Shown here in pieces: positions 1 to 55,241 of a stretch of DNA of 55,241 nt. The position numbers and the translations under genes were made by a program. A model generated the notes under the pieces. The model was not told the origin of the DNA and did not search any database. It saw only the letters and a list, made by a program, of their open reading frames with translations. Location of the stretch: contig NZ_KB899115.1 in assembly GCF_000378045.1 (NCBI RefSeq), forward strand, positions 10,467-65,707, in the 5' to 3' direction. Each line of letters opens with the position of its first letter. Within the stretch, counting starts at the first letter, position 1. This DNA is from Marinobacterium rhizophilum DSM 18822 (GTDB lineage: Bacteria; Pseudomonadota; Gammaproteobacteria; Pseudomonadales; Balneatricaceae).

Positions 1-2
1 CG

Positions 3-59
3 CAGCGCTGGCCGTCGGCCGGTGTGCGCGAAGGGGCGCAGTTCGCGTTCCCGTCCTGA
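3..59 (+). CDS. C-terminal tail of an unidentified protein (partial)
   Basis: The first bases form an open frame that ends in TGA at 57-59. It encodes about 18 residues, ending in AQFAFPS. Codon use is GC-rich at third positions, as in neighbouring genes, so it may be the end of a gene that starts outside the window. It is too short to name. It could also be chance reading of non-coding DNA. Confidence 0.35.
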   Translation, partial: QRWPSAGVREGAQFAFPS

Positions 60-145
60 GTCTGGAAATGAGTCGGGCGGCCGGTGCCGTCCGCCTTCTG
101 GGCGAGCGGAAACGGTCACTGTTCGGTGATCTGTAATTTGTTGCC

Positions 146-215
146 CTGATCTGAGCAGGGCGACAGGCTGGTGTACGTATAGTCCTACTGTCTGTCGTCC
201 TGCTCAGATTATCAG
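146..215 (+). other. Large inverted repeat / RNA hairpin
   Basis: The arm at 146-166 is complementary to 192-215. About 18 to 20 base pairs form, with one G-U pair and a short bulge (TAT near 210), around a 25-base loop. No T-run follows, so it is not a standard terminator. It could be an RNA leader structure, a processing site, or a DNA-level inverted repeat. Confidence 0.6.
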
Positions 216-326
216 GTCAATGCCGTTATGTAGCACGTAAGTAACCGTAAATATGTGACATGGTGTTCGGAGTGCGCCCGCAGGCGAGCTCTAGCGCTGT
301 AAAGCATTCAGTACATTATTAGCGCA

Positions 327-355
327 CCGGATCAGGTCAATCTGATCCGGTTTTC
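327..355 (+). terminator. Rho-independent-type terminator upstream of folE
   Basis: A perfect 9-bp stem (CCGGATCAG, 327-335, with CTGATCCGG, 342-350) encloses a 6-base loop and is followed by TTTTC. It probably ends the upstream transcript. It could instead act as an attenuator if the folE promoter lies upstream of it. Confidence 0.7.
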
Positions 356-547
356 GTATATAAAGTATTCAGCCGCCCCGCCTATTGTTAATATCACGTT
401 ACTAAATTAGGACGGAGCCCTTTTGTGGCTCAAAAACGGAGTCAGAACAGGCTTCTTGCGAAAGCTGCTCTGCCAATAAGAAGTGTAAAAGGTACGGCAT
501 ATCGAGTGTGTGAGTCGCCGTACTCCCGTCAAACCCAGGGTGGAAAA

Positions 548-1186
548 ATGATATCCAACGAAGCGAAGCTCGTTCGAGAAGTGCTTGTTGCACGCGGACT
601 GGAAACCCCGCTGAACGACAATGGCATGAGCAGTGAACAAAAGTACGCGCGCATTAAAGGCCTGATGACCGAAGTGGTCGGTACGCTGGGACTGGATCTC
701 AGTGATGACAGCCTGGCCGAAACGCCGCATCGCATTGCCAAAATGTATGTCAACGAGATCTTCGCTGGGCTCGATTATGCGCACTTTCCCAAGATGGCGC
801 TGATCGAGAACAAAATGCAGGTGGAGGAAATGGTCAAGGTGCGGGATATCAGTGTCGTCAGCACCTGTGAGCACCACTTCGTGACCATCGACGGTGTCGC
901 CAAGGTGGCCTATATCCCGGATCAGACCATTATCGGTCTGTCCAAGATCAACCGCATTGTACGCTTCTTCGCCCAGCGGCCGCAGGTACAGGAGCGCCTT
1001 ACGCAGCAGATTCTGGTGGCGCTGCAAACGCTGCTGGGCACTGATAACGTGGCGGTCAGTATCAATGCGGTGCATTACTGCGTGAAGTCCCGCGGTGTGA
1101 TGGATGCCAATTCTCAGACGGAGACCACGGCACTGGGCGGTATCTTCAAAAGCAACGCCCGCACCCGGGCCGAGTTTCTCGCCTAG
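548..1186 (+). CDS. folE: GTP cyclohydrolase I (type IA)
   Basis: This cytosolic enzyme converts GTP to 7,8-dihydroneopterin triphosphate, the first step of tetrahydrofolate/pterin synthesis. The product is 212 residues, a normal length. The zinc and active-site set is visible as C107, H109, H110 (in STCEHHF) and H176 and C178 (in [10 protein letters not shown]). The C-terminal QTETTALGG segment is typical. I chose ATG 548 because a GGTGG site precedes it and the protein then begins like other FolE proteins; an in-frame GTG at 425 would add 41 unrelated basic residues. It stands alone after a long structured leader. Identification is firm. Confidence 0.95.
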
Positions 1187-1611
1187 TGTACGGTTGCACT
1201 CTTGGTGGTGCTTTAGAATGCGCTCATTTTTTCGCCAGTCAAGGCGTGAGGCGGAGTCATAGTGGGGCTCTGGCGACAACGAACAACGCAGGATGGCGGG
1301 AAAAGGGGCCGTTATAAGCTTCATATAGGGTGCAACAGTACACGAGTACACACCCTCCTGGGTGGCGGTGGATGAGCGGGAAAGTCTGGGCCGGCTGTGC
1401 TACCTATAGAGGTAGTAGCGCGGTGAGTTAATAGCTGGAGCAGGGATGCTTCATCATTGGGCCTTTCCTTGAAAAATGGCCCAATGCGAGCGCCACACAA
1501 AACGCATGTCGGTGCACTTGCGCCCGTTTTGTGGTGTGACAGGCAATAAGGTAGAGAGCCTGAGTGCCAGCCAGGTTAACAATACCTGTACAGTTTTGCG
1601 GGGCATAATCA
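1187..1611. other. Long intergenic region with inverted repeats, no gene seen
   Basis: About 425 bases without a credible reading frame. It contains a perfect 9-bp inverted repeat (CATTGGGCC 1455-1463 with GGCCCAATG 1478-1486), a small CTACC/GGTAG dyad near 1400-1415, and an imperfect CCACACAAAACG / CGTTTTGTGG pair near 1493-1535. It may carry the promoter of the next gene or an unannotated small RNA. I recognise no known RNA family. Confidence 0.4.
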
Positions 1612-2175
1612 ATGAAGACTATTGCCGGGGATGAGCCGTGGCAGCAATGGGGCGCCGACTATTTTCGAGCCCTGTCGACCTTCGGTGCCCTGCAGGACAG
1701 CACAATCCGCAGCCTGCTCCAAACCGGCAAGGTCATGGAGCTGTCCCGGGGGGAAGTGCTCTACCGACCGGGTGACAAGACCGTCGGCTTTTATGTCATT
1801 CTCAAGGGCACGATTGCCCTCTACATGCATCATCATGATCGCGATGCACTGACCCGGCTGTACCGTACGGGTGAACAGCTTGGCTTCGTCGACATGATCG
1901 GCCTGCACGACCGCTGGTCGACCAGCGTTGCTCAGGAACCCACTGTTCTGGTGGATATTTCCACTGACCAGTTTTATGAGCTGCACCTGAGTGCTCCGGA
2001 TGATTTTGGCTTGCTGATGATTAACCTGTCACGGGAAATGGCCCGCACGGTGATCACGCTGGCCGAGGTGATCGTGGATCAGAGTGTGCTGATTGCCACG
2101 GGTCGCCAGGACGAGGGGGGAGGCCGGAAGCCACGGGATTCCGTGGCCCCGGCTGACGTCGATAACAAGCGGTAG
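1612..2175 (+). CDS. Cyclic-nucleotide-binding-domain protein without HTH
   Basis: The 187-residue product matches the Crp/Fnr effector fold. Residues about 20-130 form the beta-roll (GEVLYRPGDKTVGFYVILKG, a cNMP-box-like segment), followed by a dimerisation-like helix at about 130-170. A Crp/Fnr regulator would continue for another 60-70 residues into a winged helix, but here the chain ends in a hydrophilic tail (GRQDEGGGRKPRD). It is therefore a stand-alone sensor domain, not an obvious DNA-binding regulator. The start has a GCGGGG site upstream. It faces aroQ convergently. The ligand is unknown, and a frameshift removing the HTH was not seen in the short downstream gap. Confidence 0.75.
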   Translation: MKTIAGDEPWQQWGADYFRALSTFGALQDSTIRSLLQTGKVMELSRGEVLYRPGDKTVGFYVILKGTIALYMHHHDRDALTRLYRTGEQLGFVDMIGLHDRWSTSVAQEPTVLVDISTDQFYELHLSAPDDFGLLMINLSREMARTVITLAEVIVDQSVLIATGRQDEGGGRKPRDSVAPADVDNKR

Positions 2176-2250
2176 ATCGGTTGGCTGTTTCCTGCGTGAC
2201 ACGCATCCTGGCCTGCCACGCAGCAAGTTCGAGTTAACAGTACTGAATGC

Positions 2251-2685
2251 TCAACCGGCGTTTGCGAAGTACTCCAGCGCCAGCACGTAGCCCAGCGTCC
2301 CCAGCCCCGCAATCACACCTTCGGCCCGCGCCGAGACAAAGGAGTGATGCCGGAAGGCTTCGCGCTTGTGGATGTTTGAAATGTGCACCTCGATGACCGG
2401 CTTTTCAAAGGTGTTCAGCGCATCCAGAATAGCCACCGAAGTGTGGCTATAGGCCGCCGGATTAATGATGATGCCATCCGCCTGGCCGCGGGCTTCGTGA
2501 ATTTTGTCGATGATTTCCCCTTCGTGATTACTCTGGAAAAAAACGATTCCAAAACCCAGCTCCACCGCTCGGCTGAGCAGGCGCTTGTGCACGTCGTCCA
2601 GGGTTTCATGGCCGTAGACCTCCGGCTGGCGGGTGCCCAGCAGGTTCAGGTTCGGACCATTCAGTACATAGATGCGTTTACTCAT
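2251..2685 (-). CDS. aroQ: 3-dehydroquinate dehydratase, type II
   Basis: It dehydrates 3-dehydroquinate to 3-dehydroshikimate. The product is 144 residues, typical of the dodecameric type II enzyme. Seen motifs are [17 protein letters not shown] with R19 and catalytic Y24, INPAAYSH (N75, H81) and EVHISN with catalytic H101. It is the last gene of the leftward dctPQM-aroQ run and starts 17 bases after dctM. That placement, with a dehydrogenase and quiC nearby, suggests a catabolic role in quinate/shikimate use rather than a purely biosynthetic one. A second biosynthetic copy elsewhere in the genome is likely but not visible here. Confidence 0.93.
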
Positions 2686-2702
2686 ATCAAACTCCCCGAT
2701 TA

Positions 2703-3971
2703 TCAGTAGCCAAACAGCCTGGGAATGAAGGTCACGGTCTGCGGGATAAAGGTGATGATGATCAACACCAGCAGTTCGACCAGGAACATGGGCATAATGC
2801 GGCGTGAAATCGCCCCCATGCCTACGTTGGCAATCGAGTTGGACACGAACAGGCAGATGCCCATGGGTGGCGTGACCAGCCCGATCATCAGGTTGAAGAT
2901 CACCACGATACCAAAGTGCGTCGGATCGATCCCCAGGCTCATGGCGATCGGGTGCAGGATCGGCAGCAGAATCAGCATGGCGGCGATGCCTTCCAGGAAC
3001 AGACCAACAATCAGCAGAATCAGGTTCACTGCAATCAGGAATACCCAGGGGCTCGATATCTCGTCCAGCACGAAGCTGCTGACGGTCTGGGGCACACGGG
3101 AGAAGGTGAGCATCCAGTTGGCCGCAGCGACCACGGCAATAATGATCAGAATCACCGAGGAGTCACGCATGGCGCGGGTGAAAATGCGTGGCAGCTGGCT
3201 CAGGTGCAGGCTCTTCAGTACGAACATGCCGGCGATCAGGGCATAGCCGGCTGCCAGGGCTGCGGCCTCGGTGGGGGTGACGATACCGGTAATGATGGAA
3301 CCGACGATAAAGACCGGCATAAACAGCGGGATCAGCGCATCGACAAAGGCCTTGATACGCTCTTTGGCAGACAGCTTTTCGCGCAGCGGGGCGTAGTGAG
3401 CGGCGAAAAAACGTACATAGACCGAGAGGCCAATGGCCAGCAGCACGCCGGGGGCAACACCCGCCAGAAACAGCGCCGGTACCGACACGCCGGAGGTGAT
3501 CAGGGCGTAGATAATGACTGGAATGCTGGGCGGAATCATTGGGCCGATCACCGATGAGGCAGCCGTCAGTGCCGCGGCAAAATCGCGCGGATAGCCTTCC
3601 TTCTCCATGGTGGGGATAAAGATGCGACCCAGCGCAGAGGTGTCAGCCACGGCGGAGCCGGAAAGCCCGGCGAAAATCACCGACGCCCAGATGTTGACCT
3701 GTGCCAGGCCGGCTTTCATGTGGCCGACCAGGGCATTGGCAAAGTTGATGATGCGACTGGTGATGCCGCTTTCGTTCATTAATTCCCCCGCCAGTACAAA
3801 CAGGGGAATGGCCAGAATGGCGAAGGAATCGAGGCCTGAAAAAATGCGCTGGCTGACCAGCCCAAAGGAAAACGGGGTCTGGGAGACATGCCCAAATACG
3901 GCCAGCAAAATGCCAAACGCAATGGGACTGCCGATCGCCAGCAGTACGAACAGTATCAGAAATCCAACCAT
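2703..3971 (-). CDS. dctM: TRAP transporter large permease (DctM family)
   Basis: The product is a 422-residue, highly hydrophobic membrane protein with about 12 predicted transmembrane stretches. It contains the DctM hallmarks [24 protein letters not shown] near residues 60-85 and [17 protein letters not shown] near 140. It is the cation-coupled channel subunit of a tripartite ATP-independent periplasmic transporter, working with the small permease and binding protein encoded just upstream. The substrate is inferred to be quinate and/or shikimate, because the operon ends in aroQ and faces a shikimate/quinate dehydrogenase gene. The family is certain; the substrate is an inference. Confidence 0.92.
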
Positions 3972-4069
3972 AGTCTTATTCGCTCTATTGGGCGTCGCGT
4001 GGGCGTGGCGAGTGAAGAGCCGGGCCGCTGGGCGCCTTTGCCTTGTTCAGATGTGTCGGTGTACGGCTG

Positions 4070-4531
4070 CTAAGCCGAAGTGCTGGTTCGATGCTCGGCC
4101 AGTTTGATCAGGGCCGCCAGTATCAGGCCGATACCGCCAGCGATCATGGCAGATTGAAACAGGTACATCGGCAGGCCGGTACCGGGTGCCAGGATGGCGC
4201 CGCGCTTGAGGACAAACAGGTAGCCGGACCAGGCCAGTACGGCGCCTGCAGCAAGGGATACGAGGTCGACGGCGATGGCCAGCAGTCGACGAATAGGCGC
4301 CGGAACACTGTCCTCTACAAAGCTGAACTTGATATGGATGCCTTCGAGATAGCACAGAATGCTGCCAAACATGGCGCCATAGATCATGGCGAACTTGGCG
4401 ACTTCCTCGCTCCAAAGGATGGGGGAATTCAGGGTATAACGGCTCATGCTGCTGGCCAGCACGACCGCAAAGACGATAAACAGTGAACTGCCTGTCAGCC
4501 AGGACAGAACGTTCTTATAGATGAGCTTCAT
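4070..4531 (-). CDS. dctQ: TRAP transporter small permease (DctQ family)
   Basis: The 153-residue inner-membrane protein has four hydrophobic segments. It shows the DctQ-like pattern SMSRYTLNSPILWSEEVAKFAMIYG at about residues 28-52, in which the WSEE segment is characteristic. It bridges binding protein and large permease. It lies between dctP (78-base gap holding a strong hairpin) and dctM (98-base gap). The sequence fits an ordinary intact subunit. Confidence 0.9.
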   Translation of the reverse strand: MKLIYKNVLSWLTGSSLFIVFAVVLASSMSRYTLNSPILWSEEVAKFAMIYGAMFGSILCYLEGIHIKFSFVEDSVPAPIRRLLAIAVDLVSLAAGAVLAWSGYLFVLKRGAILAPGTGLPMYLFQSAMIAGGIGLILAALIKLAEHRTSTSA

Positions 4532-4565
4532 AAGCTGTAATCCCGGAAAACAGGTAGGTGTGCAA

Positions 4566-4592
4566 GCGCCGGGAGCCTAGCGCTCCCAGCGC
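4566..4592 (-). other. Intercistronic hairpin between dctP and dctQ
   Basis: GGGAGC (4571-4576) pairs with GCTCCC (4582-4587) around a 5-base loop, with four further outer pairs. There is no T-run on the minus strand. It lies just after the binding-protein gene, where such stems usually raise binding-protein mRNA levels relative to the permeases; that role is inferred. Confidence 0.6.
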
Positions 4593-4609
4593 GTACCGTT
4601 CAGCAAAGG

Positions 4610-5629
4610 CTAGTTGGAAGTAGCTGCTTTTACCGCATCCTGAGCCTTGGTGATCCAGCTGGGATCGATTTCGCCTTTGAGCCACTCAATGACGGCAGGC
4701 TGGGCAGCGCTCTGGAATTTGGCCATCTGCTCTGCATTGGGAACAGTGATTTCCATGCCATTCTCGGCCAGCTTGGCCAGGCCTTCGGCGGAATTAACCT
4801 GCTGAATGGCGCGGCCGACCAGACCTGCGACCTTGGCGGCGCGCTTGATGATCGCCTGGTCCTCGGGGCTCATGCTCTGCAGCAGTTCGTCATTCATCAG
4901 GATAAAGTCGGTGCCATAGACGTGGCCATCGAGACTGATGTACTTCTGCATTTCGTAGAACTTGTTGCCATAGATAACGCTGACCGGGTTTTCCTGACCG
5001 TCGACCACGCCGGTTGCCAGGGCTGAAGGGACTTCAGGCCAGGCGATCGGGGTCGGCTCGCCACCCAGTGACTTGACCATCTCGACGTACAACGGTGTCG
5101 TCATGACGCGAATTTTCAGGCCTTCCAGGTCCTTGGGTTCGCTAATCGGGCGTTTGGAGTTGGTGAAGTTGCGAAAGCCTGTTTCGCCGTAGGCAAGGGT
5201 ACGCAGGCCTGTTTTCTGCAGGCAGTGCTCGCCCAGTGCCTGGCCAAACTCGCCGTCCAGCACCTCCCAGGCGGTGGGGGCAGACGGGAACAGATAGGGA
5301 ATTTCCAGTACGGACGCTTCGGCACAGAGCTTGGAGTAAGCACCGGACACCATTGCCATGCTCAGGGTACCTTCCTGGGCGGATTGCAGCAGGTCGGTTT
5401 CACCGCCCAGCTGGCCGGCCGGGTAAACGTTAACAGCGATGCGGCCACCGGACTCGGCTTCAACCAGATCCTTGAAGACCTTGGAGGCCGCGCCTTTTTT
5501 GGAGGTTGTCCATTCCTGCGGGTCGACGTGACCCAGGGTCAGTTCAATGTCCGCAGCCTGGCCCTGCAGGGCGAACATGGCGGCAGCAGTGGCTAAACCC
5601 AGTGTTATTTTTTTTGTTGAAAGTTTCAT
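4610..5629 (-). CDS. dctP: TRAP transporter periplasmic binding protein (DctP family)
   Basis: The 339-residue product has an N-terminal signal peptide (basic MKLSTKK, hydrophobic core, cleavage likely after QGQA near residue 26). The mature DctP fold includes LGGETDLLQSAQEGTLSM and the carboxylate-binding region LEGLKIRVMTTPLYVEM with its arginine. It captures an organic acid in the periplasm for dctQM. I chose ATG 5629, preceded by GAGAGAAG; a GTG four codons upstream is the only alternative. It is the first gene of dctPQM-aroQ. Quinate/shikimate as ligand is inferred from neighbours. Confidence 0.92.
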   Translation of the reverse strand: MKLSTKKITLGLATAAAMFALQGQAADIELTLGHVDPQEWTTSKKGAASKVFKDLVEAESGGRIAVNVYPAGQLGGETDLLQSAQEGTLSMAMVSGAYSKLCAEASVLEIPYLFPSAPTAWEVLDGEFGQALGEHCLQKTGLRTLAYGETGFRNFTNSKRPISEPKDLEGLKIRVMTTPLYVEMVKSLGGEPTPIAWPEVPSALATGVVDGQENPVSVIYGNKFYEMQKYISLDGHVYGTDFILMNDELLQSMSPEDQAIIKRAAKVAGLVGRAIQQVNSAEGLAKLAENGMEITVPNAEQMAKFQSAAQPAVIEWLKGEIDPSWITKAQDAVKAATSN

Positions 5630-6215
5630 TCTTCTCTCCACTGACGGGCTTCAGTATGAATCCGGCATCGCTTGTTGTTGTGAATGCTTGCGCGTATCAG
5701 GGTGGCCCTGAGTTGGAATGCAGGCTAGCAACAGTATTGATTACGGTCAAGTTCGTAGGTTTAAGTTAAAAATCTCCTATATTTTTGGTGGCATTGTTTG
5801 CTATCGCCCTGGTATTGCCTGATTGGTGCTTTAAACCCAGTAATTTCAGGCTCTTAGTCTGCACGGTGGCCTGTCGGCCGACAGTGTTGAAGGTGAAATA
5901 CGCAGGTCGATATGAAGAATGACATTTTGTTTGTTTTATATGTCGATTTCGATATGTTAATCGCCTCATGCCGTCTCAAGCCAGCTGGCATGCGGGTTTC
6001 AGCCGAATGCGCAAAAGTATCCTATATTTTTGTAAATACCATACATATTGACGATTATTGGTTGTGGTGGCTATTATCTGTCCATCTGAAAACGCAGCCG
6101 GCTACAGCGTTGCCTGTCGCCGGGTCCGGATGGCGTGCACCGCTGTGCCGCTGCCCTGTTTATCTGCGGCTCCCTGGAATGCTATGGCGGAGCAGCTTCG
6201 CTCTGGAGAATAAGA
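5630..6215. promoter_or_regulatory. Divergent control region dctPQM-aroQ / quinate-shikimate dehydrogenase
   Basis: This AT-richer stretch of 586 bases separates two divergent catabolic units. A perfect 13-base direct repeat (TCCTATATTTTTG) occurs at 5775-5787 and 6020-6032; its core TATATT could be a -10 element in either copy. TCGATATG also occurs twice, at 5907-5914 and 5949-5956. These are candidate promoter/operator sites, perhaps for the GntR regulator at 7425. No gene is seen inside. Confidence 0.5.
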
Positions 6216-7067
6216 ATGCTGAAACTTGGTCTAATCGGGCAATCCATTGCCCAGTCTCGCTCGCCTGCCCTGCATGTCATGCTGGGTGAAATGTACGACG
6301 AGCCTGTGACCTACGAACTGCACGAGCCGGCGGATGCCAGCGAAGCCGCCTTTGTCGCGACCCTGGACAGCCTGCGCGAGCAGGGCTATCGGGGCACCAA
6401 TGTGACCTTCCCCTACAAGCAGCTGGCTGTCAGCCATGCCGCTGAAACCAATCAGGGGGTTCGGCTGGTGGGCTCGACCAATACCCTGAATCTGAGCGGC
6501 ACGGTGGCCGCATATAACACCGATTACAGCGGCTTCATTCGTGGCTATCGCGGCCGTGTCGGCGAGCAACCCGCAGGACGGGTACTGCTGATTGGCGCCG
6601 GCGGAGTTGGTCGTGCGGTGGCCTTTGGGCTGTTTGAAGTGGGTGCCACCGAAGTGATGATCGCGGACCTCAATGCCGCCAGTGCAGCCTCCCTGGCCGC
6701 GGCACTGAATGCGGCGGGGTTCAAGGCATCCTGTGTCTCGCCCGAGGGCCTGGCGACTGCGGCGGCCAGTGCCGATGGCCTGGTGAACTGTACGCCGGTA
6801 GGACACTACAAGACCCCGGGTCTGCCGATTGCGGCTGAGCTGATCGGTCCGCAGCGCTGGGCCTTCGATGCGGTCTATACACCCATCGATACCGAATTTC
6901 TGGTCCAGGCGCATCGCCGGGGCCTGGCCATCGTCTCGGGGTTCGACCTGTTTATTTACCAGGGTATTGATGCGTTTGAAATCTTCACCGGCATACGCGC
7001 CGATGCCCAGGCGGTCCTGCAGCGTTTCAAGCAGAAGTTCGACATCCAGAGCGGCCTGATCACCTGA
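6216..7067 (+). CDS. NAD-type quinate/shikimate dehydrogenase (AroE family)
   Basis: The 283-residue product belongs to the shikimate dehydrogenase family. The substrate site shows SRSPALH (14-20), NVTFPYK with catalytic K68, and NTDYSG with D103. The nucleotide site is GAGGVG (127-132). After the second strand it reads IADLN (D151), not the NRT-type segment of NADP-dependent AroE. An acidic residue there is the mark of NAD-using catabolic quinate/shikimate dehydrogenases. It probably oxidises quinate to 3-dehydroquinate and shikimate to 3-dehydroshikimate. ATG 6216 follows CTGGAGAATAAGA. It is divergent from the TRAP-aroQ unit. Whether it prefers quinate or shikimate cannot be told. Confidence 0.88.
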   Translation: MLKLGLIGQSIAQSRSPALHVMLGEMYDEPVTYELHEPADASEAAFVATLDSLREQGYRGTNVTFPYKQLAVSHAAETNQGVRLVGSTNTLNLSGTVAAYNTDYSGFIRGYRGRVGEQPAGRVLLIGAGGVGRAVAFGLFEVGATEVMIADLNAASAASLAAALNAAGFKASCVSPEGLATAAASADGLVNCTPVGHYKTPGLPIAAELIGPQRWAFDAVYTPIDTEFLVQAHRRGLAIVSGFDLFIYQGIDAFEIFTGIRADAQAVLQRFKQKFDIQSGLIT

Positions 7068-7083
7068 TGATCCATTGCCAGCC

Positions 7084-7112
7084 GGCCCGCTCTTGTGCGG
7101 GTCGCTGTTTTT
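7084..7112 (+). terminator. Terminator after quinate/shikimate dehydrogenase gene
   Basis: GGCCCGC (7084-7090) pairs with GCGGGTC (7097-7103, one G-U pair) around TCTTGT, followed by GCTGTTTTT. Confidence 0.7.
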
Positions 7113-7161
7113 GCCGGGGCGGCACCCTGCAGCTCTTTTTTGTGTTGCTCACATAGAGCCT

Positions 7162-7187
7162 GGCCGCGTCTGACGCGGTCTTTTTTT
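7162..7187 (+). terminator. Second terminator, followed by repeat block
   Basis: GGCCGCG (7162-7168) pairs with CGCGGTC (7174-7180) around TCTGA, and seven T residues follow at once (7181-7187). It is a textbook rho-independent terminator 60 bases beyond the first one. Like the terminator at 20031, it leads directly into the GC-rich repeat family. Confidence 0.85.
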
Positions 7188-7330
7188 ATGTACAGGATGT
7201 ACGTATGCCGCGGGCGCATGGATGCGCAGGAGCGGCGATGTACAGGATGTGCGGTCCCTGTAAACCGCTTCTTCGTTTACAGGATTTTCGTGGGGCGGCC
7301 CTCCGCGGGGCGGTCCTCCGTCATCCGTGG
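7188..7330. repeat. GC-rich intergenic repeat, copy 1
   Basis: TACAGGATGT-like units recur near 7191, 7239 and (as TACAGGATTT) 7278. They lead into CGTGGGGCGGCC-CTCCG and CGGGGCGGTC-CTCCG at 7289-7320. The same GTGGGGCGGCC-(A/C)TCCG unit occurs twice near 20129-20160, again just after a T-run terminator. This looks like a dispersed genomic repeat family; its function is unknown. Confidence 0.6.
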
Positions 7331-7424
7331 CGATCTTGCTAGCGGCGACGCAGGGCGTCGTGGGGGGTGAGAATGACAGGCTGGGCGCTGGAAGCGCAGA
7401 AAATAGCCTGTATTTGGAGTAAGA

Positions 7425-8132
7425 TTGAGCGAAATCCTGAATGTCAGATACCTTGTGAGAATGCGTATGAACACTGCGGTGGACCGTAAACTGGTTGGAC
7501 AGACGGCGTACGAGAGCCTGCGTAATGACATCGTCACCGGCAAACTGGGACCGGGTCAGAAGCTGAAGCTCAACGAGCTTCGTGCCAGCTATGGCGTGAG
7601 TGTGAATACCCTGCGTGAAACCCTGATGCGGCTGGTCTCCGATGGTTTTGTTGCCTTTGAGGATCAGAAGGGCTTTCGAGTGAATCCGGTTTCCGTATCC
7701 GATCTGGACGAGTTGATCGAACTCAGGGTGCAACTCGAAATTCTCGGTCTGCAGAAATCCATGGCCAATCACAGCAACCGGATGAACTGGAAGTCTGCGT
7801 TGATCGGCGCCCATTACCGGCTCAGCTGCATGGAAAAGCTGATGATGCAAGATGAATCAGCCCATGCCAGCGAGTGGGAAAAGGCAGATCGCGATTTCCA
7901 CATGACCATCGTCTCCAACAGCGGCTCCAATCAGCTGATCCGTTACCATGCCTCCGTTCTGGAGCTCTTCATGCGCTACCAGGTGCTGGCACTGAAAAAA
8001 CGGCCGTTCCGTGGCGAGGCCGTGGCGGATGAGCACCAGCAGCTGCTGCAGCTGGTGCTGGACGACCAGGTGGATGCTGCCAAGGCGTTACTCAGCGAAC
8101 ACATCAGCAAGGGCAGCGAATTGCCGCTCTAA
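7425..8132 (+). CDS. GntR-family regulator (FadR/FCD type)
   Basis: The 235-residue product has an N-terminal winged helix (about 22-85; LNELRASYGVSVNTLRETLMRL is split by the recognition helix at 45-60). The C-terminal FCD ligand domain (about 95-230) shows the family's metal-binding pattern in DRDFH and DEHQQ and near SEHI. It probably controls the adjacent quinate/shikimate genes in response to a pathway acid. A TTG at 7425 has a well-spaced TGGAG site; ATGs at 7461 and 7467 are alternatives that would drop 12-14 residues. It ends 15 bases from the convergent AEC gene. Confidence 0.85.
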   Translation: MSEILNVRYLVRMRMNTAVDRKLVGQTAYESLRNDIVTGKLGPGQKLKLNELRASYGVSVNTLRETLMRLVSDGFVAFEDQKGFRVNPVSVSDLDELIELRVQLEILGLQKSMANHSNRMNWKSALIGAHYRLSCMEKLMMQDESAHASEWEKADRDFHMTIVSNSGSNQLIRYHASVLELFMRYQVLALKKRPFRGEAVADEHQQLLQLVLDDQVDAAKALLSEHISKGSELPL

Positions 8133-8147
8133 AGGTGATCTGGCACT

Positions 8148-9083
8148 TTACAACAGTAGTCTGAGCGTCAGTGTGATGGTGGCGAAAGATGCCACCGTGG
8201 TCACCAGCAGGGTGCTGGCGCACAGGTTGCGGTAGCCGTAATTGCCGCCGATGATCGGGTAGATGCTCATCATCGGCATGGCGGCCATCAGCACGGCGGC
8301 CAGTTGCAGGCGCGGATCGAAGTCCGGCAGCAGCCAGATCAGCAGCACCATCATCAGCGGGTGGAGTGCCAGCTTGCCGGCCACCACCAGGCCAATTTCC
8401 GACATGTTGCCGCGCAGCGAACTGTTGACCAGGGAACCTCCGACCACGAACAGCGCCACCGGGGCGGCCGTGCCTGACAGCATGCCCAGACTCTTGAGCA
8501 TCACCGCGGGCAGCTGCAGTTCAATGGCTGATGCCAATACCCCGGCGACAATGGCAATGATCAGCGGATTTTTCATGACCCGTACCAGCACCGACTTCCA
8601 GACACTGGCCAGACTGGTGCCGTTCTGGCGCCCAACGCCGTATTCGATGATTACCAGCGCCAGCGGCAATATCAGCATGTTTTCGATCATCAGGGCCATG
8701 GCAAAGGCGTTGGTGGGCGGGTCGTCGAACACCAGTACCAGCACCGGGAAACCAAAAAAGGCGCTGTTGGACACCGCCATGCCGATGGCCTTGACGCCGC
8801 TAGCGTCGATGGAATCCCGAAACAGCAGTTTGCTGAGGCCAAGGCCGGCTGCCAGCGCCAGCGCCGAACCTGCCCCGTACACCAGCAGGTAGGTCGGATC
8901 AATGACCTGGTTGAATTTCATGTTGGACAGGGTGCTGAAAATCATCGCCGGCATGGCGATATACATCACCAGGCGGCCGAGCCCGGGTATCGCATCGGCG
9001 GGCATGAGGCGTGTTCGTACGGCGATAAAACCCAGAGCAATGAGCAGAAAGATCGGCGCGGTGGTCGACAGAACAGCCAGCAT
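8148..9083 (-). CDS. AEC-family (auxin efflux carrier-like) transporter
   Basis: The 311-residue inner-membrane protein has about 10 hydrophobic segments and the AEC pattern LIALGFIAVRTRLMP near the N terminus and YIAMPAMIFSTLSN at about 40-53. AEC members move malonate, malate and other carboxylates, or auxin-like compounds. It is the last gene of the leftward pca run (42 bases after pcaB), so it may carry protocatechuate, beta-ketoadipate or a related acid. Direction and substrate are inference. Confidence 0.85.
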   Translation of the reverse strand: MLAVLSTTAPIFLLIALGFIAVRTRLMPADAIPGLGRLVMYIAMPAMIFSTLSNMKFNQVIDPTYLLVYGAGSALALAAGLGLSKLLFRDSIDASGVKAIGMAVSNSAFFGFPVLVLVFDDPPTNAFAMALMIENMLILPLALVIIEYGVGRQNGTSLASVWKSVLVRVMKNPLIIAIVAGVLASAIELQLPAVMLKSLGMLSGTAAPVALFVVGGSLVNSSLRGNMSEIGLVVAGKLALHPLMMVLLIWLLPDFDPRLQLAAVLMAAMPMMSIYPIIGGNYGYRNLCASTLLVTTVASFATITLTLRLLL

Positions 9084-9125
9084 GCGTGCCTCCGTGGCAA
9101 CAGGGTAACGATAGGGTAGTGTCTG

Positions 9126-10469
9126 CTATGGCTGTGTCAGCGTGCGCGCCCGTTGCAGCACGGCGTCGAGCCAGGCCGTGGTGGCGCCATCGGTGAGCAA
9201 ACGCTGCTGCATCTGGTTGATATCCAGCTGGATACCACTGAGTTGGGCTACGATGTCGAAAAGGTGCTGCGGACCCTGAATCGCCTGGGCACAGGCCTGT
9301 TTCAGGATACCGGCCGCCTGGTCGCGCGGCATGCTGCGCGCCAGCTCGAAAGTGGCAGCTTCCGCGTAGATCACGCCATTGAAGGCACCAAGATTCTGCA
9401 GCATGCGGTCGGTATTGATTTCAATGTATTGCAGGGCTTCGAGGCCGTGTTTCAGCGCCACGGCGGTCGCCATCAGTTGCTGTGGCAACACCAGCCATTC
9501 CTGGGCCCAGCTGCTGCCGCTGCGTTCGTGTTCATGCAGCATGGCCTGGTGCATCTGGCCGACGAGGCCGGCATTGTGGCGCGCCATGGCCAAAATGATT
9601 TCGGCGTTCACCGGGTTGCATTTCTGCGGCATGGTGGAGGAACCGCCGCCATTGCTGAAGCGTATTTCGCCGACTTCGGTCTGGGACATCAGCAGCCAGT
9701 CCTGCGCGACCTTGCCCAGCGCGCCGCTTGTCAGGCTGAGCCAGCTGGAAAATTCCACCAGGCTGTCGCGCTGGGTGTGCCAGTTGTTGCCGCAGGCCAG
9801 ATTTAGCCTGCGGGCCAGGATCTGTCCGGTCAGGTCGGCCTTGTCGCCCATGGCGGCGAGGGTGCCAACGGCACCACCGAGCTGGGTTTTCAGCAGCCTG
9901 GGCTTGAGTTCCTGCAACTGTTCGAGCTGGCGCAGCAACGGCGACAGCCATTGCGCGATCTTGAAGCCGAAGCTCATGGGCACGGCCTGCTGGGTGCGGG
10001 TGCGTCCGGCGATCAGGGTGTCGCGATGTTGTTCTGCCAGATCCGCCAGGGCTGTAATCATGGCCTTGATACGTGATTCGAACAGTGTGATCAGCTCGCG
10101 GCAATTCAGAATAAGTGCGGTATCGACGATATCCTGGCTGGTGGCGCCAAAGTGAACCCAGCGGGCCTGGTCCTGGTCGGCGGGCAGAGCATCTTTCAGC
10201 GCCTTGACCAGCGCAGGGATCGGCACACCGGCCGAGGCTGTACCGTCGGCCAGGGAAGCGGCATCAGGGGTTAGCGAGGCTGCCGCCGTGGCGATGGCAG
10301 CGCCCGCATCCGCCGGAATCAGACCGGCTTCGGCCTGGGCCTGCGCGAGTTCCCCCTCGACTCTGAGCATGGCCTTTAGCTTGGCCTGATCATTCAGCCA
10401 GACGCCGGCCTCGCTGTCAGACAGCAGGGCGCCGTAGAGGACGGAGTCGAAGGGTGATACCTGAATCAT
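9126..10469 (-). CDS. pcaB: 3-carboxy-cis,cis-muconate cycloisomerase
   Basis: It converts 3-carboxy-cis,cis-muconate, the PcaHG product, into 4-carboxymuconolactone. The 447-residue product belongs to the fumarase/adenylosuccinate lyase superfamily. The signature GGSSTMPQKCNPVNAE lies near residues 275-290, and HFGATSQDIVDTA at about 106-118. Length is normal for PcaB. It follows pcaF by 93 bases on the same strand. Identification is strong because the gene sits in a complete pca cluster. Confidence 0.95.
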   Translation of the reverse strand: MIQVSPFDSVLYGALLSDSEAGVWLNDQAKLKAMLRVEGELAQAQAEAGLIPADAGAAIATAAASLTPDAASLADGTASAGVPIPALVKALKDALPADQDQARWVHFGATSQDIVDTALILNCRELITLFESRIKAMITALADLAEQHRDTLIAGRTRTQQAVPMSFGFKIAQWLSPLLRQLEQLQELKPRLLKTQLGGAVGTLAAMGDKADLTGQILARRLNLACGNNWHTQRDSLVEFSSWLSLTSGALGKVAQDWLLMSQTEVGEIRFSNGGGSSTMPQKCNPVNAEIILAMARHNAGLVGQMHQAMLHEHERSGSSWAQEWLVLPQQLMATAVALKHGLEALQYIEINTDRMLQNLGAFNGVIYAEAATFELARSMPRDQAAGILKQACAQAIQGPQHLFDIVAQLSGIQLDINQMQQRLLTDGATTAWLDAVLQRARTLTQP

Positions 10470-10562
10470 GGTGTGTCTCTCTGAATGTATAACGCCGAAC
10501 CGGGAAGGATCTCCTGTTCCCGCGCCGGCGACATCCGGTCGCCAGCGGTTCGGTGTCCTGGT

Positions 10563-11768
10563 TTAAACGGCTTCCAGCGCGATGGCGATGCCCTGGCCGA
10601 CACCGATGCACATGGTGGCCAGTGCAAAGCGCTTGCCGCGGCGCTTGAGCTCCAGTGCTGCCGTGCCGGTGATGCGTGCGCCCGAGGCCCCCAGCGGGTG
10701 GCCCAGGGCGATGGCGCCGCCGTTGGGGTTGACCTGTTCGGCATCGTCCGCCAGACCCAGATCGCGCAGCGTGGCCAGGGCCTGGGACGCGAAGGCTTCG
10801 TTCAGCTCGATGACATCGAACTGGTCGATGGTCATGCCAAGCTTTTGGCACAGTTTCTGGCTCGCCGGCGCCGGACCGAAGCCCATGATACGCGGCTCAA
10901 CGCCGGCCGTCGCGCCGCCAATCACCTTGGCGATCGGGGTCAGGCCGTATTTTTTCACGGCGTCTTCGGAGGCAATGATCAGCGCCGCAGCACCGTCGTT
11001 GACGCCCGAAGCATTACCGGCGGTGACGCTGCCGTTCTGGCGAAAGGGTGTGCCCAGTTTGGCCAGAATGTCGGCGGTGGTGTCCGGGCGCGGGTGTTCG
11101 TCTTCTGCGAACAGGATCGGGTCCTTCTTGCGCTGCGGGATGCTCACCGGCACGATTTCCTCGGCGAAGATGCCGTCGGCCTGGGCTTTGGCGGCGCGCT
11201 GCTGGGAGCGCAGCGCAAAGGCGTCCTGGTCGGCGCGGCTGATGCCGAACTGCTCGGCCACGTTCTCGCCGGTTTCCGGCATCGAGTCGACGCCATAGGC
11301 GGCTTTCATCTGCGGATTGACGAAGCGCCAGCCGATAGTCGTGTCGTGCACCTCGTTATGGCGCGAAAAGGCGCTGGTGGCCTTGGGCATCACGAAGGGG
11401 GCACGGGTCATGCTCTCGGTGCCACCGGCGATGATCAGGTCAGCTTCGCCGGCCTTGATGGCGCGGGCCGCCATCAGGATGGCGTCCATGCCGGAGCCGC
11501 ACAGGCGGTTGATGGTGGTGCCGGTCACCGCGGTCGGGTAGCCGGCCAGCAGCAGCGACATGCGCGCGACATTGCGGTTGTCTTCGCCGGCCTGGTTGGC
11601 GCAGCCGAAGATGACATCGTCGATCGCCATCGGGTCGAGCTGCGGGTTGCGCTCGAGCAGCGCTTTCAGCGGCACGGCGCCGAGGTCGTCCGGCCGCACG
11701 GTGGCGAGGCTGCCGCCGAAGCGGCCGATCGGGGTGCGCACGTAGTCGCAGATGTAGGCAACGGTCAT
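10563..11768 (-). CDS. pcaF: 3-oxoadipyl-CoA thiolase
   Basis: It cleaves beta-ketoadipyl-CoA with CoA into succinyl-CoA and acetyl-CoA, the last step of the pathway. The 401-residue product has nucleophile C90 (NRLCGSGMDA), H357 (GHPLGASG) and C387 (MCIGVGQG). I start at ATG 11768, giving MTVAYICDYVRTPIG; the open frame extends ten codons further upstream without resembling thiolases. It follows pcaJ by ten bases. Confidence 0.95.
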   Translation of the reverse strand: MTVAYICDYVRTPIGRFGGSLATVRPDDLGAVPLKALLERNPQLDPMAIDDVIFGCANQAGEDNRNVARMSLLLAGYPTAVTGTTINRLCGSGMDAILMAARAIKAGEADLIIAGGTESMTRAPFVMPKATSAFSRHNEVHDTTIGWRFVNPQMKAAYGVDSMPETGENVAEQFGISRADQDAFALRSQQRAAKAQADGIFAEEIVPVSIPQRKKDPILFAEDEHPRPDTTADILAKLGTPFRQNGSVTAGNASGVNDGAAALIIASEDAVKKYGLTPIAKVIGGATAGVEPRIMGFGPAPASQKLCQKLGMTIDQFDVIELNEAFASQALATLRDLGLADDAEQVNPNGGAIALGHPLGASGARITGTAALELKRRGKRFALATMCIGVGQGIAIALEAV

Positions 11769-11778
11769 GGCGGTTTCC

Positions 11779-12549
11779 TTATTGGCCGGCGTGGGCACGG
11801 GCGGTGCGTTCGTTCAGCGCACGCAGGGCACCGAGTTCGATTTCGTTGGGTGCCGGTGTTTCAACCACCTGCTCGGCAAAACGGACCGCCCAGCCGGTGT
11901 TGTCACGAATCTGTTCGCGGGTCACACCCGGGTGGATGGAGGTGACGACGAATTCCCGAGTATCGGGGTCCGTTTCCATGATGCACAGGTCGGTGGTCAG
12001 CCGGCTCGGGCCCTTGGTCTTGACGCCAAGCGCCTCGCGCTCCTTGCCGGTCTTGCCATGGCCCAGCGAGGTCATGAAGTCGATGTTCTCGACGAAGCCG
12101 CGCTTGGACTGCTTCATGACGATGAAGATTTCGCCGCAGGAGGTGGCAATCTCCGGCGCGCCGCCGCCGCCGGGCAGCCGCACTTTTGGATGATGGTAGT
12201 CGCCGCCAACCACGGTGGTGTTGAGGTTGCCGAACTTGTCGAGCTGGGCGGCGCCGAGGAAGCCAACGGAAATGCGGCCGCCCTGCAGCCAGTAGCGGAA
12301 CATTTCCGGTACCGCGACGGTGGTGACAGCGGTATCGCACAGCTCACCGTCACCGATGGACAGCGGCAGAACGTCGGGCTTGGTACCGATGGTGCCGGAT
12401 TCGTAGATCAGGGTGACATCGGGGGCATGGGTCAGGCGGGCCAGGTTGCAGGCCGCCGATGGCATGCCGATGCCGACGAAGCAGACATCGTCGTTGCGGA
12501 TGGCACGGGCCGCGGCCACGGTCATCATTTCGGTCGGAGTGTAATTCAT
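11779..12549 (-). CDS. pcaJ: 3-oxoadipate CoA-transferase subunit B
   Basis: With PcaI it moves CoA from succinyl-CoA to beta-ketoadipate. The 256-residue beta subunit has the family GIGMPSAA loop (27-34) and the catalytic glutamate E50 in YESGTIG. The start at ATG 12549 gives MNYTPTEMMTV and lies 13 bases after pcaI. Unrelated residues encoded upstream in frame are not taken as part of the protein. Sequence alone cannot exclude another 3-oxoacid, but the operon makes beta-ketoadipate the expected substrate. Confidence 0.93.
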   Translation of the reverse strand: MNYTPTEMMTVAAARAIRNDDVCFVGIGMPSAACNLARLTHAPDVTLIYESGTIGTKPDVLPLSIGDGELCDTAVTTVAVPEMFRYWLQGGRISVGFLGAAQLDKFGNLNTTVVGGDYHHPKVRLPGGGGAPEIATSCGEIFIVMKQSKRGFVENIDFMTSLGHGKTGKEREALGVKTKGPSRLTTDLCIMETDPDTREFVVTSIHPGVTREQIRDNTGWAVRFAEQVVETPAPNEIELGALRALNERTARAHAGQ

Positions 12550-12562
12550 GTCGGCGTTCCTG

Positions 12563-13420
12563 TTACTGCTCGGCGTTGGTGAAGGCGACGCGGCTGGCGA
12601 AGGCATCGGGGCCAACGTTCAGGACATTGTCCTGCATCCAGCTCTGGAAGGACTCGCGCTCGCTGGCGATCGGGTCCCAGGCCTTGTAGAAGGCATTGTC
12701 GCGATCGTAATAGCCCTTGGCATAGGACGGGTGGGCGCCACCGCGAACCTGGACGACTGCCTTGAGGGTCCAGCTCGGCAGTACGCAGGCATTGGGATGC
12801 ACGTCGTCGAAGTTATCGACGATCTCCTCGACCGTGACGATGGCGCGCTTGGCGGCCAGCACGGCTTCCTTCTGCACGCCGACGATGCCCTCGATCAGTA
12901 CATCACCGTTGCGATTGGCCTTCTGGGCATGAATCACGGTGACATCGGGACGAATCGACGGCACGGCCGCCAGTTTTTCGCCGGTAAACGGACATTCGAT
13001 ACTGCGGATGTTCGGGTTCACCTCGGCCAGGCCTGCCCCAAGGTAGCCGCGAAAAATGGCGCAGGGCAGGCCGGCGGCACCGGCTTCATAGGCATTGGCC
13101 ATGGCGGCGTGGCTGTGTTCCTCGATCTCGAGCGGGCGGGGCCAGCCGTTTTCGTAGGCATCACGGAAGCGGCGCAGCGAACCGACGCCCGGGTTGCCGC
13201 CCCAGGAAAAGATCATCTTCTTCACGCAGCCCATGCCGATCAGCTGATCGTAGATCAGGTCCGGGGTCATGCGGATCAGGGTCAGGTCCTTTTTCTGCTG
13301 CCGAATGATTTCGTGTCCGGCGGCGTAGGGAATCAGGTGGGTAAAACCTTCCAGGGCGATCACATCGCCGTCAAAGACGTTTTCGGCGATTGCGTCCTTT
13401 AACGATACAAACTTGGTCAT
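12563..13420 (-). CDS. pcaI: 3-oxoadipate CoA-transferase subunit A
   Basis: The 285-residue alpha subunit partners PcaJ. It shows the CoA-transferase alpha features LEGFTHLIPYAAGHEIIR (about 23-40), IGMGCVKKMIFSWGGNPGVGS (about 81-101) and the later GLPCAIFRGYLG segment. It is the longer form (about 280 residues) seen in aromatic degraders. A GC hairpin occupies the 102-base gap between it and the BKACE gene upstream. Confidence 0.93.
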   Translation of the reverse strand: MTKFVSLKDAIAENVFDGDVIALEGFTHLIPYAAGHEIIRQQKKDLTLIRMTPDLIYDQLIGMGCVKKMIFSWGGNPGVGSLRRFRDAYENGWPRPLEIEEHSHAAMANAYEAGAAGLPCAIFRGYLGAGLAEVNPNIRSIECPFTGEKLAAVPSIRPDVTVIHAQKANRNGDVLIEGIVGVQKEAVLAAKRAIVTVEEIVDNFDDVHPNACVLPSWTLKAVVQVRGGAHPSYAKGYYDRDNAFYKAWDPIASERESFQSWMQDNVLNVGPDAFASRVAFTNAEQ

Positions 13421-13467
13421 GGAATGATCCCTCGTTATTAGAGCCTGTCAGGCGAAGCTGGCGTTGC

Positions 13468-13494
13468 GCCACCGGAGCCTGCGGCCCCGGTGGC
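13468..13494 (-). other. Intercistronic hairpin between BKACE gene and pcaI
   Basis: GCCACCGG (13468-13475) pairs with CCGGTGGC (13487-13494) around an 11-base GC-rich loop. No minus-strand T-run follows, so read-through into pcaI is expected. A role in transcript processing or stability is possible but inferred. Confidence 0.55.
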
Positions 13495-13522
13495 TTCTGT
13501 ATTACGGTCAGGCAGGTCTGTC

Positions 13523-14353
13523 TCAGGCAGGCCTCAGACCCAGAATTGCGCGGGCTTCGGCGGGCGTGGCCACGGTACGGCCATGCTCGACGACCATGTC
13601 GGCCAGACGCTCGACCAGCTGGGCATTGCTTTTGGCAAGGGTGTCCTTGTCAAAGCGCACGTTGTCTTCGAGTCCGGTGCGCACATGGCCGCCCAGTTCC
13701 AGTGCCCATTGGTTGAGAATCAGCTGGTACTTGCCGATACCGGCGGCGGTCCAGGTGCCGCCGGGGCAGACCTTTTCGTATTGCTTGATCATGAACTCCA
13801 GCACTTCGCGATTGGCCGGAATGGCATTCGGAATGGAGGTCACGAACTGCAGGTGCACCGGTGCCTTGATCAGGCCACGTTCGACGAGCTTGGCGGTGTT
13901 GAACACCATCGACAGGTCAAAGGCTTCGATCTCGGGCTTGATGTCGTACTTCAGCATGCGCTCGGCCAGGTCGTCGATCAGTGCCGGCGAGTTGGCATAG
14001 ACGATGGAACCGAAGTTGACGGAACCGGTGGCCAGGGAGGCCATGTCGGGCTTGAGGTGCAGCATGCCGCCACGCTCGTCACCCTGGCCGCTGCGACCGC
14101 CGGTGGAGAACTGAATGATCATGCCGGGGCAGTGCTTGCGAATACCGTCCTGTACTTGGGCGAAGCGCTCCGGGTCCGACGAGGTGGTGCCGTCTTCATT
14201 GCGCACGTGCAGGTGCACCAGGGTGGCGCCGGCCTCGAAGGCTTCGTGGGTCGATTCAATCTGCTCGGCCGGGGTGATGGGCACCGCCGGGTTGTTGGCT
14301 TTCTGCGGTAGGGAGCCGGTGATGGCAACGCTGATAATGCATGGATTGGTCAT
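13523..14353 (-). CDS. Beta-keto acid cleavage enzyme (BKACE, DUF849)
   Basis: The family condenses a beta-keto acid with acetyl-CoA to give acetoacetate plus the CoA ester of the remaining part. The best-known member is the 3-keto-5-aminohexanoate cleavage enzyme Kce. The 276-residue product has LVHLHVRNEDG (about 46-56) with the zinc-binding HxH, and the TGSVNFGS segment. ATG 14353 has AGGAGA upstream. It sits inside the pca run between pcaG and pcaI, so the obvious keto acid is beta-ketoadipate, which would yield acetoacetate and succinyl-CoA. That substrate is an inference. Another keto acid, such as dehydrocarnitine, cannot be excluded. Confidence 0.82.
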   Translation of the reverse strand: MTNPCIISVAITGSLPQKANNPAVPITPAEQIESTHEAFEAGATLVHLHVRNEDGTTSSDPERFAQVQDGIRKHCPGMIIQFSTGGRSGQGDERGGMLHLKPDMASLATGSVNFGSIVYANSPALIDDLAERMLKYDIKPEIEAFDLSMVFNTAKLVERGLIKAPVHLQFVTSIPNAIPANREVLEFMIKQYEKVCPGGTWTAAGIGKYQLILNQWALELGGHVRTGLEDNVRFDKDTLAKSNAQLVERLADMVVEHGRTVATPAEARAILGLRPA

Positions 14354-14367
14354 GGCTGTCTCCTGAT

Positions 14368-14967
14368 TCAAAAATTAAAGAACACGGTTTCTTGCGGGCC
14401 CTGCATGTGAATGTCGAAACGGTACTCCACGCCGGTGGACGTTTCGTGTCGTGTCGCGATCAGGGTGTCGCGTCGTGCCGCGCCAACCTTGTTCAGCACC
14501 GGATCCTCGGCATTGAGGCTGGCCTCGTCACTGAAGTACAGGCGGGTATAGGTGTGATTCGGCAGGCCGCGCATAAACACGATCACCGAAATGAAAGGCG
14601 CCCGGCCCTGCTGCGCCGCACCCGGCTTGATGGTGTCAAAGCGAAAGCTGTTGTCGGGCGTGGTGCCGGTGCCAACGCGGCCGAATCCCTTGAACGACGC
14701 CTCCAGCGCGCGGGATTCACGGGCATCGTTGGGGTGATTGAAGCGCCCGGCGGCATTGGCCTGCCACAGCTCGATCATGGCATCGTTGATCCGCTGTCCC
14801 TGGCCATCGAACACCTGACCAACGATACGGATACGTTCGCCCAGGGTCTGGTCGGTGGCCATCTGGCCGCTGGCGACCTGGGTCTGGGGGTAATGGTACT
14901 GCTGGGCGGTGAGGCCGTAGGCGAAATAGGGGCCGACGGTCTGGGACGGTGTCTGTTTCAGTGACAT
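14368..14967 (-). CDS. pcaG: Protocatechuate 3,4-dioxygenase alpha subunit (copy 1)
   Basis: The 199-residue alpha chain of the intradiol dioxygenase carries no iron itself but builds the substrate pocket. It begins with TPSQTVGPYFAYGL, typical of PcaG, and contains GERIRIVGQVFDGQG (about 44-58), IELWQANAAGRFNH and PFISVIVFMRGL. It follows pcaH by three bases. A second, distinct alpha subunit is encoded at 47024. Confidence 0.94.
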   Translation of the reverse strand: MSLKQTPSQTVGPYFAYGLTAQQYHYPQTQVASGQMATDQTLGERIRIVGQVFDGQGQRINDAMIELWQANAAGRFNHPNDARESRALEASFKGFGRVGTGTTPDNSFRFDTIKPGAAQQGRAPFISVIVFMRGLPNHTYTRLYFSDEASLNAEDPVLNKVGAARRDTLIATRHETSTGVEYRFDIHMQGPQETVFFNF

Positions 14968-14970
14968 GAA

Positions 14971-15669
14971 TCAGTCCTCCATTGGGGTGGCATTCACGCC
15001 ACGCAGTACGATGTCGAAGATGTAACCCAGCGCAAAACCCTCTTCGGTAACATCGATTGAAAAATCGGCGATCATGCGCTCGCGGGCGCCTTCCGGCACT
15101 GATGTGTAGATCGGGTCCAGTGCCAGCAGTGGATCACCCGGGAAGTACATCTGGGTCACCAGGCGGCTCGCGATGGATGCACCAAAGAGCGAAAAGTGGA
15201 TATGGTTTGGGCGCCAGGCGTTGGGATGGTTGCCCCAGGGGTAGGCGCCGGGTTTGATGGTGTAAAAGCGGTAGCCGCCATTGGCATCGGTCAGGCAGCG
15301 GCCGGAACCCAGGAAGTTCGGGTCCAGCGGTGCGTCATGCTGATCGGCCTTGTGCACGTAACGGCCGGCGGCGTTAGCCTGCCATACTTCCACCAGGGTA
15401 TTGGCCACCGGGTTGCCGTTTTCGTCCAGCACGCGACCGGTCACAACGATGCGCTCGCCCAGTGGCTCACCGTTGATCTGGCCGTTCTTGGTCAGGTCGT
15501 GATCCAGCGGGCCCAGAGCCTCCAGACCATACGCCGGTCCCGTCAGCTCGGACAGTTCGGGATCGATGTCCACCAGGTTTTGCGACACGCCGCGCAGCAC
15601 GGTGGATTTGTATTCAGGGCTGATATAGGCCGCATGGCTGGCCCAGTCGCGCTTTGTTATTGTGCTCAT
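14971..15669 (-). CDS. pcaH: Protocatechuate 3,4-dioxygenase beta subunit (copy 1)
   Basis: The 232-residue beta chain holds the non-heme ferric site. All four ligands are present: Y104 (AAGRY), Y143 (GAYPW), H156 and H158 (RPNHIHF). The enzyme opens the protocatechuate ring to 3-carboxy-cis,cis-muconate. ATG 15669 lies one base after the pcaDC stop, which implies translational coupling. The N-terminal half differs clearly from the second copy at 46293, so the two are old or separately acquired paralogs. Confidence 0.95.
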   Translation of the reverse strand: MSTITKRDWASHAAYISPEYKSTVLRGVSQNLVDIDPELSELTGPAYGLEALGPLDHDLTKNGQINGEPLGERIVVTGRVLDENGNPVANTLVEVWQANAAGRYVHKADQHDAPLDPNFLGSGRCLTDANGGYRFYTIKPGAYPWGNHPNAWRPNHIHFSLFGASIASRLVTQMYFPGDPLLALDPIYTSVPEGARERMIADFSIDVTEEGFALGYIFDIVLRGVNATPMED

Positions 15670-15670
15670 C

Positions 15671-16861
15671 TCAGTTTTTACCTTCATCAATAGCGATTCC
15701 CATGCCGGTATAGGTTTCCTTGGCAATGCGAATGGCGACATTGGATGCTGGTACACCGGCGTATACGCCCAGGTGCAGCAGGGTTTCACGGACTTCGTCC
15801 AGCGTAGCACCGGTATTGGCGGTCGCGCGGATATGCATGGCCAGCTCCTCCTCGTGGCCCAGGGCCGCCATCAATGCGATGGTGATCAGGCTGCGGTCCC
15901 GCTTGCTCAGGATCGGGCGGCTCCAGACCGAGCCCCAGGCACCTTCCGTGATGAAGGTCTGGAACGGCTTGTCAAAGGCCGTTTTGTTGGCTTCGGCACG
16001 ATCGACGTGGGCGTTGCCCAGTACCGAGCGACGTACCCGCATGCCCTGCTCATAGCGGCTCAGCGGTTCGGTGACCTCAGCCAGGAAGTCACGGATCAGC
16101 GCGGCCAGCGCCTTGGGCTGCTCAACGCAGGGCAGGTGGCCGGCATTGGCCAGCAGTTCGAAACGTGCACCGGGAATCAGTTCTGCGGTGGAACGCACCA
16201 GCTCCGGTGGAGTGGCTCCATCTTCATCACCGACGATGCACAGGGTTGGCTGAGTCAGTGCCGCACTGCTTGTCGTCAGGTCGGCGTTACGGATGGCAGT
16301 ACAGGTGCCGATGTAGCCTTCGACCGGGGTACGGATCATCATGTTGCGCCACAGTACAACTTCGGCGGCCTTTTCCTCGCGAAAGCTCGCGGCGAACCAG
16401 CGTTCCATAACGGCATCGGCAATGTACTCCAGGCCGTGCGCCCGTATCGTATCGATGCGGCTGTCCCAGCCGGATTCGGGGCCGATCTTGTGAGCGGTGT
16501 CACACAGGATCAGGTTCTTCACCAGCTCTGGCCGTCTGGCTGCCACGCCCTGGGCGATCAGGCCGCCCACCGACAGGCCGCACAGCGTTACCTGGTTCAG
16601 TTCCAGCGCATCCAGCAACCCGATCAGATCATCGACATGGTGGTCGAGCGTGTAGGGTGCGGGTGGGCATGATGACAGGCCGTGACCGCGTTTGTCGTAA
16701 CGCAGGAAGCGAAACTGGTCTGTCAGCTCCAGCAGCAGAGGATCCCAGACTCGCAGGTCGGTCCCCAGCGAGTTGGAAAAAACCAGCAGCGGCAAATGAG
16801 ACGGACCGTCGAGCTGGTAGTGGATGAATTCTCCGTTTAGCGACAGGCTTTGCATATTCAT
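15671..16861 (-). CDS. pcaL: Fused 3-oxoadipate enol-lactonase / 4-carboxymuconolactone decarboxylase
   Basis: The 396-residue protein joins two consecutive enzymes. Residues about 1-262 are an alpha/beta hydrolase (PcaD) with nucleophile S97 in GLSVGG, acid D212 or D214, and H242 in NAGHLP. Residues about 268-392 are carboxymuconolactone decarboxylase (PcaC), with ITIALMAALGHEEELAMH. Decarboxylation makes the enol-lactone that the hydrolase opens to beta-ketoadipate. The fusion is a known arrangement (pcaL). It lies 77 bases downstream of pcaQ on the same strand, so it probably has its own PcaQ-driven promoter. Confidence 0.95.
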   Translation of the reverse strand: MNMQSLSLNGEFIHYQLDGPSHLPLLVFSNSLGTDLRVWDPLLLELTDQFRFLRYDKRGHGLSSCPPAPYTLDHHVDDLIGLLDALELNQVTLCGLSVGGLIAQGVAARRPELVKNLILCDTAHKIGPESGWDSRIDTIRAHGLEYIADAVMERWFAASFREEKAAEVVLWRNMMIRTPVEGYIGTCTAIRNADLTTSSAALTQPTLCIVGDEDGATPPELVRSTAELIPGARFELLANAGHLPCVEQPKALAALIRDFLAEVTEPLSRYEQGMRVRRSVLGNAHVDRAEANKTAFDKPFQTFITEGAWGSVWSRPILSKRDRSLITIALMAALGHEEELAMHIRATANTGATLDEVRETLLHLGVYAGVPASNVAIRIAKETYTGMGIAIDEGKN

Positions 16862-16938
16862 TGACCCTGGTGTGGTTGCAGTCTATGCCCTTACTCTCGC
16901 CTACTTCTTCCGGCATGTAAAATGAGGTTTTGTTGTTT
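16862..16938 (-). promoter_or_regulatory. Probable pcaL operon promoter region
   Basis: The 77 bases between pcaQ and the fusion gene, with the adjoining 3' end of pcaQ, form an abruptly AT-rich patch around 16916-16962. Such a drop in GC suggests a promoter and LysR binding site for PcaQ. No exact PcaQ consensus was recognised. Confidence 0.4.
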
Positions 16939-17892
16939 TTATATGCTCTTATTGATATGTGTGTTGGGGTCTGCAGACTTTATTGCCAGGGCCACATCAC
17001 GCACGGCATTCATTAACAGCTGCAGCGCCGGAGACGGAAGGGTATCCGCCCGGGTGGTCAGGCCTACCGGCCCAAGGGTTTCACGGGTGTCCAGCGGCAA
17101 TTCGCTGAAAATGCCGTCGGCAATTTCCCGCGCCACCACGCCCCTGGAAATGATCCAGATGGCATCAGTCTGGCGGATATATTCCTTGCCGAAGGCGTCG
17201 GATACCGTTTCGATGCGATCGTGCAGTGCGCCGATGCCCTGGCTGATCAGAAAGCGCTCAACGGTCGGGGCAATGATGGACTCCTTGGGCGGGTAAAGTA
17301 TGGTGTAGTCGTTGAGGTCACGCACATTCAGTTGCGGATGTTTCAATAACGGGTGGCTTGGCCGCACGGTGAAGGCGATTTTTTCTGAATAGAGGTGCTG
17401 GAACGACAGGCCGGACATCAGCTCGGGTTCGGCCAGCCGGCCCACCACCAGGTCAAGCTGACCGACCCGCAGCTGGCTCAGCAGCAACGCGTTAGGGCCG
17501 GACTGCAGGTTCAGGGTGACGTCGATGCCGCCCTGGCGAAAGCGCTGCACTGCTCTTGGCAGAATGCTGGTGGCCACTGTGGGCAGCACGCCTACACTGA
17601 GGCGTAATTTGCCCCGTTGCTGTGCCTGGGCAATGCTGTCGGTGCCCTCACGCAGGGCTGCAACGCTGGCGCCGGCGTATCTGAGGAATACTTCGCCAAA
17701 CTGGGTCAGTTCGACACCTTTCTTGCTGCGTTCCATCAGCCGCACGCCCAGCATTTCCTCCAGTTCCTTGAGCTTTTTCGACACCGCCGGCTGGGTCAGT
17801 GCCAGCACATCGGCGGCGCCACCGACGCTGCCCTGGCGCGCCACTTCGAGAAAGCACTGCAGGTGGCGGTACTTGATGCGGTTCTCAAGCAT
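16939..17892 (-). CDS. pcaQ: LysR-type activator of the protocatechuate operon
   Basis: The 317-residue LysR protein has an N-terminal HTH (about 8-67; AADVLALTQPAVSKKLKELE) and an effector domain from about residue 95. It starts MLENRIKYRHLQCFLEVARQG, a typical PcaQ opening. PcaQ proteins activate pcaDCHGB in response to beta-carboxymuconate or related acids. Here it is codirectional with and just upstream of the operon, and divergent from quiC, so it may control both. A TCCTATATT element lies about 30 bases upstream of its start. Confidence 0.88.
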   Translation of the reverse strand: MLENRIKYRHLQCFLEVARQGSVGGAADVLALTQPAVSKKLKELEEMLGVRLMERSKKGVELTQFGEVFLRYAGASVAALREGTDSIAQAQQRGKLRLSVGVLPTVATSILPRAVQRFRQGGIDVTLNLQSGPNALLLSQLRVGQLDLVVGRLAEPELMSGLSFQHLYSEKIAFTVRPSHPLLKHPQLNVRDLNDYTILYPPKESIIAPTVERFLISQGIGALHDRIETVSDAFGKEYIRQTDAIWIISRGVVAREIADGIFSELPLDTRETLGPVGLTTRADTLPSPALQLLMNAVRDVALAIKSADPNTHINKSI

Positions 17893-18133
17893 GGGTTTCT
17901 CCGGAATGTTGTCTAGAATATAGGATATTTTTTAAATGGTTGAACGCATAGTTATTTTGCATCATTGCTGACTAAATATAGTCATATTTATATCAAATTC
18001 GATATTTAAATAGTTGCATTATTCATTTTTCAGCACGTCTGCAGAAAAGGTAGTGTTAGAGCAACTACAAAATCAGCCCTCCGCGAAGCCCAGGCGACGT
18101 AGGCAAAGGCTCAGGCATCTTCGGGAATACAAC
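17893..18133. promoter_or_regulatory. Divergent pcaQ / quiC control region with dyads
   Basis: Very AT-rich 241 bases. AATATAGGA at 17917-17925 is the reverse complement of the TCCTATATT element seen twice near 5775 and 6020. A perfect dyad TGACTA-AATA-TAGTCA lies at 17969-17984. ATATC-N6-GATAT lies near 17990-18006. These are candidate binding sites for PcaQ, the GntR regulator or another protein. The quiC frame stays open upstream to 18014, but the added residues look non-coding. Confidence 0.5.
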
Positions 18134-19978
18134 ATGAAAACGGCACTCGCGACGGTCACGATTTCAGGTTCACTGCAGGAAAAGCTGCGCGCAGCGGCGA
18201 AGGCCGGCTTTGATGGCATCGAGATTTTCGAAAACGATCTGACCCAGTTCGACGGTACGCCACGGGATGTTCGTCAAATGGCTGATGACCTCGGGCTGGA
18301 GATCATTGCTCTGCAACCGTTCCGGGATTTCGAAGCGATGCCGGAACCCTGGCGCACGCAAAATTTCTATCGCGCCCAGCGCAAGTTCGAGCTGATGCAT
18401 GAGCTGGGCACCAAGCGCATGCTGATCTGCAGCAATGTGTCCCCACATGTGATTGACGACCGTGACCGCGCCGCTGCCGACCTGCACGAACTGGCGGAGA
18501 TGGCGCGTCACGAAGGGTTTATGATCGGTTACGAGGCACTGGCCTGGGGCCGTTATGTCGCCGATTACGATGTCGCCTGGGATATCGTTAAACGGGGTGA
18601 TCACCCGAACCTTGGCATCATTCTGGACAGCTTCCACATGTTCGCCCGCGGCAACACCCTGGACGTGCTGCGTGATGAGATTCCGCTGGAAAAAATTGCG
18701 CTGGTGCAGGTGGCGGATGCGCCCAGCCTGCAGATGGAAGTGCTGCACTACAGCCGGCATTTCCGCTGTTTCCCGGGCCAGGGCGACTTGCCGGTGGTGG
18801 AGTTTGTGCAGTGCCTCAGGGACAAGGGCTTCGATGACTACCTGTCCCATGAAATCTTCAACGACGAATTCCGCTCATCGTCGCCGCTGGAAAAGGCGGT
18901 GGATGGCATGCGCTCCCTCATCTGGCTGGATGAGCAAACGACGGCCACGCCACCACCTCAGCCCGAGATTACCGATGTCGAGTTTATTGAGTTTGCAGTA
19001 GAGGGTGACAGTGGCGCCGAGCTGGAGCAGCTGCTGCAGAATCTCGGCTTTCATGAAACCCATAAACACCGCTCCAAGAATGTAAGCCTGATGCGCCAGG
19101 GCGACATCAACCTGGTGCTGAACCGTGAGCCGTTGAGCCAGGCCCATGAACACTACCAGGCCCACGGTGTTTCTGTCTGTGCGTTGGCGTTTGCCACCAC
19201 GGACCTGTCCGCCATGCTGGCGCGTACCGAGCGCTATCGTAGCAGTCGCTTTGCCAACCAGGCGGGCCCGGGCGAGCTGAACATTCCGGCGATTCGAGGG
19301 ATTGGCGACAGCCTGGTGTACTTCGTGGAACGGCCGGGCAACTTCCGTTTCTTTGATATCGACTTTGTGCCGCTGAACGAGGACGGCAATAGCGCCGTGG
19401 GACTGCAGCGCATCGACCATTTCGGTCAGACGGTATCCAACACGGATTTCCTGTCGGCGTCCTTCTTCTACAAGTCGCTGTTCGGGTTCGACGTAGAGGC
19501 CAGTACTGACCTGCCGGATATCTATGGTCTGGTGGTCAGCCGGGTGGCCAAGAGCAAAGATGGCCGGGTACGGATTCCGATCAACATGACGGCGGCGCGC
19601 GAAGCGTCGGCGCAGCGCTTTATCCACAAGTCCAAGGGCTCCGGTGTACAGCAGATCGCCTTTTCATGTGACGACATCTTTGCCTCGGCCGAGGCGGTGA
19701 GTGCAGACCAGTTGCTGCCGATGCCGGAAAATTACTACCGTGATCTGGATGCACGTTTTGCGCTTGATCCCGAGTTACTGCAGCGGATGCGCAGCCTGAA
19801 CATTCTTTACGATCGAAACGACGACGGAGAGTTCTTTCACTTCTATACCCGCGAAGCCCACGGCGTCTTCTTCGAGGTGGTGCAGCGTACTGGCAGCTAT
19901 GACCGCTATGGGGAAGCCAATTCCCATATCCGCATGGCGTCCCAGGCGCGGCAGTACCGCCGCGAAGAGGGCGTTTGA
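18134..19978 (+). CDS. quiC: 3-dehydroshikimate dehydratase fused to an HPPD-like domain
   Basis: It converts 3-dehydroshikimate to protocatechuate. The 614-residue product joins a TIM barrel (about 1-270) to a 4-hydroxyphenylpyruvate dioxygenase-like VOC region (about 280-610), the known two-domain QuiC plan. The dehydratase metal ligands look complete: E134 (GYEALAWG), D165 (LDSFH), Q192 (LVQVAD) and E240 (SHEIFND). In the VOC half, H429 (RIDHFG) and E581 (FFEVVQR) match HPPD ligands, but the middle histidine of HPPD is Q507 (GVQQIAF). I start at ATG 18134, as the 40 residues encoded upstream are unlike the family. The gene is alone, divergent from pcaQ, and ends at a bidirectional terminator. 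Confidence 0.92.
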   Translation: MKTALATVTISGSLQEKLRAAAKAGFDGIEIFENDLTQFDGTPRDVRQMADDLGLEIIALQPFRDFEAMPEPWRTQNFYRAQRKFELMHELGTKRMLICSNVSPHVIDDRDRAAADLHELAEMARHEGFMIGYEALAWGRYVADYDVAWDIVKRGDHPNLGIILDSFHMFARGNTLDVLRDEIPLEKIALVQVADAPSLQMEVLHYSRHFRCFPGQGDLPVVEFVQCLRDKGFDDYLSHEIFNDEFRSSSPLEKAVDGMRSLIWLDEQTTATPPPQPEITDVEFIEFAVEGDSGAELEQLLQNLGFHETHKHRSKNVSLMRQGDINLVLNREPLSQAHEHYQAHGVSVCALAFATTDLSAMLARTERYRSSRFANQAGPGELNIPAIRGIGDSLVYFVERPGNFRFFDIDFVPLNEDGNSAVGLQRIDHFGQTVSNTDFLSASFFYKSLFGFDVEASTDLPDIYGLVVSRVAKSKDGRVRIPINMTAAREASAQRFIHKSKGSGVQQIAFSCDDIFASAEAVSADQLLPMPENYYRDLDARFALDPELLQRMRSLNILYDRNDDGEFFHFYTREAHGVFFEVVQRTGSYDRYGEANSHIRMASQARQYRREEGV

Positions 19979-20030
19979 TCGTCAAGCGAGGTCGAGCGGG
20001 ACAAGCGTAATACGTTGAGTAAGCAAAGAA

Positions 20031-20063
20031 AAAGAGCGCAGCCAGTGGCAGCGCTCTTTTTTT
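20031..20063. terminator. Bidirectional terminator between quiC and livF
   Basis: AAAGAGCGC (20031-20039) pairs with GCGCTCTTT (20051-20059) around an 11-base loop. An A-run flanks the left side and T residues continue to 20063 on the right, so it can work for both converging transcripts. Confidence 0.85.
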
Positions 20064-20124
20064 ATGCGCAACAGGGTTGTACCGGCATGTACTTCACCGA
20101 TGCAGGCTCCTGCAATCGCAGTAT

Positions 20125-20190
20125 TTCCGTGGGGCGGCCATCCGTGGGGCGGCCCTCCGTGTGGGGCCTGCCGCCATCCCTGGCGGGTAT
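20125..20190. repeat. GC-rich intergenic repeat, copy 2
   Basis: Two head-to-tail units of CCGTGGGGCGGCC-(A/C)T occur at about 20127-20158, followed by GTGTGGGGCCTG and a CCGCCATCC/TGGCGGG pair. The units match those at 7289-7320, and both copies follow a T-run terminator. It lies between the bidirectional terminator and the 3' end of livF. Confidence 0.6.
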
Positions 20191-20204
20191 CCTGCACCCT
20201 GTGC

Positions 20205-20906
20205 TTAGCCGCCCAGGTAGGCCTTGCGCACGTTTTCGTCGTCAAGCAGCGCAGTGCCGCTGCCGCTGAGGACCACGCGACCGTTTTCCAGCACATAGCC
20301 CCGATCGGCGATTTTAAGCGCCTGGTTGGCATTCTGTTCCACCAGGAAGATGGTGACGCCATCGTCGCGCAGCTTTTCGATGATCTGGAAGATCTGCTGA
20401 ATGATGATGGGCGCCAGCCCGAGCGAGGGTTCATCGAGCAGGATCATGCGTGGGCGGCTCATCATGGCGCGGCCAATGGCCAGCATCTGCTGTTCGCCGC
20501 CGGACATGGTGCCGGCCCGCTGGCTGAAACGTTCCCGCAGGCGCGGGAACAACAGCAGCACCTGTTCGAGGGTCTCTTCGTATTCGGCCTTGGTGCGAAA
20601 ATAGGCGCCCATATGCAGGTTTTCCTGCACCGTAAGGCGGGCGAAGACCCGCCGCCCTTCCGGCACGATGGCCAGCCCCTTGCGCATGATCTGTGCGGTG
20701 GGCTGGCCGGTGATCACTTCACCATCGAAGCGGATTTCTCCGCTGGTGGCCTGGGGATCCCCGCAGATGGTCATCATCAGGGTGGTTTTGCCGGCGCCGT
20801 TGGCACCGATCAGCGTGACGATTTCGCCCTTTTTGACCTCGACCGAGACATCATGCAGCGCCTGTATGGGCCCATAGTGGGTGTTTATGTTGTTGATCTG
20901 CAGCAT
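20205..20906 (-). CDS. livF: ABC transporter ATP-binding protein, LivF type
   Basis: The 233-residue ATPase has Walker A GANGAGKTT (about 36-44), signature MSGGEQQMLAIGR (about 134-146) and Walker B MILLDEPSLGLAP. It is the second cytoplasmic ATPase of a branched-chain amino acid-type (HAAT) importer. ATG 20906 sits one base after the livG stop, so the two are coupled. Location among pca/qui genes leaves open an aromatic or hydroaromatic acid as cargo. Confidence 0.92.
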   Translation of the reverse strand: MLQINNINTHYGPIQALHDVSVEVKKGEIVTLIGANGAGKTTLMMTICGDPQATSGEIRFDGEVITGQPTAQIMRKGLAIVPEGRRVFARLTVQENLHMGAYFRTKAEYEETLEQVLLLFPRLRERFSQRAGTMSGGEQQMLAIGRAMMSRPRMILLDEPSLGLAPIIIQQIFQIIEKLRDDGVTIFLVEQNANQALKIADRGYVLENGRVVLSGSGTALLDDENVRKAYLGG

Positions 20907-20907
20907 G

Positions 20908-21675
20908 TCATTCCTCTCCGAGGTAAGCCTTGATGACGTCGGGATTTTGCTTGATCTCATCTGGCGTGCCGTCGGCCAGGGGGGTGCCCTGGGCGATCAC
21001 GTAGATGTGATCGGAGATTCCCATCACCAGACTCATGTCATGCTCGATCAGCAATACCGAAATCTCGTGCTCATCGCGCAGGCGTACGATCAACTCGTCA
21101 AGCTGCTTGGTTTCGTTGGGGTTGAGGCCCGCTGCCGGTTCGTCGAGCAGCAGCAGTTCCGGCTGTGTCACCATGCAGCGGGCGATCTCGAGTCGCCGCT
21201 GCTGGCCGTAGGACAGGTTGCCGGCTTCGCGGTTGGCAAAGGACAGCATATCGACCTGCTCAAGCCAGAAGGCGGCGCGATCCATCGCTTCCTGCTCCAG
21301 ACGACGGTAGGTGGCGGTTTTGAACAGACCGGCTGCAATGTTGGTGTTGAGGTGACGATGCTGGGCCACCAGCATGTTCTCGATCACCGTCATGTTGGAA
21401 AACAGCCGCACATGCTGAAAGGTGCGCACCAGTCCCTTGCGGGAGATGCGAAAATCCTTCAGGCCGGCGATCTGTTCGCCCTTGAACATCACACTGCCGT
21501 CCGAGGGCGGATAGAACCCGGACAGGCAGTTGAATACGGTGGTTTTACCGGCGCCATTGGGGCCGATGACGGATACGATCTGACGGTTCCTGACCGCCAG
21601 ATTGACGGCATTCACCGCCACCAGGCCGCCAAAGCGCATGGTCAGGCCGTTTACGTCCAGCAGTAACTGACTCAT
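20908..21675 (-). CDS. livG: ABC transporter ATP-binding protein, LivG type
   Basis: The 255-residue ATPase has Walker [10 protein letters not shown] (about 38-46), signature [13 protein letters not shown] (about 150-162), Walker [14 protein letters not shown] and the long LivG-type insertion after the Walker A region. It overlaps livM by four bases (ATGA). It forms the transporter motor with LivF. Confidence 0.93.
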
Positions 21676-22928
21676 CGCTTCAACTCCATGTGCGGACGCT
21701 TGCTCGGCAGCAGACCCTGTGGACGCCAGCGCATCATCAGCACCATCAGCAGCCCGAACAGCAGCATGCGGTATTCCGAGAACTCGCGGGCGAACTCCGG
21801 CAGGATGGTCATGACGATCGCCGCCAGGATAACGCCGAACTGCGAGCCCATGCCACCGAGCACCACGATCGCCAGGATGATCGCCGATTCGATGAAGACG
21901 AAGGACTCGGGGCTGATAAAGCCCTGGCGCGCGGCAAAGAAACAGCCGGCGAAACCGGCGGTGGAGGCGCCGAAGGTGAAGGCCGAGAGCTTGATCACGG
22001 TGCGGTTCAGCCCCAGCGAGCGACAGGCGATTTCATCCTCGCGCAGCGCTTCCCAGGCGCGGCCGATCGGCATGCGCATGAGCCGGTTGATGACGAACAG
22101 CACCCAGATCACCAGCAGCACGGCAATCAGGTAGAGAAAGATCACCTTGTAGCTGCTGGAATAGTCGATACCCATGAATTCATGGAAGGTGGTCTGGCCT
22201 TCTGCCGCACGACGGTTGAAGTCCAGCCCGAACAGGGTGGGCTTGTCGATTCCCGAAATGCCGTTGGGGCCGCCGGTCAGGCTTGTCCAGTTGTTCAGCA
22301 GGATACGGATAATCTCGCCGAACCCCAGGGTCACGATGGCCAGATAGTCACCGCGCAGGCGCAGTACCGGAAACCCGAGCACGAAGCCGAAGGTGGCCGC
22401 CAGCAACGCCGAAATCGGCAGGCAGATCCAGAACGACAGGCCGAAGTAGCTCGACAGCAGCGCATAGGTATAGGCACCAATGGCATAAAAGGCGACATAG
22501 CCCAGATCCAGCAGGCCGGCCAGACCCACCACGATATTGAGCCCCAGGCCCAGCATAATATAGATCAGTGTCAGGGTGGCGAGGTCCACAGCGCCGCGGG
22601 ACACCATGAAGGGCCAGACAGCCAGGCCGACGATCACGGCCGCAATCAGCCAGGGCTTGAGCCGCGCCTGCACGGATACGGCGGGCAGCAGTTTGCCAAA
22701 GTCAGGGCGGGGAATACCGGCACTGGCGGCGCTGATATGATCACGGAACAGCTGCGACAGGAAGACGATGGCAATGCCGGACAGAATCCAGGCCCACTGC
22801 GCCGAGGTGGCACCCACCACGCGCAGCTCGGTGCCTTCGGAGGTGAGCTTAACGCCCACCATCAGACAGGTTAGGATCAGGGTAATGCCGGCAGCAAAGA
22901 CGGCGGCGTAAAAATTCTGGCGCATCAT
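21672..22928 (-). CDS. livM: ABC transporter permease, LivM type
   Basis: The 418-residue membrane protein has an N-terminal extension with extra hydrophobic segments (residues about 1-60), as in E. coli-like LivM. The permease core contains [24 protein letters not shown] split around residues 128-152 and the EAA-like [19 protein letters not shown]. It overlaps both neighbours by four bases. Confidence 0.92.
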
Positions 22929-23851
22929 ACTTTCTCCACTTCCGGTTTGCCCAGCAGACCGCTGGGGCGGAACAGCAGAATCAGTATCAGCAGGCCGAAG
23001 GACACCACATCCTTGTATTCAGACGGGAAATAGGCCGAGGTCAGGGCTTCGGTGACACCCAGGATCAAGCCACCGAGCATGGCACCGGGGATCGAACCGA
23101 TACCGCCGAGCACTGCCGCGGTAAAGGCCTTGAGTCCGGCAATAAAACCGACAAAGGGGTTCACCACGCCGTAATACAGGCCCAGCAACAGGCCGGCCAC
23201 GGCCGCCAGTGCTGCACCGATGACAAAGGTCATGGCGATGGTGCGGTTGGTATCGATGCCCAGCAGGTTGGTCATGCCCTGATCTTCAGAGCAGGCACGG
23301 CAGGCACGACCCATGCGTGAGCGCGATATGAACAGCGTCAGCACGGTCATGCAGACCAGCGTCACGATCCAGATCAGCAGCTGCATGTAGGACAGCGAGA
23401 CTTCGAACAGCTGCGGGTCGCCAAATGTCCAGCCGCCGCTAATCTGCGGGGCCAGGGCAACATCACGCGAACCCTGGGCCAGAACCACGTAGTTCTGCAG
23501 AAAGATGGACATGCCGATGGCGGATATCAGGGGTATCAGCCGGTTGGACCCGCGCAGCGGGCGATAGGCCACGCGCTCGACGGTCCAGCCGTAGGTGCTG
23601 GCCATCAGCACGGCAACCACAAGGGCGATGACCAGGATAACCGGTAGCGCGACCATCCCCATGCCGAGCAGGCCGGCGATGACGATGAACGAAATATAGG
23701 AGCCGATCATGTAAATTTCGCCGTGGGCGAAATTGATCATGCCGATGATGCCATAGACCATTGTGTAGCCGATGGCGATCAGGGCATAAGTGGACCCGAT
23801 CGTCAGCCCGTTTATGAGCTGTTGCAGGAAATAGAGCGATGCTTCAGACAT
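22925..23851 (-). CDS. livH: ABC transporter permease, LivH type
   Basis: The roughly 308-residue permease has [20 protein letters not shown] and [12 protein letters not shown] near the N terminus, typical of LivH, and the [17 protein letters not shown] cytoplasmic loop. I start at ATG 23851 ([11 protein letters not shown]). An upstream GTG at 23875 would add eight residues, and neither site has a strong ribosome site. It pairs with LivM. Confidence 0.92.
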
Positions 23852-23903
23852 AGTAAAAACCAGGTCAAACGACACCCGGGGCGCCTGTCAGCCATCGACA
23901 GAG

Positions 23904-23930
23904 GCCCGGCCCCGGATCGCGGGGCTGGGT
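23904..23930 (-). other. Strong hairpin between livK and livH
   Basis: An 11-bp stem (23904-23914 with 23920-23930, including two G-U pairs) closes a 5-base loop. No minus-strand T-run follows. Its place after the binding-protein gene suggests differential expression of livK over the permeases. Confidence 0.6.
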
Positions 23931-23980
23931 GCCGGGGGCAGCCGGAACGCGAGGTCCAGACTGCCGATTATTGTAATTAT

Positions 23981-25102
23981 TTACTGGGCAGCAGGGGTTT
24001 TCGAGCCGTCCTTGTGCAGGCTGTACACCAGGAAGGTGGACTCAGTCAGGTCACCTTTCTCGTCGTAGGCGACCTTGCCGATGGAGGTATCGAAGCTGTG
24101 GCTGCGGATATAGTCAGCCATTTTGAAAGGATCCGAATCACCGGTGGCATTGATGGTGTCAGCCATCACCTGCACAGCAGCGTAGGCGGTGAAAACGAAG
24201 GGGCCGGAGGGGTCTTCGCCCTTGGCCTGGATGGCCTCCACGCGGGCTTTGTTTTCCGGGTTCTGGTCAAAGCTCTTGGGCGCTGTTGCCAGTACGCCTT
24301 CGGTTGCATCACCGGCGATCTTGGCCAGATCGGCGTTGACGATGCCTTCTGGGCCCATGAACTGCGCGTCGAAGCTCTTTTCAGCCGACTGGCGCAGGAT
24401 CAGACCCAGTTCCGGGTGATAGCCACCGTAGTAGACGAAATCGACGTTCTCTTTCTTCAGCTTGGCAATCAGCGCGGAGAAGTCCTTGTCGCCCGGTGTC
24501 ACACCTTCAAACATGACCGGCGTAATACCCTTGGCTTCCAGGCCATCCTTGACGGTCTGGGCCAGGCCTTCGCCGTACTGCTGCTTGTCGTGAATGATGG
24601 CCAGCGTTTTGGGTTTGACGGTGTTGGCGATGTAATCTGCTGCCATGCTGCCCTGCAGGCTGTCCAGGCCGATGGTGCGGAAGATCAGTTGATGACCCTT
24701 TTCGGTGATGGTCGGCGAGGTGGACGCGGCGGTAATCATCAGCACGCCTTCTTCCTCGTATACATCGGCGGCCGGCTCTGTGGAGCTGGAGCACAGGTGG
24801 CCCACGACGTGAGTGATGCCGTCATTGACGATCTTGTTGGCTACGGCGACGGCCTGTTTGGGGTCGCAGGCGTCGTCGTAGATCACACCTTCGAGCTGCA
24901 TGCCGTTAACGCCGCCCGCCTTGTTGATATCTTCAATCGCCGCAATTACGCCGATTTTCTGCATGTCACCGTACTGGGCAACCGGGCCGGTTGCCGGGCC
25001 TGCCAGTGCGATCTTGAGTGTTTCGGCCTGCACGGCTGCGGCTGAACCCAGAATAGCCAGTGCGGTACCAACACTCAAAAGTGTCCTTGAAAACTGTTTC
25101 AT
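23981..25102 (-). CDS. livK: ABC transporter periplasmic binding protein, LivK type
   Basis: The 373-residue product has a signal peptide (MKQFSRTLLSVGTALAILG, cleavage likely after VQA near residue 24). The mature protein starts ETLKIALAGPATG. HLCSSSTEPAADVYEEEG and TPGDKDFSALIAKLK are typical of Leu/Ile/Val-binding proteins, and cysteines near 75 and 100 could form the usual disulfide. ATG 25102 follows GGGGAATC. Binding residues alone cannot tell amino acids from aromatic acids. Confidence 0.92.
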   Translation of the reverse strand: MKQFSRTLLSVGTALAILGSAAAVQAETLKIALAGPATGPVAQYGDMQKIGVIAAIEDINKAGGVNGMQLEGVIYDDACDPKQAVAVANKIVNDGITHVVGHLCSSSTEPAADVYEEEGVLMITAASTSPTITEKGHQLIFRTIGLDSLQGSMAADYIANTVKPKTLAIIHDKQQYGEGLAQTVKDGLEAKGITPVMFEGVTPGDKDFSALIAKLKKENVDFVYYGGYHPELGLILRQSAEKSFDAQFMGPEGIVNADLAKIAGDATEGVLATAPKSFDQNPENKARVEAIQAKGEDPSGPFVFTAYAAVQVMADTINATGDSDPFKMADYIRSHSFDTSIGKVAYDEKGDLTESTFLVYSLHKDGSKTPAAQ

Positions 25103-25463
25103 TGCAGAGATTCCCCTTCGTTTATATTGCGTATGGCGCATGCCACGTCTTTCTTGTTATAGCTCGCTGCCTACGTTTACTTTGTCTTTGAGACAAAATC
25201 AATTGTAGAACGCACTCAGCGTGCACATGATCGATATTGTCAGGATATGTGGTGTGGATTGTTATTGAGCGGGCGCCGCCAATCGCTGATGCTTCGAATG
25301 ACCCGCGGTCTGGAATGCGATGGGCGACCGGGGTTGCAGTCGGGCATATTAAATTGTCTCTGCATCTGAACCGCCTGGTTTGGCTTCCCTGCATAATAAT
25401 TACAAAACGTGGAACACTGCCAATCTGTTGTCCAGACCGATTGGCGGACCTCAAGGGTCAATT
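25103..25463. promoter_or_regulatory. Divergent livK / YCF48-like gene region with a dyad
   Basis: A perfect dyad TTTGTC-TTTGA-GACAAA lies at 25181-25197, about 80 bases upstream of livK, and is a candidate operator. The remainder (to 25463) is AT-richer and should hold the promoter of the rightward transporter unit. No gene is evident. Confidence 0.45.
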
Positions 25464-26585
25464 ATGGGATTTAATGTTCAAGGCCGGTTCCGGCGCCTGT
25501 TTATGTTGCTGGGAATCAGCACTCTTTCGTTACCTGGTTTAGCAGCTGACAGTTTCGCGACTGAGGGTTTTGATCGTCTGCAGGTACCCACGCTGGTGAG
25601 CCAGCGGGCGACACAGTCCTTGTTGCTGGATATCGACACCGCGGGTGAGCGCCTGGTGGCGGTGGGGGAGCAGGGCGTGGTGCTGTTGTCCGATGACCAG
25701 GGCGAGCGCTGGCGTCAGGGCGCAGTTCCGGTCAGCGTGCTGCTGACGGCGGTGCACTTCGTCGATGCGCAGCAAGGCTGGGCCGTGGGGCACGATGGCA
25801 CGGTGCTGCACAGTGCAGACGGCGGCGCCAGCTGGAGCCTGCAGCTGGATGGCAATGAGCTCAATACGCTGCGCGTCAAGCAGCTCGAGGCCGAGCTGGA
25901 GGCACTGCGTCTGGATGCCGAAGCGGCCCCCATGGTGCTGGAGGCGCTTGAATACGCGCTGGAGGATGCGCGCTTCACGCAGGAAGAAGGCCCCCATATG
26001 CCGCTGCTGGATGTCTGGTTCGCTGATTCGCAGCACGGTTTTGTGCTCGGAGCCTACGGTCAGCTGCTGCGTACCCTCGACGGAGGCCGCAGCTGGCAGA
26101 CCCTCGGTCACCAGTTGCCCAACCCTGACCGGTTCCACCTGAACAGTTTGCTGGCAACGCGCAGCGGCGATCTCTATATCGCCGGTGAAGCCGGATTGCT
26201 GCTGCGCTCGCGCGATGCGGGACGGACCTGGGCGGCGCTGGAATCACCCTATGACGGCTCATTCTTTGCCATGGCCGAGCTTGACGGCCTCTACCTGATG
26301 GGACTGCGCGGCAATCTGTTTCACAGTCCGGACGGTGAGCATTGGCAGGCGCTTGAGCTGGATTCCTCCGCCACCCTTAACAATGCGCTGGCGGTGGGCA
26401 AGACCCTGCTGCTACTGGGGCAGGGCGGCCTGTTGCAGGCCGGCAACCGCGCGGGTTTCGCGCCGCTGCAGCAACCCCGCTCGCGCCAGAGCCTGAGTGC
26501 GGCCGCCGTGGCGGGTGCCAGGCTGATCGTGGTCGGTGAGGGCGGCATTCAGCGCAAGGACATGCCGCAGGAGGGCGCACAATGA
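25464..26585 (+). CDS. Exported YCF48/BNR-repeat protein
   Basis: The 373-residue product has a signal peptide (basic GRFRRLF, hydrophobic core, cleavage after LAA near residue 28). At least three to four beta-propeller-like repeats follow with the DGG/DAG-x-(S/T)W mark: HSADGGASW, RTLDGGRSW and RSRDAGRTW. This is the YCF48/photosystem II stability-factor fold, common in non-photosynthetic bacteria with unknown role. A helical insert occurs at about 138-180. I start at ATG 25464, with AAGGG upstream. The stop overlaps the RND transporter start (ATGA), so the two are coupled and probably cooperate at the envelope. Confidence 0.8.
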   Translation: MGFNVQGRFRRLFMLLGISTLSLPGLAADSFATEGFDRLQVPTLVSQRATQSLLLDIDTAGERLVAVGEQGVVLLSDDQGERWRQGAVPVSVLLTAVHFVDAQQGWAVGHDGTVLHSADGGASWSLQLDGNELNTLRVKQLEAELEALRLDAEAAPMVLEALEYALEDARFTQEEGPHMPLLDVWFADSQHGFVLGAYGQLLRTLDGGRSWQTLGHQLPNPDRFHLNSLLATRSGDLYIAGEAGLLLRSRDAGRTWAALESPYDGSFFAMAELDGLYLMGLRGNLFHSPDGEHWQALELDSSATLNNALAVGKTLLLLGQGGLLQAGNRAGFAPLQQPRSRQSLSAAAVAGARLIVVGEGGIQRKDMPQEGAQ

Positions 26586-28963
26586 AAAGGCTGACCCTGT
26601 CGATACTGGGACTGGTAAAAGGCAGCGAGCAGTTGATTGAGCGGCTGATGTTTCATCGCCGCCGGACCTTGCTGGCGCTGTTTGCGCTCATAACCCTGCT
26701 GCTGGGCTGGCAGGCGAGCCAGATCAGGCCCGATGCCAGCTTCGTCAAGATGATTCCTACCGAACATCCATACGTCGAGAACTACCTGAATTACCGCGAT
26801 GACCTGGCGGGGTTGGGCAACAGTGTGCGTGTGGTCGTGGCTGCGACCGATGGCGATATCTTCACGGCCTCCTTTCAGGAAACGCTGCGCAAGGTAACCG
26901 ACGAGCTGTTCTTCCTGCCGGGGGTCGATCGCTCGGCGCTGGCCTCGATCTGGACACCCAATGTGCGCTGGACCGAAGTTACGGAAGAGGGCTTTGTGGG
27001 TGGCCCCGTGATTCCTGACGATTACGATGGCTCGCCGGCGGCGCTGGAGAATCTGCGTACCAATATTTTGCGTTCGGGCCAGGTCGGACGCCTGGTGGCG
27101 AATGACTTTGGCTCGGCCATTGTGCAGGTGCCACTGTTTGATCGGGATCCCGAAAGCGGTGCCGCCCTGGACTATCAGCAACTGTCCCACCTGCTCGAGA
27201 CCCTGGTGCGTCAGCCCTATGAGTCCGACGCGGTGCGTATTCATATCACCGGTTTTGCCAAGGTGGTGGGGGACCTGATCGACGGGGCGCGTGATGTCGC
27301 CCTGTTCTTTGCCGTGGCCTTCGGCGTCACCCTGGTGCTGCTGTATCTCTACTCCGGCAGCCTGAGCGGCACCCTGATCCCGCTGGGCTGCTCCCTTGTG
27401 GCGGTGGTCTGGCAGCTCGGTCTGTTGCGTCTGCTTGGCTACGGGCTGGATCCCTATTCGATGCTGGTGCCCTTTCTGGTGTTTGCCATTGCGGTCAGCC
27501 ACGGCGTGCAGGTCGTCAATACCGTGGCCCAGGAGGCAGCGCAGGGCGCCGATAATGTGCTGGCGGCGCGCCGGGCTTTCCGTGCGCTCTACATTCCGGG
27601 CCTCACGGCGCTGCTGTCGGACGGGCTGGGCTTCGTCACCCTGATGGTGATTCAGATTCAGGTGATTCAGGATCTGGCCATCGCGGCGTCCATCGGGGTT
27701 GCGGTGATCATTCTGACCAACCTGTTGCTACTGCCGTTGCTGATGTCCTGGTGCGGTGTTGGCGCCCGCGCCATCGCCCGGGCGAAGCGCGCGACGGCAT
27801 CGACGCGCTCGGCCTGGGCGTTGCTGACGGTCTTTGCCCGTCCGCGGGGGGCCACTGTGGCCCTGCTGGTCGCCGCAGGGATGGCACTGGCGGGATTGCA
27901 GCTGAGCACCGGGCTGAAAATCGGTGATCTGGATTCGGGCGCCCCGGAGTTGCGCAAGGATTCACGCTACAACCTCGACAATGCCTTCGTGACCGAAAAT
28001 TACTCCACGTCCAGCGATGTATTTGTGGTGATGGTCACCACTGCGCCTGAGCAGTGTTCGAGCTTTGCCACGCTAGAGCGGGTGGATCGCCTGCAGCACT
28101 ACCTGACCAATGTGCCGGGCGTGCAGTCCAGTCTGTCGCTGGCGGATGTGTCCGAACGGGTTACGGCGGGGCTTAACGAGGGCAGCCTGAAATGGCGTTC
28201 AGTGAGCCGCAATCAGTTTGTGATCAATGCATCCCTTGCCTATGTGCCCGGCGGCCTGATGAACACAGACTGCTCGCTATTGCCGCTGATCATGTTTCTG
28301 GATGACCACAAGGCGGAAACTCTCAGCCGTGTGACCGCCAGCGTGAAAGCCTTTGCCGCGCGTCATGACAGTGATGCGATTCAGTTCCGGCTGGCGGCAG
28401 GCAATTCCGGCATCGAGGCGGCCACCAACGAGGTGATCGGCACCGCCCAGTACAAGATGCTGCTGATGGTGTATGGCGTGGTAAGTCTGCTCTGCCTGCT
28501 GACGTTTCGTTCGCTGCGCACGGTGATCTGCATCATTCTGCCGCTGGCGCTGACGTCCTTGCTCTGCCAGGCGCTGATGGCCACGCTGGGTATTGGGGTC
28601 AAGGTGGCGACGCTGCCGGTGATCGCCCTGGGCGTGGGCATCGGGGTGGACTACGGAATCTATATCTATACCAAGCTGAACAGCTTCCTGCTGCAGGGCC
28701 AGAGCCTGCCCGATGCCTATCTGGCGACGTTGCGTACCACCGGCAAGTCGGTTGCCTTCACGGGCCTGACGCTGGCGATCGGTGTGGTGCTCTGGGTGTT
28801 CTCACCCATCAAGTTTCAGGCAGACATGGGCATATTGCTGACCTTCATGTTCCTGTGGAACATGCTCGGTGCGCTGATTTTGCTGCCGGCACTGACCTGT
28901 GTGCTGTATCGCCATTCAGGCGCCAGGGTGAGGCAAAAGGAGACCAGTGATCTGCTGTCCTGA
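26582..28963 (+). CDS. RND-superfamily (MMPL-type) transporter
   Basis: The 793-residue inner-membrane protein has two similar halves. Each has one transmembrane segment, a large periplasmic loop, and a five-helix bundle (about residues 235-390 and 620-780). The second half contains GVGIGVDYGIYIYTKL, typical of MMPL/HpnN-like RND proteins. It lacks an accompanying membrane-fusion protein and outer-membrane channel, unlike multidrug pumps. Relatives move lipids, hopanoids or hydrophobic compounds. It lies between the YCF48-like protein and a UspA-like protein. The cargo is unknown. Confidence 0.85.
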   Translation: MKRLTLSILGLVKGSEQLIERLMFHRRRTLLALFALITLLLGWQASQIRPDASFVKMIPTEHPYVENYLNYRDDLAGLGNSVRVVVAATDGDIFTASFQETLRKVTDELFFLPGVDRSALASIWTPNVRWTEVTEEGFVGGPVIPDDYDGSPAALENLRTNILRSGQVGRLVANDFGSAIVQVPLFDRDPESGAALDYQQLSHLLETLVRQPYESDAVRIHITGFAKVVGDLIDGARDVALFFAVAFGVTLVLLYLYSGSLSGTLIPLGCSLVAVVWQLGLLRLLGYGLDPYSMLVPFLVFAIAVSHGVQVVNTVAQEAAQGADNVLAARRAFRALYIPGLTALLSDGLGFVTLMVIQIQVIQDLAIAASIGVAVIILTNLLLLPLLMSWCGVGARAIARAKRATASTRSAWALLTVFARPRGATVALLVAAGMALAGLQLSTGLKIGDLDSGAPELRKDSRYNLDNAFVTENYSTSSDVFVVMVTTAPEQCSSFATLERVDRLQHYLTNVPGVQSSLSLADVSERVTAGLNEGSLKWRSVSRNQFVINASLAYVPGGLMNTDCSLLPLIMFLDDHKAETLSRVTASVKAFAARHDSDAIQFRLAAGNSGIEAATNEVIGTAQYKMLLMVYGVVSLLCLLTFRSLRTVICIILPLALTSLLCQALMATLGIGVKVATLPVIALGVGIGVDYGIYIYTKLNSFLLQGQSLPDAYLATLRTTGKSVAFTGLTLAIGVVLWVFSPIKFQADMGILLTFMFLWNMLGALILLPALTCVLYRHSGARVRQKETSDLLS

Positions 28964-29054
28964 GTCGGCTCTTCGGGGCTGGAAAGAGTCAATCAAAATC
29001 CGGCGCCCGATGCGCTGCCGGGAATTTGGGGATGGATAGATGGGGAACGGGTCT

Positions 29055-29888
29055 ATGCCTTTGGCACCGAACAGAATACTGGTTTTGCTGGATGGCGGGT
29101 CGCACTGCCGGGAGGCATTGCACCGGGCCGGCCTGATTGCCGGGGTGATCGATGTGCCGCTTGATCTGCTGTGGTTTGGCACGCGACCGGCCTGGGAAGG
29201 CATGGACGACGCGCTGGCTCAGCTGCACGGTGACAGAACGGTGCATCTGCTGGACCCGACGGCGTCACTGTTCGAAACCCTGCGTAATGAATGGGCGCGC
29301 GAGCCCTACTCATTGCTGGTCAAAGGGTGCGATCCGCACCACGGTGAGGCAACGTTGACGGCACCACTGGACTGGCGTCTGCTGCGTGAAGTGCCGGCGC
29401 CAGTGTTGCTGGTCAAGCGCATTGAACCCTGGGCCGGTGGCTGCGTGCTGGCGGCAATCAATCCGTTGCACGATGGTCCGCAGCAGGCGGCACTCGATGA
29501 ATCGGTACTGCGGGCGGCGGACCTGGTCGCCACCCTGGTCGGGGCGCAGTTGCACACGGTGGTTGCCACCGCGCCGCCAATGCTGGGGGCGAAAGCGGAA
29601 GACCAGCTGGCCAGCCTGATTGCAGCCCGAGCCCGCGACGCCACCCAGACACTCTGTCAACGGCTGGCCCTGAGTCCGCAGCAGCATCATATCGGCGAGG
29701 GGCCGGCCGAATTCTGGATCAGCCAGATCAGTAACGACCTGAACGCGGCACTGCTGGTGATCAGTACCAGTGCCCGCAGGGGTGTCCGTGGCGCCCTGTT
29801 TGGCAATACGGCCGAGGATATTCTCGATCGCACGGCAACCGATGTACTGGTGATGCGGGCCGGTTCTGTCATGACGGATCAAACCTGA
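29055..29888 (+). CDS. Universal stress protein, tandem-domain
   Basis: The roughly 277-residue product begins LAPNRILVLLDGG. Its second half ends RGVRGALFGNTAEDILDRTATDVLVM (split here: the ATP-binding G-x2-G-x-FGNTAEDIL loop at about 248-262). Its length fits two Usp domains, with the N-terminal one degenerate. Two starts are possible: ATG 29055 after GGGGAACGG, or ATG 29040 after GGGGATGG, which adds five residues. It is third in the YCF48-RND-Usp unit and is followed by a strong terminator. Confidence 0.82.
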   Translation: MPLAPNRILVLLDGGSHCREALHRAGLIAGVIDVPLDLLWFGTRPAWEGMDDALAQLHGDRTVHLLDPTASLFETLRNEWAREPYSLLVKGCDPHHGEATLTAPLDWRLLREVPAPVLLVKRIEPWAGGCVLAAINPLHDGPQQAALDESVLRAADLVATLVGAQLHTVVATAPPMLGAKAEDQLASLIAARARDATQTLCQRLALSPQQHHIGEGPAEFWISQISNDLNAALLVISTSARRGVRGALFGNTAEDILDRTATDVLVMRAGSVMTDQT

Positions 29889-29938
29889 GCGCTGTGGTGC
29901 TGTGCTGATGAACAGTCTGTTCGTGCAGACGCACCGCT

Positions 29939-29964
29939 AGCCCGCACCCTGTGCGGGCTTTTTT
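29939..29964 (+). terminator. Terminator after the YCF48-RND-Usp unit
   Basis: AGCCCGCAC (29939-29947) and GTGCGGGCT (29951-29959) form a perfect 9-bp stem with a 3-base loop, followed by a T-run to 29964. Confidence 0.92.
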
Positions 29965-30172
29965 CTGCCTGGCTTGACCGTATTTGTTATTTATTCTTTA
30001 GCCGGCGAATAACTGCTTTGAGGCGTAAATAGCGCGAATGATAATTTTTGTCACTAAAACTGGAAGCATTTGTTATTGGTCGCAATGGCGAATTCGGTGA
30101 TCCTGTGGACTACAGAATAACGAGAGCGTCCGGTGGCCGGATGCCTGCGATTACCCAGTTGAGGATGGAATC

Positions 30173-31972
30173 ATGCCAGAGTACAAAGCCCCGCGACGCG
30201 AGATGCACTTTGTGCTGAACGAGCTGCTGGATGCGGATGCGCACTACAAGGCACTGACCGGTGCCGAGGATGCGACACCGGACATGATTGAGGCGATTAT
30301 CGATGAAGGCGCCAAGTTTTCCGAGCGTGTGCTGGCCCCGCTGAATGCGGTCGGGGATCGGCAGGGCTGCCGGCTTGAGGGTGGCGAAGTGGTAACGCCA
30401 CAGGGTTTCAAGCAGGCGTACAGCCAGTTCGTCGAAGGGGGCTGGTCTTCACTGGCGCATGATCCGCAGTGGGGCGGCCAGGGGCTGCCCGAATCTATTG
30501 GTATCGTCATCAACGAAATGGTGGGTACCGCCAACTGGGCCTGGAGCATGTATCCCGGCCTGAGCCACGGCGCCATGAACACACTGGAGGCCCATGGTAC
30601 GCAAGAGCAGAAGCAGCTGTACCTGAGCAAGCTGGTGAGTGGCGAGTGGACGGGTACCATGTGCCTGACCGAATCCCATTGCGGCACGGATCTGGGCTTG
30701 CTGCGCACGCGCGCAGAACCCGCCGCCGACGGCAGTTACCGCATCAGTGGTAGCAAGATCTTTATCTCCGCCGGTGAGCACGACATGGCGGAGAATATCG
30801 TTCATATCGTGCTGGCTCGACTGCCGGATGCACCCGCCGGCACCAAGGGCATTTCGCTGTTTATCGTGCCCAAGTTCCTGCCGGATGCACAGGGAGGCGC
30901 CGGTGAGCGCAATGCGCTTGCATGCGGTGCGCTGGAACACAAGATGGGCATTCACGGCAACGCGACCTGCGTAATGAACTTTGACGGCGCCACCGGTTAT
31001 TTGATTGGGCCTCCCAACAAGGGCCTGAACTGCATGTTCACCTTCATGAACACGGCGCGTCTGGGTACGGCATTGCAGGGCCTTGCTCACGCAGAGTGGG
31101 GCTTTCAGAACTCGCTGAGTTATGCCCGTGACCGCCTGCAGATGCGGGCGCTGTCGGGGCCCAGGAATCCTGATGGCGTTGCCGATCCGATTATCGTTCA
31201 TCCAGCGGTACGCAACATGCTGCTGACGCAGAAGGCCTTTGCTGAAGGCGGTCGGGCGCTGATTTATTACTGCGCCCAGCTGGTGGATCGCGTCAAGCAG
31301 GGGGCTAGCGAGGCGGACCGCTCTGAAGCCGATGCGCTGCTGGCCTTTCTCACGCCGATCGCCAAGGCCTTTCTGACCGAAGTGGGTTACGAAGCGGCCA
31401 ACCATGGCATGCAGGTGTATGGCGGCCATGGATACATCGCCGAGTGGGGCATGGAGCAGAACGTACGCGATAGCCGTATCTCCATGCTGTACGAGGGCAC
31501 GACACAGATTCAGGCGCTGGACCTGCTCGGACGCAAGGTGCTGATGACCCAGGGCGCAGCGCTCAAGGGTTTCACCCGGATACTGCACAAGTTCTGCCAG
31601 GCGCAGGATGGCGACACGGCCATGCAGCCGTTCGTGGCGCCGCTGGTGGAGCTGAACCGTGAATGGGGTGATCTGACCATGAAGATCGGCATGAAGGCCA
31701 TGCAGGATCGCGAAGAGGTCGGGGCCGCTGCGGTGGATTACCTGATGTACTCAGGCTACGTTGTGCTGGGTTACTTCTGGGCCCGCATGGCTCAGGTGGC
31801 ACAGGCAGAGCTTGCACGCGGCACGACCGAGGCGGCCTTCTATGAAGCCAAGCTGCAGTGCGCACGCTTTTATTTTGAACGCCTGCTGCCGCGAACCCGC
31901 AGCCTCAGCGTAACCATGCTGTCGGGCGCCGATAATCTGATGGCACTGGATGCCGAGCACTTCACTTTCTGA
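30173..31972 (+). CDS. Acyl-CoA dehydrogenase (about 600-residue class)
   Basis: This FAD enzyme makes trans-2-enoyl-CoA from acyl-CoA. The 599-residue product is the long class with a C-terminal extension after the core domains. Seen are the FAD-binding middle-domain segment MCLTESHCGTDLG (about 163-175), KIFISAGEHD and the active-site region SMLYEGTTQIQALDLLGR (about 438-455). ATG 30173 follows GAGGATGGAATC. It heads a probable fatty-acid oxidation unit with the SCP2-like gene and acyl-CoA ligase downstream. Chain-length preference is not evident. Confidence 0.9.
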   Translation: MPEYKAPRREMHFVLNELLDADAHYKALTGAEDATPDMIEAIIDEGAKFSERVLAPLNAVGDRQGCRLEGGEVVTPQGFKQAYSQFVEGGWSSLAHDPQWGGQGLPESIGIVINEMVGTANWAWSMYPGLSHGAMNTLEAHGTQEQKQLYLSKLVSGEWTGTMCLTESHCGTDLGLLRTRAEPAADGSYRISGSKIFISAGEHDMAENIVHIVLARLPDAPAGTKGISLFIVPKFLPDAQGGAGERNALACGALEHKMGIHGNATCVMNFDGATGYLIGPPNKGLNCMFTFMNTARLGTALQGLAHAEWGFQNSLSYARDRLQMRALSGPRNPDGVADPIIVHPAVRNMLLTQKAFAEGGRALIYYCAQLVDRVKQGASEADRSEADALLAFLTPIAKAFLTEVGYEAANHGMQVYGGHGYIAEWGMEQNVRDSRISMLYEGTTQIQALDLLGRKVLMTQGAALKGFTRILHKFCQAQDGDTAMQPFVAPLVELNREWGDLTMKIGMKAMQDREEVGAAAVDYLMYSGYVVLGYFWARMAQVAQAELARGTTEAAFYEAKLQCARFYFERLLPRTRSLSVTMLSGADNLMALDAEHFTF

Positions 31973-32076
31973 TGTGGCTACTAAAATACAAGCCGGGGCG
32001 CATGCTGGTGTCCCGGTTACTGAAACTGCGTGTCAGGCGCTATCACAGACACACAACGGATCCGGAGCAAGGGAAC

Positions 32077-32394
32077 ATGACCGATACAAGCGTACTTTTC
32101 TCCAAGATGGAACAGCAGTTCGATGCCGCGGCCGCAGCGGGCGTGGACGCCGTGTTCCAGTTTCAGCTGGACGATTCCGGCCCCTGGTTTGTTACGGTGG
32201 CCGAGGGTTGCTGCACGGTTACCGAAGGGGAGAGCGAGGCACCCACGGTGACATTGTCGATGGACAGCGGGACTCTGGGCGAGATAATGAGTGGTGAGCT
32301 GGATGGCATGAGTGCCTTCATGGGGGGGCGTGTGCGGGCCGATGGCGACATCATGGTCGCCACCCAGCTGGCGAACCTGTTTCCGCCAGCCTGA
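32077..32394 (+). CDS. SCP2 sterol-binding-domain protein
   Basis: The 105-residue product is a single SCP2-like lipid-binding domain, with VFQFQLDDSGPWFV, TVTLSMDSGTLGEIMSGELDG and the C-terminal GRVRADGDIMVATQLANLF. It may hold acyl-CoA or fatty acids for neighbouring enzymes. ATG 32077 with GGAGCAAGGGAAC upstream is preferred; the frame is open upstream to 31972, overlapping the dehydrogenase stop, but those residues are basic and unlike SCP2. Confidence 0.85.
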   Translation: MTDTSVLFSKMEQQFDAAAAAGVDAVFQFQLDDSGPWFVTVAEGCCTVTEGESEAPTVTLSMDSGTLGEIMSGELDGMSAFMGGRVRADGDIMVATQLANLFPPA

Positions 32395-32493
32395 TGTCGG
32401 GCCTGTGCCGGGCGGTTTAATGATCGGCCGGCCCATTCCGTACACTCAACACAAACCAACAGTCGATAACAATAATATTCAAAGGATAACGTC

Positions 32494-34161
32494 ATGGCTC
32501 AGGTACGAGGGCATTCAATTCCGCAACAGCTCAACCCGCGGCATTACAAAACCGTACTGGATGTGGTGGCGCGGGTTTGTCGGGACTATCCGGAGCGTCC
32601 GGCGTTCACCAGTTTTGGCCGTACGCTGAGCTATGCCGAACTGGATCAGTTAGCCGATGCCTTTGCGGTCTATGTGCAGCGCAATACCGACCTCAAACCC
32701 GGCGACCGGATTGCAGTGCAGCTACCCAACCTGATTCAGTACCCGGTTGTGCTGTTCGGTGCACTGCGGGCAGGTCTGGTGGTGGTCAATACCAACCCGC
32801 TCTACACGCCGCGGGAGATGGAACATCAGTTCCGGGATTCCGGCGCCAGCGCGCTGGTGATCCACAAGAGCATGGCGCACAAGGCGGAGAAAATTATCGA
32901 CAATACCGATATACGTCATGTCTTCGTGACCCAGGTCGGTGATTTGCACGGTTTTCTCAAGCGCACACTGCTCAATGCCGCCATCAAATATATCAAGAAG
33001 ATGGAGCCGTCCTATTCACTGCCGGACGCCGTGAGTCTGCGCCATGCGCTGGCCACTGGCCTGGGGCTCTCGCCTGCGCCGGTTGCCTGTGAGACCGGCA
33101 ATCCGGCGGTGCTGCAATATACCGGTGGCACGACAGGCCTCGCCAAGGGCGCGGTGTTGAGCCACGGTAACCTGGTGTCCAACATGTTGCAGGGCAGCAA
33201 ACTGATCAGTCGAGTGGATGGCCACTGGAGCGACACCACGATGGCGCCGTTGCCGCTCTATCACATCTATGCCTTTACCATCTCGCTGATCGTGATGGAA
33301 AACGGTGGCCATACGGTGCTGATTCCCAACCCCCGGGACATTGATGCGTTCATACGCGAGCTCAAGCGCTGGGAAGTGTCCTGTTTTATCGGGCTTAATA
33401 CGCTCTTTGTGGCACTCTGTAACCGGGAGGCATTTCGACAGCTGGATTTCAGTCCTCTCAAGGTTACCATTTCGGGTGGCATGGCACTGACCCACGATGC
33501 TGCCGATAAATGGCACGCGGTGACCGGCTGCGAAATCATGGAAGGCTACGGCCTGACGGAAACCTCGCCCGCGGTCGCGATCAATCCGCCCGGCGGTGTG
33601 CGGGTGGGAACCATTGGCTGCCCGCTGCCGGAGACCGAGATACGGGTGATTACCCCTGAAGGGGCCGACGTGGCGCAGGGCGAGGCTGGAGAGCTGTGCG
33701 TGCGGGGGCCTCAGGTCATGGTGGGGTACTGGCAGCGCGAGCAGGATACGGCGGATGCATTCACGGATGACGGTTATTTTCGTACCGGTGATGTGGCCGT
33801 CGAGGAGGCTGACGGTTACCTGCGTATCGTCGACCGTGCCAAGGACCTGATCATCGTGTCCGGTTTCAATGTGTACCCCAACGAAATCGAGGATGTCGTC
33901 TCCTCCCATCCCGACGTGGTGGAATGCGCCGCGGTGGGGATTCCCGATGCAAGAACCGGCGAAGCGGTGCAATTGTTTGTGGTGAGTCGCAACGAGGCAC
34001 TGGCGGATGCCGATATCAGGGCCTGGTGCAAGGAGCGCCTGAGCCGCTACAAGATCCCTCGCGAAATCATGTTTACCCATGATTTGCCCAAATCCAACAT
34101 CGGCAAGGTCCTGCGACGCAAACTGAAAAAAGACAGCGCGCAGGATGTCGAAGTCGCCTGA
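32494..34161 (+). CDS. fadD: Long-chain fatty acid-CoA ligase
   Basis: It activates fatty acids with ATP and CoA at the inner membrane face. The 555-residue product belongs to the adenylate-forming family: P-loop-like YTGGTTGLAKGA (about 209-220), MEGYGLTETSP (about 349-359), YFRTGDVAVEE and the catalytic-lysine end segment LPKSNIGKVLRRKL. The length and start (MAQVRGHSIPQQLNP) match FadD. It lies in the fatty-acid cluster, so an aryl-CoA ligase role is less likely. Confidence 0.88.
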   Translation: MAQVRGHSIPQQLNPRHYKTVLDVVARVCRDYPERPAFTSFGRTLSYAELDQLADAFAVYVQRNTDLKPGDRIAVQLPNLIQYPVVLFGALRAGLVVVNTNPLYTPREMEHQFRDSGASALVIHKSMAHKAEKIIDNTDIRHVFVTQVGDLHGFLKRTLLNAAIKYIKKMEPSYSLPDAVSLRHALATGLGLSPAPVACETGNPAVLQYTGGTTGLAKGAVLSHGNLVSNMLQGSKLISRVDGHWSDTTMAPLPLYHIYAFTISLIVMENGGHTVLIPNPRDIDAFIRELKRWEVSCFIGLNTLFVALCNREAFRQLDFSPLKVTISGGMALTHDAADKWHAVTGCEIMEGYGLTETSPAVAINPPGGVRVGTIGCPLPETEIRVITPEGADVAQGEAGELCVRGPQVMVGYWQREQDTADAFTDDGYFRTGDVAVEEADGYLRIVDRAKDLIIVSGFNVYPNEIEDVVSSHPDVVECAAVGIPDARTGEAVQLFVVSRNEALADADIRAWCKERLSRYKIPREIMFTHDLPKSNIGKVLRRKLKKDSAQDVEVA

Positions 34162-34184
34162 ATCAAGCACCGGAGCAAGCATAT

Positions 34185-34739
34185 ATGCCCTTACCCAAAC
34201 CTGCACGTCGTGCCCAGCATCACCACCGAGTCGTCAACTGTGTGGGCTTTTTGCGTGACGACGGGCTCTGGGATATTGAAGGCCGCATGACGGATACCAA
34301 GGCCTATGATGTCGATAACGAGGAGCGCGGCGGTTATGTGGCGGGCGGTGAAGCCTTCCACGATATCAGCATGCGCCTGACGATCGACCAGGACTTTCTG
34401 ATCCATGCAGTGGAATGCGTCATTGACGCGGCACCTGCACGCATGTGCGCCGGTATCGCAGGTGTTTTCAAGCAGCTTGAGGGAACCCGTATTGGCGCTG
34501 GCTGGCTGCGCCAGACCCGCGAGCTGGTGGGGGGCGTCAAGGGCTGCACCCACCTCAATGAGTTGCTCCAGCCGCTGGCAACAACCGCCATTCAGACGCT
34601 CTGGCCGTTAAAAAATACGGATGAAAAAAAGGAGCGTCGTGGTGCCATTCTCAACAGCTGCCATACCTGGGCGCAGAATTCCGAGATCGTGAAACAGGTA
34701 TACCCCGAGCTCTATACACCGGACCCTCCGGCTGCCTGA
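34185..34739 (+). CDS. DUF2889-family protein
   Basis: The 184-residue product matches the DUF2889 pattern: HHHRVVNCVGFLRDDGLWDIEGRMTDTKAY lies across residues 12-41, and GCTHLNELLQPLATTAIQTL at about 119-138. No catalytic role is established that I know of. Genes of this family often sit near aromatic or acyl-CoA catabolism. It follows fadD by 23 bases, so it is probably in the same transcript. Confidence 0.8.
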   Translation: MPLPKPARRAQHHHRVVNCVGFLRDDGLWDIEGRMTDTKAYDVDNEERGGYVAGGEAFHDISMRLTIDQDFLIHAVECVIDAAPARMCAGIAGVFKQLEGTRIGAGWLRQTRELVGGVKGCTHLNELLQPLATTAIQTLWPLKNTDEKKERRGAILNSCHTWAQNSEIVKQVYPELYTPDPPAA

Positions 34740-34766
34740 GTGCCTTCGGGTGCCCCCTCGTACGGG

Positions 34767-34777
34767 CCCCCCCCCCC
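34767..34777. repeat. Homopolymeric C tract
   Basis: Eleven consecutive C residues lie in the 62-base gap upstream of the nitronate monooxygenase-like gene, 24 bases before its ATG. Such tracts can vary in length by slippage or be sequencing errors. Confidence 0.7.
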
Positions 34778-34801
34778 TGAAAATAACAACTGGAGAACTG
34801 C

Positions 34802-35764
34802 ATGAGCCTACCCGAATCCTTTCACGGGCGGCTTCGCCTGCCGCTTATTGCCGCGCCAATGTTTCTGGTTTCTGGTCCCAGGCTGGTGACCGAGACCTGC
34901 AAGGCCGGTGTGATCGGCACCTTTCCTGCGCTGAATCAGCGCAGCAGTGAAGGCTTTGAGCAATGGCTCGAGGACATCAACGCGGTGCTGCAGGATCACG
35001 CGCACACCACGGGTGTGCCAGCGGCGCCTTTTGGCGTTAATCTTATAGTGCATCCCACCAACCCGCGCCTGAACGCGGACCTGAAGTTATGCGTAAAACA
35101 TCGGGTGCCAGTGGTGATAACTTCACTGGGTGCGGTCAAAGAAGTCGTGGATGCCGTGCACAGCTACGGGGGGCTGGTGTTTCATGACGTGACCAACCTG
35201 CGCCATGCCCAAAAGGCGGCCGCGGCCGGAGTGGATGGGCTGATCGCCGTCTGTGCGGGCGCAGGTGGGCATGCCGGGACCCTGAGTCCCTTTGCGCTGA
35301 TGAATGAGATTCGCCAGTTCTTTGAGGGCGTGGTGATTCTGTCCGGTAGCCTGTCCACTGGGCAGGACCTGGCCGCCGCCCGCATGCTGGGGGCGGACCT
35401 GAGCTACATGGGCACGCGCTTCATCAACACCCGTGAGAGCATGGCACCGGATGACTACAAGGACATGATTATTGGCAGTCATGCTGCTGATATCGTCTAT
35501 ACGCCCAAGGTGTCAGGCATTCCCGCCAGTTTCATGCGCCAGAGCCTTGAGGCCGCCGGATTACTGGATGCTGCGCATGATACCGGCAAGGCCATGGATC
35601 TGAGTGACGAGGCCAAGGCCTGGAAAACGGTCTGGTCGGCGGGACAGGGGGTTGGCTCCATTGTGGACGTACCCACGACCGCCGAGTTGGTGGCGCGTTT
35701 GAAGCGAGAATATTTAGAGGCGGGCCGACAGTTTGCGGCCGATGCAGTCCAATACCGGGATTGA
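34802..35764 (+). CDS. Nitronate monooxygenase-like FMN protein
   Basis: The 320-residue TIM-barrel flavoprotein resembles the 2-nitropropane dioxygenase/NMO family. Seen are PLIAAPMFLVSGPRLV (about 14-29), FGVNLIVHPTNPR and GAGGHAG with the conserved histidine H157. The FMN phosphate loop lies at VVILSGSLSTGQDLAAARMLGAD, near 180. In acyl-CoA operons such proteins may act as enoyl reductases or detoxify nitronates; which applies here is unknown. Its end overlaps the next reading frame by four bases, and the hydratase ATG follows after 11 bases. Confidence 0.82.
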   Translation: MSLPESFHGRLRLPLIAAPMFLVSGPRLVTETCKAGVIGTFPALNQRSSEGFEQWLEDINAVLQDHAHTTGVPAAPFGVNLIVHPTNPRLNADLKLCVKHRVPVVITSLGAVKEVVDAVHSYGGLVFHDVTNLRHAQKAAAAGVDGLIAVCAGAGGHAGTLSPFALMNEIRQFFEGVVILSGSLSTGQDLAAARMLGADLSYMGTRFINTRESMAPDDYKDMIIGSHAADIVYTPKVSGIPASFMRQSLEAAGLLDAAHDTGKAMDLSDEAKAWKTVWSAGQGVGSIVDVPTTAELVARLKREYLEAGRQFAADAVQYRD

Positions 35765-35775
35765 GGAGAATTGTT

Positions 35776-36525
35776 ATGTCTGAACTGATAACACGACAGC
35801 ACGACGACGGCGTACTGGAATTGACTCTGAATCGGCCGCAGAAAAAAAATGCATTGAACCGGGAGATGTACCTCGGCCTGACTGAATTGCTGCAGCGGGC
35901 CGATGCCGACGAAACGGTTAAGGCCGTGCTCCTGAGTGGCTCGGGCGATAGCTTCTGCGCGGGTAACGATATTGCCGACTTTGTCAGCAGTGGCGCCAGC
36001 GCGGAAGCGGCACGGGTACCGTTGCGCCTGCTGCAGACGCTGGCAGGGCTCGAAAAACCCCTGGTCGCGGCCATACAGGGCCATGCGGTGGGCATTGGTA
36101 CGACGCTGCTGCTGCACTGCGACCTGGTGTATGGCGCCGACAACAGCCGATTGCAGCTGCCGTTCGCCCGGCTTGGTCTGGTGCCTGAAGGCGGCAGCAG
36201 CTTGCTGCTGCCGCAGCTGGTCGGACACCGCAAGGCGTTTGAGCTGCTGGTGCTGGGCGAGGTCTTCGATGCGGACTGTGGCCTCAGCATAGGGCTGATC
36301 AATGAGGTCACGCCTGTTGATCAGGTGCTGCAGCTTGCACGGGAACGCGCCGGCACGCTGGCGGCGTTGCCACAGCAGGCGGTGCGCAAGAGCAAGCAGA
36401 TGCTGCGAGCCCATCAGCAGGATCTGTTGCAGCAGGTTCTGGTGGAGGAAATCGACGCCTTCCGCGAGCGGCTGCATTCAGAGGAAGCCCAGCACGCCTT
36501 GATGGCATTTATGCAGCGCGGCTAA
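35776..36525 (+). CDS. Enoyl-CoA hydratase/isomerase
   Basis: The 249-residue crotonase-fold protein has the oxyanion-hole segments GDSFCAGNDIADF (about 56-68) and GHAVGIGTTLLLHCDL (about 102-117). The catalytic region LGLVPEGGSSLLLPQLVG carries one clear glutamate. That pattern fits a 2,3-isomerase or a degenerate hydratase as well as a hydratase. ATG 35776 follows GAGGAGAA. It is the last gene of the 30.2-36.5 kb unit and is followed by a GC-rich hairpin. Confidence 0.85.
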   Translation: MSELITRQHDDGVLELTLNRPQKKNALNREMYLGLTELLQRADADETVKAVLLSGSGDSFCAGNDIADFVSSGASAEAARVPLRLLQTLAGLEKPLVAAIQGHAVGIGTTLLLHCDLVYGADNSRLQLPFARLGLVPEGGSSLLLPQLVGHRKAFELLVLGEVFDADCGLSIGLINEVTPVDQVLQLARERAGTLAALPQQAVRKSKQMLRAHQQDLLQQVLVEEIDAFRERLHSEEAQHALMAFMQRG

Positions 36526-36555
36526 AAATACGAGAATTCAGCAGCTATTATTCAG

Positions 36556-36582
36556 GGCCGGCTTTGTTGCCGGCCTTGTTGT
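36556..36582 (+). terminator. Probable terminator after enoyl-CoA hydratase gene
   Basis: GGCCGGC (36556-36562) pairs with GCCGGCC (36569-36575) around TTTGTT, followed by TTGTTGT, a weak T-rich tail. Confidence 0.6.
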
Positions 36583-36874
36583 ATCTGGCGTTTGTAATCG
36601 ACACCGCGGGTGTACCCGTGGGCTACTGCAGGGTGCTGTTTACGCACATAGTGTTATTGTTTTGTTGGTTTTTAATTATTTTAACTATATGAAATATAAG
36701 AATAAAAAAAATGTTGAAACTTATTGTCAGTAATGCGGGCTGATTTTGTCATTGTTGCGAACGCTGCTGTGACTACTATGGTCAACAGTAACAAGACGTT
36801 TGAAGCCAGGAAGCCCTGGCTTTCAGGCGGGACCGATTACAGACTCCGGACAGATTCCGGCGGGGAGAACAAGA
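36583..36874. promoter_or_regulatory. AT-rich fadBA promoter region
   Basis: The sequence from about 36650 to 36725 is strongly AT-rich (ATTATTTTAACTATATG region) and should hold the fadBA promoter. I saw no convincing PsrA/FadR-type operator. The ribosome site CGGGGAGAAC precedes ATG 36875. Confidence 0.45.
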
Positions 36875-40218
<3,344 letters not shown>

Positions 40219-40298
40219 GTATTAAGCCGCCAGGTTAATCGCCTGAAGCCGTGCGGGACCGCGCGTTTCAACGCGCTTGCACAGAGTCCAGCGAGTAA

Positions 40299-40335
40299 AG
40301 CCCCTCAGCACAGACAGCGCTCGGGGGGCTTTTTT
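40299..40335 (+). terminator. Terminator after fadBA
   Basis: AGCCCCTC (40299-40306) pairs with GGGGGGCT (40323-40330, one G-U pair) around a 16-base loop, with a T-run to 40335. A smaller GCGCGT-TTCA-ACGCGC hairpin at 40261-40276 lies just upstream. Confidence 0.75.
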
Positions 40336-40426
40336 GTGGTTCTTCGCAAATTAGTGTGAAATCCGACACTGCAGGACCCATCCGGGGTGTCAGTTCAGCA
40401 TTGCGCAAGCCGGCATTGTTGATGGG

Positions 40427-40666
40427 TTACGCCGCAGCAAATCCGCCGCGTAATGATAGCGCGGGGCTATTGCGGCTCCACCCTACGACTCGATACAGGC
40501 TGGCCTCGAGTTCGCGAATCTGCCAGCTGATGGCCGCCTGGGTGACACACAGCGCTTCGGCCGCGCGGGTAAAATTATGGTATTTGGCTGCTGCCACGAA
40601 AGACTTTACCGCCCTCAGTGAGGGCATCTTGACCAATACCTTGTCCGGCTCAACGTGTTTAACCAT
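40427..40666 (-). pseudogene. Truncated LysR-family regulator (HTH remnant)
   Basis: The 79-residue frame contains an intact LysR winged-helix segment (MPSLRAVKSFVAAAKYHNF, then TRAAEALCVTQAAISWQIRELEASL), of the GcvA-like kind. Straight after the DNA-binding helices the frame turns into unrelated sequence and stops. The roughly 220-residue effector domain is absent on either side. It is best read as a remnant of a deleted regulator; a stand-alone HTH peptide is possible but unlikely. Confidence 0.65.
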
Positions 40667-41119
40667 AACGATGCGTATTTAATAACCTTGATAGAAAGTC
40701 GATTTGGTCAATGCAGGAGCACGTCTTGAGCCGCTGACAGTGATACATAGATGCACCGGGTATCACGATCCTGTCCCAAAGTCGCTTGCCACAAAGCGTG
40801 GCGCGGGAACAGGCGGGTGTGGGCTCTGATCTTGCAGGGCGGTACGATGCGACGGCGAGGCCCATGACTCAAACTCTTTCACTTCTTGAACCGCACGCTG
40901 ATTTCACAGTGGCGGAGAGTGCGACTGATTCCGCGCCATTCACCTGACAGAGTTGCGGCTGTACCCCCAGTGTTTTTTGTTGGCGTGTCGGGAGGGTTGG
41001 CCGAACGTACAGGACTGGCCTGATATCAATGCTGCAAGTTCCTTGCATATCAATGCTATATTGACGGTCGATCGGCTCTAAGACGTTGATATTTTATTGA
41101 CTAGCAGGTGTACAAACGC
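40667..41119. other. Intergenic region without recognisable gene
   Basis: About 450 bases between the LysR remnant and the diguanylate cyclase gene. GC content is mixed, with no convincing frame. TTGCATATCAATGC around 41042-41055 is flanked by TATCAATGC-like text at 41026, giving a direct repeat (ATATCAATGCT) near 41025 and 41046. This may be a promoter or operator of the cyclase gene. Confidence 0.35.
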
Positions 41120-43027
41120 ATGGATGTTGCTTCGGCGCACCGGGGATCTTGTCGACAGCATTGCTTCCCGGCGTTAGTGCCTGGAGCCCCGCTCGGTTTT
41201 CAGGTTTTGCTGCGCTCGCTGGTGATGCTTTGGCTTGGCTGTTTTCCCGTGTTCGCCCTTGGCGCTGTGCTGCCGCTTCAGCCGGTGATGACCGGGGTTG
41301 TGGTGACGCCCTACCTGAGCGTGCTCGAGGATCCCGGCGGTACACTGGCTATCGAGGATGTTCGCAGCCAACCCTGGAAGGGGCAGTTTGAATCGCTGCC
41401 CAATGACAAGACCGCTTTTGGGGTGTCCGCCTCTGCCTGGTGGGTGCGGCTGGAGGCACAAAATTCCACCGGGCAGCCGGTTGCGTGGGTCCTGGATGTG
41501 CTGCACAACACCACGGACTACGTGGACAGTTATCAGATCCGCGAGGACGGCACGGTTGTCACTCAGCTGTCAGGTGACCATCGGCCCATTGCGGCAGGCG
41601 CTACCCCCAGCGAGACGTTTTACTTTTCCTATCTGACCCAGCCCGGCAGCAGCGAGATTTACCTTCGTTTCCGTTACGCGTCCGCCGGGATCATCAATGT
41701 TTACCAGGAGGCCTCAACTGTCGCGGCCTATGCGCAGGCGCAGCATCTCAAGGCCATATGGCTTGGGGTTTTCCTGGGCGGATCACTGCTGGTTATTCTC
41801 TATAATCTGTTTCTTATGCTGTCTCTGCGCGAGGCGCCGTTCTTCTGGTATCTGCTCTATGCCTCGTCAGCCACTGTTATGTATCTGGCGCTCAGCGGAC
41901 TGGGATACCGGTATCTCTGGGGCTTCAACCACACACTGGCAGACACCCTGCCGAATATCGCGGTGGCCTTGTTCTATATGCTGGCGGTGCAATTTACCCG
42001 CAGCTTCCTGGATACAAAGGTGAGAGCACGACGCTTTGATCGCCTGCTGCTGGCACTGATGCTGCTGACCGGTTGCAGCGGAGTACTTTTCCTTGTTGGG
42101 TTCAAGGCGGTCTCGATTAACCTGCTGCTGATGATCGGGCTGGCGCTGGGGCTGTTTCCGGTTCTGGGTGCCTGGCTCTGGTATCGGGGCCATCAGATCG
42201 CCAGGGGCTACACCCTGGCCTGGAGCCTGTGGTCACTGATCGTCATCAGCGCCATTTTGCGGTTTAGCGGCGTCATACCTTCCGATCCCGTTACGGTTGC
42301 CATGACCCGTTTCGGCATGATCTTTCAGAGCATTGTGCTGGCCTTTGCGCTGGCCGACCGAATCAATATCCTGCGCAATGAAAAGCTTAACGCTGAACGG
42401 CGTGAGCTGCGTGCCTCGATACGCTCGAGGGATGAACTGGAAGCCAAGGTTATGGAGCGAACCCGGGAGCTGGAAGATGCCCGCCGGCAGGCCGAGGTCC
42501 TGGCGCGCGTAGATTCCTTGACCGGCCTCTTAAACCGCCGTGCATTCTTCGAGCGCGGCAATGAGGAGGTGAATCGAGCCATACGCTACCGGCATCCGCT
42601 GTCCGTTATCATGCTGGATATTGACCGGTTTAAGGTTGTGAACGACAGCTTCGGCCACCCGGTTGGCGATCAGGTCATCAAGCAGATTGCCGGGAAACTC
42701 ACCGGCGTGTTGCGGGACTCGGACATCATATCGCGCCTGGGTGGCGAAGAGTTCGCGGTCATCCTTGTCGAAACGCAGCGTGATGCCGCCCTGGCCCTGG
42801 CTGAGCGACTGCGAGCTGAAATTGAAGACTGCACGGTAACCGCCATAAGCTCAGTGGTGAAAGTCACGTCCAGCTTTGGCATTTCGGAATTAAAACCCGG
42901 CATGGGTTCGCTGAATGAGTTGCTGGCGAGTGCGGACGCCGCCCTTTATGAAGCCAAGAGCCAGGGGCGTAACCGGGTGGTTTGCGAAGCCGAGACCGAG
43001 TTGAGTATTGCCCGCCTGCGGCAGTAA
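41120..43027 (+). CDS. 7TM-DISM diguanylate cyclase (GGDEF)
   Basis: The roughly 635-residue membrane sensor makes c-di-GMP. Domains in order: signal/anchor segment (about 25-50), a 7TMR-DISM extracellular sensory domain (about 60-190; SASAWWVRLEAQN is its mark), seven transmembrane helices (about 205-395), a coiled coil (about 400-450), and a GGDEF domain (about 455-625). The A-site is intact as GGEEF. An RxxD inhibitory site (RDSD) lies five residues before it, so product inhibition is expected. ATG 41120 has AGGTG upstream; a GTG four codons earlier is possible. Ligand unknown. Confidence 0.9.
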   Translation: MDVASAHRGSCRQHCFPALVPGAPLGFQVLLRSLVMLWLGCFPVFALGAVLPLQPVMTGVVVTPYLSVLEDPGGTLAIEDVRSQPWKGQFESLPNDKTAFGVSASAWWVRLEAQNSTGQPVAWVLDVLHNTTDYVDSYQIREDGTVVTQLSGDHRPIAAGATPSETFYFSYLTQPGSSEIYLRFRYASAGIINVYQEASTVAAYAQAQHLKAIWLGVFLGGSLLVILYNLFLMLSLREAPFFWYLLYASSATVMYLALSGLGYRYLWGFNHTLADTLPNIAVALFYMLAVQFTRSFLDTKVRARRFDRLLLALMLLTGCSGVLFLVGFKAVSINLLLMIGLALGLFPVLGAWLWYRGHQIARGYTLAWSLWSLIVISAILRFSGVIPSDPVTVAMTRFGMIFQSIVLAFALADRINILRNEKLNAERRELRASIRSRDELEAKVMERTRELEDARRQAEVLARVDSLTGLLNRRAFFERGNEEVNRAIRYRHPLSVIMLDIDRFKVVNDSFGHPVGDQVIKQIAGKLTGVLRDSDIISRLGGEEFAVILVETQRDAALALAERLRAEIEDCTVTAISSVVKVTSSFGISELKPGMGSLNELLASADAALYEAKSQGRNRVVCEAETELSIARLRQ

Positions 43028-43165
43028 TGGCACCCAGCGCACATTGCTCAGGTTGATTGTTCGGCCATGCATTCAAGGCGACATCAGTCATGGCAGCAGT
43101 GCTTGGCTGATCACCCCAGGGCTGTGATCACGCAGGTCAGTTCAAACCATCGAACAGCCCCGGCA

Positions 43166-43234
43166 CGACTGCACCGCGTGCTGCAAGGCATCCCTGGTGT
43201 GCGTGTGCGCTGGATAGCGGGCGAGGTATCTGTC
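43166..43234 (-). pseudogene. Remnant of a duplicated QuiC-like TIM-barrel gene 3' end
   Basis: The DNA at 43162-43193 matches 43337-43368 at 31 of 32 positions; the latter encodes the C terminus of the adjacent TIM-barrel gene. Read on the minus strand in the matching frame it gives DRYLA, then DALQHAVQS, against NDKYLA and DALQHAVQS in the intact gene, with four extra codons between. It is a decayed tandem copy of which only the last exon-like stretch survives. Confidence 0.7.
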
Positions 43235-43310
43235 GCTGTATCTTCATGCGCCGTACAGCGGCATTGAACGCCCGGCATAGAAGCTCTGGCCGTGGCGGCG
43301 CTGCTGCGTA

Positions 43311-44165
43311 TCAGCTCAGCCCCTCAAGCAGCCACTGGCGCGACTGCACCGCGTGCTGCAAGGCATCCGTGGGACTCTGTGCAAGGTATTTGTCATTGAA
43401 CACATCGAACACGTAATCTCCGCGGTAACCGATGCCCTGACAGTAGCGTACCAGCTCGCGGATGCTCTGGCCGTGACTGCCTTCACCGGGATAGAGGCGG
43501 GCGTGACGGGCGATATCGATCTGGTCTTCAAGCGCCGGAATGGCGCTCATGGCAAAGTCGGACAGCTGAACCAGGCTGATGCGTTCCACTGGAATTTCGC
43601 CGAGCGATTCCGGGCTCTGCGCCTGGGCCAGCAGGTGGAAGCTGTCAATCACCAGGCTGAGGTTGGTATTGCCGGCACGCCTGACGATCTCCCAGGCCAG
43701 GGGGTAGTTATGCACATCGTGGGCCCAGGCGAGGGGTTTGAAGCCGATGCGGATGCCGCGCGGTGTCGCCAGGGTTGCCAGGATACGCAAATCCGCCGCC
43801 ATTCGGTCGATATCCACCGAGGCATGGGACGAGGTGGCCGGCGTGACGATCAGCAACCGGCAGCCCAGGCGCGCCATGAGCTGCAGGTAGGTTTTGGCCA
43901 GTTCCACCTTGTACGCCATGATTCGGCCCGAATGCCCGCCAAAGTCACGTACTTCCTGCAGCGCACTGATGCGCAGGCCACTGTTGCGGATGCGCTCTAC
44001 CGAACCGCTGATACCGTCCTTGGCACCGGACAGGTCCAGCGCGCCGAGCTCGACAGCATCAAAGCCTGCCTGGGCAATTGCCTGGAGTTTTTCATCCAGG
44101 CTGCCGGTCAGGCTCAGGCTGCTGATGGAAAAGTTCGGTGCGGTGATGTTGTCGCCTTGAGTCAT
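43311..44165 (-). CDS. QuiC-like TIM-barrel protein lacking key metal ligands
   Basis: The 284-residue product aligns along its length with the TIM-barrel half of the fused QuiC at 18134 (shared SLTGSLDEKLQAIAQAGFD-type opening, LAWA-D-Y motif, VIDSFHLLA, RISLVQLSDF, LYPGEG). The four ligand positions of QuiC read K143 (for E134), D174, Q200 and D254 (for E240). A lysine in place of the first glutamate should abolish or change metal binding, so normal 3-dehydroshikimate dehydratase activity is doubtful. It starts six bases after the VOC gene stop, so the two are one operon. A sugar-phosphate isomerase-like activity on another substrate is possible. Confidence 0.8.
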   Translation of the reverse strand: MTQGDNITAPNFSISSLSLTGSLDEKLQAIAQAGFDAVELGALDLSGAKDGISGSVERIRNSGLRISALQEVRDFGGHSGRIMAYKVELAKTYLQLMARLGCRLLIVTPATSSHASVDIDRMAADLRILATLATPRGIRIGFKPLAWAHDVHNYPLAWEIVRRAGNTNLSLVIDSFHLLAQAQSPESLGEIPVERISLVQLSDFAMSAIPALEDQIDIARHARLYPGEGSHGQSIRELVRYCQGIGYRGDYVFDVFNDKYLAQSPTDALQHAVQSRQWLLEGLS

Positions 44166-44171
44166 GAATAA

Positions 44172-45011
44172 TTACCGGCCGATAAGAAAATTAACGCTGG
44201 AATCGAACTGAGGATGCTGCACCAGGTAGTGCGAATCCGGCTGCCTGCCCGACTGTGCGCCGGCAGGCTTGAGCTTCAGCCCGGCGGCGGCGAGGTTTTC
44301 CTGTGCAGTGGCCAGGTCGGTGGCGGCCAGTTCGATGCAGGATATCCCCTCGTCGGCAAGGTCTGCAGGCTCGGCATCGAGTTCGTCAAACTTCAGCTGC
44401 AGCGATCCATCCGGGCTGGTAATGGTCCCGTCTGCTGTCGTGCTGAAACCGAACAGCTGGCAAAAAAAGTCGCTCCACTCCCGAGTGCGCCCAGGACAGA
44501 CCGCGAGTGTCATCGAGCTGACCCGCTGCAGGTTCTGCGCCGGGGGCTCGTTGCCTGGCAGTGCCTTGAAATCAATATCATAAATGCTGAGATCCTCGCC
44601 GTAGCGATCTATCAGGTAGATCTGGCTACCGCCGATGCATTCCAGCGCCGGTATGTTCAGCTCCATGACACCCGCTGTCGTGTTGGCCTCCCAGGCACCC
44701 CGCGTCAGCAGGGTCTGGTAGGCGCTGTTGGCATCGCTGACGCGCAGCGCCAAAGCACAGATGGAAGTGCCATGCTGCTGTGCATAGGACTGGGCGAAAC
44801 TGCCGGGGGTGGCATTGACGATAAAGTTGATATCGCCCTGGCGGTACAGGGTGACATCCTTGCTGCGATGACGGGCACGGGCCTGAAATCCCAGTTGTTC
44901 CAGAAAGTGCACCAGCTGTGCCGGATCGGGGGCGGAAAATTCAACAAATTCCAGACCTTCAATGCGCACGGGGTGAAGATCATCGGCGGCCTTTGTTCTA
45001 GAGTCCGGCAT
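44172..45011 (-). CDS. QuiC C-terminal-like VOC protein lacking HPPD metal ligands
   Basis: The 279-residue product aligns with the HPPD-like half of fused QuiC: IEGLEFVEFSAPD, RHRSKDVTLYRQGDINFIVN, and LNIPALECIGGSQIYLIDRYGE. At the three HPPD metal positions it has S (for H429), C (for Q507) and no glutamate (VNFLIGR for FFEVVQR). It is also shorter by about 45 residues before the C terminus. It looks intact as a gene but not as a metal enzyme. I start at ATG 45011 with AGGGAGA upstream; open frame beyond that is not family-like. It is the first gene of the pair and is divergent from a GntR regulator. Confidence 0.78.
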   Translation of the reverse strand: MPDSRTKAADDLHPVRIEGLEFVEFSAPDPAQLVHFLEQLGFQARARHRSKDVTLYRQGDINFIVNATPGSFAQSYAQQHGTSICALALRVSDANSAYQTLLTRGAWEANTTAGVMELNIPALECIGGSQIYLIDRYGEDLSIYDIDFKALPGNEPPAQNLQRVSSMTLAVCPGRTREWSDFFCQLFGFSTTADGTITSPDGSLQLKFDELDAEPADLADEGISCIELAATDLATAQENLAAAGLKLKPAGAQSGRQPDSHYLVQHPQFDSSVNFLIGR

Positions 45012-45325
45012 GACTTGAATGTCTCCCTGGGTTGATTCTGATGGGGCTGCACGGCGCTGCCTGGCATTGCAGGCTGCAGTATAGGCGCTCGTTGTGCCGC
45101 CGGTGCTGTGCCTGGGTATGCCTTGTTTGCCGCTAGGGCACGACAATTGTGATGGTTAGATACTACTTAATAGATTTTGTAGTATCTATGTTTATATATA
45201 TTGTTGTTTGTAAAAAATGCCTTATTGGTTTGTAATCTGCTGCTTGGCTTTCAATTCCGTTGTAGTCAGCGTGGCAGCATTTGATAAATCATGTCGCGCC
45301 CCGATCGCAGGCCCAGGTACCCCCA
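45012..45325. promoter_or_regulatory. Divergent control region with a perfect 9-bp dyad
   Basis: AGATACTAC (45158-45166) and GTAGTATCT (45179-45187) form a perfect inverted repeat around a 12-base AT-rich spacer. The region around 45140-45240 is very AT-rich. It is a strong candidate operator for the GntR protein encoded to the right, controlling both directions. No gene is seen within. Confidence 0.6.
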
Positions 45326-46000
45326 ATGAATACCGACGACGAGAACAGCAGCACCTGTCAGCAGTTGCGTAATGATATTCTGGATGGCTCCATTGAGCCG
45401 GCCAGCAAGTTATCCATCAGTCATCTTTCCAACCGTTACGACTCCAGTGCAGCGCCCGTGCGCGAAGCCCTGTCACGCCTGGCGGCTGAAGGCCTGGTGG
45501 TTCGCAAGGGTCAGCGTGGCTACTGGGCGGCACCGGTCTCGGTGGAGGAGTTCATCGAGGTGGCACGCTTGCGGGTCATGCTGGAAGTGGATGCGTTTCG
45601 CCAGTCCATTCGCCATGGTGACCTGGATTGGGAAGCCGGCATCGCCGGTGCCCGGCACCGCGAACTGAGTGTACGCCGCAGTGCCCAGGGTCAGCTAAAG
45701 GAAAGGGCTGGTGAGCTGATTCGTGAGAACCGTCGCTTTCATCTGGCGCTGATTGCCGATTGCCCGTCCAAATGGCAACTGCGTTTTATCTCCACGCTCT
45801 ACGATCAGTCCGAGCGCTTTCGCCGCCTGTCACTGCTCTACCTGCGCGAAGGGGCCGTCGAGGTGGATGAGCATGAACTCATCATGGAGGCTGCCTTTCG
45901 CCGCGACGAGGATGCCGCCTGTGACTTGCTTCGCACGCATATCGAACATTCCAACAGTCGCGTAATAGAAACGCTGTTCCCGCAAAGGCAAGCCGAGTAG
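45326..46000 (+). CDS. GntR-family regulator (FCD type)
   Basis: The 224-residue product has a winged helix (about 8-70; LSNRYDSSAAPVREALSRLAAEG) and an FCD domain (about 80-215) with NRRFHLALIA and DEHELIMEAA, plus RTHIEHS, matching the metal-coordinating pattern. I start at ATG 45326 (MNTDDEN). It is divergent from the QuiC-like pair and upstream of the second pcaHG, so it probably controls one or both. The ligand is unknown. Confidence 0.86.
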   Translation: MNTDDENSSTCQQLRNDILDGSIEPASKLSISHLSNRYDSSAAPVREALSRLAAEGLVVRKGQRGYWAAPVSVEEFIEVARLRVMLEVDAFRQSIRHGDLDWEAGIAGARHRELSVRRSAQGQLKERAGELIRENRRFHLALIADCPSKWQLRFISTLYDQSERFRRLSLLYLREGAVEVDEHELIMEAAFRRDEDAACDLLRTHIEHSNSRVIETLFPQRQAE

Positions 46001-46292
46001 CTGTCGCCGCGGCACCGACCGCGGACCTGTTACTGATTGCGGCTATTCGACGCGCATTGAGCGCGCAGAGGCTGGTAAAGCCCGTTCGGCATCTGTTGCG
46101 AGAGCATCCTCCACCGGCTGCGATAAAGCGTTTTACGCCCCGTACCCTGTTGCTCTATATATATCGATATCGGTATCTGACGCGGCGGATTTTTCAATAG
46201 ACGTACTTTTAGTAAGGTTTATAGTGATCTCAAGGTTTAGGGAGGGGAGAGAATCTCCGCCTGCCTGATTAAAAGGATGAGAGAGGATCGCT
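46001..46292. promoter_or_regulatory. Promoter region of the second pcaHG pair
   Basis: A perfect 10-bp palindrome ATATCGATAT lies at 46161-46170, directly followed by CGGTATC, which makes a GATA-N4-TATC dyad with it. AT-rich text near 46190-46230 fits a promoter. GAGAGGATCGCT precedes ATG 46293. Confidence 0.45.
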
Positions 46293-47009
46293 ATGTCTGC
46301 TAATCGCTTTGTAGCCCGTGATCGTAACTGGCATCCGGCGGCACTGACGCCGGATTATAAAACCTCGGTGGCCCGCTCGCCGCGCCAGGCGCTGGTGTCG
46401 CTGCAGCAGTCCACCAGCTCAGAGCTGTTGGGGCCTGATTTTCGCGAGCTGAAAGTGGGTCCGCATGACAACGACCTGTTGCTGAACTTTAACCACGGCG
46501 GCTTGCCGGTGGGTGAGCGCATCATCATGAGCGGCCGCATACTGGATCAGTTCGGCAAGCCCGTGGCCGGTACCCTGGTTGAGATGTGGCAGGCCAATGC
46601 CGGCGGCCGCTACCGCCACAAGAACGACAGTTATATCGCGCCGCTGGATCCGAATTTCGGTGGCGTTGGTCGCTGCATCACCGATGAAGATGGCCGTTAC
46701 GTCTTCCGTACCATCAAGCCGGGTCCTTATCCGTGGCGTAATGGCCCGAACGATTGGCGCCCGTCCCACATCCATGTCTCGGTCATGGGGCCGTCGATCT
46801 CAACGCGTCTGATTACCCAGATGTACTTCGAGGGTGACCCGCTGATTCCGAAATGTCCCATCATCAAAACCATTGCCGATGAAGAGGCCGTCCAGACCCT
46901 GATCGGCAAGCTCGACATGGCGCTGAGCAATCCGATGGACTGCCTGGCCTATCGCTTCGATATTGTCGTGCGCGGTGGCTTGCAGACCTATTTCGAGAAC
47001 CAGGGCTGA
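46293..47009 (+). CDS. pcaH: Protocatechuate 3,4-dioxygenase beta subunit (copy 2, Pseudomonas type)
   Basis: The 238-residue beta chain has all four iron ligands: Y107 (GGRYRH), Y146 (PGPYPW), H159 and H161 (RPSHIHV). Its N terminus ([27 protein letters not shown]) is the classic Pseudomonas/Acinetobacter PcaH form, unlike copy 1. It is followed by its alpha subunit after 14 bases. No second set of lower-pathway genes lies nearby, so its product presumably joins the pca operon at 9-17 kb. It may also accept another catechol acid. Confidence 0.94.
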
Positions 47010-47023
47010 GGAGGGGAATGAAA

Positions 47024-47629
47024 ATGACTACTGAACTGCTGAAAGAAACGCCGTCCCAGACCGCTGGACCTTATGTCCATATTGGCATGCATCAGGCCGC
47101 GGCCGGCAACCCGACCCGCGATCAGGAAATCAGCGATGTGCTGGCCAAGCCCGGCGCGGATGGTGAGCATATTCGTATCGAAGGCCGTGTGTTCGATGGT
47201 AACGGCAACCTGATCAAGGACTCCTTTATCGAGGTGTGGCAGGCCAATGCTCAGGGCGAATACGACCCGGTCTATAACGTCGAAAAGCCCTTTAACAGCT
47301 TTGGCCGCACGGCAACCACCTTTGACCAGGGTGTCTGGACGCTCGATACCGTCAAGCCCGGTGCCGTGGCGCACCCGAGCGGCGCGAATATGGCGCCGCA
47401 CATCAACTTGTCGCTGTTTGCCCGGGGGATCAATATCCATTTGCAGACCCGGCTCTACTTTGCCGACGAAGCGGAGCTGAATGCCAAGTGCCCTGTGCTG
47501 AACATGATTGAGCACCCGTCCCGCCGCGAGACGCTGATCGCGCAGCGGGTGGAGGAAAACGGTCGGGTGATCTACCGCTTCGATATCCGCGTGCAGGGCG
47601 AGAACGAGACCGTATTCTTCGACTTCTGA
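47024..47629 (+). CDS. pcaG: Protocatechuate 3,4-dioxygenase alpha subunit (copy 2)
   Basis: The 201-residue alpha chain starts MTTELLKETPSQTAGPYVHIG and contains GEHIRIEGRVFDGNGNL, FIEVWQANAQGEYD and PHINLSLFARGINIH. Of two nearby ATGs I prefer 47024, nine bases from AGGAGG; 47018 would add two residues. It forms the heteromer with the copy 2 beta chain. A terminator follows at 47655. Confidence 0.93.
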   Translation: MTTELLKETPSQTAGPYVHIGMHQAAAGNPTRDQEISDVLAKPGADGEHIRIEGRVFDGNGNLIKDSFIEVWQANAQGEYDPVYNVEKPFNSFGRTATTFDQGVWTLDTVKPGAVAHPSGANMAPHINLSLFARGINIHLQTRLYFADEAELNAKCPVLNMIEHPSRRETLIAQRVEENGRVIYRFDIRVQGENETVFFDF

Positions 47630-47654
47630 TCGCCAGGGTAACGCAGTTATCCAC

Positions 47655-47685
47655 AGGCCCCGACCGGTAATGGCGGGGCCTTTTT
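47655..47685 (+). terminator. Terminator after second pcaHG
   Basis: AGGCCCCG (47655-47662) pairs with CGGGGCCT (47674-47681) around an 11-base loop, followed by TTTT. It separates pcaG from the convergent LysR gene. Confidence 0.85.
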
Positions 47686-47696
47686 GCTGTTGGTCG

Positions 47697-48605
47697 TCAG
47701 GAAAACTCCGGATAACGCTTGCGCATATCCTCAAGCACGATTTGAAAGAGTTCGGTGGCAGCCCGGGTCATGATCTCGCGTTTGGGTGTGACCATCGAGA
47801 TCAGGCTGTCGGGGATATTCTCGACCAGCGGCACAATGGCGAATTCCTCTTTCAGATGATCGTACTCCAGTGCCTCGCGGGAGAAGAGGGCGGCCAGATC
47901 CGCGCTCTGCATCAGCATGCGTGCCAGCGTCATGGACGTGCACTCGCGCACGTGGGTCGGGAGTGGCAGGCCATTGACGGCGAAAAGCTGGTAATAATAG
48001 GTGCTCTGGTCCTTGGGGGGATCAAGGGAGAGCCAGTCGGTCTGCTGCAGCACGCGCAGCGACTTGGTGTGGCGTTGCGGGTGCTCCTTGCGTACCACGA
48101 CCACATTGGGAATACGGCAGATCGGCTGCCATTCGAGGGCGCTTTCCATCACCGGTACCTGGGAGGTGACGGCAAAGTCGATGCCGCCCTGGCGCAGCTG
48201 TTCGAGCAACTGCGCCGGGCGCATCTCCAGAATGCGCAGATTGGCACCGGGCTGACGGCGCTGAAACTCATTGAAACTGCCGACCAGGGGCTTGAGCAGT
48301 GAGGAAATGGGCGTGATGCCGATGGTTACCTCGCTGTTCAGCATGCCCTTCATGCCATCGAGATCCTGCCGCGCCCGTCGCGCGGTTTCATGCATCAGCC
48401 TGGCGTAGCCCAGCAGTCGCTCGCCATAGGCCGTCAGGGTAATGCCCCGGGCGTTGCGATCGAACAGGGTGACGCCATACTGGTTTTCCAGTTCCTTGAT
48501 CGCCTTGCTCAGGGCCGGCTGCGTGATATGCAGTTGCAGGGCCGCGGCCTGCAGGCTGCCGGCTTCGTGAACCGCCAGAAATGCTTTCAGTTGATGCGTC
48601 TTCAT
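47697..48605 (-). CDS. LysR-family transcriptional regulator
   Basis: The 302-residue product has an N-terminal HTH (about 1-60; LQAAALQLHITQPALSKAIKEL) and an effector domain from about 90 (EVTIGITPISSLLKPL). It converges on the second pcaHG and heads away from the M20 amidohydrolase gene on the same strand, 30 bases downstream of it. Its target genes cannot be read from sequence; the amidohydrolase-MFS pair and pcaHG are candidates. Confidence 0.88.
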   Translation of the reverse strand: MKTHQLKAFLAVHEAGSLQAAALQLHITQPALSKAIKELENQYGVTLFDRNARGITLTAYGERLLGYARLMHETARRARQDLDGMKGMLNSEVTIGITPISSLLKPLVGSFNEFQRRQPGANLRILEMRPAQLLEQLRQGGIDFAVTSQVPVMESALEWQPICRIPNVVVVRKEHPQRHTKSLRVLQQTDWLSLDPPKDQSTYYYQLFAVNGLPLPTHVRECTSMTLARMLMQSADLAALFSREALEYDHLKEEFAIVPLVENIPDSLISMVTPKREIMTRAATELFQIVLEDMRKRYPEFS

Positions 48606-48635
48606 GACGCTATTCTACACGTGGCCGGCACCGGG

Positions 48636-49823
48636 TCACTCCTTCAGGTAGCGCTCGACCAGCCGTACCCAGCAGGCCGCGCCGAGCGGTATCAGGCGGT
48701 CATTGAAGTCGTAGTGGGGGTTATGTACAGAGCAGCCGACCCAGTCGCCGGTGCCGTTGGCCAGCAGGAAATAGCAGCCAGGCCGCTCTTGCAGCATCCA
48801 GGCGAAATCCTCGCTGCCCATCAGCGGCAGCGCCTCGTTGCCTTCGACCTTGTCGTCGCCCAGCACATCGCTGACGCAGCGGTGCATCAGTTCGGCTTCG
48901 GCATCGCTGTTTTGTAGCGGTGGCACGAGGCGGACGTAGTCGATGCGGGCGTCAACGCCGTAGGCCGCGCACTGACCCTGCACGATCTCGCGTATACGCC
49001 GTTCAATCAGTGCGCGGCTCTCGGGAGTCAGTGCCCGTACCGAGAGTACCAGGGCGGCCTCGTCGGGAATCACGTTGGAGGTCGTACCGGCTTCAATCTT
49101 GCCGATGCTGACGGCGGCCGATTCCGTGGGCGAGATGTTGCGCGAGACGATGGTCTGCAGTGCCAGGATAATGCCGGCCAGAGCCATGGTCGGATCGGCC
49201 GACAGCTGCGGCATGGCGGCATGACCGCCCTTGCCCTGCAGGCGGATGGTGACGCGGTCGGACGAGGCCATGAAGACACCCGCGCGGGCAACGCCGTGGC
49301 CGACCTCCTTGCCCGGCATATTGTGCAGTGCATAGACGGCATCACAGGGAAAGCGGTCGAAGAGGCCGTCGTCAATCATCGCCTTGGCGCCGCTCAGCCC
49401 TTCTTCGTCGGGCTGAAAGATCAGGTTCAGCGTGCCGTTAAAGTGGCGGTTGTGGGCCAGGTAGTGGGCGGCTGCGAGCAGGATGGCGGTATGGCCGTCG
49501 TGACCGCAGGCGTGCATGCGGCCATCAATGGTGCTGGCGTGGGGAAGCCCGGTGTGCTCCATGATCGGCAGCGCGTCCATGTCGGCGCGCAGGCCGATGC
49601 AACGGCTGCCGGTGCCATTGCGCAGTACCCCGACCACACCCTGGCCGCCAATGCCGGTATGGGTCTCGTATCCCCACTCTTCAAGCAGCTGCGCGACCAG
49701 GGCCGCCGTGCGCGGCACCTCGGCCCCGAGTTCCGGGTGGGCATGGATGTCGCGGCGGATGCGCACGAACGCTTCGCAACTGCGCAGAAAGTCCGGGTTA
49801 TTGATCAATGTGTTGTCGTTCAT
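48636..49823 (-). CDS. M20D amidohydrolase (hippurate/N-acyl amino acid hydrolase-like)
   Basis: The 395-residue metallopeptidase-family enzyme shows DMDALPIMEHTGLPHAS (about 81-97), MHACGHDGHTA with C106 and H108, and the PDEEG motif with E140/E141, all expected dinuclear metal and catalytic residues. The dimerisation domain carries GGHAAMP. It hydrolyses an amide, perhaps an aroyl- or acyl-amino acid. It lies nine bases after an MFS transporter gene, so import followed by hydrolysis is likely. Release of an aromatic acid for the local pathway is an inference. Confidence 0.88.
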   Translation of the reverse strand: MNDNTLINNPDFLRSCEAFVRIRRDIHAHPELGAEVPRTAALVAQLLEEWGYETHTGIGGQGVVGVLRNGTGSRCIGLRADMDALPIMEHTGLPHASTIDGRMHACGHDGHTAILLAAAHYLAHNRHFNGTLNLIFQPDEEGLSGAKAMIDDGLFDRFPCDAVYALHNMPGKEVGHGVARAGVFMASSDRVTIRLQGKGGHAAMPQLSADPTMALAGIILALQTIVSRNISPTESAAVSIGKIEAGTTSNVIPDEAALVLSVRALTPESRALIERRIREIVQGQCAAYGVDARIDYVRLVPPLQNSDAEAELMHRCVSDVLGDDKVEGNEALPLMGSEDFAWMLQERPGCYFLLANGTGDWVGCSVHNPHYDFNDRLIPLGAACWVRLVERYLKE

Positions 49824-49832
49824 GGCAGGATC

Positions 49833-51149
49833 TCAGTCGCAAGCGCGTTCAGGGGTCGGTACCGGAAAGCGCCACATGGCGATAGCGCTGATCACCAGCG
49901 TTGTCATCAGGTAGAACGCCGGCGCCATCTGATTGCCGCTCCAGCTGATCAGTGAGGCAACCAGCAGGGGTGTAAAGCCGCCGAACGCCGTGACGCCGAA
50001 GCCGTAGATCATTGACATGCCGCTGGCGCGATGCTGGCGACGAAAGGCCTCCATAATCAGCACGAACAGGGAAGACGAGCAGGTGGCGAAGAGCGCGATC
50101 AACACACCGATGACTGCCAGCGCCTGCCAGAGGGCGCTGGTGCTGTGCAGCAGCAGGAAGGCTGGATAAATCAGGATGAATGCCAGAGCCATGCCAATCA
50201 TTGGCAGTGTTTTGCGGCTTTGCAGCCGATCGCACAGGCGGCCGAGTACAGGGGGAAGCAGGAACAGCGTGAGGCCGGCCAGTACGGCGACGGCAAAGGC
50301 CGTGGTGGCCGGATAGTGGAGTTCGTTAATCAGGTACGTGGGCATATAGAACACCTCGACGTACATCGATGCGGTACCGGCCCATATCATCAGCATGCCG
50401 CAGACGATGGTGCGCCACTGGGTACGCAGCACGGTTTTGAAAGGCGCGGTCAATTCGCTGGAACCTGCGTGGGTTTCATCCAGGTTGCGACGGATGTAGA
50501 GCCCCACCGGACCGATCAGCAGGCCGATGATAAAGGGAATGCGCCAGCCCCAGGACTGGATCTGCTCGGCATCGAGCAGGCCGTTGATGGCAAAACCCAC
50601 CAAAGCGCCGGCCAGTGCAGCGGCACCCTGGCTGGCCAGCTGCCAGCTGACCATATAGCAGCGGCGGGGGCGGTTACCCGATTCCATCAGAGCGGCGGAA
50701 GCTGCGCCAATTTCGCCACCGGCAGAGAGGCCCTGCAGCAGCCGGCCGACAACCAGAACAACAGTAGCGCTGACACCGATGCTTTCGTAGGTTGGCGTAA
50801 GGGCGATCAGGCCGGTGCCCAGCGTCATCAGGCCAATGGTCAGGGTGAGCGCGGCCTTGCGGCCATGGCGATCAGCATAGTTTCCGATCACAACGGCACC
50901 CAGCGGGCGCATGACGAAGCCAACACCGAAGGTGGCCAGTGACAGCAGCAGGGCCGCCACCGGGCTGTCAACGTTAAAAAACAGCTGGCCAATGATGGCC
51001 GCGAAGAAGCTGTAGACGGTGAAATCGTACATCTCGAGGCCATTGCCGATCGAGATGGCGACAACATTCTTGCGTGACGTGTTGGCAGGCCGGGTGTCGC
51101 CTATCGTGCCCAGCGTAGCCGGATTATTCAGTTCCAGGGTGCTGCTCAT
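49833..51149 (-). CDS. MFS transporter, metabolite:H+ symporter type
   Basis: The 438-residue inner-membrane protein has 12 hydrophobic segments. It opens with ISIGNGLEMYDFTVYSFFA (about 32-50) and has motif A as GNYADRHGRKAALT (about 88-101), both typical of the MHS family (citrate, shikimate, ketoglutarate carriers). It is first in the MFS-amidohydrolase-LysR run. The substrate is probably an organic acid or the amide cleaved by the next gene. Confidence 0.88.
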   Translation of the reverse strand: MSSTLELNNPATLGTIGDTRPANTSRKNVVAISIGNGLEMYDFTVYSFFAAIIGQLFFNVDSPVAALLLSLATFGVGFVMRPLGAVVIGNYADRHGRKAALTLTIGLMTLGTGLIALTPTYESIGVSATVVLVVGRLLQGLSAGGEIGAASAALMESGNRPRRCYMVSWQLASQGAAALAGALVGFAINGLLDAEQIQSWGWRIPFIIGLLIGPVGLYIRRNLDETHAGSSELTAPFKTVLRTQWRTIVCGMLMIWAGTASMYVEVFYMPTYLINELHYPATTAFAVAVLAGLTLFLLPPVLGRLCDRLQSRKTLPMIGMALAFILIYPAFLLLHSTSALWQALAVIGVLIALFATCSSSLFVLIMEAFRRQHRASGMSMIYGFGVTAFGGFTPLLVASLISWSGNQMAPAFYLMTTLVISAIAMWRFPVPTPERACD

Positions 51150-51516
51150 GGCTTTCTCCCGTTTATTGTTCGGAAAAGGGTGGAGTTAAGTTGTCAGCAT
51201 GCTGGTTACTGATAATACAGGCCGGGGTGAGATTGGCTCGTTAACAGAAGTTATATACATGTCTTTTGGTTTTGCTCTTTGGGTGCCGATTCGGTGAAAG
51301 CGCCCTGGTTGGTGATGTTCGGGTCTGCGTGACCCTGACTGGTGCGCGCGGCCTGTATGGCCTGTTTTTACGGTTAATTATCGAATGCTGGGGACTTTGT
51401 ATGCTGGATTTCAGGGTGTAATTGGTGCGGATGCAGGAGGCCGTTGATGATGCGGTGTCAGTCGCGGGGGCTTGTTTAATTGGTTATATATATAATTTGT
51501 ATTCATGTATTTTTTC
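51150..51516. other. Intergenic region upstream of MFS gene
   Basis: 367 bases between two leftward genes. It is mixed in composition, with an AT-rich TATATATATAATTTG patch near 51485-51499. It should hold the MFS promoter. I see no clear operator, gene or terminator. Confidence 0.35.
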
Positions 51517-52446
51517 TTATTCTGGCGTTGTATCGAAGTTGTTCTCGCTGCGAAAGCGGCCGGGGGTGAATCCTGTGGCGCGCTTGAAGTAACGGGAAAA
51601 GTAGGCCGGATCCTGAAAGCCCAGATCATAGGCGATTTCATCCAGGTTACTGCGGGTATAGATCAGGCGGCGCTTGGCTTCCAGCAGCAGGCGCTCCTGC
51701 GGGATGGCTTTGGCGGTCTTGTCGAGCAGCTGTTTGCACAGCCGGTTGAGACGGGCCGTCGAGGTGCCCAGGGCTGCGGCATAGTCGCTCAGGGTCCAGT
51801 GATCGCGAAAGTGTGCCTCTACCTGCTGGCGAAAGACCGCCAGGGTGGCGCTGGGGGTTGTGCTGGATTCGGCCGATATGCCGTGAAGGTCAAGCTGGCG
51901 GCGCAGTGTCATCAATACGGCGTGGGCAAGCCATTCGCACATCAGCGCGCGACCGGTATCCGGGCGATTGAATTCCCAGTCGATCTGCTGCAAAAAATGC
52001 TGCAGCTGGGCAAAGAGTGGCCCGTCTTTTTCGAAAGCAATGGTCATGGGGGTGGTTAACAGCGGCTCGAGATAGGGCAGGCTGCGGCTGTAGGACGCGT
52101 CGCTGAGCATGGGTTCTGCCAGCGTCAGTACCATGCCGACCGTCTCGGGTCGAAAGCAGAATCCATGCACCGCGCCGGGCGGAATGGTGATGGCCCAGGG
52201 GCCTTCCAGTACATGCACCTGCTCGTCCAGGCGAACCTCCACGCCGCCGGAAAACATGCAGATCATCTGAAACATGCGTCCGTGGCGGTGCGGCTTGATT
52301 ACCCAGCCATGTACGCTGCTGCGGCTGGTGATGTTTTCGATATGCACAAAAGCGGGGTCTTCAATGGTGCCGGCCTCGCCGTAAAGGCCGAAGTGGGGAA
52401 TCTGGGCCGGATCCGTCTGTGGTTTGGCGCGGGTCGGTGCTGCCAT
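51517..52446 (-). CDS. pobC: AraC-family activator of pobA (PobC-like)
   Basis: The 309-residue product has an N-terminal cupin-like ligand domain (about 15-150; IKPHRHGRMFQMICMFSGG with histidines) and a C-terminal double HTH (about 205-300; DEIAYDLGFQDPAYFSRYF, GFTPGRFR). It is divergent from pobA, the usual place of the AraC-type 4-hydroxybenzoate sensor in pseudomonads. 4-Hydroxybenzoate as inducer is inferred from that context. Symbol use follows the Pseudomonas naming and is tentative. Confidence 0.82.
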   Translation of the reverse strand: MAAPTRAKPQTDPAQIPHFGLYGEAGTIEDPAFVHIENITSRSSVHGWVIKPHRHGRMFQMICMFSGGVEVRLDEQVHVLEGPWAITIPPGAVHGFCFRPETVGMVLTLAEPMLSDASYSRSLPYLEPLLTTPMTIAFEKDGPLFAQLQHFLQQIDWEFNRPDTGRALMCEWLAHAVLMTLRRQLDLHGISAESSTTPSATLAVFRQQVEAHFRDHWTLSDYAAALGTSTARLNRLCKQLLDKTAKAIPQERLLLEAKRRLIYTRSNLDEIAYDLGFQDPAYFSRYFKRATGFTPGRFRSENNFDTTPE

Positions 52447-53965
<1,519 letters not shown>

Positions 53966-54037
53966 AAGGGCGACTGTCGTCGCCGTGCTGCCCGGGAATC
54001 ATGGCCGTTTATATAACAACAATAGACAGGTAATCCG

Positions 54038-55066
54038 ATGAAAAAATTGACCACAGTTGCCAAAACCGCAGCCGCCACCGCGCTGCTGAGCCTGCTGCCA
54101 TACAGTAACGTTATGGCCGCCGACTTCAATCTGCGCTTCGCCCACTTCTGGCCTTCGAGCTCCGGTGTGAATGAAGGTTTCGAAGCCTGGGGCAAGTCGC
54201 TGGAGAGCGCGTCTGATGGCCGTATCAAGGTGGATTTTTATCCTGCCCAGACGCTGACCAAGGCGCCTCAAAGCTATGACGCGGTGAAAAACCGCATCGC
54301 CGATATTACTGCGACGGTGCAGGGTTACAGCGCCAACCGCTTTCCGCTGACCCAGGTGATTGAGCTGCCGGGGCTGGCGAAGACTGCCGGGCAGGGTTCC
54401 TGTGTGATCCAGTCACTGTACGATGAAGGCCTGATCAGCAGTGAATACGACGATACTCATGTCCTCTTCCTGTTTACCCATGGGCCAGGTGATATCCATA
54501 CCCGTGACAAGGCAATCAACACGCCTGAAGACCTCGCGGGGCTGAAAATTCGCCGCCCCACCACCGTGGTAGCCGAGCTGCTGGAAGGCCTGGGTGCGCA
54601 GCCTGTCGGCATGCCTGCACCGGAAACCTACCCATCCCTGCAACGTGGCGTGATCGATGGTGTGGCCATGCCCTGGGAAGGCATGACCAGTTTTCGCCTG
54701 AACGAGCAGACAAACCACCATACGGAAATCGGTCTCTATACGCTGTCCTTCGTGGTCACCATGAACAAGGATGTCTACGACAGCATGCCGGCCGACCTGC
54801 AGCAGGTCGTCGATCAGCATTCCGGCAAGGAGTGGGCGCAGAAGCAGGCGGTCAAGTTTGATGAACTCGATACCAAGGGCCGCGCCGAAGCCGTCGCCGC
54901 AGGACAGGAGATCATCACGCTGGAGGGCGGTACTGAAAATGCGGCCTGGAAACCGGTGCTCGACAAGGCCACCGAGAACTACCTGGCCGGCCTTGAAGGC
55001 CGGGGGCTGCCGGCCCGTGATGTCTTCGCCCGGGCTAAAGAGCTCAGCGTCAGCTGCAATAACTGA
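54038..55066 (+). CDS. dctP: TRAP transporter periplasmic binding protein (second system)
   Basis: The 342-residue product has a signal peptide (MKKLTTVAKTAAATALLS core, cleavage after VMA near residue 27). The DctP fold shows the ligand-arginine region LAGLKIRRPTTVVAELLEG and the GVIDGVAMPWEGM segment. It lies 72 bases after pobA and before a small permease, so 4-hydroxybenzoate or a related aromatic acid is the probable ligand. It is clearly different in sequence from the binding protein at 4610. Confidence 0.9.
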   Translation: MKKLTTVAKTAAATALLSLLPYSNVMAADFNLRFAHFWPSSSGVNEGFEAWGKSLESASDGRIKVDFYPAQTLTKAPQSYDAVKNRIADITATVQGYSANRFPLTQVIELPGLAKTAGQGSCVIQSLYDEGLISSEYDDTHVLFLFTHGPGDIHTRDKAINTPEDLAGLKIRRPTTVVAELLEGLGAQPVGMPAPETYPSLQRGVIDGVAMPWEGMTSFRLNEQTNHHTEIGLYTLSFVVTMNKDVYDSMPADLQQVVDQHSGKEWAQKQAVKFDELDTKGRAEAVAAGQEIITLEGGTENAAWKPVLDKATENYLAGLEGRGLPARDVFARAKELSVSCNN

Positions 55067-55078
55067 GCTCGTTTCAGA

Positions 55079-55104
55079 GCCGTGCCAACGTTCGTGGGCA
55101 CGGC
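55079..55104 (+). other. Intercistronic hairpin after second dctP
   Basis: GCCGTGCC (55079-55086) pairs perfectly with GGCACGGC (55097-55104) around a 10-base loop. No T-run follows. It occupies the same place as the hairpin after the first dctP, so it probably sets the binding protein to permease ratio. Confidence 0.6.
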
Positions 55105-55140
55105 CCCGGTGCACTTATTCCCTGGAGCGAGGTTTCTGAT

Positions 55141-55241
55141 ATGAAATGGCTGATCAATGCAATCAATGGCCTGGCGCTGATCCTGTACCGGATCAGCGGC
55201 CTGCTGCTGGTCCTGATGATGCTCAGTGTGGTGGTAGATGT
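55141..55241 (+). CDS. dctQ: TRAP transporter small permease, N-terminal part (cut by window end)
   Basis: An ATG at 55141 with GGAGCGAGG upstream opens a frame beginning MKWLINAINGLALILYRISG, continuing into LLLVLMMLSVVV, a first transmembrane helix typical of DctQ subunits. The gene continues beyond the window. Its place after dctP supports the call. Confidence 0.8.
   Translation, partial: MKWLINAINGLALILYRISGLLLVLMMLSVVVD

Follow-up and report, generated by a model that had tools for sequence, protein, structure and literature searches.

The window analysed here, a stretch of 55,241 nucleotides from Marinobacterium rhizophilum DSM 18822, carries two adjacent genes on the same strand, the first coding for a VOC protein and the second for a TIM-barrel protein, together with a divergent regulator gene and, elsewhere, a fused QuiC (Table 1). 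An earlier note on this DNA had described the two as VOC then TIM, in the order opposite to that of the QuiC domains, which the gene coordinates and strands bear out. Both frames are intact, with the ATG of the TIM-barrel gene 6 nt past the VOC stop codon. A Shine-Dalgarno-like AGGGAG lies upstream of the VOC gene and none was seen in the window sequence upstream of the TIM-barrel gene; the note's statement that both frames are open with ribosome sites thus stands for the frames and for the first site, not for the second. The TIM-barrel gene may be translated by coupling to the VOC gene.

Table 1. Features of the pair's locus and the fused paralogue of the same genome
Feature	Position in the window	Strand	Description
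VOC gene, first of the pair	44172..45011	-	279 aa, HPPD/QuiC C-domain-like; lacks all three HPPD metal ligands and has a shortened second domain
TIM-barrel gene, second of the pair	43311..44165	-	284 aa, QuiC N-domain-like; K143/D174/Q200/D254 replacing E/D/Q/E
Perfect 10-bp inverted repeat, TAGATACTAC-N12-GTAGTATCTA	45157..45188	.	Between the VOC and GntR genes; candidate operator
GntR/FCD regulator gene, divergent from the pair	45281..46000	+	Possible later start near 45327
Fused QuiC, same genome	18134..19978	+	614 aa, 4/4 metal ligands; comparison paralogue, outside the pair

Among the 10 intergenic regions compared, the inverted repeat has counterparts with 11-bp arms and one mismatch in two genomes (G003 and G024) and a weaker one in G001, and the remaining regions hold little or nothing by the same criterion. 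The pair also adjoins a gene for a 639-aa membrane protein (window 41108-43027), whose C-terminal part we take, by motif, to be a GGDEF domain; relatives of this protein are encoded within 10 kb of the pair at loci L036, L037 and L038.

Likeness to QuiC and to HPPD

The TIM-barrel protein is 35% identical to the window's own QuiC over 272 residues, a resemblance far beyond chance, and reaches 83.8 bits against Pfam PF01261 (xylose isomerase-like TIM barrel), well over the gathering score of 31.1. NCBIfam NF042435, with its cut-off of 1200 bits, gives 157 bits for the TIM-barrel protein and 130 bits for the VOC protein; since the window's own fused QuiC, at 631 bits, falls short too, this cut-off does not discriminate. 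In the comparison of a TIM-barrel model with QuiC that the earlier note had suggested, the model (mean pLDDT 86.9, pTM 0.88) finds its best structural match in the QuiC crystal structure 5HMQ (TM 0.88, 2.1 Å, 32% identity). The fold is also like that of IolI (PDB 1I60; TM 0.84), of the same PF01261 family, but identity there is 18% and the metal-ligand set is altered in the window protein.

According to PMC7442255, QuiC-type enzymes hold their metal through E134, D165, Q191 and E239, where the window protein has Lys, Asp, Gln and Asp; in an alignment to the window's own QuiC, its K143, D174, Q200 and D254 stand opposite E134, D165, Q192 and E240. The replacement of both Glu residues and the retention of D174 and Q200 had been read correctly in the note, with a numbering mixed from two schemes. 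At the further QuiC1 active-site residues given in that source (R64, L97, L136, H168, S206 and R210) the window protein has R, I, L, H, A and R, so that R73, H177 (QuiC H168) and R223 are retained and A219 stands at QuiC S206.

The VOC protein matches the N-terminal domain of HPPD (PF14696, 182 bits), aligns with HPPD across its first 180 residues and, as a structure model (pLDDT 82.3), resembles Pseudomonas HPPD (TM 0.81) ahead of 5HMQ (0.72-0.78). Against TIGR01263 it scores 112.9 bits, under the 277-bit cut-off. What separates it from bacterial HPPD (PDB 1CJX, 7XNT) is a shortened C-terminal domain and the absence of all three metal ligands, which we take to be two His and one Glu holding iron: S and C occupy the two His positions and the chain ends ahead of the Glu. 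Set against QuiC1/QsuB (5HMQ; NF042435), the fused 3-dehydroshikimate dehydratase, whose product is protocatechuate, the pair shares both folds, TIM barrel and VOC/HPPD-like, and in many genomes the neighbourhood of the same pathway, but it is encoded by two genes with VOC first instead of one chain with TIM first; its VOC protein is shorter and without a full HPPD site, and in the window's clade the first ligand is Lys or Arg and the last is not Glu.

Distribution and ancestry of the pair

Of 144 relatives, 29 have a TIM match and 24 a frame of QuiC length; the separate pair occurs in 15, each of which is also one of the 24 (Fisher 1.5e-14, kinship disregarded). Two more, G389 and G438, came to light when 390 genomes of the order were searched, which brings the total to the 17 genomes that we call the window's clade; the named relatives are Marinobacterium sedimentorum, M. 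profundum, M. nitratireducens and an Oceanospirillaceae MAG. VOC lies directly upstream of TIM on the same strand in 17/17 clade loci, and in 20/20 once three betaproteobacterial loci with Lys (see below) are counted with them as Lys/Arg loci. Within the clade, position 143 is Lys in 14 genomes and Arg in three, position 174 is always Asp, and position 200 is Gln in 14 and Arg in three. Position 254 is Asp in 12, Ser in three, Phe in one and Asn in one, never Glu, with the alignment of the Phe and Asn unsure; position 177, aligned with the QuiC active-site His, is His in eight, Gln in eight and Ser in one. K/R143, D174 and R223, which belong to the pocket, are conserved. A ligand change peculiar to this strain is thereby ruled out, as it is common to 17 genomes of the order.

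Outside the order, searches at E <= 1e-55 matched 2/369 genomes of the class and 6/398 of the phylum, the window's own included in both and all from the same class; in the two families reached via these matches, 82/250 and 7/40 genomes have a TIM match. We call this outside group betaproteobacterial because the plasmid records that carry the pair (Vitreoscilla, Azoarcus KH32C and Massilia) are Betaproteobacteria and one genome of the two-family set holds the same replicon as the Vitreoscilla filiformis plasmid. At the positions of 143, 174, 177, 200 and 254, 85 of the 90 distinct TIM sequences outside the clade read E, D, H, Q and E (the fragment G1241 left out of residue counts). Five sequences depart from this set: both G1220 and G1406 have K, D, H, Q, S; G1355 has K, D, H, Q, D; G1187 has Q, G, H, Q, E; and Azoarcus has E, D, Q, Q, D. 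The situation that the earlier note had held against its own reading, full-ligand homologues elsewhere and an alteration in this strain only, is therefore half realised: such homologues exist in many Betaproteobacteria, and the alteration is not limited to this strain.

These intact pairs also have VOC directly upstream of TIM, in 73/76 loci; an AroE-like gene lies between the two in two of the exceptions, and no VOC was found within the examined stretch of the third. On the Vitreoscilla filiformis plasmid pVF1 the genes run TRAP-AroE-VOC-TIM; aroQ is close by, and the examined stretch contains no QuiC. Pairs of this type are the window pair's nearest sequence relatives (TIM ~40-44% identity) and agree with it in gene order, but they differ in keeping the E, D, H, Q, E set, in mostly lacking fused QuiC, which occurs in 6/84 of their genomes, and in adjoining mostly TRAP/MFS, AroE and AroQ genes and seldom TctABC. 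Because their TIM proteins are overwhelmingly ligand-complete and so few of their genomes have the fused enzyme, the intact pair is probably a split 3-dehydroshikimate dehydratase of bacteria without fused QuiC. In the plasmid records examined this probable two-gene enzyme is annotated as 4-hydroxyphenylpyruvate dioxygenase and sugar phosphate isomerase/epimerase; for a split or betaproteobacterial dehydratase, a small search of open-licence papers yielded only fused QuiC1/QsuB or unrelated work.

The pair had been taken in the note for the two halves of QuiC, separated. The trees contradict this: QuiC N-domains form one group (100/100 in the careful TIM tree) and the window's clade another (100/99), the pair's TIM standing apart from QuiC N-domains in all TIM trees and within the VOC-then-TIM lineage. 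In the VOC tree (short search, unrooted) QuiC C-domains are likewise apart (100), and HPPD, the intact VOCs and the clade VOCs with Azoarcus make up separate groups whose branching order is unresolved. An origin of the pair by QuiC fission is thus ruled out, and the reversed order is, as judged from these trees, a property of an entire separate lineage. Azoarcus TIM falls beside the window's clade (97/88), a placement that is unsure because its branch is long. The three betaproteobacterial Lys rows fall inside the betaproteobacterial group (99/95 for the set holding them), and a tree constrained to join them to the window's clade is rejected (AU p 0.0028; this grouping was picked with the first tree already known). 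Lys therefore arose at least twice. The divergent, long-branch G052 and G064 were left out of two of the TIM trees, the careful one among them, G996 and one QuiC row out of the careful one, and many intact rows were thinned at random. We regard this history, with separate ancestry and two Lys origins, as well supported.

The missing oxygenase site turns out to be a trait of the whole lineage, since at the HPPD ligand columns (His and Glu conserved across 21 HPPD rows) intact-type VOCs have Gly and Arg in place of the two His in 79/79 and retain the Glu in 79/79. The loss of all three HPPD positions noticed earlier is therefore true of the window protein, but as a special feature of the pair it is ruled out. 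Among QuiC C-domains, 28/47, the window's own included, have Gln at the second HPPD His, and the other 19 have His. According to PMC7442255, the C-terminal VOC domain of QsuB has been proposed to act in oligomerisation and no dioxygenase activity was found for it; by analogy, we infer that the VOC subunit of the pair would be an oligomerisation or structural partner. Were it instead the catalytic part, as an oxygenase or other VOC enzyme with the TIM barrel as partner, the good conservation of its first half, its placement near HPPD by Pfam and NCBIfam and the better match of its model to HPPD than to QuiC would be accounted for. We consider this very improbable, given that the second HPPD His is found in none of the 17 clade VOCs, the first in one (G052) and the Glu in three, none having a complete metal site, and that VOC dN/dS is higher than that of TIM.

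Co-occurrence with QuiC, gene neighbourhood and selection

All 20 Lys/Arg genomes carry fused QuiC, the three betaproteobacterial ones included, as against the 6/84 with an intact pair (Fisher 1.8e-16, of which kinship explains much); among betaproteobacterial genomes with a TIM match the count is 9/89 (7/80 + 2/9). These dehydratase counts cover fused QuiC only, and the QuiC of G1406, a genome with 6% contamination, has one in-frame stop within the matched stretch. On the tree there are two independent contrasts, of which both or one go in the expected direction in most pairings; with only two origins the link cannot reach significance there.

Within 6.5 kb of TIM, the 76 intact loci contain AroE-like genes in 51, AroQ in 32, TRAP in 35, TctA/C in four and an orthologue of the window's GntR (>= 60% identity) in none. 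For the 17 clade loci the corresponding counts are 9, 1, 9, 9 and 12, with fused QuiC in 9; in the clade, some of the AroE and TRAP genes are members of the QuiC cluster adjoining the pair. Nine short loci (L088-L096), the duplicate L174 and the odd loci L103 and L170 were left out of these counts. TctABC is absent within this distance in 8/17 clade loci, the window's own among them. The GntR gene and pcaHG that the earlier note had pointed out are indeed present (45281-47629), but pcaHG lies near the pair in 2/20 Lys/Arg loci and 3/76 intact loci, which rules it out as a conserved partner; the genome comparison proposed in the note thus upholds the pair, its reversed order and Lys/Arg143, and not the adjacency to pcaHG.

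A module consisting of an IclR regulator, a FAD_binding_2 flavoprotein, NIPSNAP and another TIM barrel is found next to the Lys/Arg pair at four loci, which represent both origins (L044:237-8556, L045:11446-19884, L085:6365-13270 and L203:1132-8314); its flavoprotein belongs to NCBIfam PRK06134 and also resembles cyclohexane-carboxylate dehydrogenases. The extra TIM barrel occurs in 10/20 Lys/Arg genomes, in 5/6 intact-pair genomes with QuiC and in 6/47 without it, plus G1187; it was found in 0/6 QuiC-only genomes and is missing from the window's genome, so that the module is ruled out as a required partner.

By the NG86 method, comparison of the window with its three closest relatives gives a dN/dS of 0.055-0.060 for TIM and 0.074-0.102 for QuiC, and in genus g4 both stand at 0.035, so that TIM is as low as QuiC. 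VOC is looser, at 0.15-0.19 between close relatives (0.148 in g4). Among more distant members of the genus, values rise to 0.26 (TIM) and 0.35 (VOC), where dS is saturated. The TIM of the window's clade is under purifying selection. This bears on the view that the pair is a redundant copy slowly decaying because QuiC is present, for which one may cite the loss of ligands in QuiC-bearing genomes, the looser VOC and, in the second-origin pair G1220/G1406, dN/dS of 0.38 (TIM) and 0.27 (VOC), a case that may indeed be one of relaxation or decay in view of the TIM value. For the clade we judge such decay highly unlikely: its TIM evolves at QuiC-like rates, the frames are open in 17/17 genomes, and Lys or Arg stands at the same site in all of them. 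The contention of the earlier note that the pair is maintained and not simply decaying is upheld by these values and by the VOC-first order in every genome, and retention of the pair while a metal-binding residue became Lys in this bacterium and its relatives suggests a new job.

The altered metal site and its possible function

We propose that the pair belongs to an old two-gene form of the QuiC type, with a VOC subunit first and a TIM-barrel subunit second. The intact form (Glu, Asp, Gln, Glu and His) most likely works as the 3-dehydroshikimate dehydratase where fused QuiC is absent, with VOC in an oligomerising or structural role beside TIM. Fused QuiC is also present in the genomes of the clade; there it would have taken care of the dehydratase step, and the TIM site would have been rebuilt, with Lys or Arg at the first metal ligand and Asp, Ser or another residue for the last Glu. 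The Lys/Arg side chain would most likely sit in the place of the divalent metal, paired with the invariant Asp174, and because a positive side chain would occupy that place the protein should need no metal and act on another anionic hydroaromatic compound, which would be taken up through the neighbouring TctABC in part of the genomes, under control of the divergent GntR. A cation replacing the metal fits the Lys/Arg at the ligand, the lost or shortened acid at 254 and the retention of Asp174 and Arg223 better than a Schiff base would, since Arg also occurs and cannot form one. The loss of metal, the new substrate and a VOC-TIM complex are deductions, as is the dehydratase activity of the intact form, and for the central proposal, a TIM rebuilt into a metal-free activity on another hydroaromatic acid once QuiC covers the dehydratase step, we see the chances as evenly balanced. 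Its generalisation, that a metal dehydratase of the xylose isomerase superfamily became, at least twice and each time alongside fused QuiC, a metal-free catalyst using the ammonium group of Lys (later Arg) in a new step of hydroaromatic-acid breakdown, is put forward only tentatively. A search of open-licence papers for work on metal-independent members of the TIM superfamily found none.

The same residues allow a pseudoenzyme reading, without turnover: bound to QuiC itself or to some hydroaromatic acid, the altered pair would serve the quinate/shikimate pathway as sensor, regulator or scaffold. The presence of QuiC in every Lys/Arg genome, its position within 6.5 kb of the pair in 9/17 clade loci and the arrangement in G064 (L049:9370-12904), where QuiC, VOC and the divergent TIM are co-directional and VOC starts about 40 bp past QuiC, are in keeping with this, as are the VOC without a full metal site and the change of H177 to Gln or Ser in 9/17 clade genomes, which could mean a total loss of catalysis. 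Against it, 9/24 QuiC-bearing relatives are without the pair, which QuiC therefore does not require; the genes TctC, TctA, VOC and TIM of G030 follow in one direction, divergent from GntR, as is the pattern of catabolic genes; and the pocket K/R143, D174 and R223 is conserved, though that would suit a binder too. The transporter linkage favours an enzyme and the His loss a binder, and we hold the binder to be rather unlikely.

A third possibility is that the window pair has remained a 3-dehydroshikimate dehydratase whose metal site is unusual or weakened. It draws on this strain's D174, Q200, H177 and R223, on the acid kept at D254 and on the partly changed set of Azoarcus KH32C (Gln at H177, Asp for the last Glu), near which AroE- and AroD-type genes lie. 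We find it improbable: a Lys in place of a ligand speaks against a metal there, other clade members have Arg143, Arg200 and Ser254, and every one of these genomes has a complete QuiC.

The pair provides a natural experiment, run more than once, in what becomes of a metal enzyme after a paralogue covers its old reaction, and one whose steps are directly testable, because intact, partly changed (Azoarcus KH32C) and Lys/Arg forms coexist. As a separate observation, the altered-ligand pairs of Azoarcus KH32C plasmid pAZKH (L103:8119-15633) and of G1187 (L170) lie with genes for a CoA-transferase, a citryl-CoA lyase-like protein and a thiamine-diphosphate enzyme, as well as AroE- and AroD- or AroQ-type genes, and these clusters perhaps encode a different hydroaromatic pathway.
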